Shown in pieces: positions 1 to 45,337 of a stretch of 45,337 bases of DNA; position 1 is the first letter of the stretch, and each line of letters begins with the position of its first letter. The notes beneath the pieces were generated by a model. The model did no database searches. It was not told where the DNA came from and worked only from the letters and a program-made list of their open reading frames with translations. The stretch is from Methylococcaceae bacterium (GTDB taxonomy: Bacteria; Pseudomonadota; Gammaproteobacteria; Methylococcales; Methylomonadaceae): assembly GCA_030626845.1 (NCBI GenBank), contig DAOUTG010000011.1:1-45337 (forward strand), given 5' to 3'. The position numbers and the translations under genes were made by a program.

Positions 1-180
1 ACAGGCCGTTGGATATTTGGGGCATTAATTGGCATCATGGTCGTTTTAGTGCGTGTCGTTAATCCTGCGTTTCCAGAAGGGATGATGTTGTCAATTTTAT
101 TTGCCAACATGTTTGCGCCTGTGATTGATTACTTTGTGGTTCAAGCAAATATTAAAAGAAGGATGAAACGTCATGTCTAA
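1..180 (+). CDS. nqrB: Na+-translocating NADH:quinone reductase subunit B, C-terminal fragment
   Basis: Only the last 59 codons are present, because the gene starts before the window. They encode a hydrophobic stretch containing [20 protein letters not shown], followed by APVIDYF and a short basic tail (KRRMKRH). This is the usual end of NqrB, the membrane subunit that carries covalent FMN and riboflavin and forms part of the Na+ channel. The flavinylated threonine lies upstream and cannot be checked. The stop codon overlaps the nqrC start by 8 bases, which indicates translational coupling in the nqr operon. Identity rests on the ending and on the four following nqr genes. Confidence 0.9.
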
Positions 181-1060
181 TGAAAAGAAACAATGTAAAA
201 CCACGGCTAGTCTTTGTGTAAAATTAGACAAATGTGAACATTACCAAAAATTCGCACAATACCGCGATAAAATTTTAGCCTTAAGTAATGAAAGCTTAGA
301 AAAAACCATTGCGATTGCATTATCACTGTGTTTTGTCTGTGCGATTTTGGTTTCAATTTCAGCGGTGGCGTTAAAACCTTTACAAGTTGAAAACAAAGCG
401 ATGGATATGAAAAAAAATATCCTTGATGTCGCGGGTTTATTAACTGAAGGGTCAAATATCCATCAAGATTTTGCAGAAAAAATTGAGGCAAAATTAGTCA
501 ATATGGAAACAGGGGAATACGTTGAAGATCTGGACGTAATCACTTATGACCAGCGTAAAGCAGCTAAAAACCCCGCTCAAAATACCCTTATCCCTAAAGA
601 TAAAGATCTTGCGAGTATTAAAGTTAAAGCCAAAATTGCTAAAGTTTATTTAGTCAAAGAAGGCGAGGCGATTAAATCCATTATTCTTCCTGTTCATGGC
701 TATGGCTTATGGTCGACTATGTATGGTTTCTTAGCTTTAGATGCCGACGGTCAAACCGTTCAAAGTATTAACTTTTACGATCAAGCAGAAACACCTGGAT
801 TAGGCGGTGAAGTCGTTAATCCTAATTGGCGTGCGTTATGGTCAGGTAAACAAGTTTATTCTGAATCGGGTGAGGTTGCTTTGAAATTAATTAAAGGAGT
901 CGTTGATAATACAAAAGACGGTTCTGAATTTCAAGTCGATGGTTTAGCAGGTGCGACTCTGACAAGTACAGGGGTGAGCAACTTAATTAAATACTGGATG
1001 AGTAACGAAGGTTTTGCACCTTATTTAGATAAAATAAGACCTGAGTGCGAGGGAGAATAA
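173..1060 (+). CDS. nqrC: Na+-translocating NADH:quinone reductase subunit C (covalent FMN)
   Basis: NqrC carries a covalently bound FMN and passes electrons between the NqrD/E iron centre and NqrB. One N-terminal membrane helix spans about residues 45-67 and is followed by the family stretch [20 protein letters not shown]. The rest is the FMN-binding domain, ending in [10 protein letters not shown]. The expected FMN-linked threonine is Thr262; the usual SGAT reads AGAT here. At 295 residues it is longer than the roughly 255-260 typical of the family. The extra residues form a charged leader of about 40 residues before the helix, with cysteines at 8, 15 and 21. No in-frame ATG allows a shorter start before the helix, and the start overlaps the nqrB stop, so the extension looks real. 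Confidence 0.96.
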
Positions 1061-1061
1061 A

Positions 1062-1730
1062 ATGGATAATGAAACAAAAAAAGTATTAACCGACCCCTTA
1101 GTCAATAATAACCCGATTACGTTACAAGTCTTAGGGATTTGTTCGGCATTAGCCGTGACCTCACAAATGTCAACCTCATTGATTATGGCGGTGGCATTAA
1201 CAGCGGTAACCGCGTGTTCAAGTGCGGCGATTAGTTCGATTCGTAATCATATTCCCAGTAGTATTCGGATTATTGTACAAATGACCATTATTGCGTCATT
1301 AGTGATTGTGGTCGATCAACTGTTAAAAGCCTTTGCTTACGATGTGAGTAAACAATTATCGGTTTTTGTCGGCTTGATTATTACTAACTGTATCGTCATG
1401 GGACGTGCCGAAGCGTATGCAATGAAAACCCCGCCGATGGCAAGTTTCATGGATGGGATTGGGAATGGCCTCGGTTATAGTTTAATTTTAATTATCGTGG
1501 CTTTTTTTCGAGAACTATTAGGTTCTGGAAAATTATTAGGCATTGAAATTTTTCCCTTAATCAAAGATGGTGGCTGGTATGAACCGAATGGTTTAATGCT
1601 ATTACCTCCGAGTGCATTCTTTATTATCGGCTTAATTATTTGGGTTTTCCGTCAATGGAAACCCGATCAAGTTGAAGACCAAGATTTTAAAATTTTGGAT
1701 ATTTCACACGGTGAAGGAGGGCATCACTAA
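1062..1730 (+). CDS. nqrD: Na+-translocating NADH:quinone reductase subunit D
   Basis: This is an integral membrane subunit of Na+-NQR. About six hydrophobic helices are visible. Cys27 (GICSAL) and Cys110 ([13 protein letters not shown]) match the paired half-channel cysteines that, with those of NqrE, hold an intramembrane iron or 2Fe-2S centre. The length of 222 residues is slightly above the usual 210 or so. The excess is a hydrophilic C-terminal tail ending GEGGHH. It starts one base after the nqrC stop and overlaps nqrE by one base, consistent with tight operon packing. The assignment is secure from the [12 protein letters not shown] motif and the gene order. Confidence 0.96.
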
Positions 1731-2338
1731 TGGAAGCTTATCTTAGTTTATTTTTGAAAGCGGTTTTCGTTGAAAACTTAGCCTTAGCCTTCTTCTTAGG
1801 CATGTGTACCTTCCTTGCGGTTTCAAAGAAAATCTCAACTGCAATGGGCTTAGGGATAGCGGTGATGGTGGTACAAATGATTACCGTCCCTGCGAATAAC
1901 CTGATTTACCATTTATTATTAAAAGAAGACGCGCTGGCATGGATGGGGATTACAGGGGTTGATTTAAGCTTCCTAGCCCTATTAAGTTGTATTGGCATGA
2001 TTGCGGCCTTAGTACAGATTTTGGAAATGATTTTAGATAAATTTTTTCCTGCTTTGTATCATGCGTTAGGGGTGTTTTTACCCCTTATCACCGTAAACTG
2101 CGCGATTTTAGGCGGCAGTTTATTCATGATTGAACGGGATTATGATTTTGGCGAAAGTATTGTTTACGGTGTAGGCAGTGGCTTTGGTTGGGCATTAGCG
2201 ATCACAGTGATGGCGGGTGTACGTGAGAAATTAAAATACAGCGATATTCCAACAGGTCTACAAGGCTTAGGAATTACTTTCATCAGTGCAGGATTAATGT
2301 CATTAGGATTTATGGCATTCTCTGGCATTCAACTTTAA
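1730..2338 (+). CDS. nqrE: Na+-translocating NADH:quinone reductase subunit E
   Basis: This membrane subunit is homologous to NqrD in inverted topology and forms the other half of the iron-binding channel. Cys26 (FLGMCTFLA) and Cys124 ([10 protein letters not shown]) are the conserved ligand cysteines. The 202 residues match the family length, and the protein is almost entirely hydrophobic, with about six helices. The start codon shares a base with the nqrD stop (TAATG), implying coupled translation. The stretch [13 protein letters not shown] near the N-terminus is diagnostic for NqrE/RnfA-type subunits. The nqr context selects NqrE over RnfA. Confidence 0.96.
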
Positions 2339-2350
2339 AAAGGTATCATA

Positions 2351-3571
2351 ATGCTTGAAATTTTATTAGGCGTGGTGTTTTTTACGGTGATCGTAATTGC
2401 ACTGGTCTTTATTATTATCGGCGCGAAAAGTAAATTAGTGGCTTCGGGTGACATCGAGATTCTTGTCAATGATGAGAAGACTATCCGTGTTCCCGCAGGT
2501 TCTAAATTACTGACTGCATTAGCCGATAATGAATTATTTATTCCCTCTGCCTGTGGTGGTGGCGGGACGTGTGGGCAATGTAAAGTTAAAGTTAATTCAG
2601 GCGGTGGTGAAATTTTACCGACGGAATTATCTCACATAACCAAAAGAGAAGCTGCCGAAGGTGAGCGTCTTTGTTGTCAAGTCACGGTTAAACATGACAT
2701 GAACATTGAAGTCGAAGACAGTGTTTTCGGTGTGAAAAAATGGGAATGTACGGTTAAATCCAATGATAATGTAGCGACGTTTATTAAAGAACTCGTCTTA
2801 ACATTACCTGACGGTGAAGCGATTAATTATCGTGCAGGGGGTTATATTCAAATCGAATGTCCTCCACATATCTCAAAATATGCTGATATGGAAGTGGCTA
2901 AAGAATTCCATGAAGATTGGGATAAATTTAACATTTGGCGTTATGTCTCCGATGTAAAAGAAGATACTTTGCGTGCGTATTCAATGGCTTCTTATCCTGA
3001 AGAAAAAGAAATCATGTTGAATGTACGGATTGCTACACCACCTCCAGGTGCGCCAGACTCAGTGCCTCCTGGAATCATGTCATCGTTTATCTTTAATTTA
3101 AAAGAAGGCGATAAAGTGATGGTATCAGGGCCTTATGGTGAGTTTTATGCCAAAGACACTGATAATGAAATGGTCTTTATTGGTGGGGGTGCGGGAATGG
3201 CTCCTATGCGTTCACACATCTTTGACCAACTAAGACGATTAGGCTCAAAACGCAAAATGTCATTTTGGTATGGCGCACGTAGTAAACGTGAAATGTTCTA
3301 TGTTGAAGATTTTGACATGCTCGCCAAAGAAAATGATAATTTTGATTGGCATTGTGCGTTATCTGACCCGATGAAAGATGATAATTGGGATGGGTACACA
3401 GGTTTTATTCACAATGTGATTTTAGAAGAGTATTTAAAGAATCATCCTGCACCCGAAGATTGTGAGTTCTACATGTGTGGACCTCCAATGATGAACAGTG
3501 CGGTAATAAAAATGCTGAAAGATTTAGGCGTTGAAGACGACCATATTATGTTGGACGATTTCGGCGGTTAG
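2351..3571 (+). CDS. nqrF: Na+-translocating NADH:quinone reductase subunit F (NADH dehydrogenase, 2Fe-2S, FAD)
   Basis: NqrF is the cytoplasmic electron entry subunit: it oxidises NADH through FAD and a 2Fe-2S cluster. One N-terminal anchor helix covers residues 3-24. A ferredoxin domain follows, with cluster cysteines 68, 74, 77 ([12 protein letters not shown]) and 109 (RLCCQ). The reductase part shows the flavin motif [15 protein letters not shown], the nucleotide loop [17 protein letters not shown], and the C-terminal LDDFGG. The 406 residues match the family. It is the last nqr gene and is followed within about 25 bases by a hairpin terminator. Nothing is unusual. Confidence 0.97.
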
Positions 3572-3593
3572 TTTTTTTAGCGAGCGTATTACT

Positions 3594-3636
3594 AAAACGG
3601 GAAGTCGAGATTAAACTTGGCTTCCCGTTTTTTATT
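3594..3636 (+). terminator. Rho-independent terminator of the nqr operon
   Basis: An 11-bp perfect stem (AAAACGGGAAG at 3594-3604 with CTTCCCGTTTT at 3621-3631) has a 16-base loop and runs into a short T tract. It lies just after the nqrF stop, separating the operon from the accessory genes that follow. Confidence 0.85.
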
Positions 3637-3650
3637 GGGATTTTTAAAAT

Positions 3651-3693
3651 ATGTACGAAATGATTTGTACATGCTAATTTTTAGTGGTACAAT
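3651..3693 (+). promoter_or_regulatory. Sigma-70-type promoter with overlapping palindromic operator candidate
   Basis: TTGTAC (3665-3670), a 17-base spacer and TACAAT (3688-3693) form a good promoter upstream of the small gene at 3726. An imperfect 22-bp inverted repeat, ATGTAC-nAA-4-TTn-GTACAT (3651-3672), covers the -35 box, where a repressor would block RNA polymerase. This is the expected arrangement for an autoregulated toxin-antitoxin operon. The operator role is inferred from position and symmetry only. Confidence 0.6.
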
Positions 3694-3725
3694 TCTCAGG
3701 GCATTAAAAAATGTAAGGGGATTAA

Positions 3726-4022
3726 ATGGGATTTAAAGAAATTAAACGTAAGGTGATTAGTTGCCTAGAAGAAGGAAATTTTTTACATGAACAGAGGAAT
3801 AATATTAAGATAAAAAATTTATTAGCAACGGGTGATATTACGATAGCAAATATTATTGATATTTTGAAGAAATCAAGGAGCAATGAGCATCAAAGTAGTC
3901 CTCATCATAGTATTTCAGGTGTTACTGTCCATATTATCAAAACATCGTATTCAGGTGATGAATGGTACATAAAATGGTATTTTATAGCACCAAATAGTGT
4001 TTTTATAAGTATTCATGAATAG
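3726..4022 (+). CDS. Small toxin-like protein (candidate RelE/MqsR/DUF4258-like fold)
   Basis: A 98-residue protein with no signal peptide or membrane segment. It starts at an ATG six bases after a strong ribosome-binding site (AAGGGG) and has its own promoter. The N-terminal half is predicted helical (FKEIKRKVISCLEEG, ITIANIIDILKKS). The C-terminal half is strand-rich: VTVHIIKTSY, WYIKWYFIAP and VFISIHE. Small helix-then-sheet proteins of this size with scattered His and Arg residues (SSPHH, HEQRNN) are typical of RelE/MqsR/DUF4258-type mRNA-cleaving toxins. I cannot name a family with certainty. The following zinc-finger gene would be the antitoxin. It could also be an unrelated small conserved protein. 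Confidence 0.55.
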   Translation: MGFKEIKRKVISCLEEGNFLHEQRNNIKIKNLLATGDITIANIIDILKKSRSNEHQSSPHHSISGVTVHIIKTSYSGDEWYIKWYFIAPNSVFISIHE

Positions 4023-4031
4023 ATAATTTTG

Positions 4032-4062
4032 AAAGATAAATGGAAATCTTCCGTTTATCTTT
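4032..4062 (+). terminator. Hairpin between the two genes of the toxin-like pair
   Basis: AAAGATAAATGG (4032-4043) pairs with CCGTTTATCTTT (4051-4062) over 12 bp with one G-U pair and a 7-base loop. The hairpin lies in the 70-base gap between the small toxin-like gene and the zinc-finger gene. The 3' arm is U-rich but no separate U tract follows. It could be a weak terminator or attenuator that sets the ratio of the two products, or an RNA-processing site. Confidence 0.45.
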
Positions 4063-4092
4063 TAAAACTAAACTCTAAATGAAGTATATATT

Positions 4093-4686
4093 ATGAATAT
4101 ATTAAAAGTTGATGATAAAGGACAAGCTATCTGTGAAGATTGTAAAAAAATTGTTGAAACGACTTATTTATTAAGAAATGTTCCTTTTAGCGATAACAGT
4201 GGTGTTGTTAAAAATGTTTTAGTCGGGGTTTGCAATCAATGTAATTCGGTAGTCTCCTTACCGCATCAATCAATGCCCTTAGTTAAAGAGCAATTAGAAA
4301 AACAGCGAGGAACACTTGAAAGTCGAGTTCCAGCCCATTTTATTGATATTCTTAATTTAGCAAGTTTTGAATTAAGTGGGTCAATAAATTTTACAGCCAC
4401 AATCATTAGATATTACCTTCATAACTTATCGAATGAAAATTTATCAAAGAAAGAGGTTAATAACTATTTAACGTGCGATTTAGCAAAGGGAAAAGCGCAA
4501 AAGCGTTTATCAATCAAAGGTAACAATATCACAAGAGATATTGAAAAACTTAAAAAGATAACAGATATTAATTCTACATCTAAATTGATTAAAATAATTA
4601 TTCTAAAGATAAATGAAGATATTTTAATGAAAAAAAATTTAGAATCTATTCATTTTTTAAAAACCTCCATTGCTATTACTAGCTAA
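4093..4686 (+). CDS. Zinc-finger protein, candidate antitoxin
   Basis: A 197-residue soluble protein of no family I can name. Its N-terminus has two CxxC pairs (Cys14/Cys17 and Cys47/Cys50), forming a likely four-cysteine zinc site like the YgiT/MqsA-type finger of antitoxins. A helical middle (about 80-115) is followed by a basic region. The stretch KRLSIKGNN followed by two helices (DIEKLKKITD, TSKLIKIIILKI) resembles a ribbon-helix-helix DNA-binding unit. Finger plus DNA-binding region, after a 98-residue toxin-like gene behind a palindromic operator, suggests an antitoxin/autorepressor in toxin-first order, as in mqsRA. The function is inferred. The codon use is strongly AT-rich, as in the neighbouring island. 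Confidence 0.55.
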   Translation: MNILKVDDKGQAICEDCKKIVETTYLLRNVPFSDNSGVVKNVLVGVCNQCNSVVSLPHQSMPLVKEQLEKQRGTLESRVPAHFIDILNLASFELSGSINFTATIIRYYLHNLSNENLSKKEVNNYLTCDLAKGKAQKRLSIKGNNITRDIEKLKKITDINSTSKLIKIIILKINEDILMKKNLESIHFLKTSIAITS

Positions 4687-4806
4687 ATTATTACTTAAAT
4701 GGGGTGTTGAAATAAAACTTTTTTTCTTTATTTTATACTATTTTTCAGTTGCTTATAGAGTGAGTAGAGCGTAATGTAGCGAAACCTATCCTATACTTGG
4801 TGAAAA

Positions 4807-4833
4807 TTGGGTTACAAAAAGCATGTAACCCAA
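4807..4833. repeat. Palindromic repeat remnant (TTGGGTTAC...GTAACCCAA)
   Basis: A perfect 9-bp inverted repeat with a 9-base loop. The surrounding GTAATGTAGCGAAACC and CCCAACCCACG resemble the widespread 'GGGTTACGCTTCGCTAACCCAACCTACG' type of intergenic repeat, here degenerate. It lies between the zinc-finger gene and the caspase-like remnant. No coding potential is seen at 4687-4868. Confidence 0.5.
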
Positions 4834-4868
4834 CCCACGTGGCTAACTTGAATTTAGAAATTTAAAAT

Positions 4869-5599
4869 ATGATTTTTTTTGAAAAAAAATTAATTTTTCT
4901 TATTTTTTTATTTCTTATTAATTGTACTGCATTCGCAAAACCAGAAATTACCGCTAAACCCATTTATATGCTTCTCAGTCAGGCAAGGTAACTCTTGATA
5001 AAGGTCATGATGGAGGAAATCCATTTGCCAGTGCTTTTATTGATTTATTAGCACTTAATGCTATTTCATTTCGTAGCTTTTATCAGAATCTAATTAAGTT
5101 AACAAAACAAAAAAGTAAGGGCTTTCAAAAACCAGAAGTTTATTTTCAAGATAAACAAGCAGATTGGCAATTTTTACCCACACCAGCAACTGAAAAACGC
5201 ATTGCTCTTATAATAATCTTTTCAAATTATAAGGATGTTGGTATAAGTTCCCTTCCTGGCGCAAAAAATGATTTAAAACGAATATCTAAAGCATTGAGTA
5301 AGGCGGGCTTTGACGTTCAAACTAACGTTGATTCAAGTAAACTAGAGCTTAATAAAATTTTGAAAAATTTTTCTAAACAATCTGAAACTTCAGATGTTTC
5401 TATGATTTATACGACAGGACATGGAGTAGAGGTCAATGGTGAAATTTACCTTATCCCTAGTGACAAGTTATTTGTATATAAGCAAGCTAAGTTACTCAAG
5501 GAGGCTATTAATTTAAAAAGATTTGGGAGTTCTGTTAAATCAAAAAAGATAAACTTAGTTTTTTATGGAGGCTGTCGTAACAATCCATTTGATAATTAA
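4869..5599 (+). pseudogene. Frameshifted, truncated caspase-like (peptidase C14) secreted protein
   Basis: From the ATG at 4869 a signal sequence (FLIFLFLINCTAFAKPE) is readable for 36 codons to a stop just after 4970. A second frame is then open from about 4977 to 5599, with no start codon at its beginning. It reads GKVTLDKGHDGGNPFASAF and later the caspase-family core: RIALIIIFSNYKD, SLPGAKNDLKRISKALSKAGF, the histidine motif TTGHGVEVNGEIYLIP and the cysteine motif YGGCRNNPF, where family members usually read DACRNNPF. Both catalytic residues (His, Cys) are present, but translation stops three codons after CRNNPF. A frame change near 4970-4985 joins the two parts. The best reading is a decaying periplasmic caspase-like gene. 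A programmed shift or sequencing error cannot be excluded. Confidence 0.7.
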
Positions 5600-5998
5600 T
5601 GACAAAAAATTAACCAATAGCCCATAGGGAGCTTGTAAAATATGGGAAAATCTAAAATTATTGTTTATAAGTATTATGATAATACAGAATATCAAAAACC
5701 TCATATTTAGCCCTGTAAGGTGCGATTATCCCACCCTACACGGATTTTAGAGCGACCAATAATTACTCCAAGTTTACGAACATTTTGTTTGCCAGCACTG
5801 GTGATTTCGGTGATAATTACTTTGCTAGCTACTTGGATTTTCTATGTTATTATATTTTCCAGTCATTAACTAATGATATAGAAATTCAGTGACAGGTTCT
5901 ATATCTTCTCCCATCTTAAGTTTGTAGCCCATTTTCTACTTGAAAAATTTTAATTGTTTACCCACTCTTTTATTCTACTAATTATATATAAATATATT
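5600..5998. other. Gene-poor intergenic stretch with repeat remnants
   Basis: No convincing gene is seen in about 400 bases. The stretch holds the degenerate repeat at 5714-5741 and a 9-bp perfect inverted repeat, GATATAGAA (5875-5883) with TTCTATATC (5897-5905). On the minus strand around 5745-5830 a short open stretch reads SKVIITEITSAGKQNVRKLG. It has no start or family I recognise and may be a fossil of a mobile element gene. Confidence 0.5.
5714..5741. repeat. Repeat remnant (TGTAAGGTGCGATTATCCCACCCTACAC)
   Basis: This resembles the common intergenic repeat family reading TGTAGGGTGGGAT...ATCCCACCCTACA. Its ends, TGTAAGGTG and CACCCTACA, are imperfect inverted repeats. A related degenerate palindrome occurs at 9784-9808. 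Confidence 0.45.
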
Positions 5999-6469
5999 AT
6001 GAAATTAATTGTTTTTATTATTATCCTTTTTACTTTAACCGCATGTTCAAATACAGGAAACTCTTTTTCAGGGATTCAAGCAATTGCACCTAAAGTAAGT
6101 TTAGATAATGTTCAACTTGTTAAAATGGGTTTATCTGAGCAAGTTTACCGATTACGTTTATTGATTAAAAACCCTAATTCTTTTCCTTTACCTATACAAA
6201 ACCTTAATTATCAATTATTTATTAATAATCAATCCTTTGCTAAAGGTTTAAGTAATAAAGCGGTGACTATTCCTTCTCTAGGAGAAGGGTATTTAGAAAC
6301 AGATATTAGTAGTAACTTAGCTGATGTAATTGAGGGTTGGGGGCAATGGTTTTCATTGGCAAAACGTACTTTAAATTATAAAATTACAGGGGATGTGGGA
6401 GTCACTAGTTTTGCTATTCCATTTCCTTTTCAATATTCCGATCAAGTCGATTTACAGTTAACTAAGTAA
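5999..6469 (+). CDS. WHy-domain (LEA14-like) lipoprotein
   Basis: The ATG at 5999 gives a 156-residue protein that starts directly with a lipoprotein signal (hydrophobic core FIIILF, lipobox LTAC, Cys16). A longer reading from an upstream TTG would put 15 residues before the signal and is less likely. The mature part fits the LEA14/WHy beta-sandwich domain: VSLDNVQLVKMGL, RLRLLIKNPNSFPLPI, LNYQLFINNQSFAKG, VTIPSLGEGYLETDI. In WHy proteins an NPNxxPLPI-type segment is characteristic. It is probably anchored in the outer or inner membrane facing the periplasm. It precedes a LolA-like protein and a beta-barrel on the same strand, a likely envelope set. No clear Shine-Dalgarno is seen before the ATG. 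Confidence 0.8.
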   Translation: MKLIVFIIILFTLTACSNTGNSFSGIQAIAPKVSLDNVQLVKMGLSEQVYRLRLLIKNPNSFPLPIQNLNYQLFINNQSFAKGLSNKAVTIPSLGEGYLETDISSNLADVIEGWGQWFSLAKRTLNYKITGDVGVTSFAIPFPFQYSDQVDLQLTK

Positions 6470-6483
6470 AATAAGCGATCAAT

Positions 6484-6516
6484 TTAAGATGTTAGCAATG
6501 GTTTGTTACATCTTAA
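6484..6516. repeat. Inverted repeat upstream of the LolA-like gene
   Basis: TTAAGATGT (6484-6492) pairs perfectly with ACATCTTAA (6508-6516), and an imperfect TAGCAA/TTGTTA inner extension lengthens the stem. It sits in the 88-base gap between the WHy lipoprotein and the LolA-like gene. It may be a weak terminator, attenuator or operator; no T tract follows. Confidence 0.4.
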
Positions 6517-6557
6517 GTCGGTAACTATAAAATATAAATCTATAATTTGGAGAGAAA

Positions 6558-7337
6558 ATGAACTATTTTTTATTTATAATCATTATCAATTTATTTCCGA
6601 CATCAGTTTTTGCACAAACAGCACAAGAAAAAGGCTTGGAAATAGTTAAAGAAGTTGATAAACGTGATACAGGTTTTAGTGATACACAGGCTAAATTAGA
6701 AATGGTTTTAAAAAATAGGGGGGGAAATGAAAGTAGACGTTCTTTAAAAATGAAAACCTTAGAGATTATTGGTGATGGTGATAAAAGTCTAATCATTTTT
6801 AATACCCCACGTGATATTAAAGGCACGGCTTTTTTAAGTTTTACTCACGCTTTAGTTCCCGATGACCAATGGCTTTATTTACCAGCGTTAAAACGGGTTA
6901 AAAGAATTTCATCATCAAATAAATCAGGGCCTTTTTTGGGAAGTGAGTATTCTTTTGAAGATTTAACTTCATTTGAAATTACACGCTATAATTATCTTTA
7001 TTTAAAAGATGAAGTTGTGGATGGAATTGATTGTTTTATTATTGAAATGCGACCTAATTATGAATATTCAGGTTATACCCGCCAAATTGGGTGGATAGAT
7101 AAAACACGCTACCTTATTATTAAAGCTGAATATTATGATCGTAAAGATAGTTTATTAAAAACTCAGCTTTTTAAAAACTATAAACAATATTTAGAAAAAT
7201 ATTGGCGCGCTTCTGAACAATTAATGAGCAATCATCAAAATGGTAAAAGTACTGAATTATTATGGGAAGATTATACATTTGGTGTGGGGTTGATAGAAAG
7301 AGATTTTGATAAAAACACTTTAAAACGTGCTAGATGA
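6558..7337 (+). CDS. Outer-membrane lipoprotein-sorting-like periplasmic protein (TP_0789/LolA-like fold)
   Basis: A 259-residue protein with a cleavable signal peptide (about residues 1-19, ending SVFAQ) and a good ribosome-binding site (GGAGAG). The pattern DTQAKLEMVLKNRGG, TLEIIGDGDKSLIIFNTP, GTAFLSF, DDQWLYLPALKRVKRISSS, GPFLGSEYSFEDL and IEMRPNYEYSGYTRQIGWID matches proteins annotated 'outer membrane lipoprotein-sorting protein'. These have a half-open LolA-like barrel and are often encoded beside RND/MMPL exporters. No exporter gene is present here. Its stop overlaps the next start (ATGA), so it is coupled to the beta-barrel gene. A role in moving lipid or a hydrophobic ligand between membranes is inferred from the family. 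Confidence 0.85.
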   Translation: MNYFLFIIIINLFPTSVFAQTAQEKGLEIVKEVDKRDTGFSDTQAKLEMVLKNRGGNESRRSLKMKTLEIIGDGDKSLIIFNTPRDIKGTAFLSFTHALVPDDQWLYLPALKRVKRISSSNKSGPFLGSEYSFEDLTSFEITRYNYLYLKDEVVDGIDCFIIEMRPNYEYSGYTRQIGWIDKTRYLIIKAEYYDRKDSLLKTQLFKNYKQYLEKYWRASEQLMSNHQNGKSTELLWEDYTFGVGLIERDFDKNTLKRAR

Positions 7338-8521
7338 TAAGGCAGTTCACTTTTATTATTATTTTGTTCTTTTTTGGTTATGCTAAGAGTAATGCTTTTG
7401 AATATTCAGGCTATCTTGGCGTTGAGAGCCTTGGTTTTTTAAATGATCCTTTGGATGCTAATCAGCATCATCATTATTTATCTACGGTTGCTGAAATTGA
7501 GCTGTATCATGAATGGGATAAAGGCAGTCAAAGTATTGCCTTTGTGCCTTTTTATCGCTATTCACAACATGATAATCAGCGAACTCATTTTGATATTAGA
7601 GAATTAACTTGGCTGAAAGCGGCTGAAAATTGGGAGTTACGGCTAGGTTTTCGTAAAGTTTTTTGGGGAGTTTCAGAAGCCCAACATTTGGTTGATATTA
7701 TTAATCAGTCTGATTTAGTTGAAAACGCGGATACAGAAGATAAACTGGGTCAACCGATGATTAATTTAGCGATTATTCAGCCCTGGGGAACGCTGGATTT
7801 ATTTTTTTTAACAGGGTTTAGAGAACGTACCTTTACGGGTAAAGAAGGACGCTTACGTTCATTTCCTGAAATAAGCGTAGGAGATGCCCGTTACGAAAAA
7901 AAGGGAATAGAAAAACATTTAGCTTTTGCTTTGCGCTGGTCTCATAGTTTAGGGGATTGGGATTTAGGATTGTCTCATTTTTATGGCATGAGTCGTGAAC
8001 CAAGTTTAATAATTGACTCAAAAGTAGGCGAATTAAAATTAATTCCTTATTATGAAATGATTCATCAAACAGGTTTGGATCTACAGGTAACAAAAGGTAG
8101 CTGGCTATGGAAAATGGAGGCTATTATTCGTTCAGGACAAGGGAAAACATTTTTTGCTGATACGATAGGCTTTGAATATACGCTGTATAACTTGTTTGAA
8201 ATAGGCTTAGATGTGGGGATGGTTGCTGAATATTTGTATGATAGTCGAGGTGATAATGCCCCAACCACCACAGAGGATGATTTTTTAGCGGGCATTCGCT
8301 TTTCTTTAAATGATATTCAAAGTACCGAAATTTTAGCGGGGGTTATTTTTGATCGCCGCTCAAATGAAAAGTTTTACAATATAGAAGCAAGTAGACGCTT
8401 AGGGGATGATTTTAAAATAGAAGTTGAAGCACGTTTTTTTAGGGGCGCATCTGCTAATGATATTTCTTATTTTCTCAGAAAAGATAATCACATTCGTGCG
8501 GCGTTAAGTTATCATTTTTAA
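7334..8521 (+). CDS. Outer-membrane beta-barrel protein
   Basis: A 395-residue protein with an N-terminal signal peptide (about 1-21, FFFGYAKSNAFEY). It has alternating amphipathic strands throughout and a terminal aromatic, RAALSYHF, the usual signal for BAM-dependent outer-membrane insertion. Segments such as WELRLGFRKVFWGVSEAQHLVDIINQ look like the porin/DUF1302-type proteins found beside LolA-like proteins. It overlaps the preceding gene by four bases, so the two products are probably made together. The substrate is unknown; partnering with the LolA-like protein and the WHy lipoprotein in trans-envelope transport is an inference from order alone. Confidence 0.8.
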   Translation: MIRQFTFIIILFFFGYAKSNAFEYSGYLGVESLGFLNDPLDANQHHHYLSTVAEIELYHEWDKGSQSIAFVPFYRYSQHDNQRTHFDIRELTWLKAAENWELRLGFRKVFWGVSEAQHLVDIINQSDLVENADTEDKLGQPMINLAIIQPWGTLDLFFLTGFRERTFTGKEGRLRSFPEISVGDARYEKKGIEKHLAFALRWSHSLGDWDLGLSHFYGMSREPSLIIDSKVGELKLIPYYEMIHQTGLDLQVTKGSWLWKMEAIIRSGQGKTFFADTIGFEYTLYNLFEIGLDVGMVAEYLYDSRGDNAPTTTEDDFLAGIRFSLNDIQSTEILAGVIFDRRSNEKFYNIEASRRLGDDFKIEVEARFFRGASANDISYFLRKDNHIRAALSYHF

Positions 8522-8524
8522 ATG

Positions 8525-8550
8525 GGCGTAAAAAATAGCTTCTTTACGCC
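8525..8550. terminator. Hairpin between convergent genes
   Basis: A perfect 8-bp stem (GGCGTAAA at 8525-8532, TTTACGCC at 8543-8550) lies between the stop of the beta-barrel gene on the plus strand and the stop of metZ on the minus strand. It may serve both transcripts, but no strong T tract follows on either strand. Confidence 0.45.
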
Positions 8551-8556
8551 GAAAAC

Positions 8557-9741
8557 TTACAACCCACGTAATAAGTCTTGTTTTATATCATCAATATTTT
8601 CCAAACCCACTGATATACGCACTAAACCATTTTTAATGCCCGCCATTGCTCGAACTTCGGGGGATAACCGTCCATGTGTTGTTGTTGCAGGATGGATAAT
8701 GGTTGATTTAACATCGCCAAGATTTGCGGTAATAGATAATAATTCTGTGCTGTCGATTAATTTCCATGCCGCCTCTTTAGCCCCTTCTACTTCAAAACTA
8801 ACAACGCCTCCAAAATCACGTTGTTGTTCTTTTGCTAATTTGTGTTGGGCATGAGAGCTTAAACCTGGGTAATATACTTTAACGACATGAGGTTGTTGCT
8901 CTAACCATGTTGCGAGTTTAAACGCATTTTCACAATGCCCTTTCATCCGAATAGCTAAAGTTTCTAACCCTGATAAAAAGACCCAAGCATTAAACGCGCT
9001 CATGGTTGCGCCCCCTGTACGCAGATAAGGGTAAAATGATTTTTCAATGAGTTCATCGCTGGCAATAATTGCACCGCCAATACAACGCCCGTGACCATCA
9101 ATATATTTCGTGGTTGAGTGAACAATAATATCTGCCCCTAATTCTAATGGCGTTTGTAATACAGGGGTACAAAAAACATTATCAACGACTAATAAGCAAT
9201 TATGTTTATGGGCTATGTCGGCTAATGCTTTGATGTCTGCAATTTCAATTAAAGGGTTTGAGGGGGTTTCGACAAATAAAAATTGGGTTTCAGGTTTGAT
9301 GGCCGCTTCCCAAGCTTCTAAATCCGTTAATTTAACAAAATCAGTGCTGACACCAAATTTACCAAAATAATTTTCAAACATTAAAATGGTGTTACCAAAA
9401 ACACTCCGAGAAGAAACAATATGATCGCCTGCTTTTAGTAGGCTCATGCCTAAGGACATGATAGCTGCCATGCCTGATGAAAAAGCTAAACAACGTTCTC
9501 CTTTTTCCATTAAGGCAAGCCGTTGTTGAAAAGCGTCCACCGTTGGATTGGTAAAACGAGAATAGATGTTACCGTCTTTTTGTCCCGTAAAGCGTAAATA
9601 AGCATCTTCTGCACTTTCAAAAACATAGCTTGAAGTCGCAAAAATAGGAATACTATGCTCATTTTCAAAGCCACGCTGTTGTCCTGCTCTGACCGCTTGT
9701 GTTTCTAAGGCGTAATTATTCCAATTAATATTATTTTTCAT
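8557..9741 (-). CDS. metZ: O-succinylhomoserine sulfhydrylase (PLP)
   Basis: This makes homocysteine from an activated homoserine ester and sulfide, for methionine synthesis. It belongs to the Cys/Met metabolism PLP family: YSRFTNPTVDAFQQRLALMEKGE, then SSGMAA (88-93), the cofactor-binding Asp187 (VVDNVF) and Lys212 in HSTTKYIDGHG. The 394 residues match the family. In many gammaproteobacteria metZ directly follows purF, as here, which favours MetZ over cystathionine gamma-synthase or beta-lyase. The substrate (succinyl or acetyl ester) cannot be fixed from sequence alone. A palindromic repeat lies in the short purF-metZ gap. Confidence 0.92.
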   Translation of the reverse strand: MKNNINWNNYALETQAVRAGQQRGFENEHSIPIFATSSYVFESAEDAYLRFTGQKDGNIYSRFTNPTVDAFQQRLALMEKGERCLAFSSGMAAIMSLGMSLLKAGDHIVSSRSVFGNTILMFENYFGKFGVSTDFVKLTDLEAWEAAIKPETQFLFVETPSNPLIEIADIKALADIAHKHNCLLVVDNVFCTPVLQTPLELGADIIVHSTTKYIDGHGRCIGGAIIASDELIEKSFYPYLRTGGATMSAFNAWVFLSGLETLAIRMKGHCENAFKLATWLEQQPHVVKVYYPGLSSHAQHKLAKEQQRDFGGVVSFEVEGAKEAAWKLIDSTELLSITANLGDVKSTIIHPATTTHGRLSPEVRAMAGIKNGLVRISVGLENIDDIKQDLLRGL

Positions 9742-9783
9742 TTGTAGGCATTATTATAAATAGAGTGCTATATTTTCAATGAC

Positions 9784-9808
9784 GTAAGATGGGCTATGCC
9801 CATCCTAC
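9784..9808. repeat. Palindromic repeat (GATGGGC...GCCCATC)
   Basis: A 7-bp perfect stem (9788-9794 with 9798-9804) around TAT, flanked by GTAA and CTAC. This is the familiar intergenic repeat GTAGGATGGGC-GCCCATCCTAC. It sits between purF and metZ and is followed by a small palindrome, CAACTTAAGTTG (9810-9821). Confidence 0.6.
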
Positions 9809-9813
9809 ACAAC

Positions 9814-11322
9814 TTAAGTTGAGTTTTGCATTTCAATGCTACAATTTTCATCATTTTTAGCCATCTGAGCATTATCATTACGCAAAGCTTCTATCCGTTC
9901 TAAATAGTTATCATCTATATCGCCTGTGATATATTGGTGACTGAAACATGAGGTATCAAAATGTTTTATCTCAGGATTTCCCCGTTGTACAGCATCAATT
10001 AAATCCTCTAAATCTTGGTAAATCATTTTGTCTGCACCAATGACTTCACTAATTTTATTTTCATCTCGATTATGGGCAATTAATTCATCGACAGCGGGCA
10101 TATCTATACCATAAACATTAGGGTAGCGTACAGGAGGGGCGGCTGATGCAAAGTAAACTTTTTTAGCCCCTGCATCGCGTGCCATTTGAATGATTTGTCT
10201 TGAGGTTGTTCCTCTAACAATAGAATCATCAACCAATAAAACATTTTTTCCTTCAAACTCTAAATCAATCGCATTTAATTTTTGGCGGACTGATTTTTTA
10301 CGCATTTTTTGTCCCGGCATAATAAAAGTACGTCCAATATAGCGATTTTTTATAAAACCTTCACGAAATTTCACACCTAACTTTTTTGCCATTTCTAAGG
10401 CAGAAGTTCGGCTGGTTTCAGGAATAGGAATGACGACATCAATGTCATGATCTGACCATTGTTTTAAAATTTTATCGGCTAATTTTTCTCCCATGCGTAA
10501 ACGGGCTTTATAAACGGAAATACCATCAATAATAGAATCGGGACGCGCAAAATAAACATATTCAAAAATACAAGGGCAATGATCGACAATATTAGAGCAT
10601 TGTTGAGTATGTAGTTTTCCTGTTGATTCAATAAAAACAGCTTCACCGGGTTCTATATCTCGAATTAATTTAAAGTCGAGTATATCTAAGGCTACATTTT
10701 CTGAGGCGATCATAAAATCAGACCCTTCTTCTGTTTTGCGCTCACCAAAAACAATAGGACGTATACCATGAGGATCTCTAAAGCCTAAGAGTCCAAATCC
10801 TGCAATCATGATGACAACAGCATAAGCCCCTTTACAACGTTTATGCACCCCTTCAACGGCTTTAAATACATCTTTAGGCGTTAGCTGTAATTTACCGAGG
10901 CTTTGTAGTTCATGAGCGAATATATTTAATAAAATTTCTGAGTCTGAATCGGTATTAAGATGACGTTGATCTTCGATAAACAAGGCTTTTTTTAGCTCTT
11001 CTGTATTCGTTAAATTCCCATTATGTGCCAGTGTTAAACCAAAAGGCGAGTTGACATAAAAGGGTTGTGCTTCGGCGGAACTGGTACAACCTGCCGTTGG
11101 GTAACGTACATGAGCAATTCCCATTGATCCGCGTAAACGCATCATTTGAGTACTATTAAAAACATCACGAGTTAAGCCGTTTGCTTTACGTAAATGCAGT
11201 CGTCCTTTTTCGCAGGTTACAATTCCTGCGGCATCTTGACCACGGTGTTGTAATACCGTTAAAGCATCATAAAGTTCTTGATTTACATTTTGATGGGCAA
11301 CAATACCCGCAATACCACACAT
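9814..11322 (-). CDS. purF: Amidophosphoribosyltransferase
   Basis: First committed step of purine synthesis: glutamine plus PRPP gives phosphoribosylamine. The N-terminal Ntn glutaminase has Cys2 as nucleophile (MCGIAGIV) and the glutamine-binding stretches RGQDAAG and AHNGNL. The C-terminal phosphoribosyltransferase domain carries the PRPP motif [14 protein letters not shown] at 361-374. At 502 residues it matches bacterial PurF. It usually follows cvpA directly; here an Rpn-type nuclease gene lies between them, starting 40 bases upstream of purF. metZ follows. Confidence 0.97.
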
Positions 11323-11362
11323 TTCTTATCCTGAATTACACAATTAAAGTGACTGGAAAAAG

Positions 11363-12277
11363 TTAATCTTTTTCACTTATTTTTTCTACTGCTTTTATTT
11401 CGTTAAGCGTTAATCCTGTTAATTGGACAATTGCATTGTCATCTAAGCCGATTTTTCGCGCTTGAAGTATGATTTGTTGTTGTTGTTTTAAAATAGTTTG
11501 CTGTGCTTGTTGTCTCCCTTCTTCACGTCCTTCTTCACGTCCTTCTTCACGTCCTTCTTCACGTCCTTCTTCACGTCCTTCTTCACGTCCTTCTTCACGT
11601 CCTTCTTTGGCAAACCGTTTTTTTGACTCTTCCCAAGCCATATCATCTTTTATCTCAGATAATAGCGTAGGGTCAATGGTTTTCTTTTTGATAGTGTCAA
11701 TAATTTTTTTCCAAATATTTTCTTGATAATCATTGGTATTCATTTCACCATCAAGTGAGTCTGCGATAAAATCAAGCCATTTTTTTATTTTTGGCGGTGT
11801 TTCTTTATTAGCAAGTCGGGGACAAAGAAAGAGTAGACGATGAGGATAAACGTCAATGGTTTTTCCATGTTCATTAATAGGGTTCATATCACTGACAGCA
11901 CAACTAAAATTAATACTCCCATCACGCGGTGTACTTGTTAATACGACAATGGTATAAACAGTTCGGTCAAAACCATATTCTTTAAAACCACCGACTTGCT
12001 CAACCATGCTAATAAGATGATAGTATAAGAAGCGATCAAAAAAATCGCCTTCTTTAACTTGTTGAATTTCTACGATAATGCGTTTATCAACATCCTCTGC
12101 AAATAAGTCATATTGACTACGAACAAAGCCTATGGGTTCAGGATATTCGTATTCAGTGTGAACTTTATCAATATTGAGTTCAATATTTAAAATGTCTCTG
12201 GCAAATTGTTGAAATACATCAGGCTGACTAAAAGCCCGCTTGAACATAGTTCCATATTTTAAAGGAATGACTTTCAT
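11363..12277 (-). CDS. Rpn-family PD-(D/E)XK nuclease ('putative transposase' family)
   Basis: Belongs to the Rpn/PD-(D/E)XK family of recombination-promoting nucleases. The N-terminus (VIPLKYGTMFKRAFSQPDVF), the active-site pattern Asp57 (QYDLFAED) with Glu70-x-Gln72 (RIIVEIQQ), and FFDRFLYYH follow the family order. Near the C-terminus eight EGR units in tandem (about residues 220-252) form a highly charged, probably helical linker, ending in a short HTH-like tail (ARKIGLDDNAIVQLTGL). Family members are DNA endonucleases implicated in recombination, and many genomes carry several degenerate copies. It splits the cvpA-purF pair, which suggests insertion. All active-site positions are present, so it may be functional. 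Confidence 0.85.
   Translation of the reverse strand: MKVIPLKYGTMFKRAFSQPDVFQQFARDILNIELNIDKVHTEYEYPEPIGFVRSQYDLFAEDVDKRIIVEIQQVKEGDFFDRFLYYHLISMVEQVGGFKEYGFDRTVYTIVVLTSTPRDGSINFSCAVSDMNPINEHGKTIDVYPHRLLFLCPRLANKETPPKIKKWLDFIADSLDGEMNTNDYQENIWKKIIDTIKKKTIDPTLLSEIKDDMAWEESKKRFAKEGREEGREEGREEGREEGREEGREEGREEGRQQAQQTILKQQQQIILQARKIGLDDNAIVQLTGLTLNEIKAVEKISEKD
11517..11600. repeat. Seven tandem copies of a 12-bp unit inside the Rpn gene
   Basis: The plus-strand unit CCTTCTTCACGT repeats perfectly seven times with no spacer. On the coding strand it encodes repeating Glu-Gly-Arg-Glu. Twelve bases keep the frame, so copy-number change would lengthen or shorten the charged linker without inactivating the gene. 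The perfect identity of the units points to recent slippage expansion. Confidence 0.95.
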
Positions 12278-12311
12278 AATTAGTTTTTATGCCTTTTAGT
12301 CGATAAATTAA

Positions 12312-12791
12312 TTATATATCTGCTATTTCAGGTGGAATTTGTTTTCGTAACCAAAAAGACAAGTCTTTAAAATAAGGAATTAAATTAGACTGTTGCCATA
12401 ATGGTTGTTCAGGGGCAGGTGTTAATCCTGCCAGCATAATTAATAAGGCAACAACAATACCTCCGCGAGCAATACCAAGGAATAACCCCAATAAACGGTC
12501 AATACCTGTTAATCCTGTTTTTTGAAGTAATAAGTCAGCAAAATAATTAATAACACCACTGATAACTAAAGTGAGTAATAATAAAATAACAAATGCAACT
12601 GCAATTCTTGCAGGTGGAAATTCTATGATCTTTTCTAACAGAACTGAAAAACGGCGACTAAAAGTTAGCCCTACCCAGATAGCTACACCCCATGCGAGCA
12701 ATGATAAAATTTCTTTGATAAACCCTCGTAGTATACCGATTAGTAATGAGATGACAACAATGGCAATAATTACATAATCTATTTCGTTCAT
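12312..12791 (-). CDS. cvpA: CvpA family inner-membrane protein
   Basis: A 159-residue membrane protein with four hydrophobic helices (about 4-22, 27-45, 62-85, 102-122) and the CvpA-type N-terminus MNEIDYVIIAIVVISLLIGI, then RGFIKEILSLLAWGVA. CvpA is named for its requirement for colicin V production; its molecular role is not settled, with envelope-stress links reported in the family. It lies between the SPOR-domain gene and, after the inserted Rpn gene, purF. Length and order match the gammaproteobacterial dedD-cvpA-purF block. Confidence 0.93.
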   Translation of the reverse strand: MNEIDYVIIAIVVISLLIGILRGFIKEILSLLAWGVAIWVGLTFSRRFSVLLEKIIEFPPARIAVAFVILLLLTLVISGVINYFADLLLQKTGLTGIDRLLGLFLGIARGGIVVALLIMLAGLTPAPEQPLWQQSNLIPYFKDLSFWLRKQIPPEIADI

Positions 12792-12822
12792 CTTAATTCG
12801 TGATAGTTATTAGGGGAGAAGA

Positions 12823-13401
12823 TTAATGTTCCAAAATAATAATACTTTTAACATTATTTAATTGATTGAGTTTTATTTTCATTTCTTTTGCGCGTTGTTT
12901 ACTTAGTTCAGGTCCAACACGTAATCTATAAACGGTTTTTCCTTTAGATAATGCCGAGTTTACGGTTGCCGCAAAACCTTGGCTTCTTAATTTATCTCTA
13001 AATGAAAAAGCATTTTCTTCACGGTTAAAACTGGCTACTTGAATAAACCAACGTTGGGTTTCAAGAACATCTTCGGTTATTGCTATATCTAATGGCAGGG
13101 GTGTTTGCACTTGATCTTCTGTTGCCGTTAATCTTTGTTTGGGAGCAGGTTGTAGGGCTTGTAAGCGATCAATTTTTATAACGGGTGCTGCAAAACCTTC
13201 CATAACATCATCGACATTATCGGGTAATAACGTTGCCGTTAACGAGGGACTATCGGCAGTTTTTTCAGGAATAATTAATTCACTGGTTTCCTGACTATCT
13301 TCTTTAGATTCATTAAGCAATATAGGCAAAAAAATCATTGTTAAAATAGTAATAACAGAGACGCCAACCACTCTATTTCTTAATTTCTCATCTATTTCCA
13401 T
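12823..13401 (-). CDS. dedD: SPOR-domain cell-division protein (DedD-like)
   Basis: A 192-residue protein with a short cytoplasmic start (EIDEKLRNRVVGV), one membrane helix at about 13-28, a proline/threonine-rich periplasmic linker and a C-terminal SPOR domain (about 115-190: RWFIQVASFNREENAFSFRDKL through YRLRVGPELSKQRA). SPOR domains bind denuded septal glycan strands, and DedD works at the division site. It sits between folC and cvpA, the usual place of dedD in gammaproteobacteria, which supports the symbol. Confidence 0.88.
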   Translation of the reverse strand: MEIDEKLRNRVVGVSVITILTMIFLPILLNESKEDSQETSELIIPEKTADSPSLTATLLPDNVDDVMEGFAAPVIKIDRLQALQPAPKQRLTATEDQVQTPLPLDIAITEDVLETQRWFIQVASFNREENAFSFRDKLRSQGFAATVNSALSKGKTVYRLRVGPELSKQRAKEMKIKLNQLNNVKSIIILEH

Positions 13402-13412
13402 GGACTATGACC

Positions 13413-14684
13413 TTAATTATTTTCAAATTCTGCCAAGTATTCTGACACTAAAAAGAAAGAACCAAAAATTAAAATGAGTTCATCTTTTTTTGCATTTTGT
13501 TTAGCAGCAGTGAAAGCCGCTTTAAAATCTTGAAACCCAAAAACAACATTAGAAATATTTTTTTGTATAAATAATTCTTGTAATATTGTTTTACTAACCG
13601 CTCTAGGGTTTTTTATTGGACTAATAAACCAATCAGAAACTACATGACTCATAATATCAATAATAGCGCTTATGTCTTTATCTTTCATTATTGCAAAAAT
13701 GGCATGTATTTTTTTATTTTTGAAATAAGTTGTCAAGTAATCTGCCAACATTTCAACGGCTTGAGGATTATGTCCGACATCTAATAAGATGGGTAACTTA
13801 CCTTCAATGAGCTGAAAACGCCCAAGTAATCTGGTGTTCTTTAAACCTTGTTCAATTGCTTTTTTATTAACCGCTAAATAAGGCTGTAATTCAGTAATTG
13901 CCATTAGTACGCTTGATGCATTATTAAATTGATGCTGCCCTTTTAACGCAGGTTTTGGTAAATGGATATAGTTTTGAGTGGGACTTTGCCAATGCCATTC
14001 CTTTGTGTTTAGTTGATAATTAAAATCTTGATTAATACAGCGTAGCAGGGTTTGTTTTTCTTTTCCTGCGTTAATTAAGGAGGACGGTGGGTTATTATCG
14101 CCGATAATGGCAGGCTTATTTGCTCGAAAAATACCTGCTTTTTCTAAACCTATTGCCTCTCGTGTCCCCCCTAACCAATCAACATGGTCAATACAAATAC
14201 TACTAATAAGGCTAACATCAGCATCTATAATATTGACAGCATCTAGTCTGCCGCCTAAACCTACTTCTAATAGTTGTATATCTAGGTTAGCACGGACAAA
14301 AATATCTATTGCTGCCAGCGTTCCAAATTCAAAATAGCTCAATGAGACATCAGAACGTACAGAATCAATCCGTGCAAATGCCTCGCATATCATTTCATCT
14401 GAAACAGCTTTGCCATTAATTTTTATTCGTTCGCGATAATGTATAATTTCGGGTGAGGTATATGCACCTACTTTATAGCCTTGAGCTTTATAAATAGCTT
14501 CTAAAAAAGCAATGCAAGAACCCTTACCATTAGTACCACCGACAATAATTGTTAAAGGCTTTGTATAAACAGGGTGGAGTTTATTAAAAACTTCAGTGAC
14601 TCTTTCTAGCCCTAAATCAATGAGTCGTGGATGAAATTGTTCTTGCCAATTCAGCCAAGCTTGTAGTGAATTAAAACGTGCCAT
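13413..14684 (-). CDS. folC: Bifunctional folylpolyglutamate/dihydrofolate synthase
   Basis: Adds glutamate to dihydropteroate and to folates using ATP. It is a Mur-ligase-family enzyme with P-loop GGTNGKGSC at 49-57, followed by the folate-synthase stretch GAYTSPEIIHYRERIKING and LLEVGLGGRLDAVNII, then DHVDWLGGT. A later DVGHNPQA and a C-terminal ligase domain complete the protein. The 423 residues match the family. It lies between accD and the SPOR-domain gene, 17 bases after accD, in the conserved accD-folC-dedD order. Confidence 0.95.
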   Translation of the reverse strand: MARFNSLQAWLNWQEQFHPRLIDLGLERVTEVFNKLHPVYTKPLTIIVGGTNGKGSCIAFLEAIYKAQGYKVGAYTSPEIIHYRERIKINGKAVSDEMICEAFARIDSVRSDVSLSYFEFGTLAAIDIFVRANLDIQLLEVGLGGRLDAVNIIDADVSLISSICIDHVDWLGGTREAIGLEKAGIFRANKPAIIGDNNPPSSLINAGKEKQTLLRCINQDFNYQLNTKEWHWQSPTQNYIHLPKPALKGQHQFNNASSVLMAITELQPYLAVNKKAIEQGLKNTRLLGRFQLIEGKLPILLDVGHNPQAVEMLADYLTTYFKNKKIHAIFAIMKDKDISAIIDIMSHVVSDWFISPIKNPRAVSKTILQELFIQKNISNVVFGFQDFKAAFTAAKQNAKKDELILIFGSFFLVSEYLAEFENN

Positions 14685-14701
14685 AGTTAAAACGATTGAT
14701 G

Positions 14702-15634
14702 TTAATCGTTTGCCTGTAAGACTTGTGTCTCTTCTATTGTTTTATTAGTTTCTTGGTTTGAGCGTGTATTTAAACGATTCATCATTAGCATTGATAATAT
14801 GTTATTTATTTTTTCGCGCATTTCACGGCGATCCACAATCATATCAATTGCACCGTGTTCTTGTAAAAACTCACTCCGTTGAAAACCTTCGGGTAATTTT
14901 TCTCGAACCGTTTGTTCAATTACGCGAGGACCTGCAAAACCGATTAAAGCTTTGGGTTCTGCAATATTAATATCACCTAACATCGCTAAACTTGCAGAAA
15001 CCCCCCCCATTGTTGGGTCGGTCATAAATGAAATATAGGGTAATCCTGCATCAGATAATTTTTTTAAAACGGCACTGGTTTTACTCATTTGAAATAATGA
15101 GAATAATGACTCTTGCATTCGAGCCCCGCCAGATGCTGTGAAAACAATAAAAGGGATATCCATTTCAAGACTTTTATTTACACCACGAACAAAACGCTCA
15201 CCAACGACAGAACCCATAGAGCCTCCCATAAAACTAAAATTAAAGGCGGCAGCGACAATGGGATGTCCGTGTAATAATCCTTGCATTACGACTAAAGCAT
15301 CATTTTCTTTAGTTTGTTTTTGCGCTTGTGAAAGACGATCTTTGTATTTTTTACTATCTTTAAATTTTAAAGGATCTGTTGGTTTTAAACTTTTACCAAT
15401 TTCTATCCGTTCTCCCTCATCAAGAAATAAATCTAAACGTACACGGGCTGAAATACGCATATGATGGTCACATTTTGGGCAGACACTTAGGTTTTTTTCT
15501 AATTCAGCATTATATAAAATGGCATTACAACTTGGACATTTATTCCACAAACCTTCAGGGACGACTACCTTTTTATTTGACGCATCCGTTCTAATAGTTG
15601 CAGGGACTAATTTTTCAAACCAACTCAAACTCAT
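14702..15634 (-). CDS. accD: Acetyl-CoA carboxylase carboxyltransferase subunit beta
   Basis: Half of the carboxyltransferase that makes malonyl-CoA for fatty-acid synthesis. A four-cysteine zinc ribbon is visible at Cys33, Cys36, Cys52 and Cys55 ([17 protein letters not shown]). The crotonase-like core includes [24 protein letters not shown] and [11 protein letters not shown]. The 310 residues fit; the last 20 or so form a polar tail typical of variable AccD ends. It follows trpA by 13 bases and precedes folC, so fatty-acid, folate and tryptophan genes share a transcription unit. Its partner accA is not in the window. Confidence 0.96.
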
Positions 15635-15647
15635 AGATGATACTCCA

Positions 15648-16451
15648 CTAGCTATCCATTGCCTGACGCATGGATTTTAATAATTCGATAATTTCTTGTT
15701 TTGCTTGATTTAGATTATCTAAATTAGCTTCAATTTTACTGATTAAGGCACTCCCGACAACAACGCCATCGGCTACTTTGGCAATCATTTTTGCAGTTTG
15801 GGCATCTTTAACTCCAAAACCAACCCCGATGGGTAAAGCGGTGTTTTGCCTAATCATGGCTAATTTTTGTTCAACATCTGCTATATCTAAATGCCCAGCC
15901 CCTGTTACCCCTTTTAGGGAAACATAATAAAGATAACCGCTACCAATCGCATCCATTTTTTTAACCCGATCTTGATGACTATTAGGGGCTAATAAAAAAA
16001 TAGGGTCTATTTCACGCGCTTTTAAAAGAGCGGTACATTCTTGTGCTTCTTCGGGAGGCAGGTCAACAGTTAATACCCCATCAATGCCCGCTTGTTGAGC
16101 ATAATCTGCAAAGGTTTGATAACCCATAATTTCAATAGGATTTAAATAACCCATTAAGACTATGGGGGTTGTTTGATTCGTCTTCCTAAACTCGGTTGCT
16201 ATGCTTAAGACCTTACGCAACCCCGTGTGATGTTCTAAGGCTCTTTCACTTGCCCGTTGAATAACAGGTCCATCTGCCATAGGGTCTGAAAAAGGGACAC
16301 CTAATTCAATAACATCAACGCCTGCATCAACCATTGCATGCATTAGAGGGAGGGTAAACTCAGGATTTGGGTCGCCTGCACTAATGAATGGAATTAATGC
16401 TTTACGGTTAATTTTTTTTAAGGCTTCAAAGGTAGCTTTTAAACGACTCAT
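15648..16451 (-). CDS. trpA: Tryptophan synthase alpha chain
   Basis: A TIM barrel that cleaves indole-3-glycerol phosphate and channels indole to TrpB. The catalytic acids are Glu49 ([11 protein letters not shown]) and Asp60 (ADGPVIQ). The phosphate-binding end shows [11 protein letters not shown] and VVGSALI. At 267 residues it is standard. The start overlaps the trpB stop by four bases, so the stoichiometric alpha and beta subunits are translationally coupled. Confidence 0.97.
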
Positions 16452-17650
16452 ATTTTAATCCCCTCCCGTTCTGCCATGGTGTGCATATCCTTATCACCTC
16501 GTCCTGATAAATTGACAATAATAATTTCATCTTTGCTCATTGTTGGTGCAAGTTTCAGGGTGTAGGCCATTGCATGACTTGATTCCAAAGCAGGAATAAT
16601 ACCTTCCATTCGTGTTAAAGCATAAAAACCTTCTAGGGCTTCGGTATCAGTAATATTGACATATTCTGCACGTCCTGTATCTTTAAGCCAAGCATGTTCA
16701 GGGCCAACGCCTGGGTAATCAAGTCCTGCAGAAATAGAATGGGTTTCAATAATTTCACCATCATCGTCTGCCATTAAATAAGTTCTGTTTCCATGTAGAA
16801 CACCTGGGCGACCTGCACAAAGTGGGGCTGAATGTTTTCCTGTTTCAATGCCATCGCCTGCGGCTTCTACACCAAATAATTTAACGGAAGCATCATCAAT
16901 GAAGGGATGAAATAAACCGATGGCATTTGAACCGCCGCCTACACAAGCAATTAACGCATCAGGTAAACACCCTGCTTGTTCTAAACATTGTTGTTTTGCT
17001 TCACGACCAATAATGGTTTGAAAGTCTCGAACCATTGCAGGATAAGGGTGAGGCCCTGCGACTGTACCAATAATATAAAAGGTATTATCAATATTAGTTA
17101 CCCAATCTCTCATGGCTTCATTGAGGGCATCTTTTAAAGTTTTTGAGCCTGATTCAACCGCAACAACTTTCGCCCCCAATAACTTCATTCGATAAACATT
17201 CAATGCTTGACGTTTAACATCCACAGCCCCCATATAAACGACACATTCTAAGCCTAAGCGTGCGGCAACCGTTGCGGTTGCAACGCCATGTTGACCTGCG
17301 CCTGTTTCTGCAATAATACGGGTTTTACCCATCCGTTTCGCTAATAGGGCTTGTCCGATGGTATTATTAATCTTATGCGCCCCTGTGTGATTTAAATCTT
17401 CACGCTTTAAATAAATCTGCGCGCCGCCTAAAACCTTTGACCAGCGTTCTGCATGATAAAGCGGTGAAGGGCGACCGACATAATGTTGCAAATCTGCATC
17501 TAATTCAGCAATAAAATCAGGATCATCTAAATAATGCTGATACGCTATATTTAATTCTTTTATCGGCTCTATTAAGGTTTCAGCGACAAACAAGCCCCCA
17601 TAAGGGCCAAAATGTCCGCGCTCATCTGGCATAGTATATTTTTCAGTCAT
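16448..17650 (-). CDS. trpB: Tryptophan synthase beta chain
   Basis: A PLP enzyme condensing indole with serine to form tryptophan. The cofactor lysine is Lys93 (HTGAHKINN) and the catalytic Glu115 lies in [10 protein letters not shown]. The phosphate-binding loop is [10 protein letters not shown]. The 400 residues match. It overlaps trpF by one base upstream and trpA by four bases downstream, giving a compact trpFBA block. The other trp genes (trpE, G, D, C) are absent from the window, as in many gammaproteobacteria with split trp operons. Confidence 0.97.
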
Positions 17651-18276
17651 TACGTTTGATTACTTTGATTAACTTCACTAATAAAAGCGGTCATTTTAGC
17701 CCGCTCTTTGATCCCTTTTTTAATCTCTACACCACTGCTGACATCTAAGGCGTAAGGATTAACTTTTATAATGGCTTGTTTTGCATTTTCAGGGTTGAGT
17801 CCGCCAGCTAAAATAATGGGTAAATTACATTGTTTAGGCATCAGGTTCCAATCAAAGCTTTCACCTGTCCCCCCTTTTTCTTGAGGGTGATAAGCGTCTA
17901 ATAATAATGCACTTGCATCATGATAATCAATGGCAAGTTGTGTGATATTCGTTGTTTCACGCATGGGTAACGCTTTAATATAGGGTTTATTATATAAGCG
18001 ACACGCCTGTGGAGTTTCATGTCCGTGAAATTGGAGACAATCAATCGCAATATTGTTTAATACTTGGCGTATTATTGTTTCAGTTTCATCAACAAATAAA
18101 GCCACAACGGTGGTAAAAGCAGGTAATGAGGCAACAATTTCTATGGCCTGCTTAAATGAGACATTTCTAGGGCTTTGTGGGTAAAAAACCAATCCAATTG
18201 CGTCCACCCCTAGATTGGCAGCATAAACAGCTTCATCAACAGTGGTAAATCCGCAAATTTTAACGCGAGTACGCAT
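17650..18276 (-). CDS. trpF: Phosphoribosylanthranilate isomerase
   Basis: A TIM-barrel isomerase of tryptophan synthesis. The start [11 protein letters not shown] carries the catalytic cysteine (Cys8), and the expected acid is in LLLDAYH. The end shows [15 protein letters not shown] and ALDVSSGVE. At 208 residues it is a free-standing TrpF, not fused to TrpC. It is the first gene of the trpF-trpB-trpA-accD-folC-dedD-cvpA run and is preceded by a gap of about 190 bases that must contain the promoter, though I see no clear one there. Confidence 0.95.
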
Positions 18277-18468
18277 TGCTTAAATCACTTTATTTATTAA
18301 ATATAAGCTGACTAGGATACCATAAAATTTAAGGGCTGTTGAGATGGTTATTAAGCGTGAATAGATAAATTCCCCGCTATTTTTAATTCGCTTTTACGAT
18401 AATAGGAATATTAAGTGAAAAAACCTCTTCTTTACGCAGATGCCCTCGATATTCTACTCTTGAAAAAT

Positions 18469-19230
18469 TCAAAAACTTGCAAACTGAGCTTTAATTCTGA
18501 CTAAATCTTCTGCGGTATCAACCCCTGCATCCGGTGCTGTAGGCACTGTTTTTACTAAGATAGCTTCACCTTGCCATAAAACTCTTAATTGCTCTAAATA
18601 TTCTATCCTTTCTAAGGGAGAAGGTGACCATTGGCAGTAATTTTTCAAAAAATTAACGGTATAAGCATAAACACCAATATGGTGTAGATAAGGAATTGAA
18701 GAGAGCGTTTTAGAGGGATGACCAAAACGATCTCTATCCCAAGGAATCGCTGCCCGACTAAAATAAAGTGCGTAGCCTTTTTTATCGGTGACAACTTTTA
18801 CCATATTAGGGTTAAATACTTTATCCACGGTCTCAATTTTTACCGCAAGTGTTGCCATGCCTGCGTGCGATTGTGCAGCTAAAGCCGTTGCAACCTCATG
18901 AATATAAGTAGGCGAAATTAAAGGTTCATCTCCTTGTAAGTTGACGATAATATCATCTTCATGCCAATTCAGAATTGTTGCAACTTCTGCAATCCTTGTC
19001 GTTCCATTTTGATGGTTTTTATCGGTCATGACGACTTCTATGCCAAGCTTTTCAACAACTTCATAAATACGTTCATCATCGGTAGCAACGACAACTTGTT
19101 CTGCTTTTGCCTCTAATGCACGCTCACAAACATGGGCAATCATTGGTTTACCCGCTATATCAAGTAAGGGCTTACCAGGCAGGCGTGTTGAGGCAAAACG
19201 TGCTGGAATAACCACTTTAAATTTGCTCAT
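18469..19230 (-). CDS. kdsB: 3-deoxy-manno-octulosonate cytidylyltransferase (CMP-KDO synthetase)
   Basis: Activates KDO as CMP-KDO for lipopolysaccharide inner core. The nucleotide-binding start [16 protein letters not shown] (7-22) and [11 protein letters not shown] are diagnostic, and later [11 protein letters not shown] is typical of the C-terminus. The 253 residues match. It follows the Trm112-like gene with a one-base overlap (start and stop share 19230), in the lpxK-Trm112-kdsB order common in Gram-negatives. Confidence 0.96.
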
Positions 19231-19418
19231 TAATGTAAGGCATCAATTTCATCTTGAGATAGTTCTCGTGCATCATCTACTAGCATCACCGGTATATCAT
19301 CACGTATAGGAAAAGCGAGTCCATCCGCTTTACATAAAAGTTCTTGTTGTGATTGATTATAAATTAGTGGGCTTTTACATAAAGGGCAAGCGAGAATATC
19401 AAGTAGTTTTTTGTCCAT
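19230..19418 (-). CDS. Trm112 family zinc-binding protein (YcaR-like)
   Basis: A 62-residue protein with [14 protein letters not shown] (Cys11, Cys14) and a further Cys30 in [20 protein letters not shown]. This is the Trm112/YcaR small-protein pattern found between lpxK and kdsB in many proteobacteria. The fourth cysteine of the typical zinc site is missing, which is normal for bacterial members. The molecular role in bacteria is not settled. It overlaps the end of lpxK by 20 bases, so its translation depends on readthrough by lpxK ribosomes. Confidence 0.93.
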
Positions 19419-20403
19419 GTTGTTTAATTAAAGTGAGTAATTGGTTAAAAAAGGAACTAGGAAGTTGTGGTTGTACGGGAACTACCCAATGTTGCTCACT
19501 GGCAAATTCACCACATTTTATCGCATCTTTTTCAGTCATTAATACAGCAAGATTATCTTTAAAATTAATATGGCGTTTTTTAAAGACGTGATGATCTGCA
19601 AAAATGTGATTTTCAGTTTTTAAACCGAATGTCGCTAACATATCAAAAAAACGTTGTGGATGACCAATTGCCGCAATGGCATGGCAGTTTTGTGAATTAA
19701 ATTCTGTGAGTGTTCTTTGTTCATGAGTGACTAAGTTTATCGCAACATTGGGTACAAGTGTCATTAAAATTTCTTCATCTTGCGGTTCTCCCCCATTGAT
19801 AATCACAAAATCAACTTCTCTAATTCGTTCTTGAGGTTCGCGTAAAGGTCCACAAGGGAGAAAAAAGTTATTCCCAAAACGCCGTTTGCCATCAATAACG
19901 ATAATTTCAATATCACGTTGTAATGCGTAATGTTGCAGCCCATCATCTGCTAAAATAATATCGCAATTTTGTGTATCAAGTAAAAGCTGTGCCGCATCTG
20001 ACCGTATAGGGGAGGCAGCAACAGGGCAAGCTGTTTTAGTTGCAATTAAAACAGCTTCGTCACCTGCTTGCTGGGTATTTGTTTTGTTGTCAACAATCAA
20101 AGGATAATGATCGCTATTTCCACCGTACCCTCTGGTAACAATACCGGGCTTAAAACCCGCTTCTTGTAATTGTTGTGCTAAGTAAATAACAAGCGGCGTT
20201 TTTCCTGTTCCACCCACCGTAATATTACCTACAATAATTACAGGAACAGAAAAACGATGGCTTTTTATAAAACCTTGTCGGTATAAAAAACGTCTAAAAC
20301 GAACAATATCAATATAAAGATAAGCTAAAGGTGATAACCATGAAGCAAGGTAGTAATCTTCATACCAAAATTTATTGACCCAATATTCCAATATTTTTTT
20401 CAT
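19399..20403 (-). CDS. lpxK: Tetraacyldisaccharide 4'-kinase (lipid A synthesis)
   Basis: Phosphorylates the lipid A precursor at the 4' position on the inner face of the cytoplasmic membrane. It has an N-terminal amphipathic/hydrophobic region, then the P-loop VGNITVGGTGKTP (GGTGKT at 64-69) and the LpxK stretches IVTRGYGG, GDEAVLIA and ILADDGLQHYALQRDIEI. It has 334 residues. The start overlaps the exbD stop by four bases, and it continues into the Trm112-like gene. The group makes an envelope operon. Confidence 0.95.
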   Translation of the reverse strand: MKKILEYWVNKFWYEDYYLASWLSPLAYLYIDIVRFRRFLYRQGFIKSHRFSVPVIIVGNITVGGTGKTPLVIYLAQQLQEAGFKPGIVTRGYGGNSDHYPLIVDNKTNTQQAGDEAVLIATKTACPVAASPIRSDAAQLLLDTQNCDIILADDGLQHYALQRDIEIIVIDGKRRFGNNFFLPCGPLREPQERIREVDFVIINGGEPQDEEILMTLVPNVAINLVTHEQRTLTEFNSQNCHAIAAIGHPQRFFDMLATFGLKTENHIFADHHVFKKRHINFKDNLAVLMTEKDAIKCGEFASEQHWVVPVQPQLPSSFFNQLLTLIKQHGQKTT

Positions 20404-20837
20404 TGCATGACCTCAGGTTCTTTAGTTGCAAAAGCTATATGTTTAAAGCCGACTTGGCTAGCAATATCTAAGGCTTTAATGACAAATTTATGGGAAGTTT
20501 TACTATCAGCACTAATAACAAAAGGGGTTTCAGGGCGATTAGCCATGGCTTTTATTAATTCTCTTTTTAATGTTGTAATTTTTGAATCAACGAGTTTTCC
20601 TCTAGTGGCATCTTCTGTTGAAATAAAATACTGTCCTTTAGGATCAATTAAAAGTGTAATTGAACGATTATCCTTTTCGGTTTGTTCACCTTTTGCCTCA
20701 GGTAAATTAATATTTAAGCCTGTTTCACGCGTAAACGTAGTAGTCACCATGAAAAAAATAAGCAATAAAAATACGACATCAATCATCGGGGTTAAATTTA
20801 TTTCCAAAGGGGGGCGTTTATTTCGGTGAAAATTCAT
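20400..20837 (-). CDS. exbD: ExbD/TolR family biopolymer transport protein
   Basis: With ExbB it forms a proton-driven motor that energises outer-membrane processes. The chosen start (MNFHRNKRPPLEINLTPMID) follows a GAGAGAG ribosome-binding site and gives 145 residues; an upstream start would add 11 non-family residues. One membrane helix covers about 18-38 (MIDVVFLLLIFFMVTTTF), with the proton-carrying aspartate in the MIDV segment just before it. A periplasmic domain follows. It overlaps the exbB end by 20 bases. The pair upstream of lpxK is common in gammaproteobacteria; no tonB is seen nearby. Confidence 0.9.
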   Translation of the reverse strand: MNFHRNKRPPLEINLTPMIDVVFLLLIFFMVTTTFTRETGLNINLPEAKGEQTEKDNRSITLLIDPKGQYFISTEDATRGKLVDSKITTLKRELIKAMANRPETPFVISADSKTSHKFVIKALDIASQVGFKHIAFATKEPEVMQ

Positions 20838-21450
20838 CGCTACTCTCTCTGTCACCATGAATAATATCAACTAATTTTAACGACTCCTCTTCCATTTTTA
20901 ACACATATTCATCAATTAAGCGTTCAAAATAGCGGTGAAAAATTAAACTTGGAATAGCGACGGTGAGACCTGCTGCGGTAGTAATTAAAGCTTCTGAAAT
21001 TCCGCCTGCTAAAACAGCAGGATTACCCACCCCACTTTCCATAATCGCTGCAAAAACTTTAATCATTCCTAAAACAGTACCTAATAATCCTAATAGTGGG
21101 GTAATTGATGCAATGGTTCCTAGGGTATTTAAAAACCGTTCCAATTCATGAACCACTTGTCGCCCCGTTTCCTCAATGCTGGATTTCATGATCTCTCGAC
21201 CATGATGACGGTTTTCAAGTCCTGTTGCGAGGATTACGCCTAAAGGGGAATCATTTTTCAATCCACGAATCGTATTTTCATTAATTTGATTCTCTTGCGC
21301 TTCTTTCCAAATTTGAGGAACTAAATGCAGTGGGAGTATTTTTTTTCGGTTTAAAGACCAAAAGCGTTCGCCAATAATTGCCATAGCGACGATAGAACAA
21401 AGAATAATGGGAAACATTATCCAGCCCCCGCTTTTTATTAATTCAAACAT
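20818..21450 (-). CDS. exbB: ExbB/TolQ/MotA-type proton channel protein
   Basis: A 210-residue inner-membrane protein with three hydrophobic helices: about 10-28, and two in the conserved core TLGTIASITPLLGLLGTVLGMI and ALITTAAGLTVAIPSLIFHRYF. These motifs define the ExbB/TolQ family. The large cytoplasmic loop contains IMKSSIEETGRQVVHELERFLN. A likely promoter lies upstream at 21480-21507. With ExbD it probably powers TonB- or Tol-type transport. Adjacency to lpxK and kdsB fits a group of envelope genes. TolQ is less likely, as no tol genes follow. Confidence 0.93.
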   Translation of the reverse strand: MFELIKSGGWIMFPIILCSIVAMAIIGERFWSLNRKKILPLHLVPQIWKEAQENQINENTIRGLKNDSPLGVILATGLENRHHGREIMKSSIEETGRQVVHELERFLNTLGTIASITPLLGLLGTVLGMIKVFAAIMESGVGNPAVLAGGISEALITTAAGLTVAIPSLIFHRYFERLIDEYVLKMEEESLKLVDIIHGDRESSDEFSPK

Positions 21451-21479
21451 GGGTTATATTACCTTCTATCTAGTTTCAT

Positions 21480-21507
21480 TTTATATTATTGGGAAAATCA
21501 GGTGCAA
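21480..21507 (-). promoter_or_regulatory. Promoter candidate for exbB-exbD-lpxK-kdsB
   Basis: On the minus strand TTGCAC, a 16-base spacer and TATAAA precede exbB by about 30 bases. It matches sigma-70 boxes with one mismatch in each core region. There is no experimental support. Confidence 0.5.
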
Positions 21508-21580
21508 GCCGAGAATTTTTAAATTTTCCATTACTATTATAAAAAGTTAATCGTCCTTGTTGGTTGCATAACCAAGCTTC

Positions 21581-22324
21581 TTAAATTGTTAATCGAGCTT
21601 GCCGCATCATAATTTTCAAATCATTCACTGTCTGTGCTAATCCTGAAAATACTGCTTGGGCGATAATAGAGTGACCAATATTAAGTTCAACGATTTCTGG
21701 AATATAACAAATAGCTTCAACATTATGAAAATGTAAACCATGTCCTGCATTGACTTGTAAACCAATACTATTGGCATAATAAGCTGCATGTTGAATGCGT
21801 TTTAATTCCTGTTTTTTTTGTGTTGGGTTTTTTGCATCCGCATAAGCCCCTGTGTGTAACTCAATCACAGGCGCACCGGCTACTTTAGACGCATCAATTT
21901 GTTTTTCATCTGGATCAATAAATAAAGAAACCTCAATTTGAGCATCAGCCAACTTATTACACGCTGACTTCATCCGTTCAGGTTGAGAGGCAACATCCAA
22001 GCCGCCTTCTGTGGTTAATTCCTCGCGTTTTTCAGGGACTAAACAGCAGGCAGCAGGTTTTACTTTTCGGGCAATAGCGATCATTTCATTAGTCACTGCC
22101 ATTTCCAAATTCAAACGACTATGGATCATATCTTTTAATAAAAAAATATCACGATCTTGAATATGGCGGCGATCTTCACGTAAATGCGCGGTAATTCCAT
22201 CTGCACCTGCTTGTTCTGCAACTAAAGCGGCTTGAATTGGATCAGGATAGTTTGTGCCACGCGCTTGGCGTAAAGTTGCAATATGGTCAATATTGACCCC
22301 TAATAAAATAATTTTTTTTTTCAT
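21581..22324 (-). CDS. pdxJ: Pyridoxine 5'-phosphate synthase
   Basis: Closes the pyridoxine ring from deoxyxylulose phosphate and aminoacetone phosphate. It is a TIM barrel with the family start [22 protein letters not shown], then [41 protein letters not shown] and [12 protein letters not shown]. At 247 residues it is standard. In gammaproteobacteria it normally follows recO. Here the upstream neighbour is an Rpn-type nuclease gene 26 bases away, and recO is absent. Confidence 0.97.
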
Positions 22325-22350
22325 CTTTAAAAACCTTAGGAAAATTAACT

Positions 22351-23157
22351 TTATTGCTCTTTGAGTAATTGGGAAATTATTTCCTCATCCAAATGAGTTG
22401 CTTGGGAAATAATTTTTATATCAAAGCCTTGTTTTAACATGGTTAACGCGACTTCATATTTAGCTTTTTCAATGCCTTTTTCAATGCCTTTTTTAATCCC
22501 TTTATTTTCCACTTCATCCAAATAGGATTCTTCAATCATATTGTATTTTTCAGTCGGTGAAATATCATCTTCTTCAATATGATCCAATACGCTTTGAATT
22601 TCAGAGAGATGATAATCAGATTCTTCAACTTTACCATCTAAACTATCATCAATAACCTGTAACCATTCACGATAAAGCAGGGGAGTTTTATCATTTAGGT
22701 ATTTTGGACATAAATAAATTATTTTATGAGGAATTTCATTAAGTGAGCGACCCTCTAAGTCTTTAGGGTCAAAGTCAATAACGGAAACATCACGTTTATG
22801 TTTATCGCCTGAGGTTAAAACGACAATAGTATAAACACCTAAGGGAGGACGATAGCTGGATGCACTTTTGATTTGTTGGACTAAGGCAATGCAGTGATAA
22901 TATAAAAAACGATCATAATGATCGGTATGGCGTTCATGTTGAATATCAACAATAATTCGATTTTTTTTATCTTCGGCATATAAATCAAATTTTATTTCAA
23001 CATCGCCAACTGTCGGTTTAAACGACTTTTCAGTCTCAACCGTGTCAATTTCTAGGTTAATACCAATAATATCACGCACGAAACCTTTAAAAACATTAAC
23101 ATCACAAAAGGCTTTTTTAAAGATAACGCCATAGCGTAGTGGGGCTACTTTTTTCAT
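22351..23157 (-). CDS. Second Rpn-family PD-(D/E)XK nuclease
   Basis: A 268-residue relative of the Rpn protein encoded at 11363-12277, with the same layout: [14 protein letters not shown], Asp58 (KFDLYAED), then Asp71-x-Gln73 (RIIVDIQH) where the other copy has Glu, and [17 protein letters not shown]. The C-terminal linker has a shorter charged repeat ([15 protein letters not shown]) and a similar HTH-like end ([16 protein letters not shown]). The Asp-for-Glu change still fits PD-(D/E)XK chemistry. It sits where recO would be expected, between era and pdxJ. Recombination-linked endonuclease activity is inferred from the family. Confidence 0.85.
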
Positions 23158-23225
23158 GTTCTATTCTCTTTAATCGTTTATTGATTTTATAGCACTATGA
23201 GAATTTATGGTTACTTGCTGTATTA

Positions 23226-23549
23226 TTAACATTTCCACGTGTTAAATATTCCTATACATGTAAGATGCTCATCATCTATTTTAACGTTTGCCATTTTATA
23301 AAGTATGTCATCTTTCATTTCAATCGTTACTTTAGAATCATATATCTGTTGGGCGCATTTATCAGGAAAGAGGTTACAAGAAAAGCTTACAATACTATTT
23401 AAAATACCCTCATTATCCTCTGTTTTTGTTGATTTTACGTCAGATAAAATTTGTGAATAAATTTGCTTTTCTAATGCATCGTTAGTTGGTTTTGAGATGA
23501 TGGAAAACCCACTACCAAGAACGATTAGAATAATGATAAGACTTTTCAT
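23226..23549 (-). CDS. Small secreted hypothetical protein with paired cysteines
   Basis: A 107-residue protein with a hydrophobic leader (about 1-17, LIIILIVLGSGFSII). The mature part contains Cys57 and Cys64 (FSCNLFPDKCAQQ) and two C-terminal cysteines (HLTCIGIFNTWKC), suited to two disulfides in the periplasm. The end DDILYKMANVKIDDEHLTCIGIF vaguely resembles DUF4359-type proteins, but I am not confident. It lies between era and the second Rpn gene, in the place normally held by recO, and may be recently acquired. Function unknown. Confidence 0.6.
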   Translation of the reverse strand: MKSLIIILIVLGSGFSIISKPTNDALEKQIYSQILSDVKSTKTEDNEGILNSIVSFSCNLFPDKCAQQIYDSKVTIEMKDDILYKMANVKIDDEHLTCIGIFNTWKC

Positions 23550-23766
23550 TGCGACTCTTTTTCCTTAGTTTTCTTTATTAAATATCAAAGTTTATCTCTA
23601 GTTTAGCTAAAGTAATGTCTCTAATTTCACCCTATTTTTAGCGTTTATTTTGCCAAGCAATTTTACGAAAACTTGAAAAAATAATAAAGGCATCTTTAAA
23701 ACCTAATCCTCTCCGCTTAAGTGTTGTTTGTCTTTTTTATCATCCTATTCAATTTACATATGAATA

Positions 23767-24648
23767 CTAATCTCCAAACCCCAAACTTTTCAAAGCCCGC
23801 TCACTATCAGACCACCCCTTTTTCACTTTAACCCAAAGCTGTAAATATACTTTTTGATCAATCAATTTCTCTATATCAATCCGCGCATCCGTGCCGACTT
23901 TTTTCAACATCTCACCTTGTTTTCCAATCACAATATTTTTTTGACTATCACGTTCAACTAAAATAGTCGCATAAATCTTAGTCATCGCTTTTTGTTCTTC
24001 ATAACGTTCAATTTCAACAGTCAGCGAATAAGGTAATTCATCCCCTAAACGACGGGTTAATTTTTCGCGAACAATTTCTGCGGCTAAAAATCGTGTGGGT
24101 CTATCGGTGATTTGACCTTCAGGGTAAATTAAATTATTTTCAGGTAATAGTGAAAAAATAGCCGCTTCAAGGGGTTCTAAATTAATTCGTTTAAGCGCGG
24201 AAACAGGAACAAGCTCTTTAAAAGGATATTTTTTTTTCGCGGTCTTAAAAAAAGCAAATATCGCCTCTTTATCTTTCACTCTATCAATTTTATTGACCAC
24301 TAAAATGACAGGTAAATTAGCACGTTCCAATTTTTTAAAAATAACATCATCATAAGCCTGCCAAACCAAACCATCAATTAACCAAACAACGACATCGACT
24401 CCAAATAAAGTGGTATCGGCAGTTTGGTTTAAATAACGATTAAGGGCTTTTTTTTCATTTTGGTGCATTCCAGGCGTATCCATATAAATCGCCTGTCCTT
24501 TTTCACAGGTATTAATCCCTAAAATACGATGACGAGTTGTTTGCGGTTTACGCGAGGTAATGCTAATTTTTTGACCTAACAGGTGATTCATTAGCGTAGA
24601 TTTACCCACATTAGGGCGACCAATTAGGGCAATATAACCACAATTCAT
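23767..24648 (-). CDS. era: GTPase Era
   Basis: An essential GTPase that binds 16S rRNA during 30S assembly. G1 is GRPNVGKST (10-18), G3 DTPG, G4 NKID, and G5 sits near SALK. The C-terminal KH domain has the VIGKQGEMLKKVG loop. The 293 residues match. It overlaps rnc by four bases, continuing the conserved lepA-lepB-DUF4845-rnc-era operon. Downstream, recO does not follow; a gap of about 220 bases precedes the small secreted gene. Confidence 0.97.
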   Translation of the reverse strand: MNCGYIALIGRPNVGKSTLMNHLLGQKISITSRKPQTTRHRILGINTCEKGQAIYMDTPGMHQNEKKALNRYLNQTADTTLFGVDVVVWLIDGLVWQAYDDVIFKKLERANLPVILVVNKIDRVKDKEAIFAFFKTAKKKYPFKELVPVSALKRINLEPLEAAIFSLLPENNLIYPEGQITDRPTRFLAAEIVREKLTRRLGDELPYSLTVEIERYEEQKAMTKIYATILVERDSQKNIVIGKQGEMLKKVGTDARIDIEKLIDQKVYLQLWVKVKKGWSDSERALKSLGFGD

Positions 24649-25328
24649 TTGCTCTCTCTTTGTAGTAATAAATTTAACATTTTTTCAGCAGAAGCTTGTT
24701 CTGCTCTTTTTCTGGAACTCCCTTCACCTAAACATTTTTTATCAGTTAATACAATGCACTCAATTTTAAATGTTTGTGAATGCGCTAAACCCGACATGCT
24801 GATAAGTTCATATTTAGGTAAGAAAACCCCCCGTGCCTGCATCAATTCTTGCAGACGCGTTTTAGGATCTTTTTGCTCACTATCAGCATTTAACGTGTTT
24901 AATTTTTTTGCAAAAATAGCTAAAATCCAGTTTTCACAAGCGGCAATCCCTTGATCTTTGAATAATGCACCAATAATGCCTTCAACGGCATCTGATAGAA
25001 TTGAGTCTCGCCGAAAACCGCCACTTTTTAGTTCCCCTGAGCCTAAGATTAAATAATCCCCTATTTTATGTTCTCTTGCAATGCAAGCTAAGGAATCTTG
25101 ATTAACTAGGCTTGCTCTGAGACGACTTAACACACCTTCACTGGCTTTTGGAAAATTATCATAAAGTTTTTGTGCAATAATAAACCCTAAAATAGAATCT
25201 CCTAAAAACTCTAAACGTTCATTGTTATTAGCCCCCATACTTCTATGGGTTAAAGCCATACGAAGAAATTCAGGCTGTCTAAAAACTAAACCTAGGTTCT
25301 TAGCTAACTGTTTGGGTTCTTTTATCAC
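24645..25328 (-). CDS. rnc: Ribonuclease III
   Basis: Cleaves double-stranded RNA in rRNA and mRNA processing. The RNase III signature NERLEFLGDSILG includes Glu40 and Asp44. The second acidic pair lies in DAVEGIIGALFKD. A double-stranded-RNA-binding domain covers about 155-225 (PKTRLQELMQARG through SRKRAEQASAEKML). It has 227 residues. It overlaps both DUF4845 and era by four bases, so the three are probably co-translated. Confidence 0.97.
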   Translation of the reverse strand: MIKEPKQLAKNLGLVFRQPEFLRMALTHRSMGANNNERLEFLGDSILGFIIAQKLYDNFPKASEGVLSRLRASLVNQDSLACIAREHKIGDYLILGSGELKSGGFRRDSILSDAVEGIIGALFKDQGIAACENWILAIFAKKLNTLNADSEQKDPKTRLQELMQARGVFLPKYELISMSGLAHSQTFKIECIVLTDKKCLGEGSSRKRAEQASAEKMLNLLLQRESK

Positions 25329-25702
25329 TTCCTACCCGCTTCTGTAAACTCATCAAACTCGACTAAAACACTGAGATTGGCAAAAAGTTTTTCTTTGACA
25401 TCATATTTAGCGGCTATTTTTAAGTAATTTCCGCGTTTAAACACTTTTATAGCATCTTTGGGTAAATCACGGACAGAATTTACACTCAATCGTTTACGGA
25501 GCAACGTATGTATTTGTCCCTTACTTTTTTGTTCGGCATCTTTCAGATTAGCCACTGATTCTATCGCACTTAATACTTTCCCATGTGTCATATAAATAGG
25601 GACAATTTTTAAAAAGAGTAAAGCGACACCACAAATAATAATAATAAGCATAAGAATACTCATCATCGTTAAACCTTGCTGTTTTTTTTGTGAATAAAGC
25701 AT
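25325..25702 (-). CDS. DUF4845 single-pass membrane protein
   Basis: A 125-residue protein with one membrane helix at about 13-35 (MMSILMLIIIICGVALLFLK) and a periplasmic domain. The N-terminus QKKQQGLTMMSILM resembles a pilin-like leader, but DUF4845 proteins are conserved between lepB and rnc in gammaproteobacteria and have no proven pilin role. It overlaps rnc by four bases. Function unknown. Confidence 0.88.
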   Translation of the reverse strand: MLYSQKKQQGLTMMSILMLIIIICGVALLFLKIVPIYMTHGKVLSAIESVANLKDAEQKSKGQIHTLLRKRLSVNSVRDLPKDAIKVFKRGNYLKIAAKYDVKEKLFANLSVLVEFDEFTEAGRK

Positions 25703-25747
25703 AGTAATTTTCCGAGAAATAAAAGAATAAAACCTAAAGTATATAAC

Positions 25748-26524
25748 TTACTTTAACAGAGTGCCAATACGTCCAAAATTTATGCCCTGATAGTCTAAAT
25801 CCCAGTTCATCCAAATAAAAAAAGCTTTTCCAACTAAGTTGGCTTCGGGAACTGTTCCCCAATACCGACTGTCATTGCTGTTATCGCGGTTATCTCCCAT
25901 AACAAAATAATGCCCTTTGGGAACAACATAAACGGATTCAACAGAGGGCTGTCCTTTACGAATTAAAATACTATGTTCAACGGGAGCTAAATTTTCTGTT
26001 AAGTGTATTGCACCCGTCATACTTTCGCCTTGACCTAATCCTTGATAAGTTTCTAAAGAAATCTGTGTCATCGGTTTGTCATTGACATAAACTTTTTTAT
26101 TGTAATAAGCAATTTTATCCCCAGGCAAACCAATAACGCGTTTTATATAATCAACAGAGGGATTTTTTGGGTAACGAAAAACAACAACATCACCGCGTTC
26201 AGGGGTGTCTAATTCAAAAACCTTAGTATTAATAACAGGGAGTCTGACACCGTAGGAAAATTTATTAACTAAAATAAAATCGCCAATTAAGAGCGTTGGC
26301 ATCATAGAACCTGAGGGAATACGAAAAGGTTCGACTAAAAAAGAGCGTAGCAGGAGTACGATTAAGACCACAGGAAAAAATGAACGGGCATATTCAACTA
26401 ATAGCGGTTCATCTTCTTCATTAAATGGCCTATCAATTGATCTTAAATAAAGAAGATAAGCTCCCCAAGTAATACCAGTAACCAGGGTTGCGATGACTAA
26501 GAAAAAGGAAAAATCAATATCCAT
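25748..26524 (-). CDS. lepB: Signal peptidase I
   Basis: Cleaves signal peptides on the periplasmic side of the inner membrane. Two N-terminal helices (about 6-26 and 49-63) precede the catalytic domain. The nucleophile is Ser73 (IPSGSMMPTLLIGD) and the general base Lys128 (DYIKRVIGLPGD). The family box MGDNRDNSNDSRYWG is present. At 258 residues it is somewhat shorter than the E. coli enzyme but typical of many gammaproteobacteria. It lies 36 bases after lepA. Confidence 0.96.
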   Translation of the reverse strand: MDIDFSFFLVIATLVTGITWGAYLLYLRSIDRPFNEEDEPLLVEYARSFFPVVLIVLLLRSFLVEPFRIPSGSMMPTLLIGDFILVNKFSYGVRLPVINTKVFELDTPERGDVVVFRYPKNPSVDYIKRVIGLPGDKIAYYNKKVYVNDKPMTQISLETYQGLGQGESMTGAIHLTENLAPVEHSILIRKGQPSVESVYVVPKGHYFVMGDNRDNSNDSRYWGTVPEANLVGKAFFIWMNWDLDYQGINFGRIGTLLK

Positions 26525-26560
26525 ATTTACTGTTATGTGAGATTAAAAGAGGCATGATAA

Positions 26561-28360
26561 CTAATCTTTATTGACTTGCAATACAGCGAGAAAAGCTTCT
26601 TGTGGAATTTCAATACTACCGACTTGCTTCATACGTTTTTTACCCGCTTTTTGTTTTTCAAGTAATTTTTTCTTACGACTAATATCGCCACCATAACATT
26701 TAGCGGTGACATTTTTGCGCAAGGCTTTAACCGTCGAGCGGGCAATAATTTTAGAACCGATAGCCGCTTGTATGGCAACTTCATACATTTGTCTTGGAAT
26801 AAGTTCTTTCATTTTTCCAACCAAATCACGTCCACGTGTTTGACTTAAGTCTTTATGAACAATGATAGACAGGGCATCGACTTTATCACCATTAATTAAA
26901 ACATCTAATTTTATTAGTGCGGCTATTTGAAAGCGCAAAAATTCATAATCAAACGAGGCATAACCACGGGAAATTGATTTTAGACGATCAAAAAAGTCTA
27001 AAACGACTTCACTCAAAGGTAATTCATAACCTAGTGAAACTTGTGAGCCTGTGTATTGCATATTTTTTTGAACCCCTCGTTTCTCTACACAAAGACTGAT
27101 TACCCCGCCTAAATATTCTTGTGGCACTAATATATTTGCTTGAATAATCGGTTCTCTAATTTCAGTAATAGTCCCAGCATCAGGCAATTTGGCAGGATTA
27201 TCTACCATTAAGACATTACCGTTATGCGTTTCAACTTCGTAAACAACCGTCGGGGCTGTAGTAATTAAATCAATGTTATATTCGCGCTCTAAACGTTCTT
27301 GCACAATTTCCATATGCAACATTCCTAAAAATCCACAACGAAAACCAAAACCTAAGGCTTGTGATGTTTCTGCTTCAAATTGTAAAGCGGCATCATTAAG
27401 GCGTAATTTATCTAACGCCTCACGCATGTTGGTATAATCATCTGAACTGACAGGATAAAGTCCTGCAAAAACCCGTGGCTGAACTTTTTCAAACCCTGCT
27501 AAGGTTTCAAGTGCTGGGTTATCAGTCAAGGTAATAGTATCACCCACAGGTGCGCCAAAAATATCTTTAATGCCTGCGACAATAAAACCCACTTCTCCTG
27601 TATTTAAAGTTTCTTTTTCTAAACGTTTTGGGGTAAAAACGCCAACTTTTTCAGTTAAAAAAGACTTTCCCGTAGACATAATAGTTATTTTTTGTTTTCG
27701 GCGAAGTTTACCATTAACAATTCTCACTAACGAGACTACACCCAGATAATTATCAAACCATGAATCAATAATAAGGGCTTGTAAAGGGGCATTCTCATCA
27801 CCCGAAGGTGCAGGGATTTCTCTGACTAGTTGCTCTAAAACTCCCTCAACGCCTATCCCTGTTTTTGCACTAATTTTAAGGGCATTATCAGCAGGAATTC
27901 CAATCACATCTTCAATCTCGTGCATTACCCTTTCAGGTTCAGCAGAAGGTAAGTCTATTTTATTAAGAACAGGGATAACTTCTAAACCTTGCTCAATAGC
28001 CGTATAGCAATTGGCAACACTTTGTGCTTCAACCCCTTGTGCTGCATCAACAATTAATAACGCGCCTTCACAAGCCGCTAAGGAGCGTGAAACTTCGTAG
28101 GAAAAATCTACATGCCCTGGGGTATCAATAAAGTTCAGTTGATAAATTTCGCCATTCTCAGCTTTATAATCTAAGGTCACACTTTGTGCTTTGATAGTAA
28201 TACCGCGCTCACGCTCTATATCCATAGAATCTAAGACTTGGGCTTCCATTTCTCGATCACTTAAACCATCACACAATTGTATGAAACGGTCAGCAAGGGT
28301 TGATTTTCCATGGTCGATATGGGCGATAATGGAGAAGTTTCGTATGTGTTTTAAGTCCAC
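26561..28360 (-). CDS. lepA: Elongation factor 4 (LepA)
   Basis: A ribosome-associated translational GTPase affecting translocation and initiation. G1 is AHIDHGKST and the G3 DTPGHVDF and G4 NKIDLP motifs are present. The LepA-specific C-terminal domain includes [29 protein letters not shown] and [16 protein letters not shown]. The 599 residues match the family exactly. It starts the lepA-lepB-DUF4845-rnc-era operon. The 160-base gap upstream (28361-28519) is very AT-rich and must hold its promoter. Confidence 0.98.
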
Positions 28361-28519
28361 TTAATTTTCAATTAATTGTTAGAGAGAAGTTACAAATAAT
28401 TAGCGAAATTTAATAAAATTACACTTAAATTTCAAACCTTTTATTATAACATAAATCATCCTTAAAATAGGAATTAGTTATATTATTTAAGGAAAAAACA
28501 TCCTCACTAAAGCTTATTT

Positions 28520-30686
<2,167 letters not shown>

Positions 30687-30701
30687 TCATAAAGGACAAA
30701 C

Positions 30702-30736
30702 AAAAAAGCCCCGTCATAAGGACGAGGCTTTTTTTT
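30702..30736. terminator. Terminator after rpmA
   Basis: AAAAAAGCCCCGTC (30702-30715) pairs with GACGAGGCTTTTTT (30721-30734) with one mismatch and a 5-base loop, flanked by A and T tracts. It would end the minus-strand rplU-rpmA transcript and is symmetric enough to work both ways. Confidence 0.85.
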
Positions 30737-30773
30737 AAATTTAGAAGTCACTAAAAAAGTGACTTAAGAAAAT

Positions 30774-31031
30774 TTAAGCAGCAACAATGCTGACGAATTT
30801 ACGATTTTTAGCCCCTTTTGTTTGAAAAAGAACCTTGCCTGTCGCTGTTGCAAATAATGTGTGATCTTTACCGATGCCAACATTTTCACCTGCGTGAAAA
30901 CGTGTCCCTCGTTGACGAACAATAATACTGCCAGCAGGAACGCTTTCACCACCATAACGCTTAACACCTAAGCGTTTAGAATTGGAATCACGACCATTTC
31001 GGGTACTACCACCCGCTTTCTTATGAGCCAT
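30774..31031 (-). CDS. rpmA: 50S ribosomal protein L27
   Basis: An 85-residue basic protein beginning [20 protein letters not shown] and containing [23 protein letters not shown], the L27 signature. L27 lies near the peptidyl-transferase centre. The N-terminus starts directly with AHKKAGGS, so no processed leader peptide is present. It lies 20 bases after rplU and before a strong terminator. Confidence 0.98.
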
Positions 31032-31051
31032 TGTAAATACTCCTTAGGAAT

Positions 31052-31363
31052 TTAAGCAGAAATGCCAGTAATTTGGACTTCTGTATAATATTGACGATGC
31101 CCCATTTGTTTCATATGGTGCTTACGTCGTTTAAATTTAATAATTTTTACTTTTTTATGGCGACCTTGGGAAGTAACTGTTGCTGAGACTTTACCGCCAT
31201 CAACAAAAGGCTGACCGATTTTAACATCGCTGCCTTCACCAACCATTAAGATTTTGTCGAACTCGATGCTGTCGCCTTCTCCAAGTTCTAGTTTTTCTAT
31301 TTTTAAGGTAGCACCTTCTTTTACTCGGTACTGTTTACCACCTGTTTGAATTACCGCATACAT
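31052..31363 (-). CDS. rplU: 50S ribosomal protein L21
   Basis: A 103-residue protein from the chosen start [14 protein letters not shown], which has a GGAG ribosome-binding site nine bases upstream. An ATG 18 bases earlier would add six non-family residues. Later [23 protein letters not shown] is the L21 C-terminus. L21 binds 23S rRNA. It is the first gene of rplU-rpmA and has a near-consensus promoter. Confidence 0.97.
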
Positions 31364-31410
31364 CAGCGTCAGCTCCATCAAGCATTAATATCTGTTTAAG
31401 TGAACAGGGT

Positions 31411-31439
31411 ATTATATTTTTAAAAGTAACTGTCGTCAA
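31411..31439 (-). promoter_or_regulatory. Near-consensus sigma-70 promoter of rplU-rpmA
   Basis: On the minus strand TTGACG (31434-31439), exactly 17 bases, then TATAAT (31411-31416). It sits about 47 bases before the L21 start and suits a highly expressed ribosomal-protein transcript. Confidence 0.8.
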
Positions 31440-31491
31440 ACGCTAAATTAATCAAGCAATTAAAGTTTCCATGAAATACCAATTAAAATTA

Positions 31492-31521
31492 TTGACATCA
31501 GCTACTTTTATTCAATAGCAT
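31492..31521 (+). promoter_or_regulatory. Promoter candidate for ispB
   Basis: A perfect TTGACA (31492-31497), an 18-base spacer and a weak TAGCAT (31516-31521) lie about 32 bases before the ispB start, divergent from the rplU promoter. Confidence 0.5.
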
Positions 31522-31553
31522 GGAGGATTATTTTAAGCAATAGACTCTCGCAA

Positions 31554-32543
31554 ATGTCCTCAAAAACAACAATTAATTTTAATTCCATTAAAAAATTAAC
31601 CGAAAATGAAGCCAAGGCAGTTGATGAACTTATTTTAGAAGAACTTAGCTCTGATGTGGATCTAATTAATAAGATTGGATATTACATTATTAGTAGTGGG
31701 GGTAAACGTTTACGCCCGATGGTGTTACTTTTAGCGGCTAAAGCTTTAAATGAAACTAACGAACATCATATTACCCTTGCGACTGTCATTGAGTTTTTGC
31801 ATACGGCAACACTTTTGCATGATGATGTCATTGATGGCTCAGATATGCGCCGAGGTAAAGAATCTGCTAATGCGGTTTGGGGAAATTCTGTGAGTGTTTT
31901 GGTGGGTGATTTTCTATATTCCAATGCTTTTCACATGATGATTCGCACCCGTAATTTTCAAGTAATGGAAATAGTTTCGCAGACAACCAGTGAATTAACC
32001 GAAGGTGAAATATTACAATTATTAAATTGTCATAATCCTGATACAACCGAAGCCCAATATTTAGCCGTTATTATTCGTAAAACCGCTATTTTATTTAAAG
32101 CAGCGGCAAGACTTGCCGCGATTATGTCAAATGCAACAGCAGAAGAAACCCAAGGGTTAATGGATTATGGTCAACATTTAGGCATTGCTTTTCAGTTAAT
32201 TGATGATGCTTTGGACTACACTGCCAAAAGTTCTGAAGAATTAGGTAAAAATTTAGGCGATGATTTAGCAGAAGGAAAGCCAACGTTACCCTTAATTTAT
32301 GCAATCAAACAAGCCTCTAGTGAAAAATCACAAATTATTATTAATGCCATTAAAAATGGTTCTCGTGATTCATTTAAAGCGGTTTATGACGTTGTTAAAA
32401 GCACGCATGCAATTGAAGATACGTTACAGCGAGCTGATGAGGAGGCAGAGAAAGCGATTATAGCGCTTGATGCTTTGAAAGATTCTATCTATAAAGAAGC
32501 ATTAATTTCATTAGCTAAATTTTCAGTACAACGTGATTATTAA
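31554..32543 (+). CDS. ispB: Octaprenyl/polyprenyl diphosphate synthase
   Basis: A long-chain trans-prenyltransferase that makes the quinone side chain. The first aspartate-rich motif is HDDVIDGSDMRR (DDVID at 90-94), and the second is LIDDALDYT near 213-221. SGGKRLRPMVLLLAA is also typical. It has 329 residues. Divergence from rplU-rpmA is the classic ispB location in gammaproteobacteria, which supports IspB over IspA. Chain length cannot be read from the sequence. The start has no obvious ribosome-binding site nearby. Confidence 0.95.
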   Translation: MSSKTTINFNSIKKLTENEAKAVDELILEELSSDVDLINKIGYYIISSGGKRLRPMVLLLAAKALNETNEHHITLATVIEFLHTATLLHDDVIDGSDMRRGKESANAVWGNSVSVLVGDFLYSNAFHMMIRTRNFQVMEIVSQTTSELTEGEILQLLNCHNPDTTEAQYLAVIIRKTAILFKAAARLAAIMSNATAEETQGLMDYGQHLGIAFQLIDDALDYTAKSSEELGKNLGDDLAEGKPTLPLIYAIKQASSEKSQIIINAIKNGSRDSFKAVYDVVKSTHAIEDTLQRADEEAEKAIIALDALKDSIYKEALISLAKFSVQRDY

Positions 32544-32620
32544 ACCTAGATGATTGTATCTCTATTTTCACTATGATATTGTGTCCTTGAAATTATTTTT
32601 TCAATTATGAGGACAAAGTT

Positions 32621-32836
32621 ATGGCAGAATGGCGTAAAGTGGCGAAAGCATTTGCTTTAGAAAGTGGACATATTACTCAAAAAGAAGTGACGGTTTTAAG
32701 AACACAAATTCTTACAGATGAGCATATTTCTAAAAGTGAATTAGACTTTTTACATGAAATTAAGGAAGAAGCAGAAAGTTCAGTTCAATTGTTAGATGAT
32801 TTAATTACTGATTGTGAGGCGGCGATTAATAAATAA
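32621..32836 (+). CDS. Small helical hypothetical protein
   Basis: A 71-residue, probably all-helical protein without membrane segments. Two similar helix-loop-helix units (GHITQKEVTVLRTQILTD and EHISKSELDFLHEIKEEA) suggest an internal duplication, vaguely like TerB or EF-hand-type helices, but no family is claimed. A ribosome-binding site (GAGGA) precedes the ATG. It is followed by a hairpin terminator. It may share the ispB transcript, 77 bases downstream of it. Confidence 0.7.
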   Translation: MAEWRKVAKAFALESGHITQKEVTVLRTQILTDEHISKSELDFLHEIKEEAESSVQLLDDLITDCEAAINK

Positions 32837-32856
32837 TAGCAATCATACAACAGAGG

Positions 32857-32882
32857 GAGACGCAAGATATTGCGTCTCTTAA
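32857..32882. terminator. Terminator between convergent genes
   Basis: A perfect 9-bp stem, GAGACGCAA (32857-32865) with TTGCGTCTC (32870-32878), has a 4-base loop. It lies after the 71-residue gene and before the stop of the minus-strand membrane-protein gene, so it could act on both transcripts. Confidence 0.65.
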
Positions 32883-32889
32883 CTTTAAA

Positions 32890-34125
32890 TTACCCAAAAA
32901 ACCAATAAGCCACGATTATTGCAGCAATAATCCCCGCTACATCTGCAATTACGCCACATGCCACAGCATGGCGTATATGTTTAATTTTCACCGCACCAAA
33001 ATAAACCGCCAATACATAAAAGGTCGTTTCTGTACTTCCTTGAACAATGGAAGCTAAATGTCCTGCAAATGAATCTGCACCATGAACTTGCATCGTGTCA
33101 ATCATCATCGCTCTTGCGCCACTGCCACTAAAAGGTTTCATTAATGCGGTTGGCATGGCATCAATAAATCGTGTATCAAACCCAAGTAAATTCACACAAT
33201 ATCGAAGTCCATTCGCACATAATTCTAATGCGCCGCTGGCTCGAAAAACGCCTATCGCCACCAACATTGCCACCAAATAAGGGATAATCATAATAGCGGT
33301 ATTAAAACCTTCTTTTGCCCCCTCAACAAAAGCTTCATAAGCGTTGATATGCTTATAAGTTGCGGTCAAAATAAAAATCATGACAAGGGTAAATAAAACG
33401 ACATTACTCATTAGTGCTGATTGTAATAACATTTCTACTTGGCTTAGTTGAGAAAAATAAAAAACTAGCAGGCCAATAAATAAACTAAAACCTATAAAAT
33501 AACTTGCAATAATTTTATCCCATAAATTAATTTTTTGTACGAGGCTAACCGCACCAAGTCCTACGAGTGTAGAAATATAAGTCGCTAATAAAATAGGGAT
33601 AAAGACATCCGTAGGATTAGCCGCCCCTAATTGTGCGCGATAAGTAAAAATAGCAATAGGAAATAAAGTGACGGCTGAGGTGTTAATCACCAAGAAAAGT
33701 ATTTGTGCATTGGTTGCGGTCTCAGGATTTGGGTTTAACTTTTGTAATTCTTGCATTGCTTTAATACCTAACGGCGTGGCGGCATTATCCAAACCTAAAG
33801 CATTGGCTGAAATATTCATCACCATCGCCCCTAAAGCAGGATGATTTTCAGGTACTTCAGGCATTAAACGTTTAAATAATGGCGTTAAACCATGGGTTAA
33901 TAATTGAATAAAACCACACTGCTCACCAATTTTCATAATACCCAACCATAAAGCTAACACGCCTGTTAATCCTAAAGAAATTTCAAATGCGGTTTTAGAT
34001 AATGCAAACATGGCGGTCATAATTTCAGAAAAAACCTGTTGATCTCCTAGTAATAGCCATTTGACTAGAGCAACAACGAAAGCTGTGATAAAAAATAAAA
34101 CCCAGATAATGTTAAGCATGTTCAA
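32890..34125 (-). CDS. SpmA-SpmB-like 'nucleoside recognition' membrane protein
   Basis: A 411-residue polytopic protein with about ten hydrophobic helices. The first half matches SpmA-type proteins (WLGIMKIGEQCGF, MVMNISANALGLDNAATPLGIKAM, LFLVINTSAVTLFPIAIFTYRA) and the second half SpmB (GAKEGFNTAIMIIPYLVAMLVAIGVFRASGAL, ALMKPFSGSGARAMM, IVQGSTETTFYVLAVYFGAV). In spore formers these are two proteins of spore maturation. Fused versions occur in non-sporulating Gram-negatives, where the transported molecule is unknown. The gene is divergent from trxB. Confidence 0.88.
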   Translation of the reverse strand: MNMLNIIWVLFFITAFVVALVKWLLLGDQQVFSEIMTAMFALSKTAFEISLGLTGVLALWLGIMKIGEQCGFIQLLTHGLTPLFKRLMPEVPENHPALGAMVMNISANALGLDNAATPLGIKAMQELQKLNPNPETATNAQILFLVINTSAVTLFPIAIFTYRAQLGAANPTDVFIPILLATYISTLVGLGAVSLVQKINLWDKIIASYFIGFSLFIGLLVFYFSQLSQVEMLLQSALMSNVVLFTLVMIFILTATYKHINAYEAFVEGAKEGFNTAIMIIPYLVAMLVAIGVFRASGALELCANGLRYCVNLLGFDTRFIDAMPTALMKPFSGSGARAMMIDTMQVHGADSFAGHLASIVQGSTETTFYVLAVYFGAVKIKHIRHAVACGVIADVAGIIAAIIVAYWFFG

Positions 34126-34180
34126 ACTTTTCCTGTTGGATAAAAGTGCTATTATTATAAACGCCTTAAAAAATCTAAGG

Positions 34181-34208
34181 TTTACGGATAATTAATTCAT
34201 CGTATAAT
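34181..34208 (+). promoter_or_regulatory. Promoter candidate for trxB
   Basis: TTTACG (34181-34186), a 16-base spacer and a perfect TATAAT (34203-34208) lie about 37 bases before the trxB start. The -10 box is strong and the -35 box moderate. Confidence 0.5.
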
Positions 34209-34220
34209 TAGTGATCGTAA

Positions 34221-35201
<981 letters not shown>

Positions 35202-35298
35202 TGTTTAAATTACACTAAAAATAAACCTTATCAAGTTAATAACTATCTACAATAAGCAAATACAGTTTGTTTATCTAATCATATTTAAGGGTAAAAAA

Positions 35299-36237
35299 AT
35301 GAGTTTTAACATATTAGTCACAGGGGGCGCAGGTTATTTAGGGTCTGTTATTGTTCCTGAATTATTAAAATTAGGCCATAAAGTCACGGTTTTAGATAAT
35401 TTCATGTTTTCACCAACCTCATTAGCCGATTGTTGCTATCAAGCTAACTTTGAAGTCGTCCGAGGCGATGCACGAAATAAAGCTTTATTAACAAAATTAG
35501 TGAAAGATAAAGATGTCGTCATTCCATTAGCCGCTTTAGTGGGCGCACCTTTATGTAACCGTGATGAAATTGGTACATTAACCACCAATCGGGATGCGAT
35601 TAAAACCTTGACCGACGTTTTATCGCCTGAACAACGGATATTAATGCCGATTACCAATAGTGGTTATGGCGTTGGACAAGACGGCATTTATTGCACCGAA
35701 GAAACCCCTTTAAATCCGATTTCAACTTATGGACAAACCAAAGTTGATGCCGAAAAAATTGCCTTAGATCGTGGTAATGCGATTAGTTTTCGATTGGCAA
35801 CCGTATTTGGCATGAGTCCACGTATGCGGCTTGATTTATTGGTCAATGATTTTGTTTATCGTGCGGTAAATGATCGCTTTATCGTCATTTTTGAAGGCCA
35901 TTTTAAACGTAATTACATCCATATTCGGGATGTTGCCAATGCGTTTATCATGGGCTTGAATAATTTTGAGACCATGAAAAATGAACCTTATAACGTCGGT
36001 TTATCGGATGCCAATATTTCTAAATTAGAATTGTGTGCAAAAATTAAGGAACAAGTCCCTAACTTTACGATTATAGAAGCTGAAATTGGTAAAGACCCCG
36101 ATCAACGTAATTATATTGTTTCCAATGAAAAAATTGAAAAACTCGGCTTTAAACCGCAGCATTCGTTAGAAATGGGCATTAAAGAATTAATTAAAGCCTA
36201 CACCATTATTAATAATAGTAAATTTAGTAATGTTTAA
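35299..36237 (+). CDS. NAD-dependent sugar epimerase/dehydratase (extended SDR)
   Basis: A 312-residue extended SDR with Rossmann start NILVTGGAGYLGSVIVPELL and catalytic Tyr144-x3-Lys148 (STYGQTKVDAEK) with a preceding Ser121 (TNSGYG). SFRLATVFGMSPRMR and YNVGLSDANISKLEL are typical of nucleotide-sugar epimerases and dehydratases. The substrate is unknown. It is the first gene of a four-gene cassette and overlaps the next by 8 bases. It should supply an epimerised or keto sugar nucleotide to its neighbours, by inference. Confidence 0.85.
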   Translation: MSFNILVTGGAGYLGSVIVPELLKLGHKVTVLDNFMFSPTSLADCCYQANFEVVRGDARNKALLTKLVKDKDVVIPLAALVGAPLCNRDEIGTLTTNRDAIKTLTDVLSPEQRILMPITNSGYGVGQDGIYCTEETPLNPISTYGQTKVDAEKIALDRGNAISFRLATVFGMSPRMRLDLLVNDFVYRAVNDRFIVIFEGHFKRNYIHIRDVANAFIMGLNNFETMKNEPYNVGLSDANISKLELCAKIKEQVPNFTIIEAEIGKDPDQRNYIVSNEKIEKLGFKPQHSLEMGIKELIKAYTIINNSKFSNV

Positions 36238-37171
36238 CCCCGATTCTAAAATCTACCTAGCAGGCCATACGGGCTTGCTAGGCTCGGCTTTCGTTCGCGT
36301 GTTGAAAGCTCAAGGGTATAAAAACCTCATTACACGCAGCCATGAGTCACTAAATTTAACCGACAAACCACAAACAGAGGCTTTTTTTAAAGCTGAACGT
36401 CCTGAGTATGTTTTTTTATGTGCGGGGAAAGTCGGCGGTATTATTGGCAATAAAACCCGTCCTGCTGATTTTTTACAGCAGAATTTAGCCATTCAAACCA
36501 ACGTCTTTGAAATGGCAAATCAATACGCGGTTAAAAATCTACTCTTTTATGGCTCATCTTGCACCTATCCCAAATTATGTGAACAACCGATGCACGAAAA
36601 ACATTGGCTCACAGGCGCAATTGAAGAAACTAGCATGGGTTATGCCGCCGCTAAAATAGCAGGGATTATTGGCTGTCGTGCTTATAATAGCCAATATGAA
36701 ACGAATCGTTTTATTTGTGTGATTCCCAACTCCATGTATGGGGAAAATGATAATTTTGACTTAGAAAATTCGCATGTGTTTTCCGCGCTGATTCGACGTT
36801 TTCATGAGGCTCAAAAAACAGGGGATTCAGAAATAACTTTATGGGGAACGGGTAGCCCACGACGTGAGTTTATTTTTAGTGAAGATGTCGCTGATGCCTC
36901 ACTTTTTCTGATGAAAAATGCCGAAAAACTCGAAAACCAACATTACAATTTAGGCACAGGCACGGATTATTCAATTAAAGAACTCGCTGAAAAAATTGCC
37001 AAGGTCGTCGGTTTTCAAGGACAGATAAAATGGGATACCCAAAAACCTGATGGCACACCGAGAAAATTATTAGACAGTTCACGCTTATTAGCCTTAGGTT
37101 GGCAACCGAGCGTCAACTTTGAAGACGGCTTAAAAACAACCTATCACTGGTTTAAAAAACATTATGATTGA
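36230..37171 (+). CDS. GDP-L-fucose synthase-like SDR
   Basis: A 313-residue SDR close to GDP-L-fucose synthase (Fcl/WcaG): KIYLAGHTGLLGSAFVRVL at the NADP site, FYGSSCTYPKLCEQP with the catalytic Ser109/Cys111 pair, Tyr138-x3-Lys142 (GYAAAKIAG), and LWGTGSPRREFIFSEDVADA. All the epimerase-reductase residues are visible. No GDP-mannose 4,6-dehydratase (gmd) lies nearby, so the true substrate may be another 4-keto sugar nucleotide. It overlaps genes on both sides by 8 bases. Confidence 0.85.
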   Translation: MFNPDSKIYLAGHTGLLGSAFVRVLKAQGYKNLITRSHESLNLTDKPQTEAFFKAERPEYVFLCAGKVGGIIGNKTRPADFLQQNLAIQTNVFEMANQYAVKNLLFYGSSCTYPKLCEQPMHEKHWLTGAIEETSMGYAAAKIAGIIGCRAYNSQYETNRFICVIPNSMYGENDNFDLENSHVFSALIRRFHEAQKTGDSEITLWGTGSPRREFIFSEDVADASLFLMKNAEKLENQHYNLGTGTDYSIKELAEKIAKVVGFQGQIKWDTQKPDGTPRKLLDSSRLLALGWQPSVNFEDGLKTTYHWFKKHYD

Positions 37172-37991
37172 TACCGCGTATTTAAAACAACAGGCTAAAT
37201 TTTTGAGGATCGAAACCTTAAAAATTCACAAAGCCGCCCCTGAAGTCCGTGTTGCCTCCTCATTATCACCGATAGAAATATTTACCGCATTATTTTATGG
37301 CAAACTACTGCGTTATAACCCTAAAAACCCGCGTGATGAAAATCGAGATCGGCTCATTATCTCCAAAGGGCATGGCTCAATTTGCATGTACCCCTTATTA
37401 GCCGATTTAGGTTTTTTTGATAAAGACGAATTAAAGCGTGTTTGTAAAAGTGGTAGTTTTTTAGGCGGTATTCCCGACCCGATTATTCCAGGGTATGAAA
37501 CCGTCAATGGATCATTAGGCCATGGTTTAGGCGTTGCGTGTGGAATTGCCTTAGCCTTAAAAACCAAAAAATCCGATAAAAAAGCCGTGGTATTGACGGG
37601 TGATGGCGAATTAAATGAAGGTGCAAATTGGGAAGCCATTATGTGTGCCGCACAGCATAAGCTGGATAATCTAACCTTGATTGTTGATTATAATAAAGTG
37701 TCCATGCTAGATTTTAGTAAAAACATTATTGACTTAAATTCATTATCCGAAAAATTCAAAGCTTTTAATTGGGATGTCTATGAAATTGAAGACGGTCATG
37801 ATATTGAGCAAGTTTATAACACCTTGAAAACGGCTTTTTCAGATCAACAGCAAAAACCCAAAGTGGTGATTGCCCATACGGTGAAAGGCAAAGGCATCCC
37901 CTTTTTAGAAACACATCCCTTAAGTCATATCTTATCGGTGAAAGAAGGGGATATTGATGGCTTAGTGGAGGAGATTAAACATGCAGATTAA
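37164..37991 (+). CDS. Transketolase-like N-terminal (TPP-binding) subunit
   Basis: A 275-residue half of a split transketolase. KGHGSICMYPLLADLG, GSLGHGLGVACGIAL and the thiamine-pyrophosphate motif GDGELNEGANWEA (GDG at 146-148) ending in VDYN are visible. The split N/C form is common outside central metabolism. It overlaps the fucose-synthase-like gene by 8 bases and the C-terminal subunit by 11, so the two halves are made together. Location among sugar-nucleotide genes suggests a dedicated two-carbon transfer in glycan synthesis, not the pentose pathway; this is inference. Confidence 0.88.
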   Translation: MIDTAYLKQQAKFLRIETLKIHKAAPEVRVASSLSPIEIFTALFYGKLLRYNPKNPRDENRDRLIISKGHGSICMYPLLADLGFFDKDELKRVCKSGSFLGGIPDPIIPGYETVNGSLGHGLGVACGIALALKTKKSDKKAVVLTGDGELNEGANWEAIMCAAQHKLDNLTLIVDYNKVSMLDFSKNIIDLNSLSEKFKAFNWDVYEIEDGHDIEQVYNTLKTAFSDQQQKPKVVIAHTVKGKGIPFLETHPLSHILSVKEGDIDGLVEEIKHAD

Positions 37992-38895
37992 AGCGATGCG
38001 CGATGTATTTTTAGCGGCATTACATCAAAAAATGCACGAAGATGACAGCCTGTTTTTTGTATCGGCTGATTTTGGCGCGCCGATTTTAGATAAAATTAGA
38101 GCAGATTTTCCTGATCGGTTTATTAATGTCGGGATTGCAGAACAGAATTTAATTAATGTCTCTGTTGGTTTAGCGTTAGAAGGTTTTACCGTTTATGCCT
38201 ATGCGATTGCCCCATTTATCACCATGCGTTGTTATGAGCAAATTCGAGTGAACATTGCCATTTTATCGCAATTAAGACCGATGAATATTAACCTAATTGG
38301 GGTCGGTGCAGGGGTTAGTTATAGCTTGAGTGGGCCTACGCATCATTGCCTTGAAGATTTATCAATTATGCGTACTTTACCGAATTTGGAAGTGTTTTCA
38401 CCCAGTGATTATTTATTAACGGAAAGCTATGTTGAACGCACCATAGCGAATAAAACACCTAAATATTTACGTTTTGATGCGATGCCGATGTTGCCCGCAT
38501 CTGAGTCGGTTGAGAACTTTGATGAGGGTTTTAGAGTCTTACAAACAGGCTCGAAAGCGGTGATTATCGCCACAGGTTACATGAGTCAAAAAGCGAAAAA
38601 AGTCGCGGCTGATTTTGATGTCATGGTGATTGATCTTTATTTTTTAAATGCCTATGACTTAGAAAAATTACAAGTCTGTTTAGAGGGCATTGAAACTGTG
38701 ATTACTTTGGAAGAAGGCTTTAAAGGGGTTGGGGGTTTGGATAGTGAAATCAATTCTAAATTGAAAAATAAACAAGTGACTAATTTAGGCTTTGAACAAA
38801 AATATACCTTTGAAGTCGGTTCACGGGAATTTGTTCATGAAGAAAATGGCTTGGGTGAACAGGATTTGATTACATTATTAAAATCAGTTAAATAA
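37981..38895 (+). CDS. Transketolase-like C-terminal (pyrimidine-binding) subunit
   Basis: A 304-residue partner of the preceding subunit: VSADFGAP, then RFINVGIAEQNLINVSVGLALEG (the glutamate that activates TPP lies in GIAEQN), a pyrimidine-domain stretch ending near 180, and a C-terminal domain with VIIATGYMS and VITLEEGFKGVGGLDSE. It matches transketolase C-terminal/DXS-like subunits. It closes the cassette and is followed by a palindrome at 38997. No glycosyltransferase or other sugar gene follows. Confidence 0.88.
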   Translation: MQIKAMRDVFLAALHQKMHEDDSLFFVSADFGAPILDKIRADFPDRFINVGIAEQNLINVSVGLALEGFTVYAYAIAPFITMRCYEQIRVNIAILSQLRPMNINLIGVGAGVSYSLSGPTHHCLEDLSIMRTLPNLEVFSPSDYLLTESYVERTIANKTPKYLRFDAMPMLPASESVENFDEGFRVLQTGSKAVIIATGYMSQKAKKVAADFDVMVIDLYFLNAYDLEKLQVCLEGIETVITLEEGFKGVGGLDSEINSKLKNKQVTNLGFEQKYTFEVGSREFVHEENGLGEQDLITLLKSVK

Positions 38896-38996
38896 AACAT
38901 AATTTGATGAGAAATGAATAATACCCCATAGCAGCTAGATTAGGTTATATACTTTTTAAATAAAGGAGATTTCTGTACATGATAAAAATGTAAATC

Positions 38997-39022
38997 GGAG
39001 TCTAAAACATGTTTTGGACTCC
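38997..39022 (+). terminator. Long palindrome after the sugar cassette
   Basis: A nearly perfect 26-base palindrome, GGAGTCTAAAACATGTTTTG followed by GACTCC, with one G-T wobble. It is followed by a T-rich but broken tract. It may end the plus-strand cassette transcript. Nothing else is seen between 38896 and 39134. Confidence 0.45.
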
Positions 39023-39134
39023 TATATTTCATTGATTTATAAATAATTTATTTCTCATCCTATGTGTTGTTATGCACAGAGATACCTCTTAGTTGCTTTT
39101 ATTTGCAGTTACGACATGATTAGCGACAAATGTT

Positions 39135-39476
39135 TTAATCCTCTGTCAATTCATCCATAGCCGACGGTAAGTTTAAAGTACGGCGCATTTCATCAGCATA
39201 TTTAAACCCGACGCTTTTTACAGCTCCTTTAGGAAGCGTTTCAAGACTTAGGGCGGTCATGGTGATTGCTTTTCTAAAGGCATTTGATTTCTTTGCCATA
39301 ATTGATAAAACAAATAAAGCCTCATCTTCTGATATTTCACTCCTATCAATCATTTTTTGAGCAAAGTTTGTTACTTTAATATAAGCTTTAATCCGTTTAT
39401 TACGATTGATGAAACCGATAGATGGCATACTTTTGATAAATTTTTCATAAATTTCAACAGGGTTATTCGTGTTCAT
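39135..39476 (-). CDS. Hypothetical helical protein
   Basis: I do not recognise this family. The start chosen is the ATG at 39476 (MNTNNPVEIYEKFIKSMPSI), giving 113 residues; an upstream in-frame ATG would add a hydrophobic 13-residue leader rich in Phe and Ile. The protein is soluble and mostly helical, with VLSIMAKKSNAFRKAITMTALSLETLPKGA in the centre and an acidic end (MDELTED). It is divergent from the ATPase/TOPRIM pair. It could be an unrelated gene or a regulatory partner of that module. No ribosome-binding site is evident. Confidence 0.55.
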   Translation of the reverse strand: MNTNNPVEIYEKFIKSMPSIGFINRNKRIKAYIKVTNFAQKMIDRSEISEDEALFVLSIMAKKSNAFRKAITMTALSLETLPKGAVKSVGFKYADEMRRTLNLPSAMDELTED

Positions 39477-39568
39477 TTTATTTGGTTTTTGAAAAATAAA
39501 AAAAGTGATTATCAAGGATTTTTAGATAATTTTCAAAATTAATAAATTTATAGAGGCGAATTACGCTA

Positions 39569-40531
39569 ATGAATGAACATTTTTTAACAGACATAGAGAT
39601 TAAAGAGTTCAAATGTTTTAGTGATTTTGAGGCTAAAGGGTTTAAGCGGGTTAATTTGATTGGTGGGAAAAATAATATTGGTAAGACGGCGTTTATGGAG
39701 GCTTGTTATATTAATGTTCATTCTCAGGATGTAGCAACAATGCTTACCGCGATAGGAAGAGTTAAATATAATAGAGAAAAAATAAACTTAGAGGTAGACA
39801 GTTATCCAAATGATTTCTTTATAAGTATAGAAAAATATGATGTGAGATCTAATATTGGTGATAATAGTTTTTTAAAATCAACAAAAGATTTTCCATCAAA
39901 ATATTTTATTAAACCCAATGATAACAAGGAAAAATATATCATTGTTCTTAGTGATTTAAATAATTTTGAAATACAGCACTGGGGTCATATTAATTTTATA
40001 GATAACGTTGGATTATCACATGAGAGTTTGTCTTTAATTTATAAAGATGTCCAAAAACAAGATAAAGAAAATTTACTGAATAAATATCTTAACGAGTTTG
40101 ATAGTAATATTGAAAATTTTAAGATTATTGGTGATGATCCTCAGTGTAAAGTTCAAGGTGAATATCGAGATATAACCGAATTTGGCGATGGATTAAAGCA
40201 CTATATTTCCATTATCTGTGCTTTATTCCAGTGTGAAAATGGCTATTTATTTATAGATGAAATAGATAATGGGATTCATTACACACAGTTAGATAGATTA
40301 TGGGAAATTATTTTAATTTTATCTGAGCAAAATAAATGCCAAGTTTTTGCAACAACGCATTCAAAGGAAATGATTGATTCGTTTGCGCGAGTATCTGAAA
40401 AACTAAATGAACAGGATATTAGTTATACAACAATTATTAAAAATAGGGAAAGTAAACTTAAAGCCATTACACGTAGTTATGGTGGACTTTTGGGGAGTCT
40501 TGAGGATGAGCGTGAGGTTAGAGGACGATGA
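39569..40531 (+). CDS. AAA/SMC-like ATPase of a candidate defence module
   Basis: A 320-residue ATPase of the OLD/RecF-like group (AAA_15/AAA_21). It begins DIEIKEFKCFSDFEAKGFKRVNLIGG, with Walker A GKNNIGKT at 33-40. A signature-like stretch EFGDGLKHYISII (204-216), Walker B LFIDEID (227-233) and the H-loop ATTHSKEM (His264) follow. The middle (about 60-190) is AT-rich and divergent, with no coiled coil of note. It lacks the fused TOPRIM domain of OLD proteins; that domain is the next gene, which overlaps by four bases. ATPase plus separate TOPRIM is the plan of anti-phage systems such as PARIS. The defence role is inferred. Confidence 0.85.
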   Translation: MNEHFLTDIEIKEFKCFSDFEAKGFKRVNLIGGKNNIGKTAFMEACYINVHSQDVATMLTAIGRVKYNREKINLEVDSYPNDFFISIEKYDVRSNIGDNSFLKSTKDFPSKYFIKPNDNKEKYIIVLSDLNNFEIQHWGHINFIDNVGLSHESLSLIYKDVQKQDKENLLNKYLNEFDSNIENFKIIGDDPQCKVQGEYRDITEFGDGLKHYISIICALFQCENGYLFIDEIDNGIHYTQLDRLWEIILILSEQNKCQVFATTHSKEMIDSFARVSEKLNEQDISYTTIIKNRESKLKAITRSYGGLLGSLEDEREVRGR

Positions 40532-41079
40532 GTATTGCAATTATTTGTGAAGGAAAAAATGATAAAGATTTTTTATGTGAGTTTATTGATTTTTTAGAAT
40601 TTAAAAAAAAGGTTGATTTTTATATTTTTAGTGGAAAAAGTTTTATTTTAAAATCGGATAGTCAAAAATATAAAGAGTTATTCAATGAACTTGAACAAAT
40701 AGATAAAATTTTATTTATAGTTGATGCAGATGACCAAAAAAATGATTCTAATTATGGTGGCTTTAAAAATACACAAGCTGTTTTAAATAAGGTGATTAAT
40801 GAGTTAAATTTAGATGAATTAAGTCAAACTTACATTATGTGTGACCCCAGAACTAAAAAAGGTTATTTGGAATCATTGATTCTTTCAACGCTTGAGGATG
40901 AACAACAAAAATGTATCCAATGTTTTTTGAAATGTACGGGATGGAAGCCAGAAAAAGGCGATAAAACCGTTTATCATCGCCTTTATAAAACAGGCTATCC
41001 CAATCCTCAGCATAATTTTAAGCATGAAAATTTTAATTCATTAAAAGGTATTTTAAAAAACTTTTTTGACAATTATTAA
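40528..41079 (+). CDS. TOPRIM-like (DUF3226/DUF4435-type) protein, candidate nuclease
   Basis: A 183-residue protein with the TOPRIM pattern: IAIICEGKNDKDFL with Glu8, then ILFIVDADDQ with Asp66-x-Asp68. These are the metal-binding acids of TOPRIM nucleases and topoisomerases. The rest is divergent, with WKPEKGDKTVYHRLY and a lysine-rich end. It starts inside the ATPase stop (ATGA) and ends only six bases before dnaE. By analogy with OLD, Gabija or PARIS, the ATPase would sense or load and this protein would cleave nucleic acid. Which DUF it belongs to, and whether it cuts DNA or tRNA, is not decidable from sequence. Confidence 0.8.
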   Translation: MSIAIICEGKNDKDFLCEFIDFLEFKKKVDFYIFSGKSFILKSDSQKYKELFNELEQIDKILFIVDADDQKNDSNYGGFKNTQAVLNKVINELNLDELSQTYIMCDPRTKKGYLESLILSTLEDEQQKCIQCFLKCTGWKPEKGDKTVYHRLYKTGYPNPQHNFKHENFNSLKGILKNFFDNY

Positions 41080-41085
41080 ATCCTA

Positions 41086-44000
41086 ATGCAACCACAATTT
41101 ATTCACCTACGTTTACATACTGAGTTTTCCCTAGTTGATGGAATCGTTCGTATTAAACCGCTTATTAAACGCTTAACAGAACTTAAACTACCTGCTGTCG
41201 CTGTGACAGAACAAAGTAATTTATTTTCATTAGTTAAGTTCTATTCTGCAGCCACGGCGGCAGGCATTAAGGCTATTGTCGGTACGGATGTTTATCTTTA
41301 TAACCCAGATGAACCTACAAAGCCCTTCCTTTTGACTTTATTGGTCAATACGCAACAAGGTTATGTCACTTTAACTGAATTAATTTCTAAGGCTTATCAA
41401 GAAGGTCAACATCTCGGTGTTCCGATGTTGAAAGAGTCATGGTTGATTGAAAATCATGAGGGATTAATTGCTTTATCAGGCGCAATGGAGGGGGATATTG
41501 GGCAAGCATTATTAGCAGAAAATAGTGCCTTAGCCCAGCAACACGCTCAAAAATGGGCAACTTTATTTAAAGATAGTTTTTATTTAGAGTTACAACGCAT
41601 CGGAAAAGCTGATGAAGGACGTTATCTAAAAGCGGTTGTAGAATTAGCAACCGTATTGGATTTACCTGTGGTGGCGACTAATAATGTTCGCTTTCTTCAT
41701 CAAGCTGATTTTACCGCCCATGAAGTACGCGTATGTATTAATCAAGGGCGAGTAATTGATGATGACCGCCGTCCTAAGAATTATACCGATCAGCAATATT
41801 TACGCAGCACTGAGGAAATGCTGGAATTATTTGCTGATATTCCAGAGGCGATAGCAAATACCGTAGAAATTGCTAAACGTTGTAATTTAGAACTAACGTT
41901 AGGTGAAAATTATTTACCTGATTTTCCTGTGCCTGAAGGAATGACTTTAGATGAAGTTTTTCGTCAAGCATCCAAAGAAGGTTTAAATCAACGTTTAAAA
42001 GAATATGCACCCATTGGTTTAGGTTCGTTTGAGGAAAATCGTAAAACCTATGATACACGTTTACAACTGGAATTAGATGTTATCTGCCAAATGGGTTTTC
42101 CTGGTTATTTTATGATTGTTGCCGATTTTATTCAATGGGCAAAAAAAGAATTAATTCCAGTCGGGCCTGGTCGTGGGTCGGGTGCAGGATCATTAGTCGC
42201 TTATGTATTAAAAATTACCGATTTAGACCCAATAGAATTTGATTTATTGTTTGAGCGATTTTTAAATCCTGAACGGGTATCTATGCCTGATTTTGATATT
42301 GATTTTTGCATGGAACGCCGTGATGAAGTCATTGATTATGTCGCCAGACATTATGGACGTGATAAGGTTTCACAGATTATCACTTACGGTTCAATGGCAG
42401 CGAAAGCGGTCATTCGTGATGTAGGACGTGTTTCAGGACATCCTTATGGTTTTGTCGATCGATTATCAAAACTAGTACCCTTTGAAATTGGGATGACCTT
42501 GGAAAAAGCCTTACTTGCCGTTCCTGAATTGAAAGACCTTTATGATACAGATGAAGAGGTTAAAGCCCTATTAGATAGGGGGCTTTCTTTAGAAGGTATT
42601 TCTCGGAATGCAGGTAAACATGCAGGGGGGGTGGTTATTTCTCCGACTAAATTAACCGATTTTACACCTCTATATTGTGATGAAAGCGGCGGTAATTTAG
42701 TTACTCAGTTTGATAAAGATGATGTTGAAGCGGTGGGCTTAGTTAAGTTTGATTTTTTAGGGCTGCGAACATTAACTATTATTGATTGGGCATTACAAAC
42801 CATTAATGCTAAAAAAAAGAAGCAAGGAGAAGCATTAGTCGATATTAATAAAATTCCGCGTAATGACGTAACTACTTATAAGAATATTTTTCAAACCGCA
42901 CAAACAACAGCCGTATTTCAACTTGAATCACGCGGAATGAAGGAATTAATTGGCAAGTTAAAGCCTGATTGTTTTGATGATATTATTGCCTTGGTGGCCT
43001 TATATCGTCCAGGCCCTTTAGAATCAGGCATGGTCGATGATTATATTAATGTTAAACATGGCGCAAAAGCAGAATATGCGCATCCCATTTTAGAGCCGAT
43101 TTTACAGCCAACGAATGGGGTTATTTTGTATCAAGAACAAGTGATGCAAATTGCACGGGAGATGGCAGGGTATACGCTAGGTGGGGCGGATATGCTCCGG
43201 AGAGCGATGGGAAAAAAGAAGCCAGAGGAAATGGCTCAACAACGGGAAATTTTTACCACAGGTTCAATAAAAAATAATATTGATGAATCTCTTGCGACTT
43301 ATGTTTTTGACTTAATTTCCAAGTTTGCTGGGTATGGATTTAATAAATGTTTAACTAAAGATACGTTAATAGCAAATTCTGAGACAGGGGCATTAAAAAA
43401 AATAGTTGACTGGTATAAACAACCCGATTTAAATGAAGTAATTAGTTTGCAAAAAAACTATAGCTTAGGTAAAGGGCAGGTCATTGATATTATTAAAAAT
43501 GGGGTTAAACCTATTTTTAAATTAACGACTTCATTAGGTAAAACAATCACCGTAACAAATAATCATCCTTTCTTTACTGTCAAAGGATGGGTCAATTTAG
43601 AAAGTTTAAACGTGGGTGATAGAATTGCATCCCCTGCCTATTTACCTATTAACGGAAAAAAAACGTGGTCAAATTATCAACTGATTACTTTAGGTTGGAT
43701 TTTATCAGAAGGAAATACCTGTCATCCAAGTGGTTTTTATTTTTATAATAATGATATTAATTGTGTGGAAGATTTCATTCATGCAGCAAGTCAGTTTAAA
43801 AATACAGTCCCTCGCAGTTATCAGCGTAAAGATAGAAATAATATCTATGAAGTCTATGTTGGAACAGGGCATAATGGGCGAATAAAAAAAGGGGATCAAA
43901 GAAATAAAATTGAGCGGTCTGGTGCTAGGTTATGGTTAGAATCTTTAAAATTAACAGGGATTAAAGCCCCTAAGAAAAGTTTTCCAAATAAAGTTTTTGA

Positions 44001-45337
44001 ATTATCAAACGACTGTATTGCTATATTGATTGGACGATTATGGTCAGGTGATGGTTTTATTGCTATACCTAATAATACAACCCCTTATTTTGCAAGTTCT
44101 TCGTATCAATTAGTTATACAATTACAGCATTTATTATTACGTTTCAAAATTGTTAGCCGACTCACACAGAAAGAATTTCACTATAAAGAAGGACGTATAG
44201 GTTATACCCTACATATTCTGGGTAGACGTAGTATTGAAAATTTTATAGGCTCTTTTTCTATTCATATTATTGGCAAAAATACGCAATTAACTTATTTACA
44301 AAGTTATTTATCTAGCGTTGCTAAAAACTCAGAGTCTATTGATACTGTTCCTGCGGAAGTTCAGGAAATTGTCTATGAAGAAAAAAATCGCAGTCCCTAT
44401 ACTTGGCTGGAAATAGAACAACGAACAGGGGTTTGTGTTAAAGCGTTTTATGGAAAGTTAAAAAAACATAAAAAAGGTTTTCGCCGTCTCACTATTTTAA
44501 AACTCGCGGAGTTTTTTAATTCTGAAAAATTACACCAAATTATTCATCCTGATCTATTTTGGGAGCGAGTGATTAATATAGAAGCGGTGGGTGAAGACAT
44601 GACTTATGACTTAGAAATTAAAACAAGCCATAATTTTGTTGCAAACGATATTATTGTTCATAATTCTCATTCCGCAGCTTACGCTCTAGTCGCTTATCAA
44701 ACCGCATGGCTTAAAGCCCATTACCCTGCCGCCTTTATGGCAGCGGTCTTATCGGCTGATATGGATAATATTGATAAAGTAGTGATGTTAATTGAAGAAT
44801 GTCGGCAAATGAAGTTAGACCTAGCCCCCCCTAATGTTAATGTGTCTAATTATCATTTTACCACCGATGATCCCCAAAAAATTGTCTATGGCATTGGCGC
44901 AATTAAAGGCGTTGGACAATCTGCGATTGAAGACTTAATAGATGAACGCAAACAAAAGGGTTTATTTTCAGGACTTTATGATTTATGTAAACGAGTTGAA
45001 TTACGCAAAGTAAATCGCCGTGTTTTAGAAGCATTAATTCGCGCAGGTGCATTTGATATATTTGATAATAACCGTGCAGGACATTTTGCAGAACTTCCTA
45101 TTGCTTTACGGATTGCCAATCAACATGGAAAAATGGCAGTCACAGGGCAAAATGATATGTTCGGATTGATGGTTCAAACCGAGAATGAAAATGAAGGGGA
45201 TGAAAGCTATTCTACCGATGTTGAACCATGGGCTGAACGTGATCGCTTAGAAGGTGAAAAACAATCATTAGGTTTATATTTAACTGGGCATCCGATTAAT
45301 CAATATCAACAGGAATTAAAACAATTTACTCATGGGA
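41086..45337 (+). CDS. dnaE: DNA polymerase III alpha subunit, intein-containing, truncated by window end
   Basis: The replicative polymerase. From the ATG at 41086 ([20 protein letters not shown]) the frame stays open to the window end (1,417 codons). The PHP domain is N-terminal. The polymerase catalytic acids are Asp402 and Asp404 ([16 protein letters not shown]) and Asp556 ([14 protein letters not shown]). The [12 protein letters not shown] and [13 protein letters not shown] stretches are also typical. After GYGFNK (Lys754) an intein of 439 residues interrupts the protein, and DnaE resumes with [17 protein letters not shown]. The C-terminal part continues to [25 protein letters not shown]. 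The TOPRIM gene ends six bases upstream, and no ribosome-binding site is obvious, so dnaE may be translated by coupling. Confidence 0.97.
43348..44664 (+). mobile_element. DnaE intein with LAGLIDADG homing endonuclease
   Basis: A 439-residue protein intron inside dnaE, in the same frame. It starts at Cys ([10 protein letters not shown], block A) and has a block-B-like [11 protein letters not shown] with the splicing histidine. It ends in [19 protein letters not shown] (blocks F and G, final His-Asn), followed by Ser as the +1 residue. Two LAGLIDADG-like helices are visible: LGWILSEGN and [10 protein letters not shown], with acidic residues (Glu, Asp) at their ends. The element should therefore be self-splicing and capable of homing. 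It sits at GYGFNK/SHSAAY, three residues after the position of the cyanobacterial split DnaE intein (Y/CFNK). No stop codons interrupt it. Confidence 0.93.

What the first reader, a model, noticed from the sequence alone, without database searches (positions are those of the whole stretch)
35299..38895. Sugar epimerases plus a split transketolase: possible branched or extended sugar
Four overlapping genes encode an extended SDR, a GDP-L-fucose-synthase-like SDR lacking a nearby gmd, and both halves of a transketolase. Dedicated TPP enzymes next to sugar-nucleotide genes can add two-carbon units to a keto sugar, as proposed for some branched or long-chain sugars such as caryophyllose. The product here is unknown and would decorate a surface glycan or a secondary metabolite. 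No glycosyltransferase is linked.
Basis: inference. Interest (0 to 1): 0.65.

Follow-up and report, generated by a model that had tools for sequence, protein, structure and literature searches.

The report
Split transketolase in GDP-heptose pathway
Four adjoining genes in a methane-oxidising bacterium look like the core of an undescribed route that makes a GDP-activated seven-carbon sugar, turns one carbon into a ketone and probably adds a two-carbon branch there with a remodelled transketolase, for use on the cell surface.

Summary
ORF1 is close to one solved SDR only, 6vo6 (Cj1427, a GDP-heptose C4-dehydrogenase). ORF2 is fucose-synthase-like with its epimerase dyad intact. ORF3/ORF4 are halves of a transketolase whose ThDP residues are intact but whose substrate contacts are changed. 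A separate canonical transketolase exists. Relatives of the split enzyme occur in many phyla; 33 of 35 well-covered close loci carry the C4-dehydrogenase and 28-29 carry HddA-like, HddC-like, C3-dehydratase-like and B12 radical-SAM genes. The window genome holds the same set in four scattered pieces. Distant relatives in the same order sit with CDP-3,6-dideoxy-4-ketoglucose genes, the acceptor pathway of yersiniose. Best reading: the enzyme adds a C2 unit to C4 of GDP-3-deoxy-4-keto-heptose; this is inferred, and the donor is unknown. Split transketolases acting on keto sugars are proposed in print for Streptomyces, untested; my paper searches listed no description of this heptose-linked, multi-phylum version.

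The parts
35299..36237 (+). ORF1: Cj1427-like GDP-heptose C4-dehydrogenase (extended SDR, 312 aa)
   Evidence: phmmer to PDB 6vo6 (E 2.1e-111, residues 1-311; next best chain 2.3e-21); homologues in 33 of 35 well-covered loci with ORF3/4 homologues
36230..37171 (+). ORF2: GDP-L-fucose-synthase-like epimerase/reductase (313 aa), Cys111/His182 dyad and Ser/Tyr138/Lys142 present
   Evidence: 1bsv E 1.2e-92; dyad equivalents Cys 37/37 and His 37/37 in cluster homologues
37164..37991 (+). ORF3: N-terminal (ThDP-binding) half of the split transketolase (275 aa)
   Evidence: PF00456 1.2e-36; best PDB match 6yak, N-terminal component of a split-chain transketolase, 1e-48
37981..38895 (+). ORF4: C-terminal half of the split transketolase (304 aa), catalytic Glu present, several substrate contacts replaced
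   Evidence: PF02779/PF02780; 6yaj 1.7e-28; residue tables
35233..38901 (+). Extent of the four-gene cassette as a unit
   Evidence: blastn to L022 (35233-38867, 87.5%) and L023 (35271-38901, 83.1%), flanks not homologous

Best explanation
The cassette encodes the middle of a GDP-heptose pathway. [quoted passage not shown] ORF1 oxidises C4, passing electrons to alpha-ketoglutarate and giving L-2-hydroxyglutarate, which the genome's LhgO-like enzyme recycles. A ColD/RfbH-type PLP enzyme (G000:C103) removes the C3 hydroxyl. ORF3+ORF4, a ThDP enzyme of transketolase descent, then transfers a two-carbon unit to the C4 ketone, giving a 4-C-branched 3-deoxy nonose as its GDP derivative. ORF2 epimerises and/or reduces a keto intermediate. 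A B12 radical-SAM enzyme makes a further change, and a GtrB/ArnC-like GT2 loads the sugar on undecaprenyl phosphate for surface glycan decoration. Shown here: gene likeness, linkage, co-occurrence, residue changes. Inferred: every reaction in this organism, the order of steps, the donor (ketose phosphate, hydroxypyruvate or pyruvate) and the final glycan.
For: ORF1 is Cj1427-like; Cj1427 acts on GDP-heptose and reduces alpha-ketoglutarate to L-2-hydroxyglutarate, and Cj1427 plus a C3-dehydratase made GDP-3-deoxy-4-keto-heptose in vitro (PMC10680097, passages). One contiguous Sulfuricurvum operon has LhgO-HddC-HddA-ColD-C4DH-TktN-TktC-radical SAM (L047); the window genome has a homologue of each: HddA-like and ColD-type at C103, LhgO-, HddC- and GmhB-like at C72, radical SAM at C89. 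Of 35 close loci with at least 8 kb on both sides: C4DH 33, HddA 29, HddC 29, ColD-type 29, radical SAM 28, ORF2-type 21, GmhA 12. In 201 genomes of the order the 12 with a close TktC are exactly the 12 with C4DH. ColD-type proteins have His at the PLP-Lys position in 47 of 51. In 66 close loci ThDP residues are kept while Ser385, Arg520, His26 and His100 equivalents are gone in every one that has a letter there. Distant split transketolases in the same order sit between RfbF-RfbG-RfbH and an SDR, the CDP-3,6-dideoxy-4-ketoglucose route whose product YerE branches (PMC12247030, passage).
Against: No activity is shown. ORF2-type enzymes keep the Cys/His epimerase dyad (37 of 37), which a pure branch-ketone reductase would not need, and 14 of 35 loci lack ORF2. 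2 of 35 loci lack C4DH; 6 of 35 lack a ColD-type gene and 6 of 35 HddA, two of each being same-genus loci where the gene lies elsewhere. The cassette itself has no heptose or dehydratase gene; the tie in this genome rests on comparison. HddA, HddC, LhgO and ColD-type proteins of this genome score below their NCBIfam cut-offs (HddA 144 of 600 bits, HddC 279 of 300, LhgO 289 of 299, RfbH 262 of 423), so 'HddA' above all is only the best model. The GmhA-like protein lies in a YraN-SIS-YraP-like setting typical (recalled) of DiaA, is present in G184 too and was not found at that strength in G197. Loss of His461 and Asp469 is not special: 29 of 30 and 26 of 30 distant split relatives lack them too; and three heptose-linked distant loci (L105, L107, L110) keep His26, His100 and Arg520. 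Many loci are MAG contigs and 11 of the 35 are from one order.
Confidence: 0.6

Rival explanations
1. The split transketolase only supplies sedoheptulose 7-phosphate to the heptose pathway and never touches a sugar nucleotide.
For: Heptose is built from sedoheptulose 7-phosphate, a transketolase product; HddA/HddC genes are common neighbours; three heptose-linked distant loci keep Arg520.
Against: It tracks the late enzyme C4DH (33 of 35) far more than GmhA (12 of 35); 6 of 18 genomes with HddA lack it; the conserved cassette pairs it with C4DH, not with GmhA/HddA; in the close set Ser385, Arg520, His26 and His100 equivalents are gone; relatives sit in CDP-hexose pathways that need no heptulose; a canonical transketolase is present.
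Confidence: 0.08
2. ORF3/ORF4 act in the GDP-heptose pathway but in another way: carboligation at a different carbonyl, use of an aldehyde, or chain cleavage, possibly after ORF2 has epimerised and reduced C4.
For: ORF2's epimerase dyad is intact, suggesting ordinary C3/C5 epimerisation and C4 reduction, which would use up the C4 ketone; some loci hold two transketolase pairs (L083, L100, L102, L114).
Against: C4DH plus ColD-type partners in most loci point to a 3-deoxy-4-keto acceptor; 14 of 35 loci do without ORF2.
Confidence: 0.2
3. Two unrelated functions side by side: ORF2 is the GDP-fucose synthase for the distant gmd, and ORF3/ORF4 are a spare central-metabolism transketolase.
For: gmd exists at G000:C63 and in the other two cassette genomes and not in the fourth same-genus genome; ORF2 is fucose-synthase-like.
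Against: That gmd is followed by an SDR whose best solved relatives are a putative epimerase and GDP-6-deoxyhexose reductases; ORF1-4 overlap and are conserved as a unit; ORF3/4 lack contacts that the genome's full-length transketolase keeps.
Confidence: 0.05
4. Same pathway, but the transketolase-derived enzyme uses pyruvate like DXS or YerE and adds an acetyl, not a hydroxyacetyl, group (a variant of the best explanation, not exclusive of it).
For: The His100 equivalent, recalled as a contact of the donor C1 hydroxyl, is Ile in 65 of 65, and Ser385/Arg520 are gone in 66 of 66 close loci; YerE and alphaKADH2 branching enzymes use pyruvate (PMC12247030, passages and section 2.2).
Against: ORF3 is nearer transketolase than DXS and the closest solved C-terminal chain is a split transketolase; the donor cannot be read from sequence, and the DXS alignment around position 100 was unclear.
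Confidence: 0.35

Closest known systems
Campylobacter jejuni GDP-heptose modification (Cj1427 C4-dehydrogenase, HS:5 C3-dehydratase, WcaG-type C4-reductases)
   Same: ORF1 homologous end to end; HddA-, HddC-, GmhB-, ColD- and WcaG-type partners; same GDP-3-deoxy-4-keto-heptose intermediate made in vitro (PMC10680097, passages)
   Different: The Campylobacter paper has no mention of transketolase (0 occurrences in the listing) and uses separate C3/C5 epimerases; here a split transketolase, often a B12 radical-SAM enzyme and sometimes LhgO are added
Proposed split-gene transketolases of miharamycin and amipurimycin biosynthesis (Streptomyces)
   Same: Split transketolase proposed to move hydroxyacetyl to a keto sugar
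   Different: The review also counts 13 putative sequences, all from Streptomycetes, none characterised in vitro (PMC12247030 section 2.3); here GDP-heptose, surface-glycan setting, many other phyla. Their sequences were not compared
YerE (yersiniose A) and other ThDP keto-sugar branching enzymes
   Same: C2 unit added to C4 of a 3-deoxy-4-keto nucleotide sugar; the CDP-type relatives L033/L036 have the RfbF-RfbG-RfbH acceptor pathway
   Different: YerE is a decarboxylase-type ThDP enzyme, not a transketolase; its acceptor is a CDP-hexose
Split-chain transketolase of Carboxydothermus hydrogenoformans (6yaj/6yak)
   Same: Same two-gene architecture; best PDB match of both halves
   Different: In the printed alignment 6yaj has THAG and EDG where ORF4 has VGAG and LSG, i.e. 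it seems to keep His461 and Asp469
E. coli GDP-L-fucose synthase (1bsv)
   Same: ORF2 matches over residues 6-312 with Cys/His dyad
   Different: Below the NCBIfam equivalog cut-off; neighbour is C4DH, not Gmd

Membership tests
Cj1427-type GDP-heptose C4-dehydrogenase | End-to-end homology to Cj1427 above other SDRs | tested here: met
   6vo6 375 bits vs 79.6 for the next chain; that 6vo6 is Cj1427 is recalled
Cj1427-type GDP-heptose C4-dehydrogenase | Occurs with GDP-heptose synthesis genes | tested here: met
   HddA-like 29/35, HddC-like 29/35 loci; in the own genome unlinked, HddA and HddC below their NCBIfam cut-offs, GmhB over one (TIGR00213 178 of 150)
Cj1427-type GDP-heptose C4-dehydrogenase | Ping-pong with alpha-ketoglutarate giving L-2-hydroxyglutarate | not testable with these tools
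   Indirect only: LhgO-like gene beside HddC (289 bits, cut-off 299)
Canonical transketolase | Both domains and ThDP-binding/catalytic residues | tested here: met
   E411 66/66, D155 65/65, N185 65/65, H473 66/66
Canonical transketolase | Substrate contacts (E. coli S385, H461, D469, R520, H26, H100; roles recalled) | tested here: not met
   Kept in 0/66, 0/66, 0/66, 0/66, 0/64, 0/65 close loci; in 30 distant split relatives 6/29, 1/30, 4/30, 15/30, 27/29, 21/29; all kept in the own full-length enzyme
Split transketolase branching a keto sugar (miharamycin/amipurimycin type) | Split genes beside keto-sugar-forming genes | tested here: met
Split transketolase branching a keto sugar (miharamycin/amipurimycin type) | Sequence kinship with the Streptomyces enzymes | not tested
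   Their sequences were not fetched
Split transketolase branching a keto sugar (miharamycin/amipurimycin type) | C2 transfer to a ketone shown | not testable with these tools
   Not shown for the Streptomyces enzymes either (PMC12247030 section 2.3)
GDP-L-fucose synthase | Cys/His epimerase dyad and SDR triad | tested here: met
GDP-L-fucose synthase | NCBIfam equivalog score | tested here: not met
   405.1 vs 500
GDP-L-fucose synthase | Works with an adjacent gmd | tested here: not met
   gmd only at C63 with its own SDR
YerE-type branching enzyme | Decarboxylase-type ThDP enzyme | tested here: not met
   ORF3/4 are transketolase domains
ColD/RfbH C3-dehydratase (partner gene at G000:C103) | His replacing the PLP lysine | tested here: met
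   FFSHHISTMEGG in the own genome; 47 of 51 cluster proteins
ColD/RfbH C3-dehydratase (partner gene at G000:C103) | NCBIfam RfbH equivalog score | tested here: not met
   262 of 423 bits

The most novel reading that the evidence does not exclude
A remodelled split transketolase, found in genomes labelled as a dozen or so phyla including an archaeal MAG, is the first transketolase-type enzyme to use a ketone of a nucleotide sugar as acceptor, building 4-C-branched C9 (with two copies, C11) sugars on GDP-heptose that a B12 radical-SAM enzyme then alters, perhaps to a methylated or carbocyclic sugar, before a GtrB-like transferase puts them on the cell surface.
Probability: 0.35. Interest if true: 0.85.

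Novelty: new variant of a known kind. Interest (0 to 1): 0.7.

Why it matters
Whether a transketolase can take a ketone as acceptor is an open point: the review I read (PMC12247030, section 2.3) says it is proposed for Streptomyces antibiotics and never tested in vitro. This cassette and its relatives give many test cases, some in named strains (Methylomonas sp. LW13, Methylomonas fluvii EbB, Rhizobium sp. Leaf262, Pseudomonas turukhanskensis), with an acceptor that has already been made enzymatically (PMC10680097). It would also predict a class of branched higher-carbon surface sugars and give a context to a B12 radical-SAM enzyme of unknown role.

Tried and rejected
Rejected: central-metabolism replacement (canonical transketolase at G000:C91). 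Rejected as main role: a gmd-dependent GDP-fucose route (gmd at C63 has its own reductase-like SDR). Rejected as main reading: sedoheptulose 7-phosphate supply (see rivals). Left open: caryophyllose, caryose or bradyrhizose as product; paper searches listed no transketolase link, and caryophyllose is ascribed to a YerE-like enzyme. The 735-aa membrane protein beside LhgO-HddC-GmhB matched no Pfam or NCBIfam family, has ten hydrophobic segments by a simple scan and was found only in the genus among the loci searched; a role as periplasmic transferase is a guess. A DXS comparison to settle the donor was unclear around position 100. Plasmid searches gave 139 records, all under 60% identity. In the CDP-type clusters five other large ORFs (two in L033, two in L034, one in L036) showed no ThDP-enzyme match; YerE itself was not searched for. 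No structure job was run.

Counting notes: the presence table used 96 of 97 non-duplicate loci (L036 dropped: its TktC hit was under 200 aa); six duplicate contigs were dropped; 66 loci at 43% or more are 'close', 30 below are 'distant'; presence rests on tblastn thresholds, so diverged partners can be missed. The tree used 92 of these rows plus two full-length enzymes, by the quick method, with long-branch warnings. In a smaller alignment the 461 position fell in a gap rather than on Gly.
Full report
What is there. The window carries four overlapping genes at 35299-38895, downstream of a thioredoxin-reductase-like gene and upstream of an AAA-ATPase gene. The contig belongs to a 2.5-Mb genome, 96% complete; a near relative in the named collection (L045, 90% in ORF4) is labelled Methylococcaceae.

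ORF1. Against all solved structures ORF1 matches 6vo6/6vo8 with 375 bits over residues 1-311, the next chain scoring 79.6. The PDB row names it only a putative sugar-nucleotide epimerase/dehydratase; that it is C. jejuni Cj1427 is recalled. [quoted passage not shown]

ORF2. It aligns with E. coli GDP-fucose synthetase over its length, with Cys111 and His182 at the places of the epimerase dyad (roles of Cys109/His179 from PMC7949155, passages). Both are present in 37 of 37 cluster homologues. The same paper names T110 and H180 in the Campylobacter reductases; that T110 stands at the Cys place is my inference. So ORF2 looks able to epimerise, not only to reduce.

ORF3 and ORF4. Both halves match transketolase domains and their best solved relatives are the two chains of a split transketolase. 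In 66 close loci (43% or more in the C-half) residues for ThDP catalysis are kept: E411 66/66, H473 66/66, D155 and N185 65/65. Positions that in E. coli transketolase contact substrate (roles recalled) are replaced: S385 by Pro in 65 of 66, H461 by Gly 66/66, D469 never Asp, R520 by Ala/Gly/Ser 66/66, H26 by Arg 64/64, H100 by Ile 65/65. Control: in the 30 distant split relatives H461 is kept in 1 and D469 in 4, so these two losses are general; H26 is kept in 27 of 29, H100 in 21 of 29 and R520 in 15 of 30, so Arg26, Ile100 and the small residue at 520 mark the close group. The genome's own full transketolase keeps every one of these residues, and the distant split enzyme L120 keeps all but S385 (Thr). 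Three distant loci with heptose genes (L105, L107, L110) keep H26, H100 and R520, so the close pattern is not needed for heptose linkage.

Neighbourhood evidence. Together with loci of the order and viral contigs, 96 loci were tabulated; 35 close ones have at least 8 kb on both sides: C4DH in 33, HddA 29, HddC 29, ColD-type 29, radical SAM 28, ORF2-type 21, GmhA 12, LhgO 6, GmhB 5. The two without C4DH are L050 and L095. Of 18 well-covered distant loci 2 have C4DH. In 201 genomes of the order 16 have a C-half match at E 1e-30; the 12 at 52% identity or more are exactly the 12 with C4DH at E 1e-60 (Fisher p 1.5e-19, not corrected for kinship). HddA (E 1e-60) occurs in these 12 and in 6 others. 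ColD-type proteins carry His at the PLP-lysine position in 47 of 51; three of the four Lys rows lie in loci that also hold a His-type copy, the fourth is L071.

The pathway in the window's genome. In Sulfuricurvum (L047) one operon reads LhgO-HddC-HddA-ColD-C4DH-TktN-TktC-radical SAM. The window genome has a homologue of each, in pieces: C4DH-ORF2-TktN-TktC here; HddA-like and ColD-type genes at C103 (both 67% identical to L047's); a 735-aa membrane protein, LhgO (48%), HddC (53%) and GmhB at C72; the radical-SAM enzyme at C89 (66%). Model scores are modest: HddA 144 of 600 bits, HddC 279 of 300, LhgO 289 of 299, RfbH 262 of 423, GmhB over its TIGR00213 cut-off. A SIS protein at C106 passes one phosphoheptose-isomerase cut-off (300 of 276), but lies between YraN- and YraP-like genes as DiaA does (recalled), is also in G184 and was not found at that strength in G197, so it may not belong. 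G163 and G197 of the same genus have the same pieces; G184, without the cassette, lacks C4DH, HddA and the radical-SAM gene and has only a weak HddC match. In G163 they lie at 0.23, 1.73, 2.44 and 2.48 Mb of one 2.97-Mb contig, so the scatter is not an assembly effect. The LhgO-like gene fits ORF1's by-product. Beside the radical-SAM gene are a VTT-domain protein and a GT2 whose best solved relatives are sll0501 (recalled as GtrB) and undecaprenyl-phosphate formamidoarabinose transferases; homologues at 44-52% identity lie in 8 of the other loci.

A second setting. The four distant matches in the order (L033-L036) have the split pair beside RfbH and the same SDR; RfbF and RfbG are there in three, the fourth ending at its contig's edge. 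In L033 and L036 RfbF, RfbG and RfbH pass their curated cut-offs. These make CDP-3,6-dideoxy-4-ketoglucose, to which YerE adds C2 in yersiniose synthesis (PMC12247030, passage). Five other large ORFs in L033, L034 and L036 showed no ThDP-enzyme match. A hexose pathway needs no sedoheptulose, which argues against a mere supply role.

Evolution. A quick tree of 94 rows puts 67, including the window, in one clade (SH-aLRT 100); the window's nearest relatives outside its genus are Campylobacterota (L046 at 100, then L047 at 94), not the other Methylococcales-order loci, so the cassette probably moved between these groups. Labels in the clade include Pseudomonadota, Campylobacterota, Nitrospirota, Planctomycetota, Verrucomicrobiota, Omnitrophota and an archaeal MAG; binning errors are possible.

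Mechanism. Most likely the enzyme joins a C2 unit to C4 of GDP-3-deoxy-4-keto-heptose, an acceptor that the same two enzyme types made in vitro (PMC10680097, passages). The donor is open. ORF2's intact epimerase dyad and its absence from 14 of 35 loci do not fit a simple 'reduce the branch' role and are the main loose end, with the weak HddA score.

Literature. Split-gene transketolases moving hydroxyacetyl to a keto sugar are proposed for miharamycin and amipurimycin; the review counts 13 putative sequences, all Streptomycetes, none characterised in vitro (PMC12247030, sections 2.2, 2.2.1 and 2.3 read). Searches joining transketolase with heptose, Cj1427, yersiniose, RfbH, amipurimycin, capsule and radical SAM, and for 'split transketolase' listed, among the rows shown, no paper whose title or abstract start describes the present system; the library lacks most subscription journals.

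Noticed in passing
window 39569-41079: AAA ATPase plus DUF3226 gene pair beside the cassette; PADLOC best AbiLi 5.1e-49 for the first, PDC-M38B 5.5e-07 for the second: a candidate phage-defence pair, GC 28%.
   Followed up: partly
window 11363-12277 and 22351-23157; L149 8069-8911; L022 5485-6498: PD-(D/E)XK nuclease-family transposase proteins (PF12784) in the window, beside HddA-ColD in the same genome and near the cassette in G163; they might relate to the scattering of the pathway.
   Followed up: partly
L037, L038, L039: Contigs classed as viral carry split-transketolase pairs with radical-SAM and ColD-type genes (L037 also HddC- and HddA-like).
   Followed up: no
L083, L100, L102, L114: Clusters with two split-transketolase pairs, suggesting two C2 additions.
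   Followed up: no
L033, L034, L035, L036: RfbH-TktN-TktC-SDR clusters in the same order, with RfbF and RfbG in three of four: CDP-dideoxyhexose version.
   Followed up: partly
L113 1500-7524: Ruminococcaceae locus with a dehydratase-like SDR, RfbH-like, two ORF2-like genes and a split transketolase: perhaps a GDP-hexose version.
   Followed up: no
G000:C63 (L173): gmd over its cut-off followed by a GDP-deoxyhexose-reductase-like SDR.
   Followed up: partly
L167 9570-9887: The VTT-domain gene between radical SAM and GT2 seems shortened in G163 compared with the window's genome.
   Followed up: no
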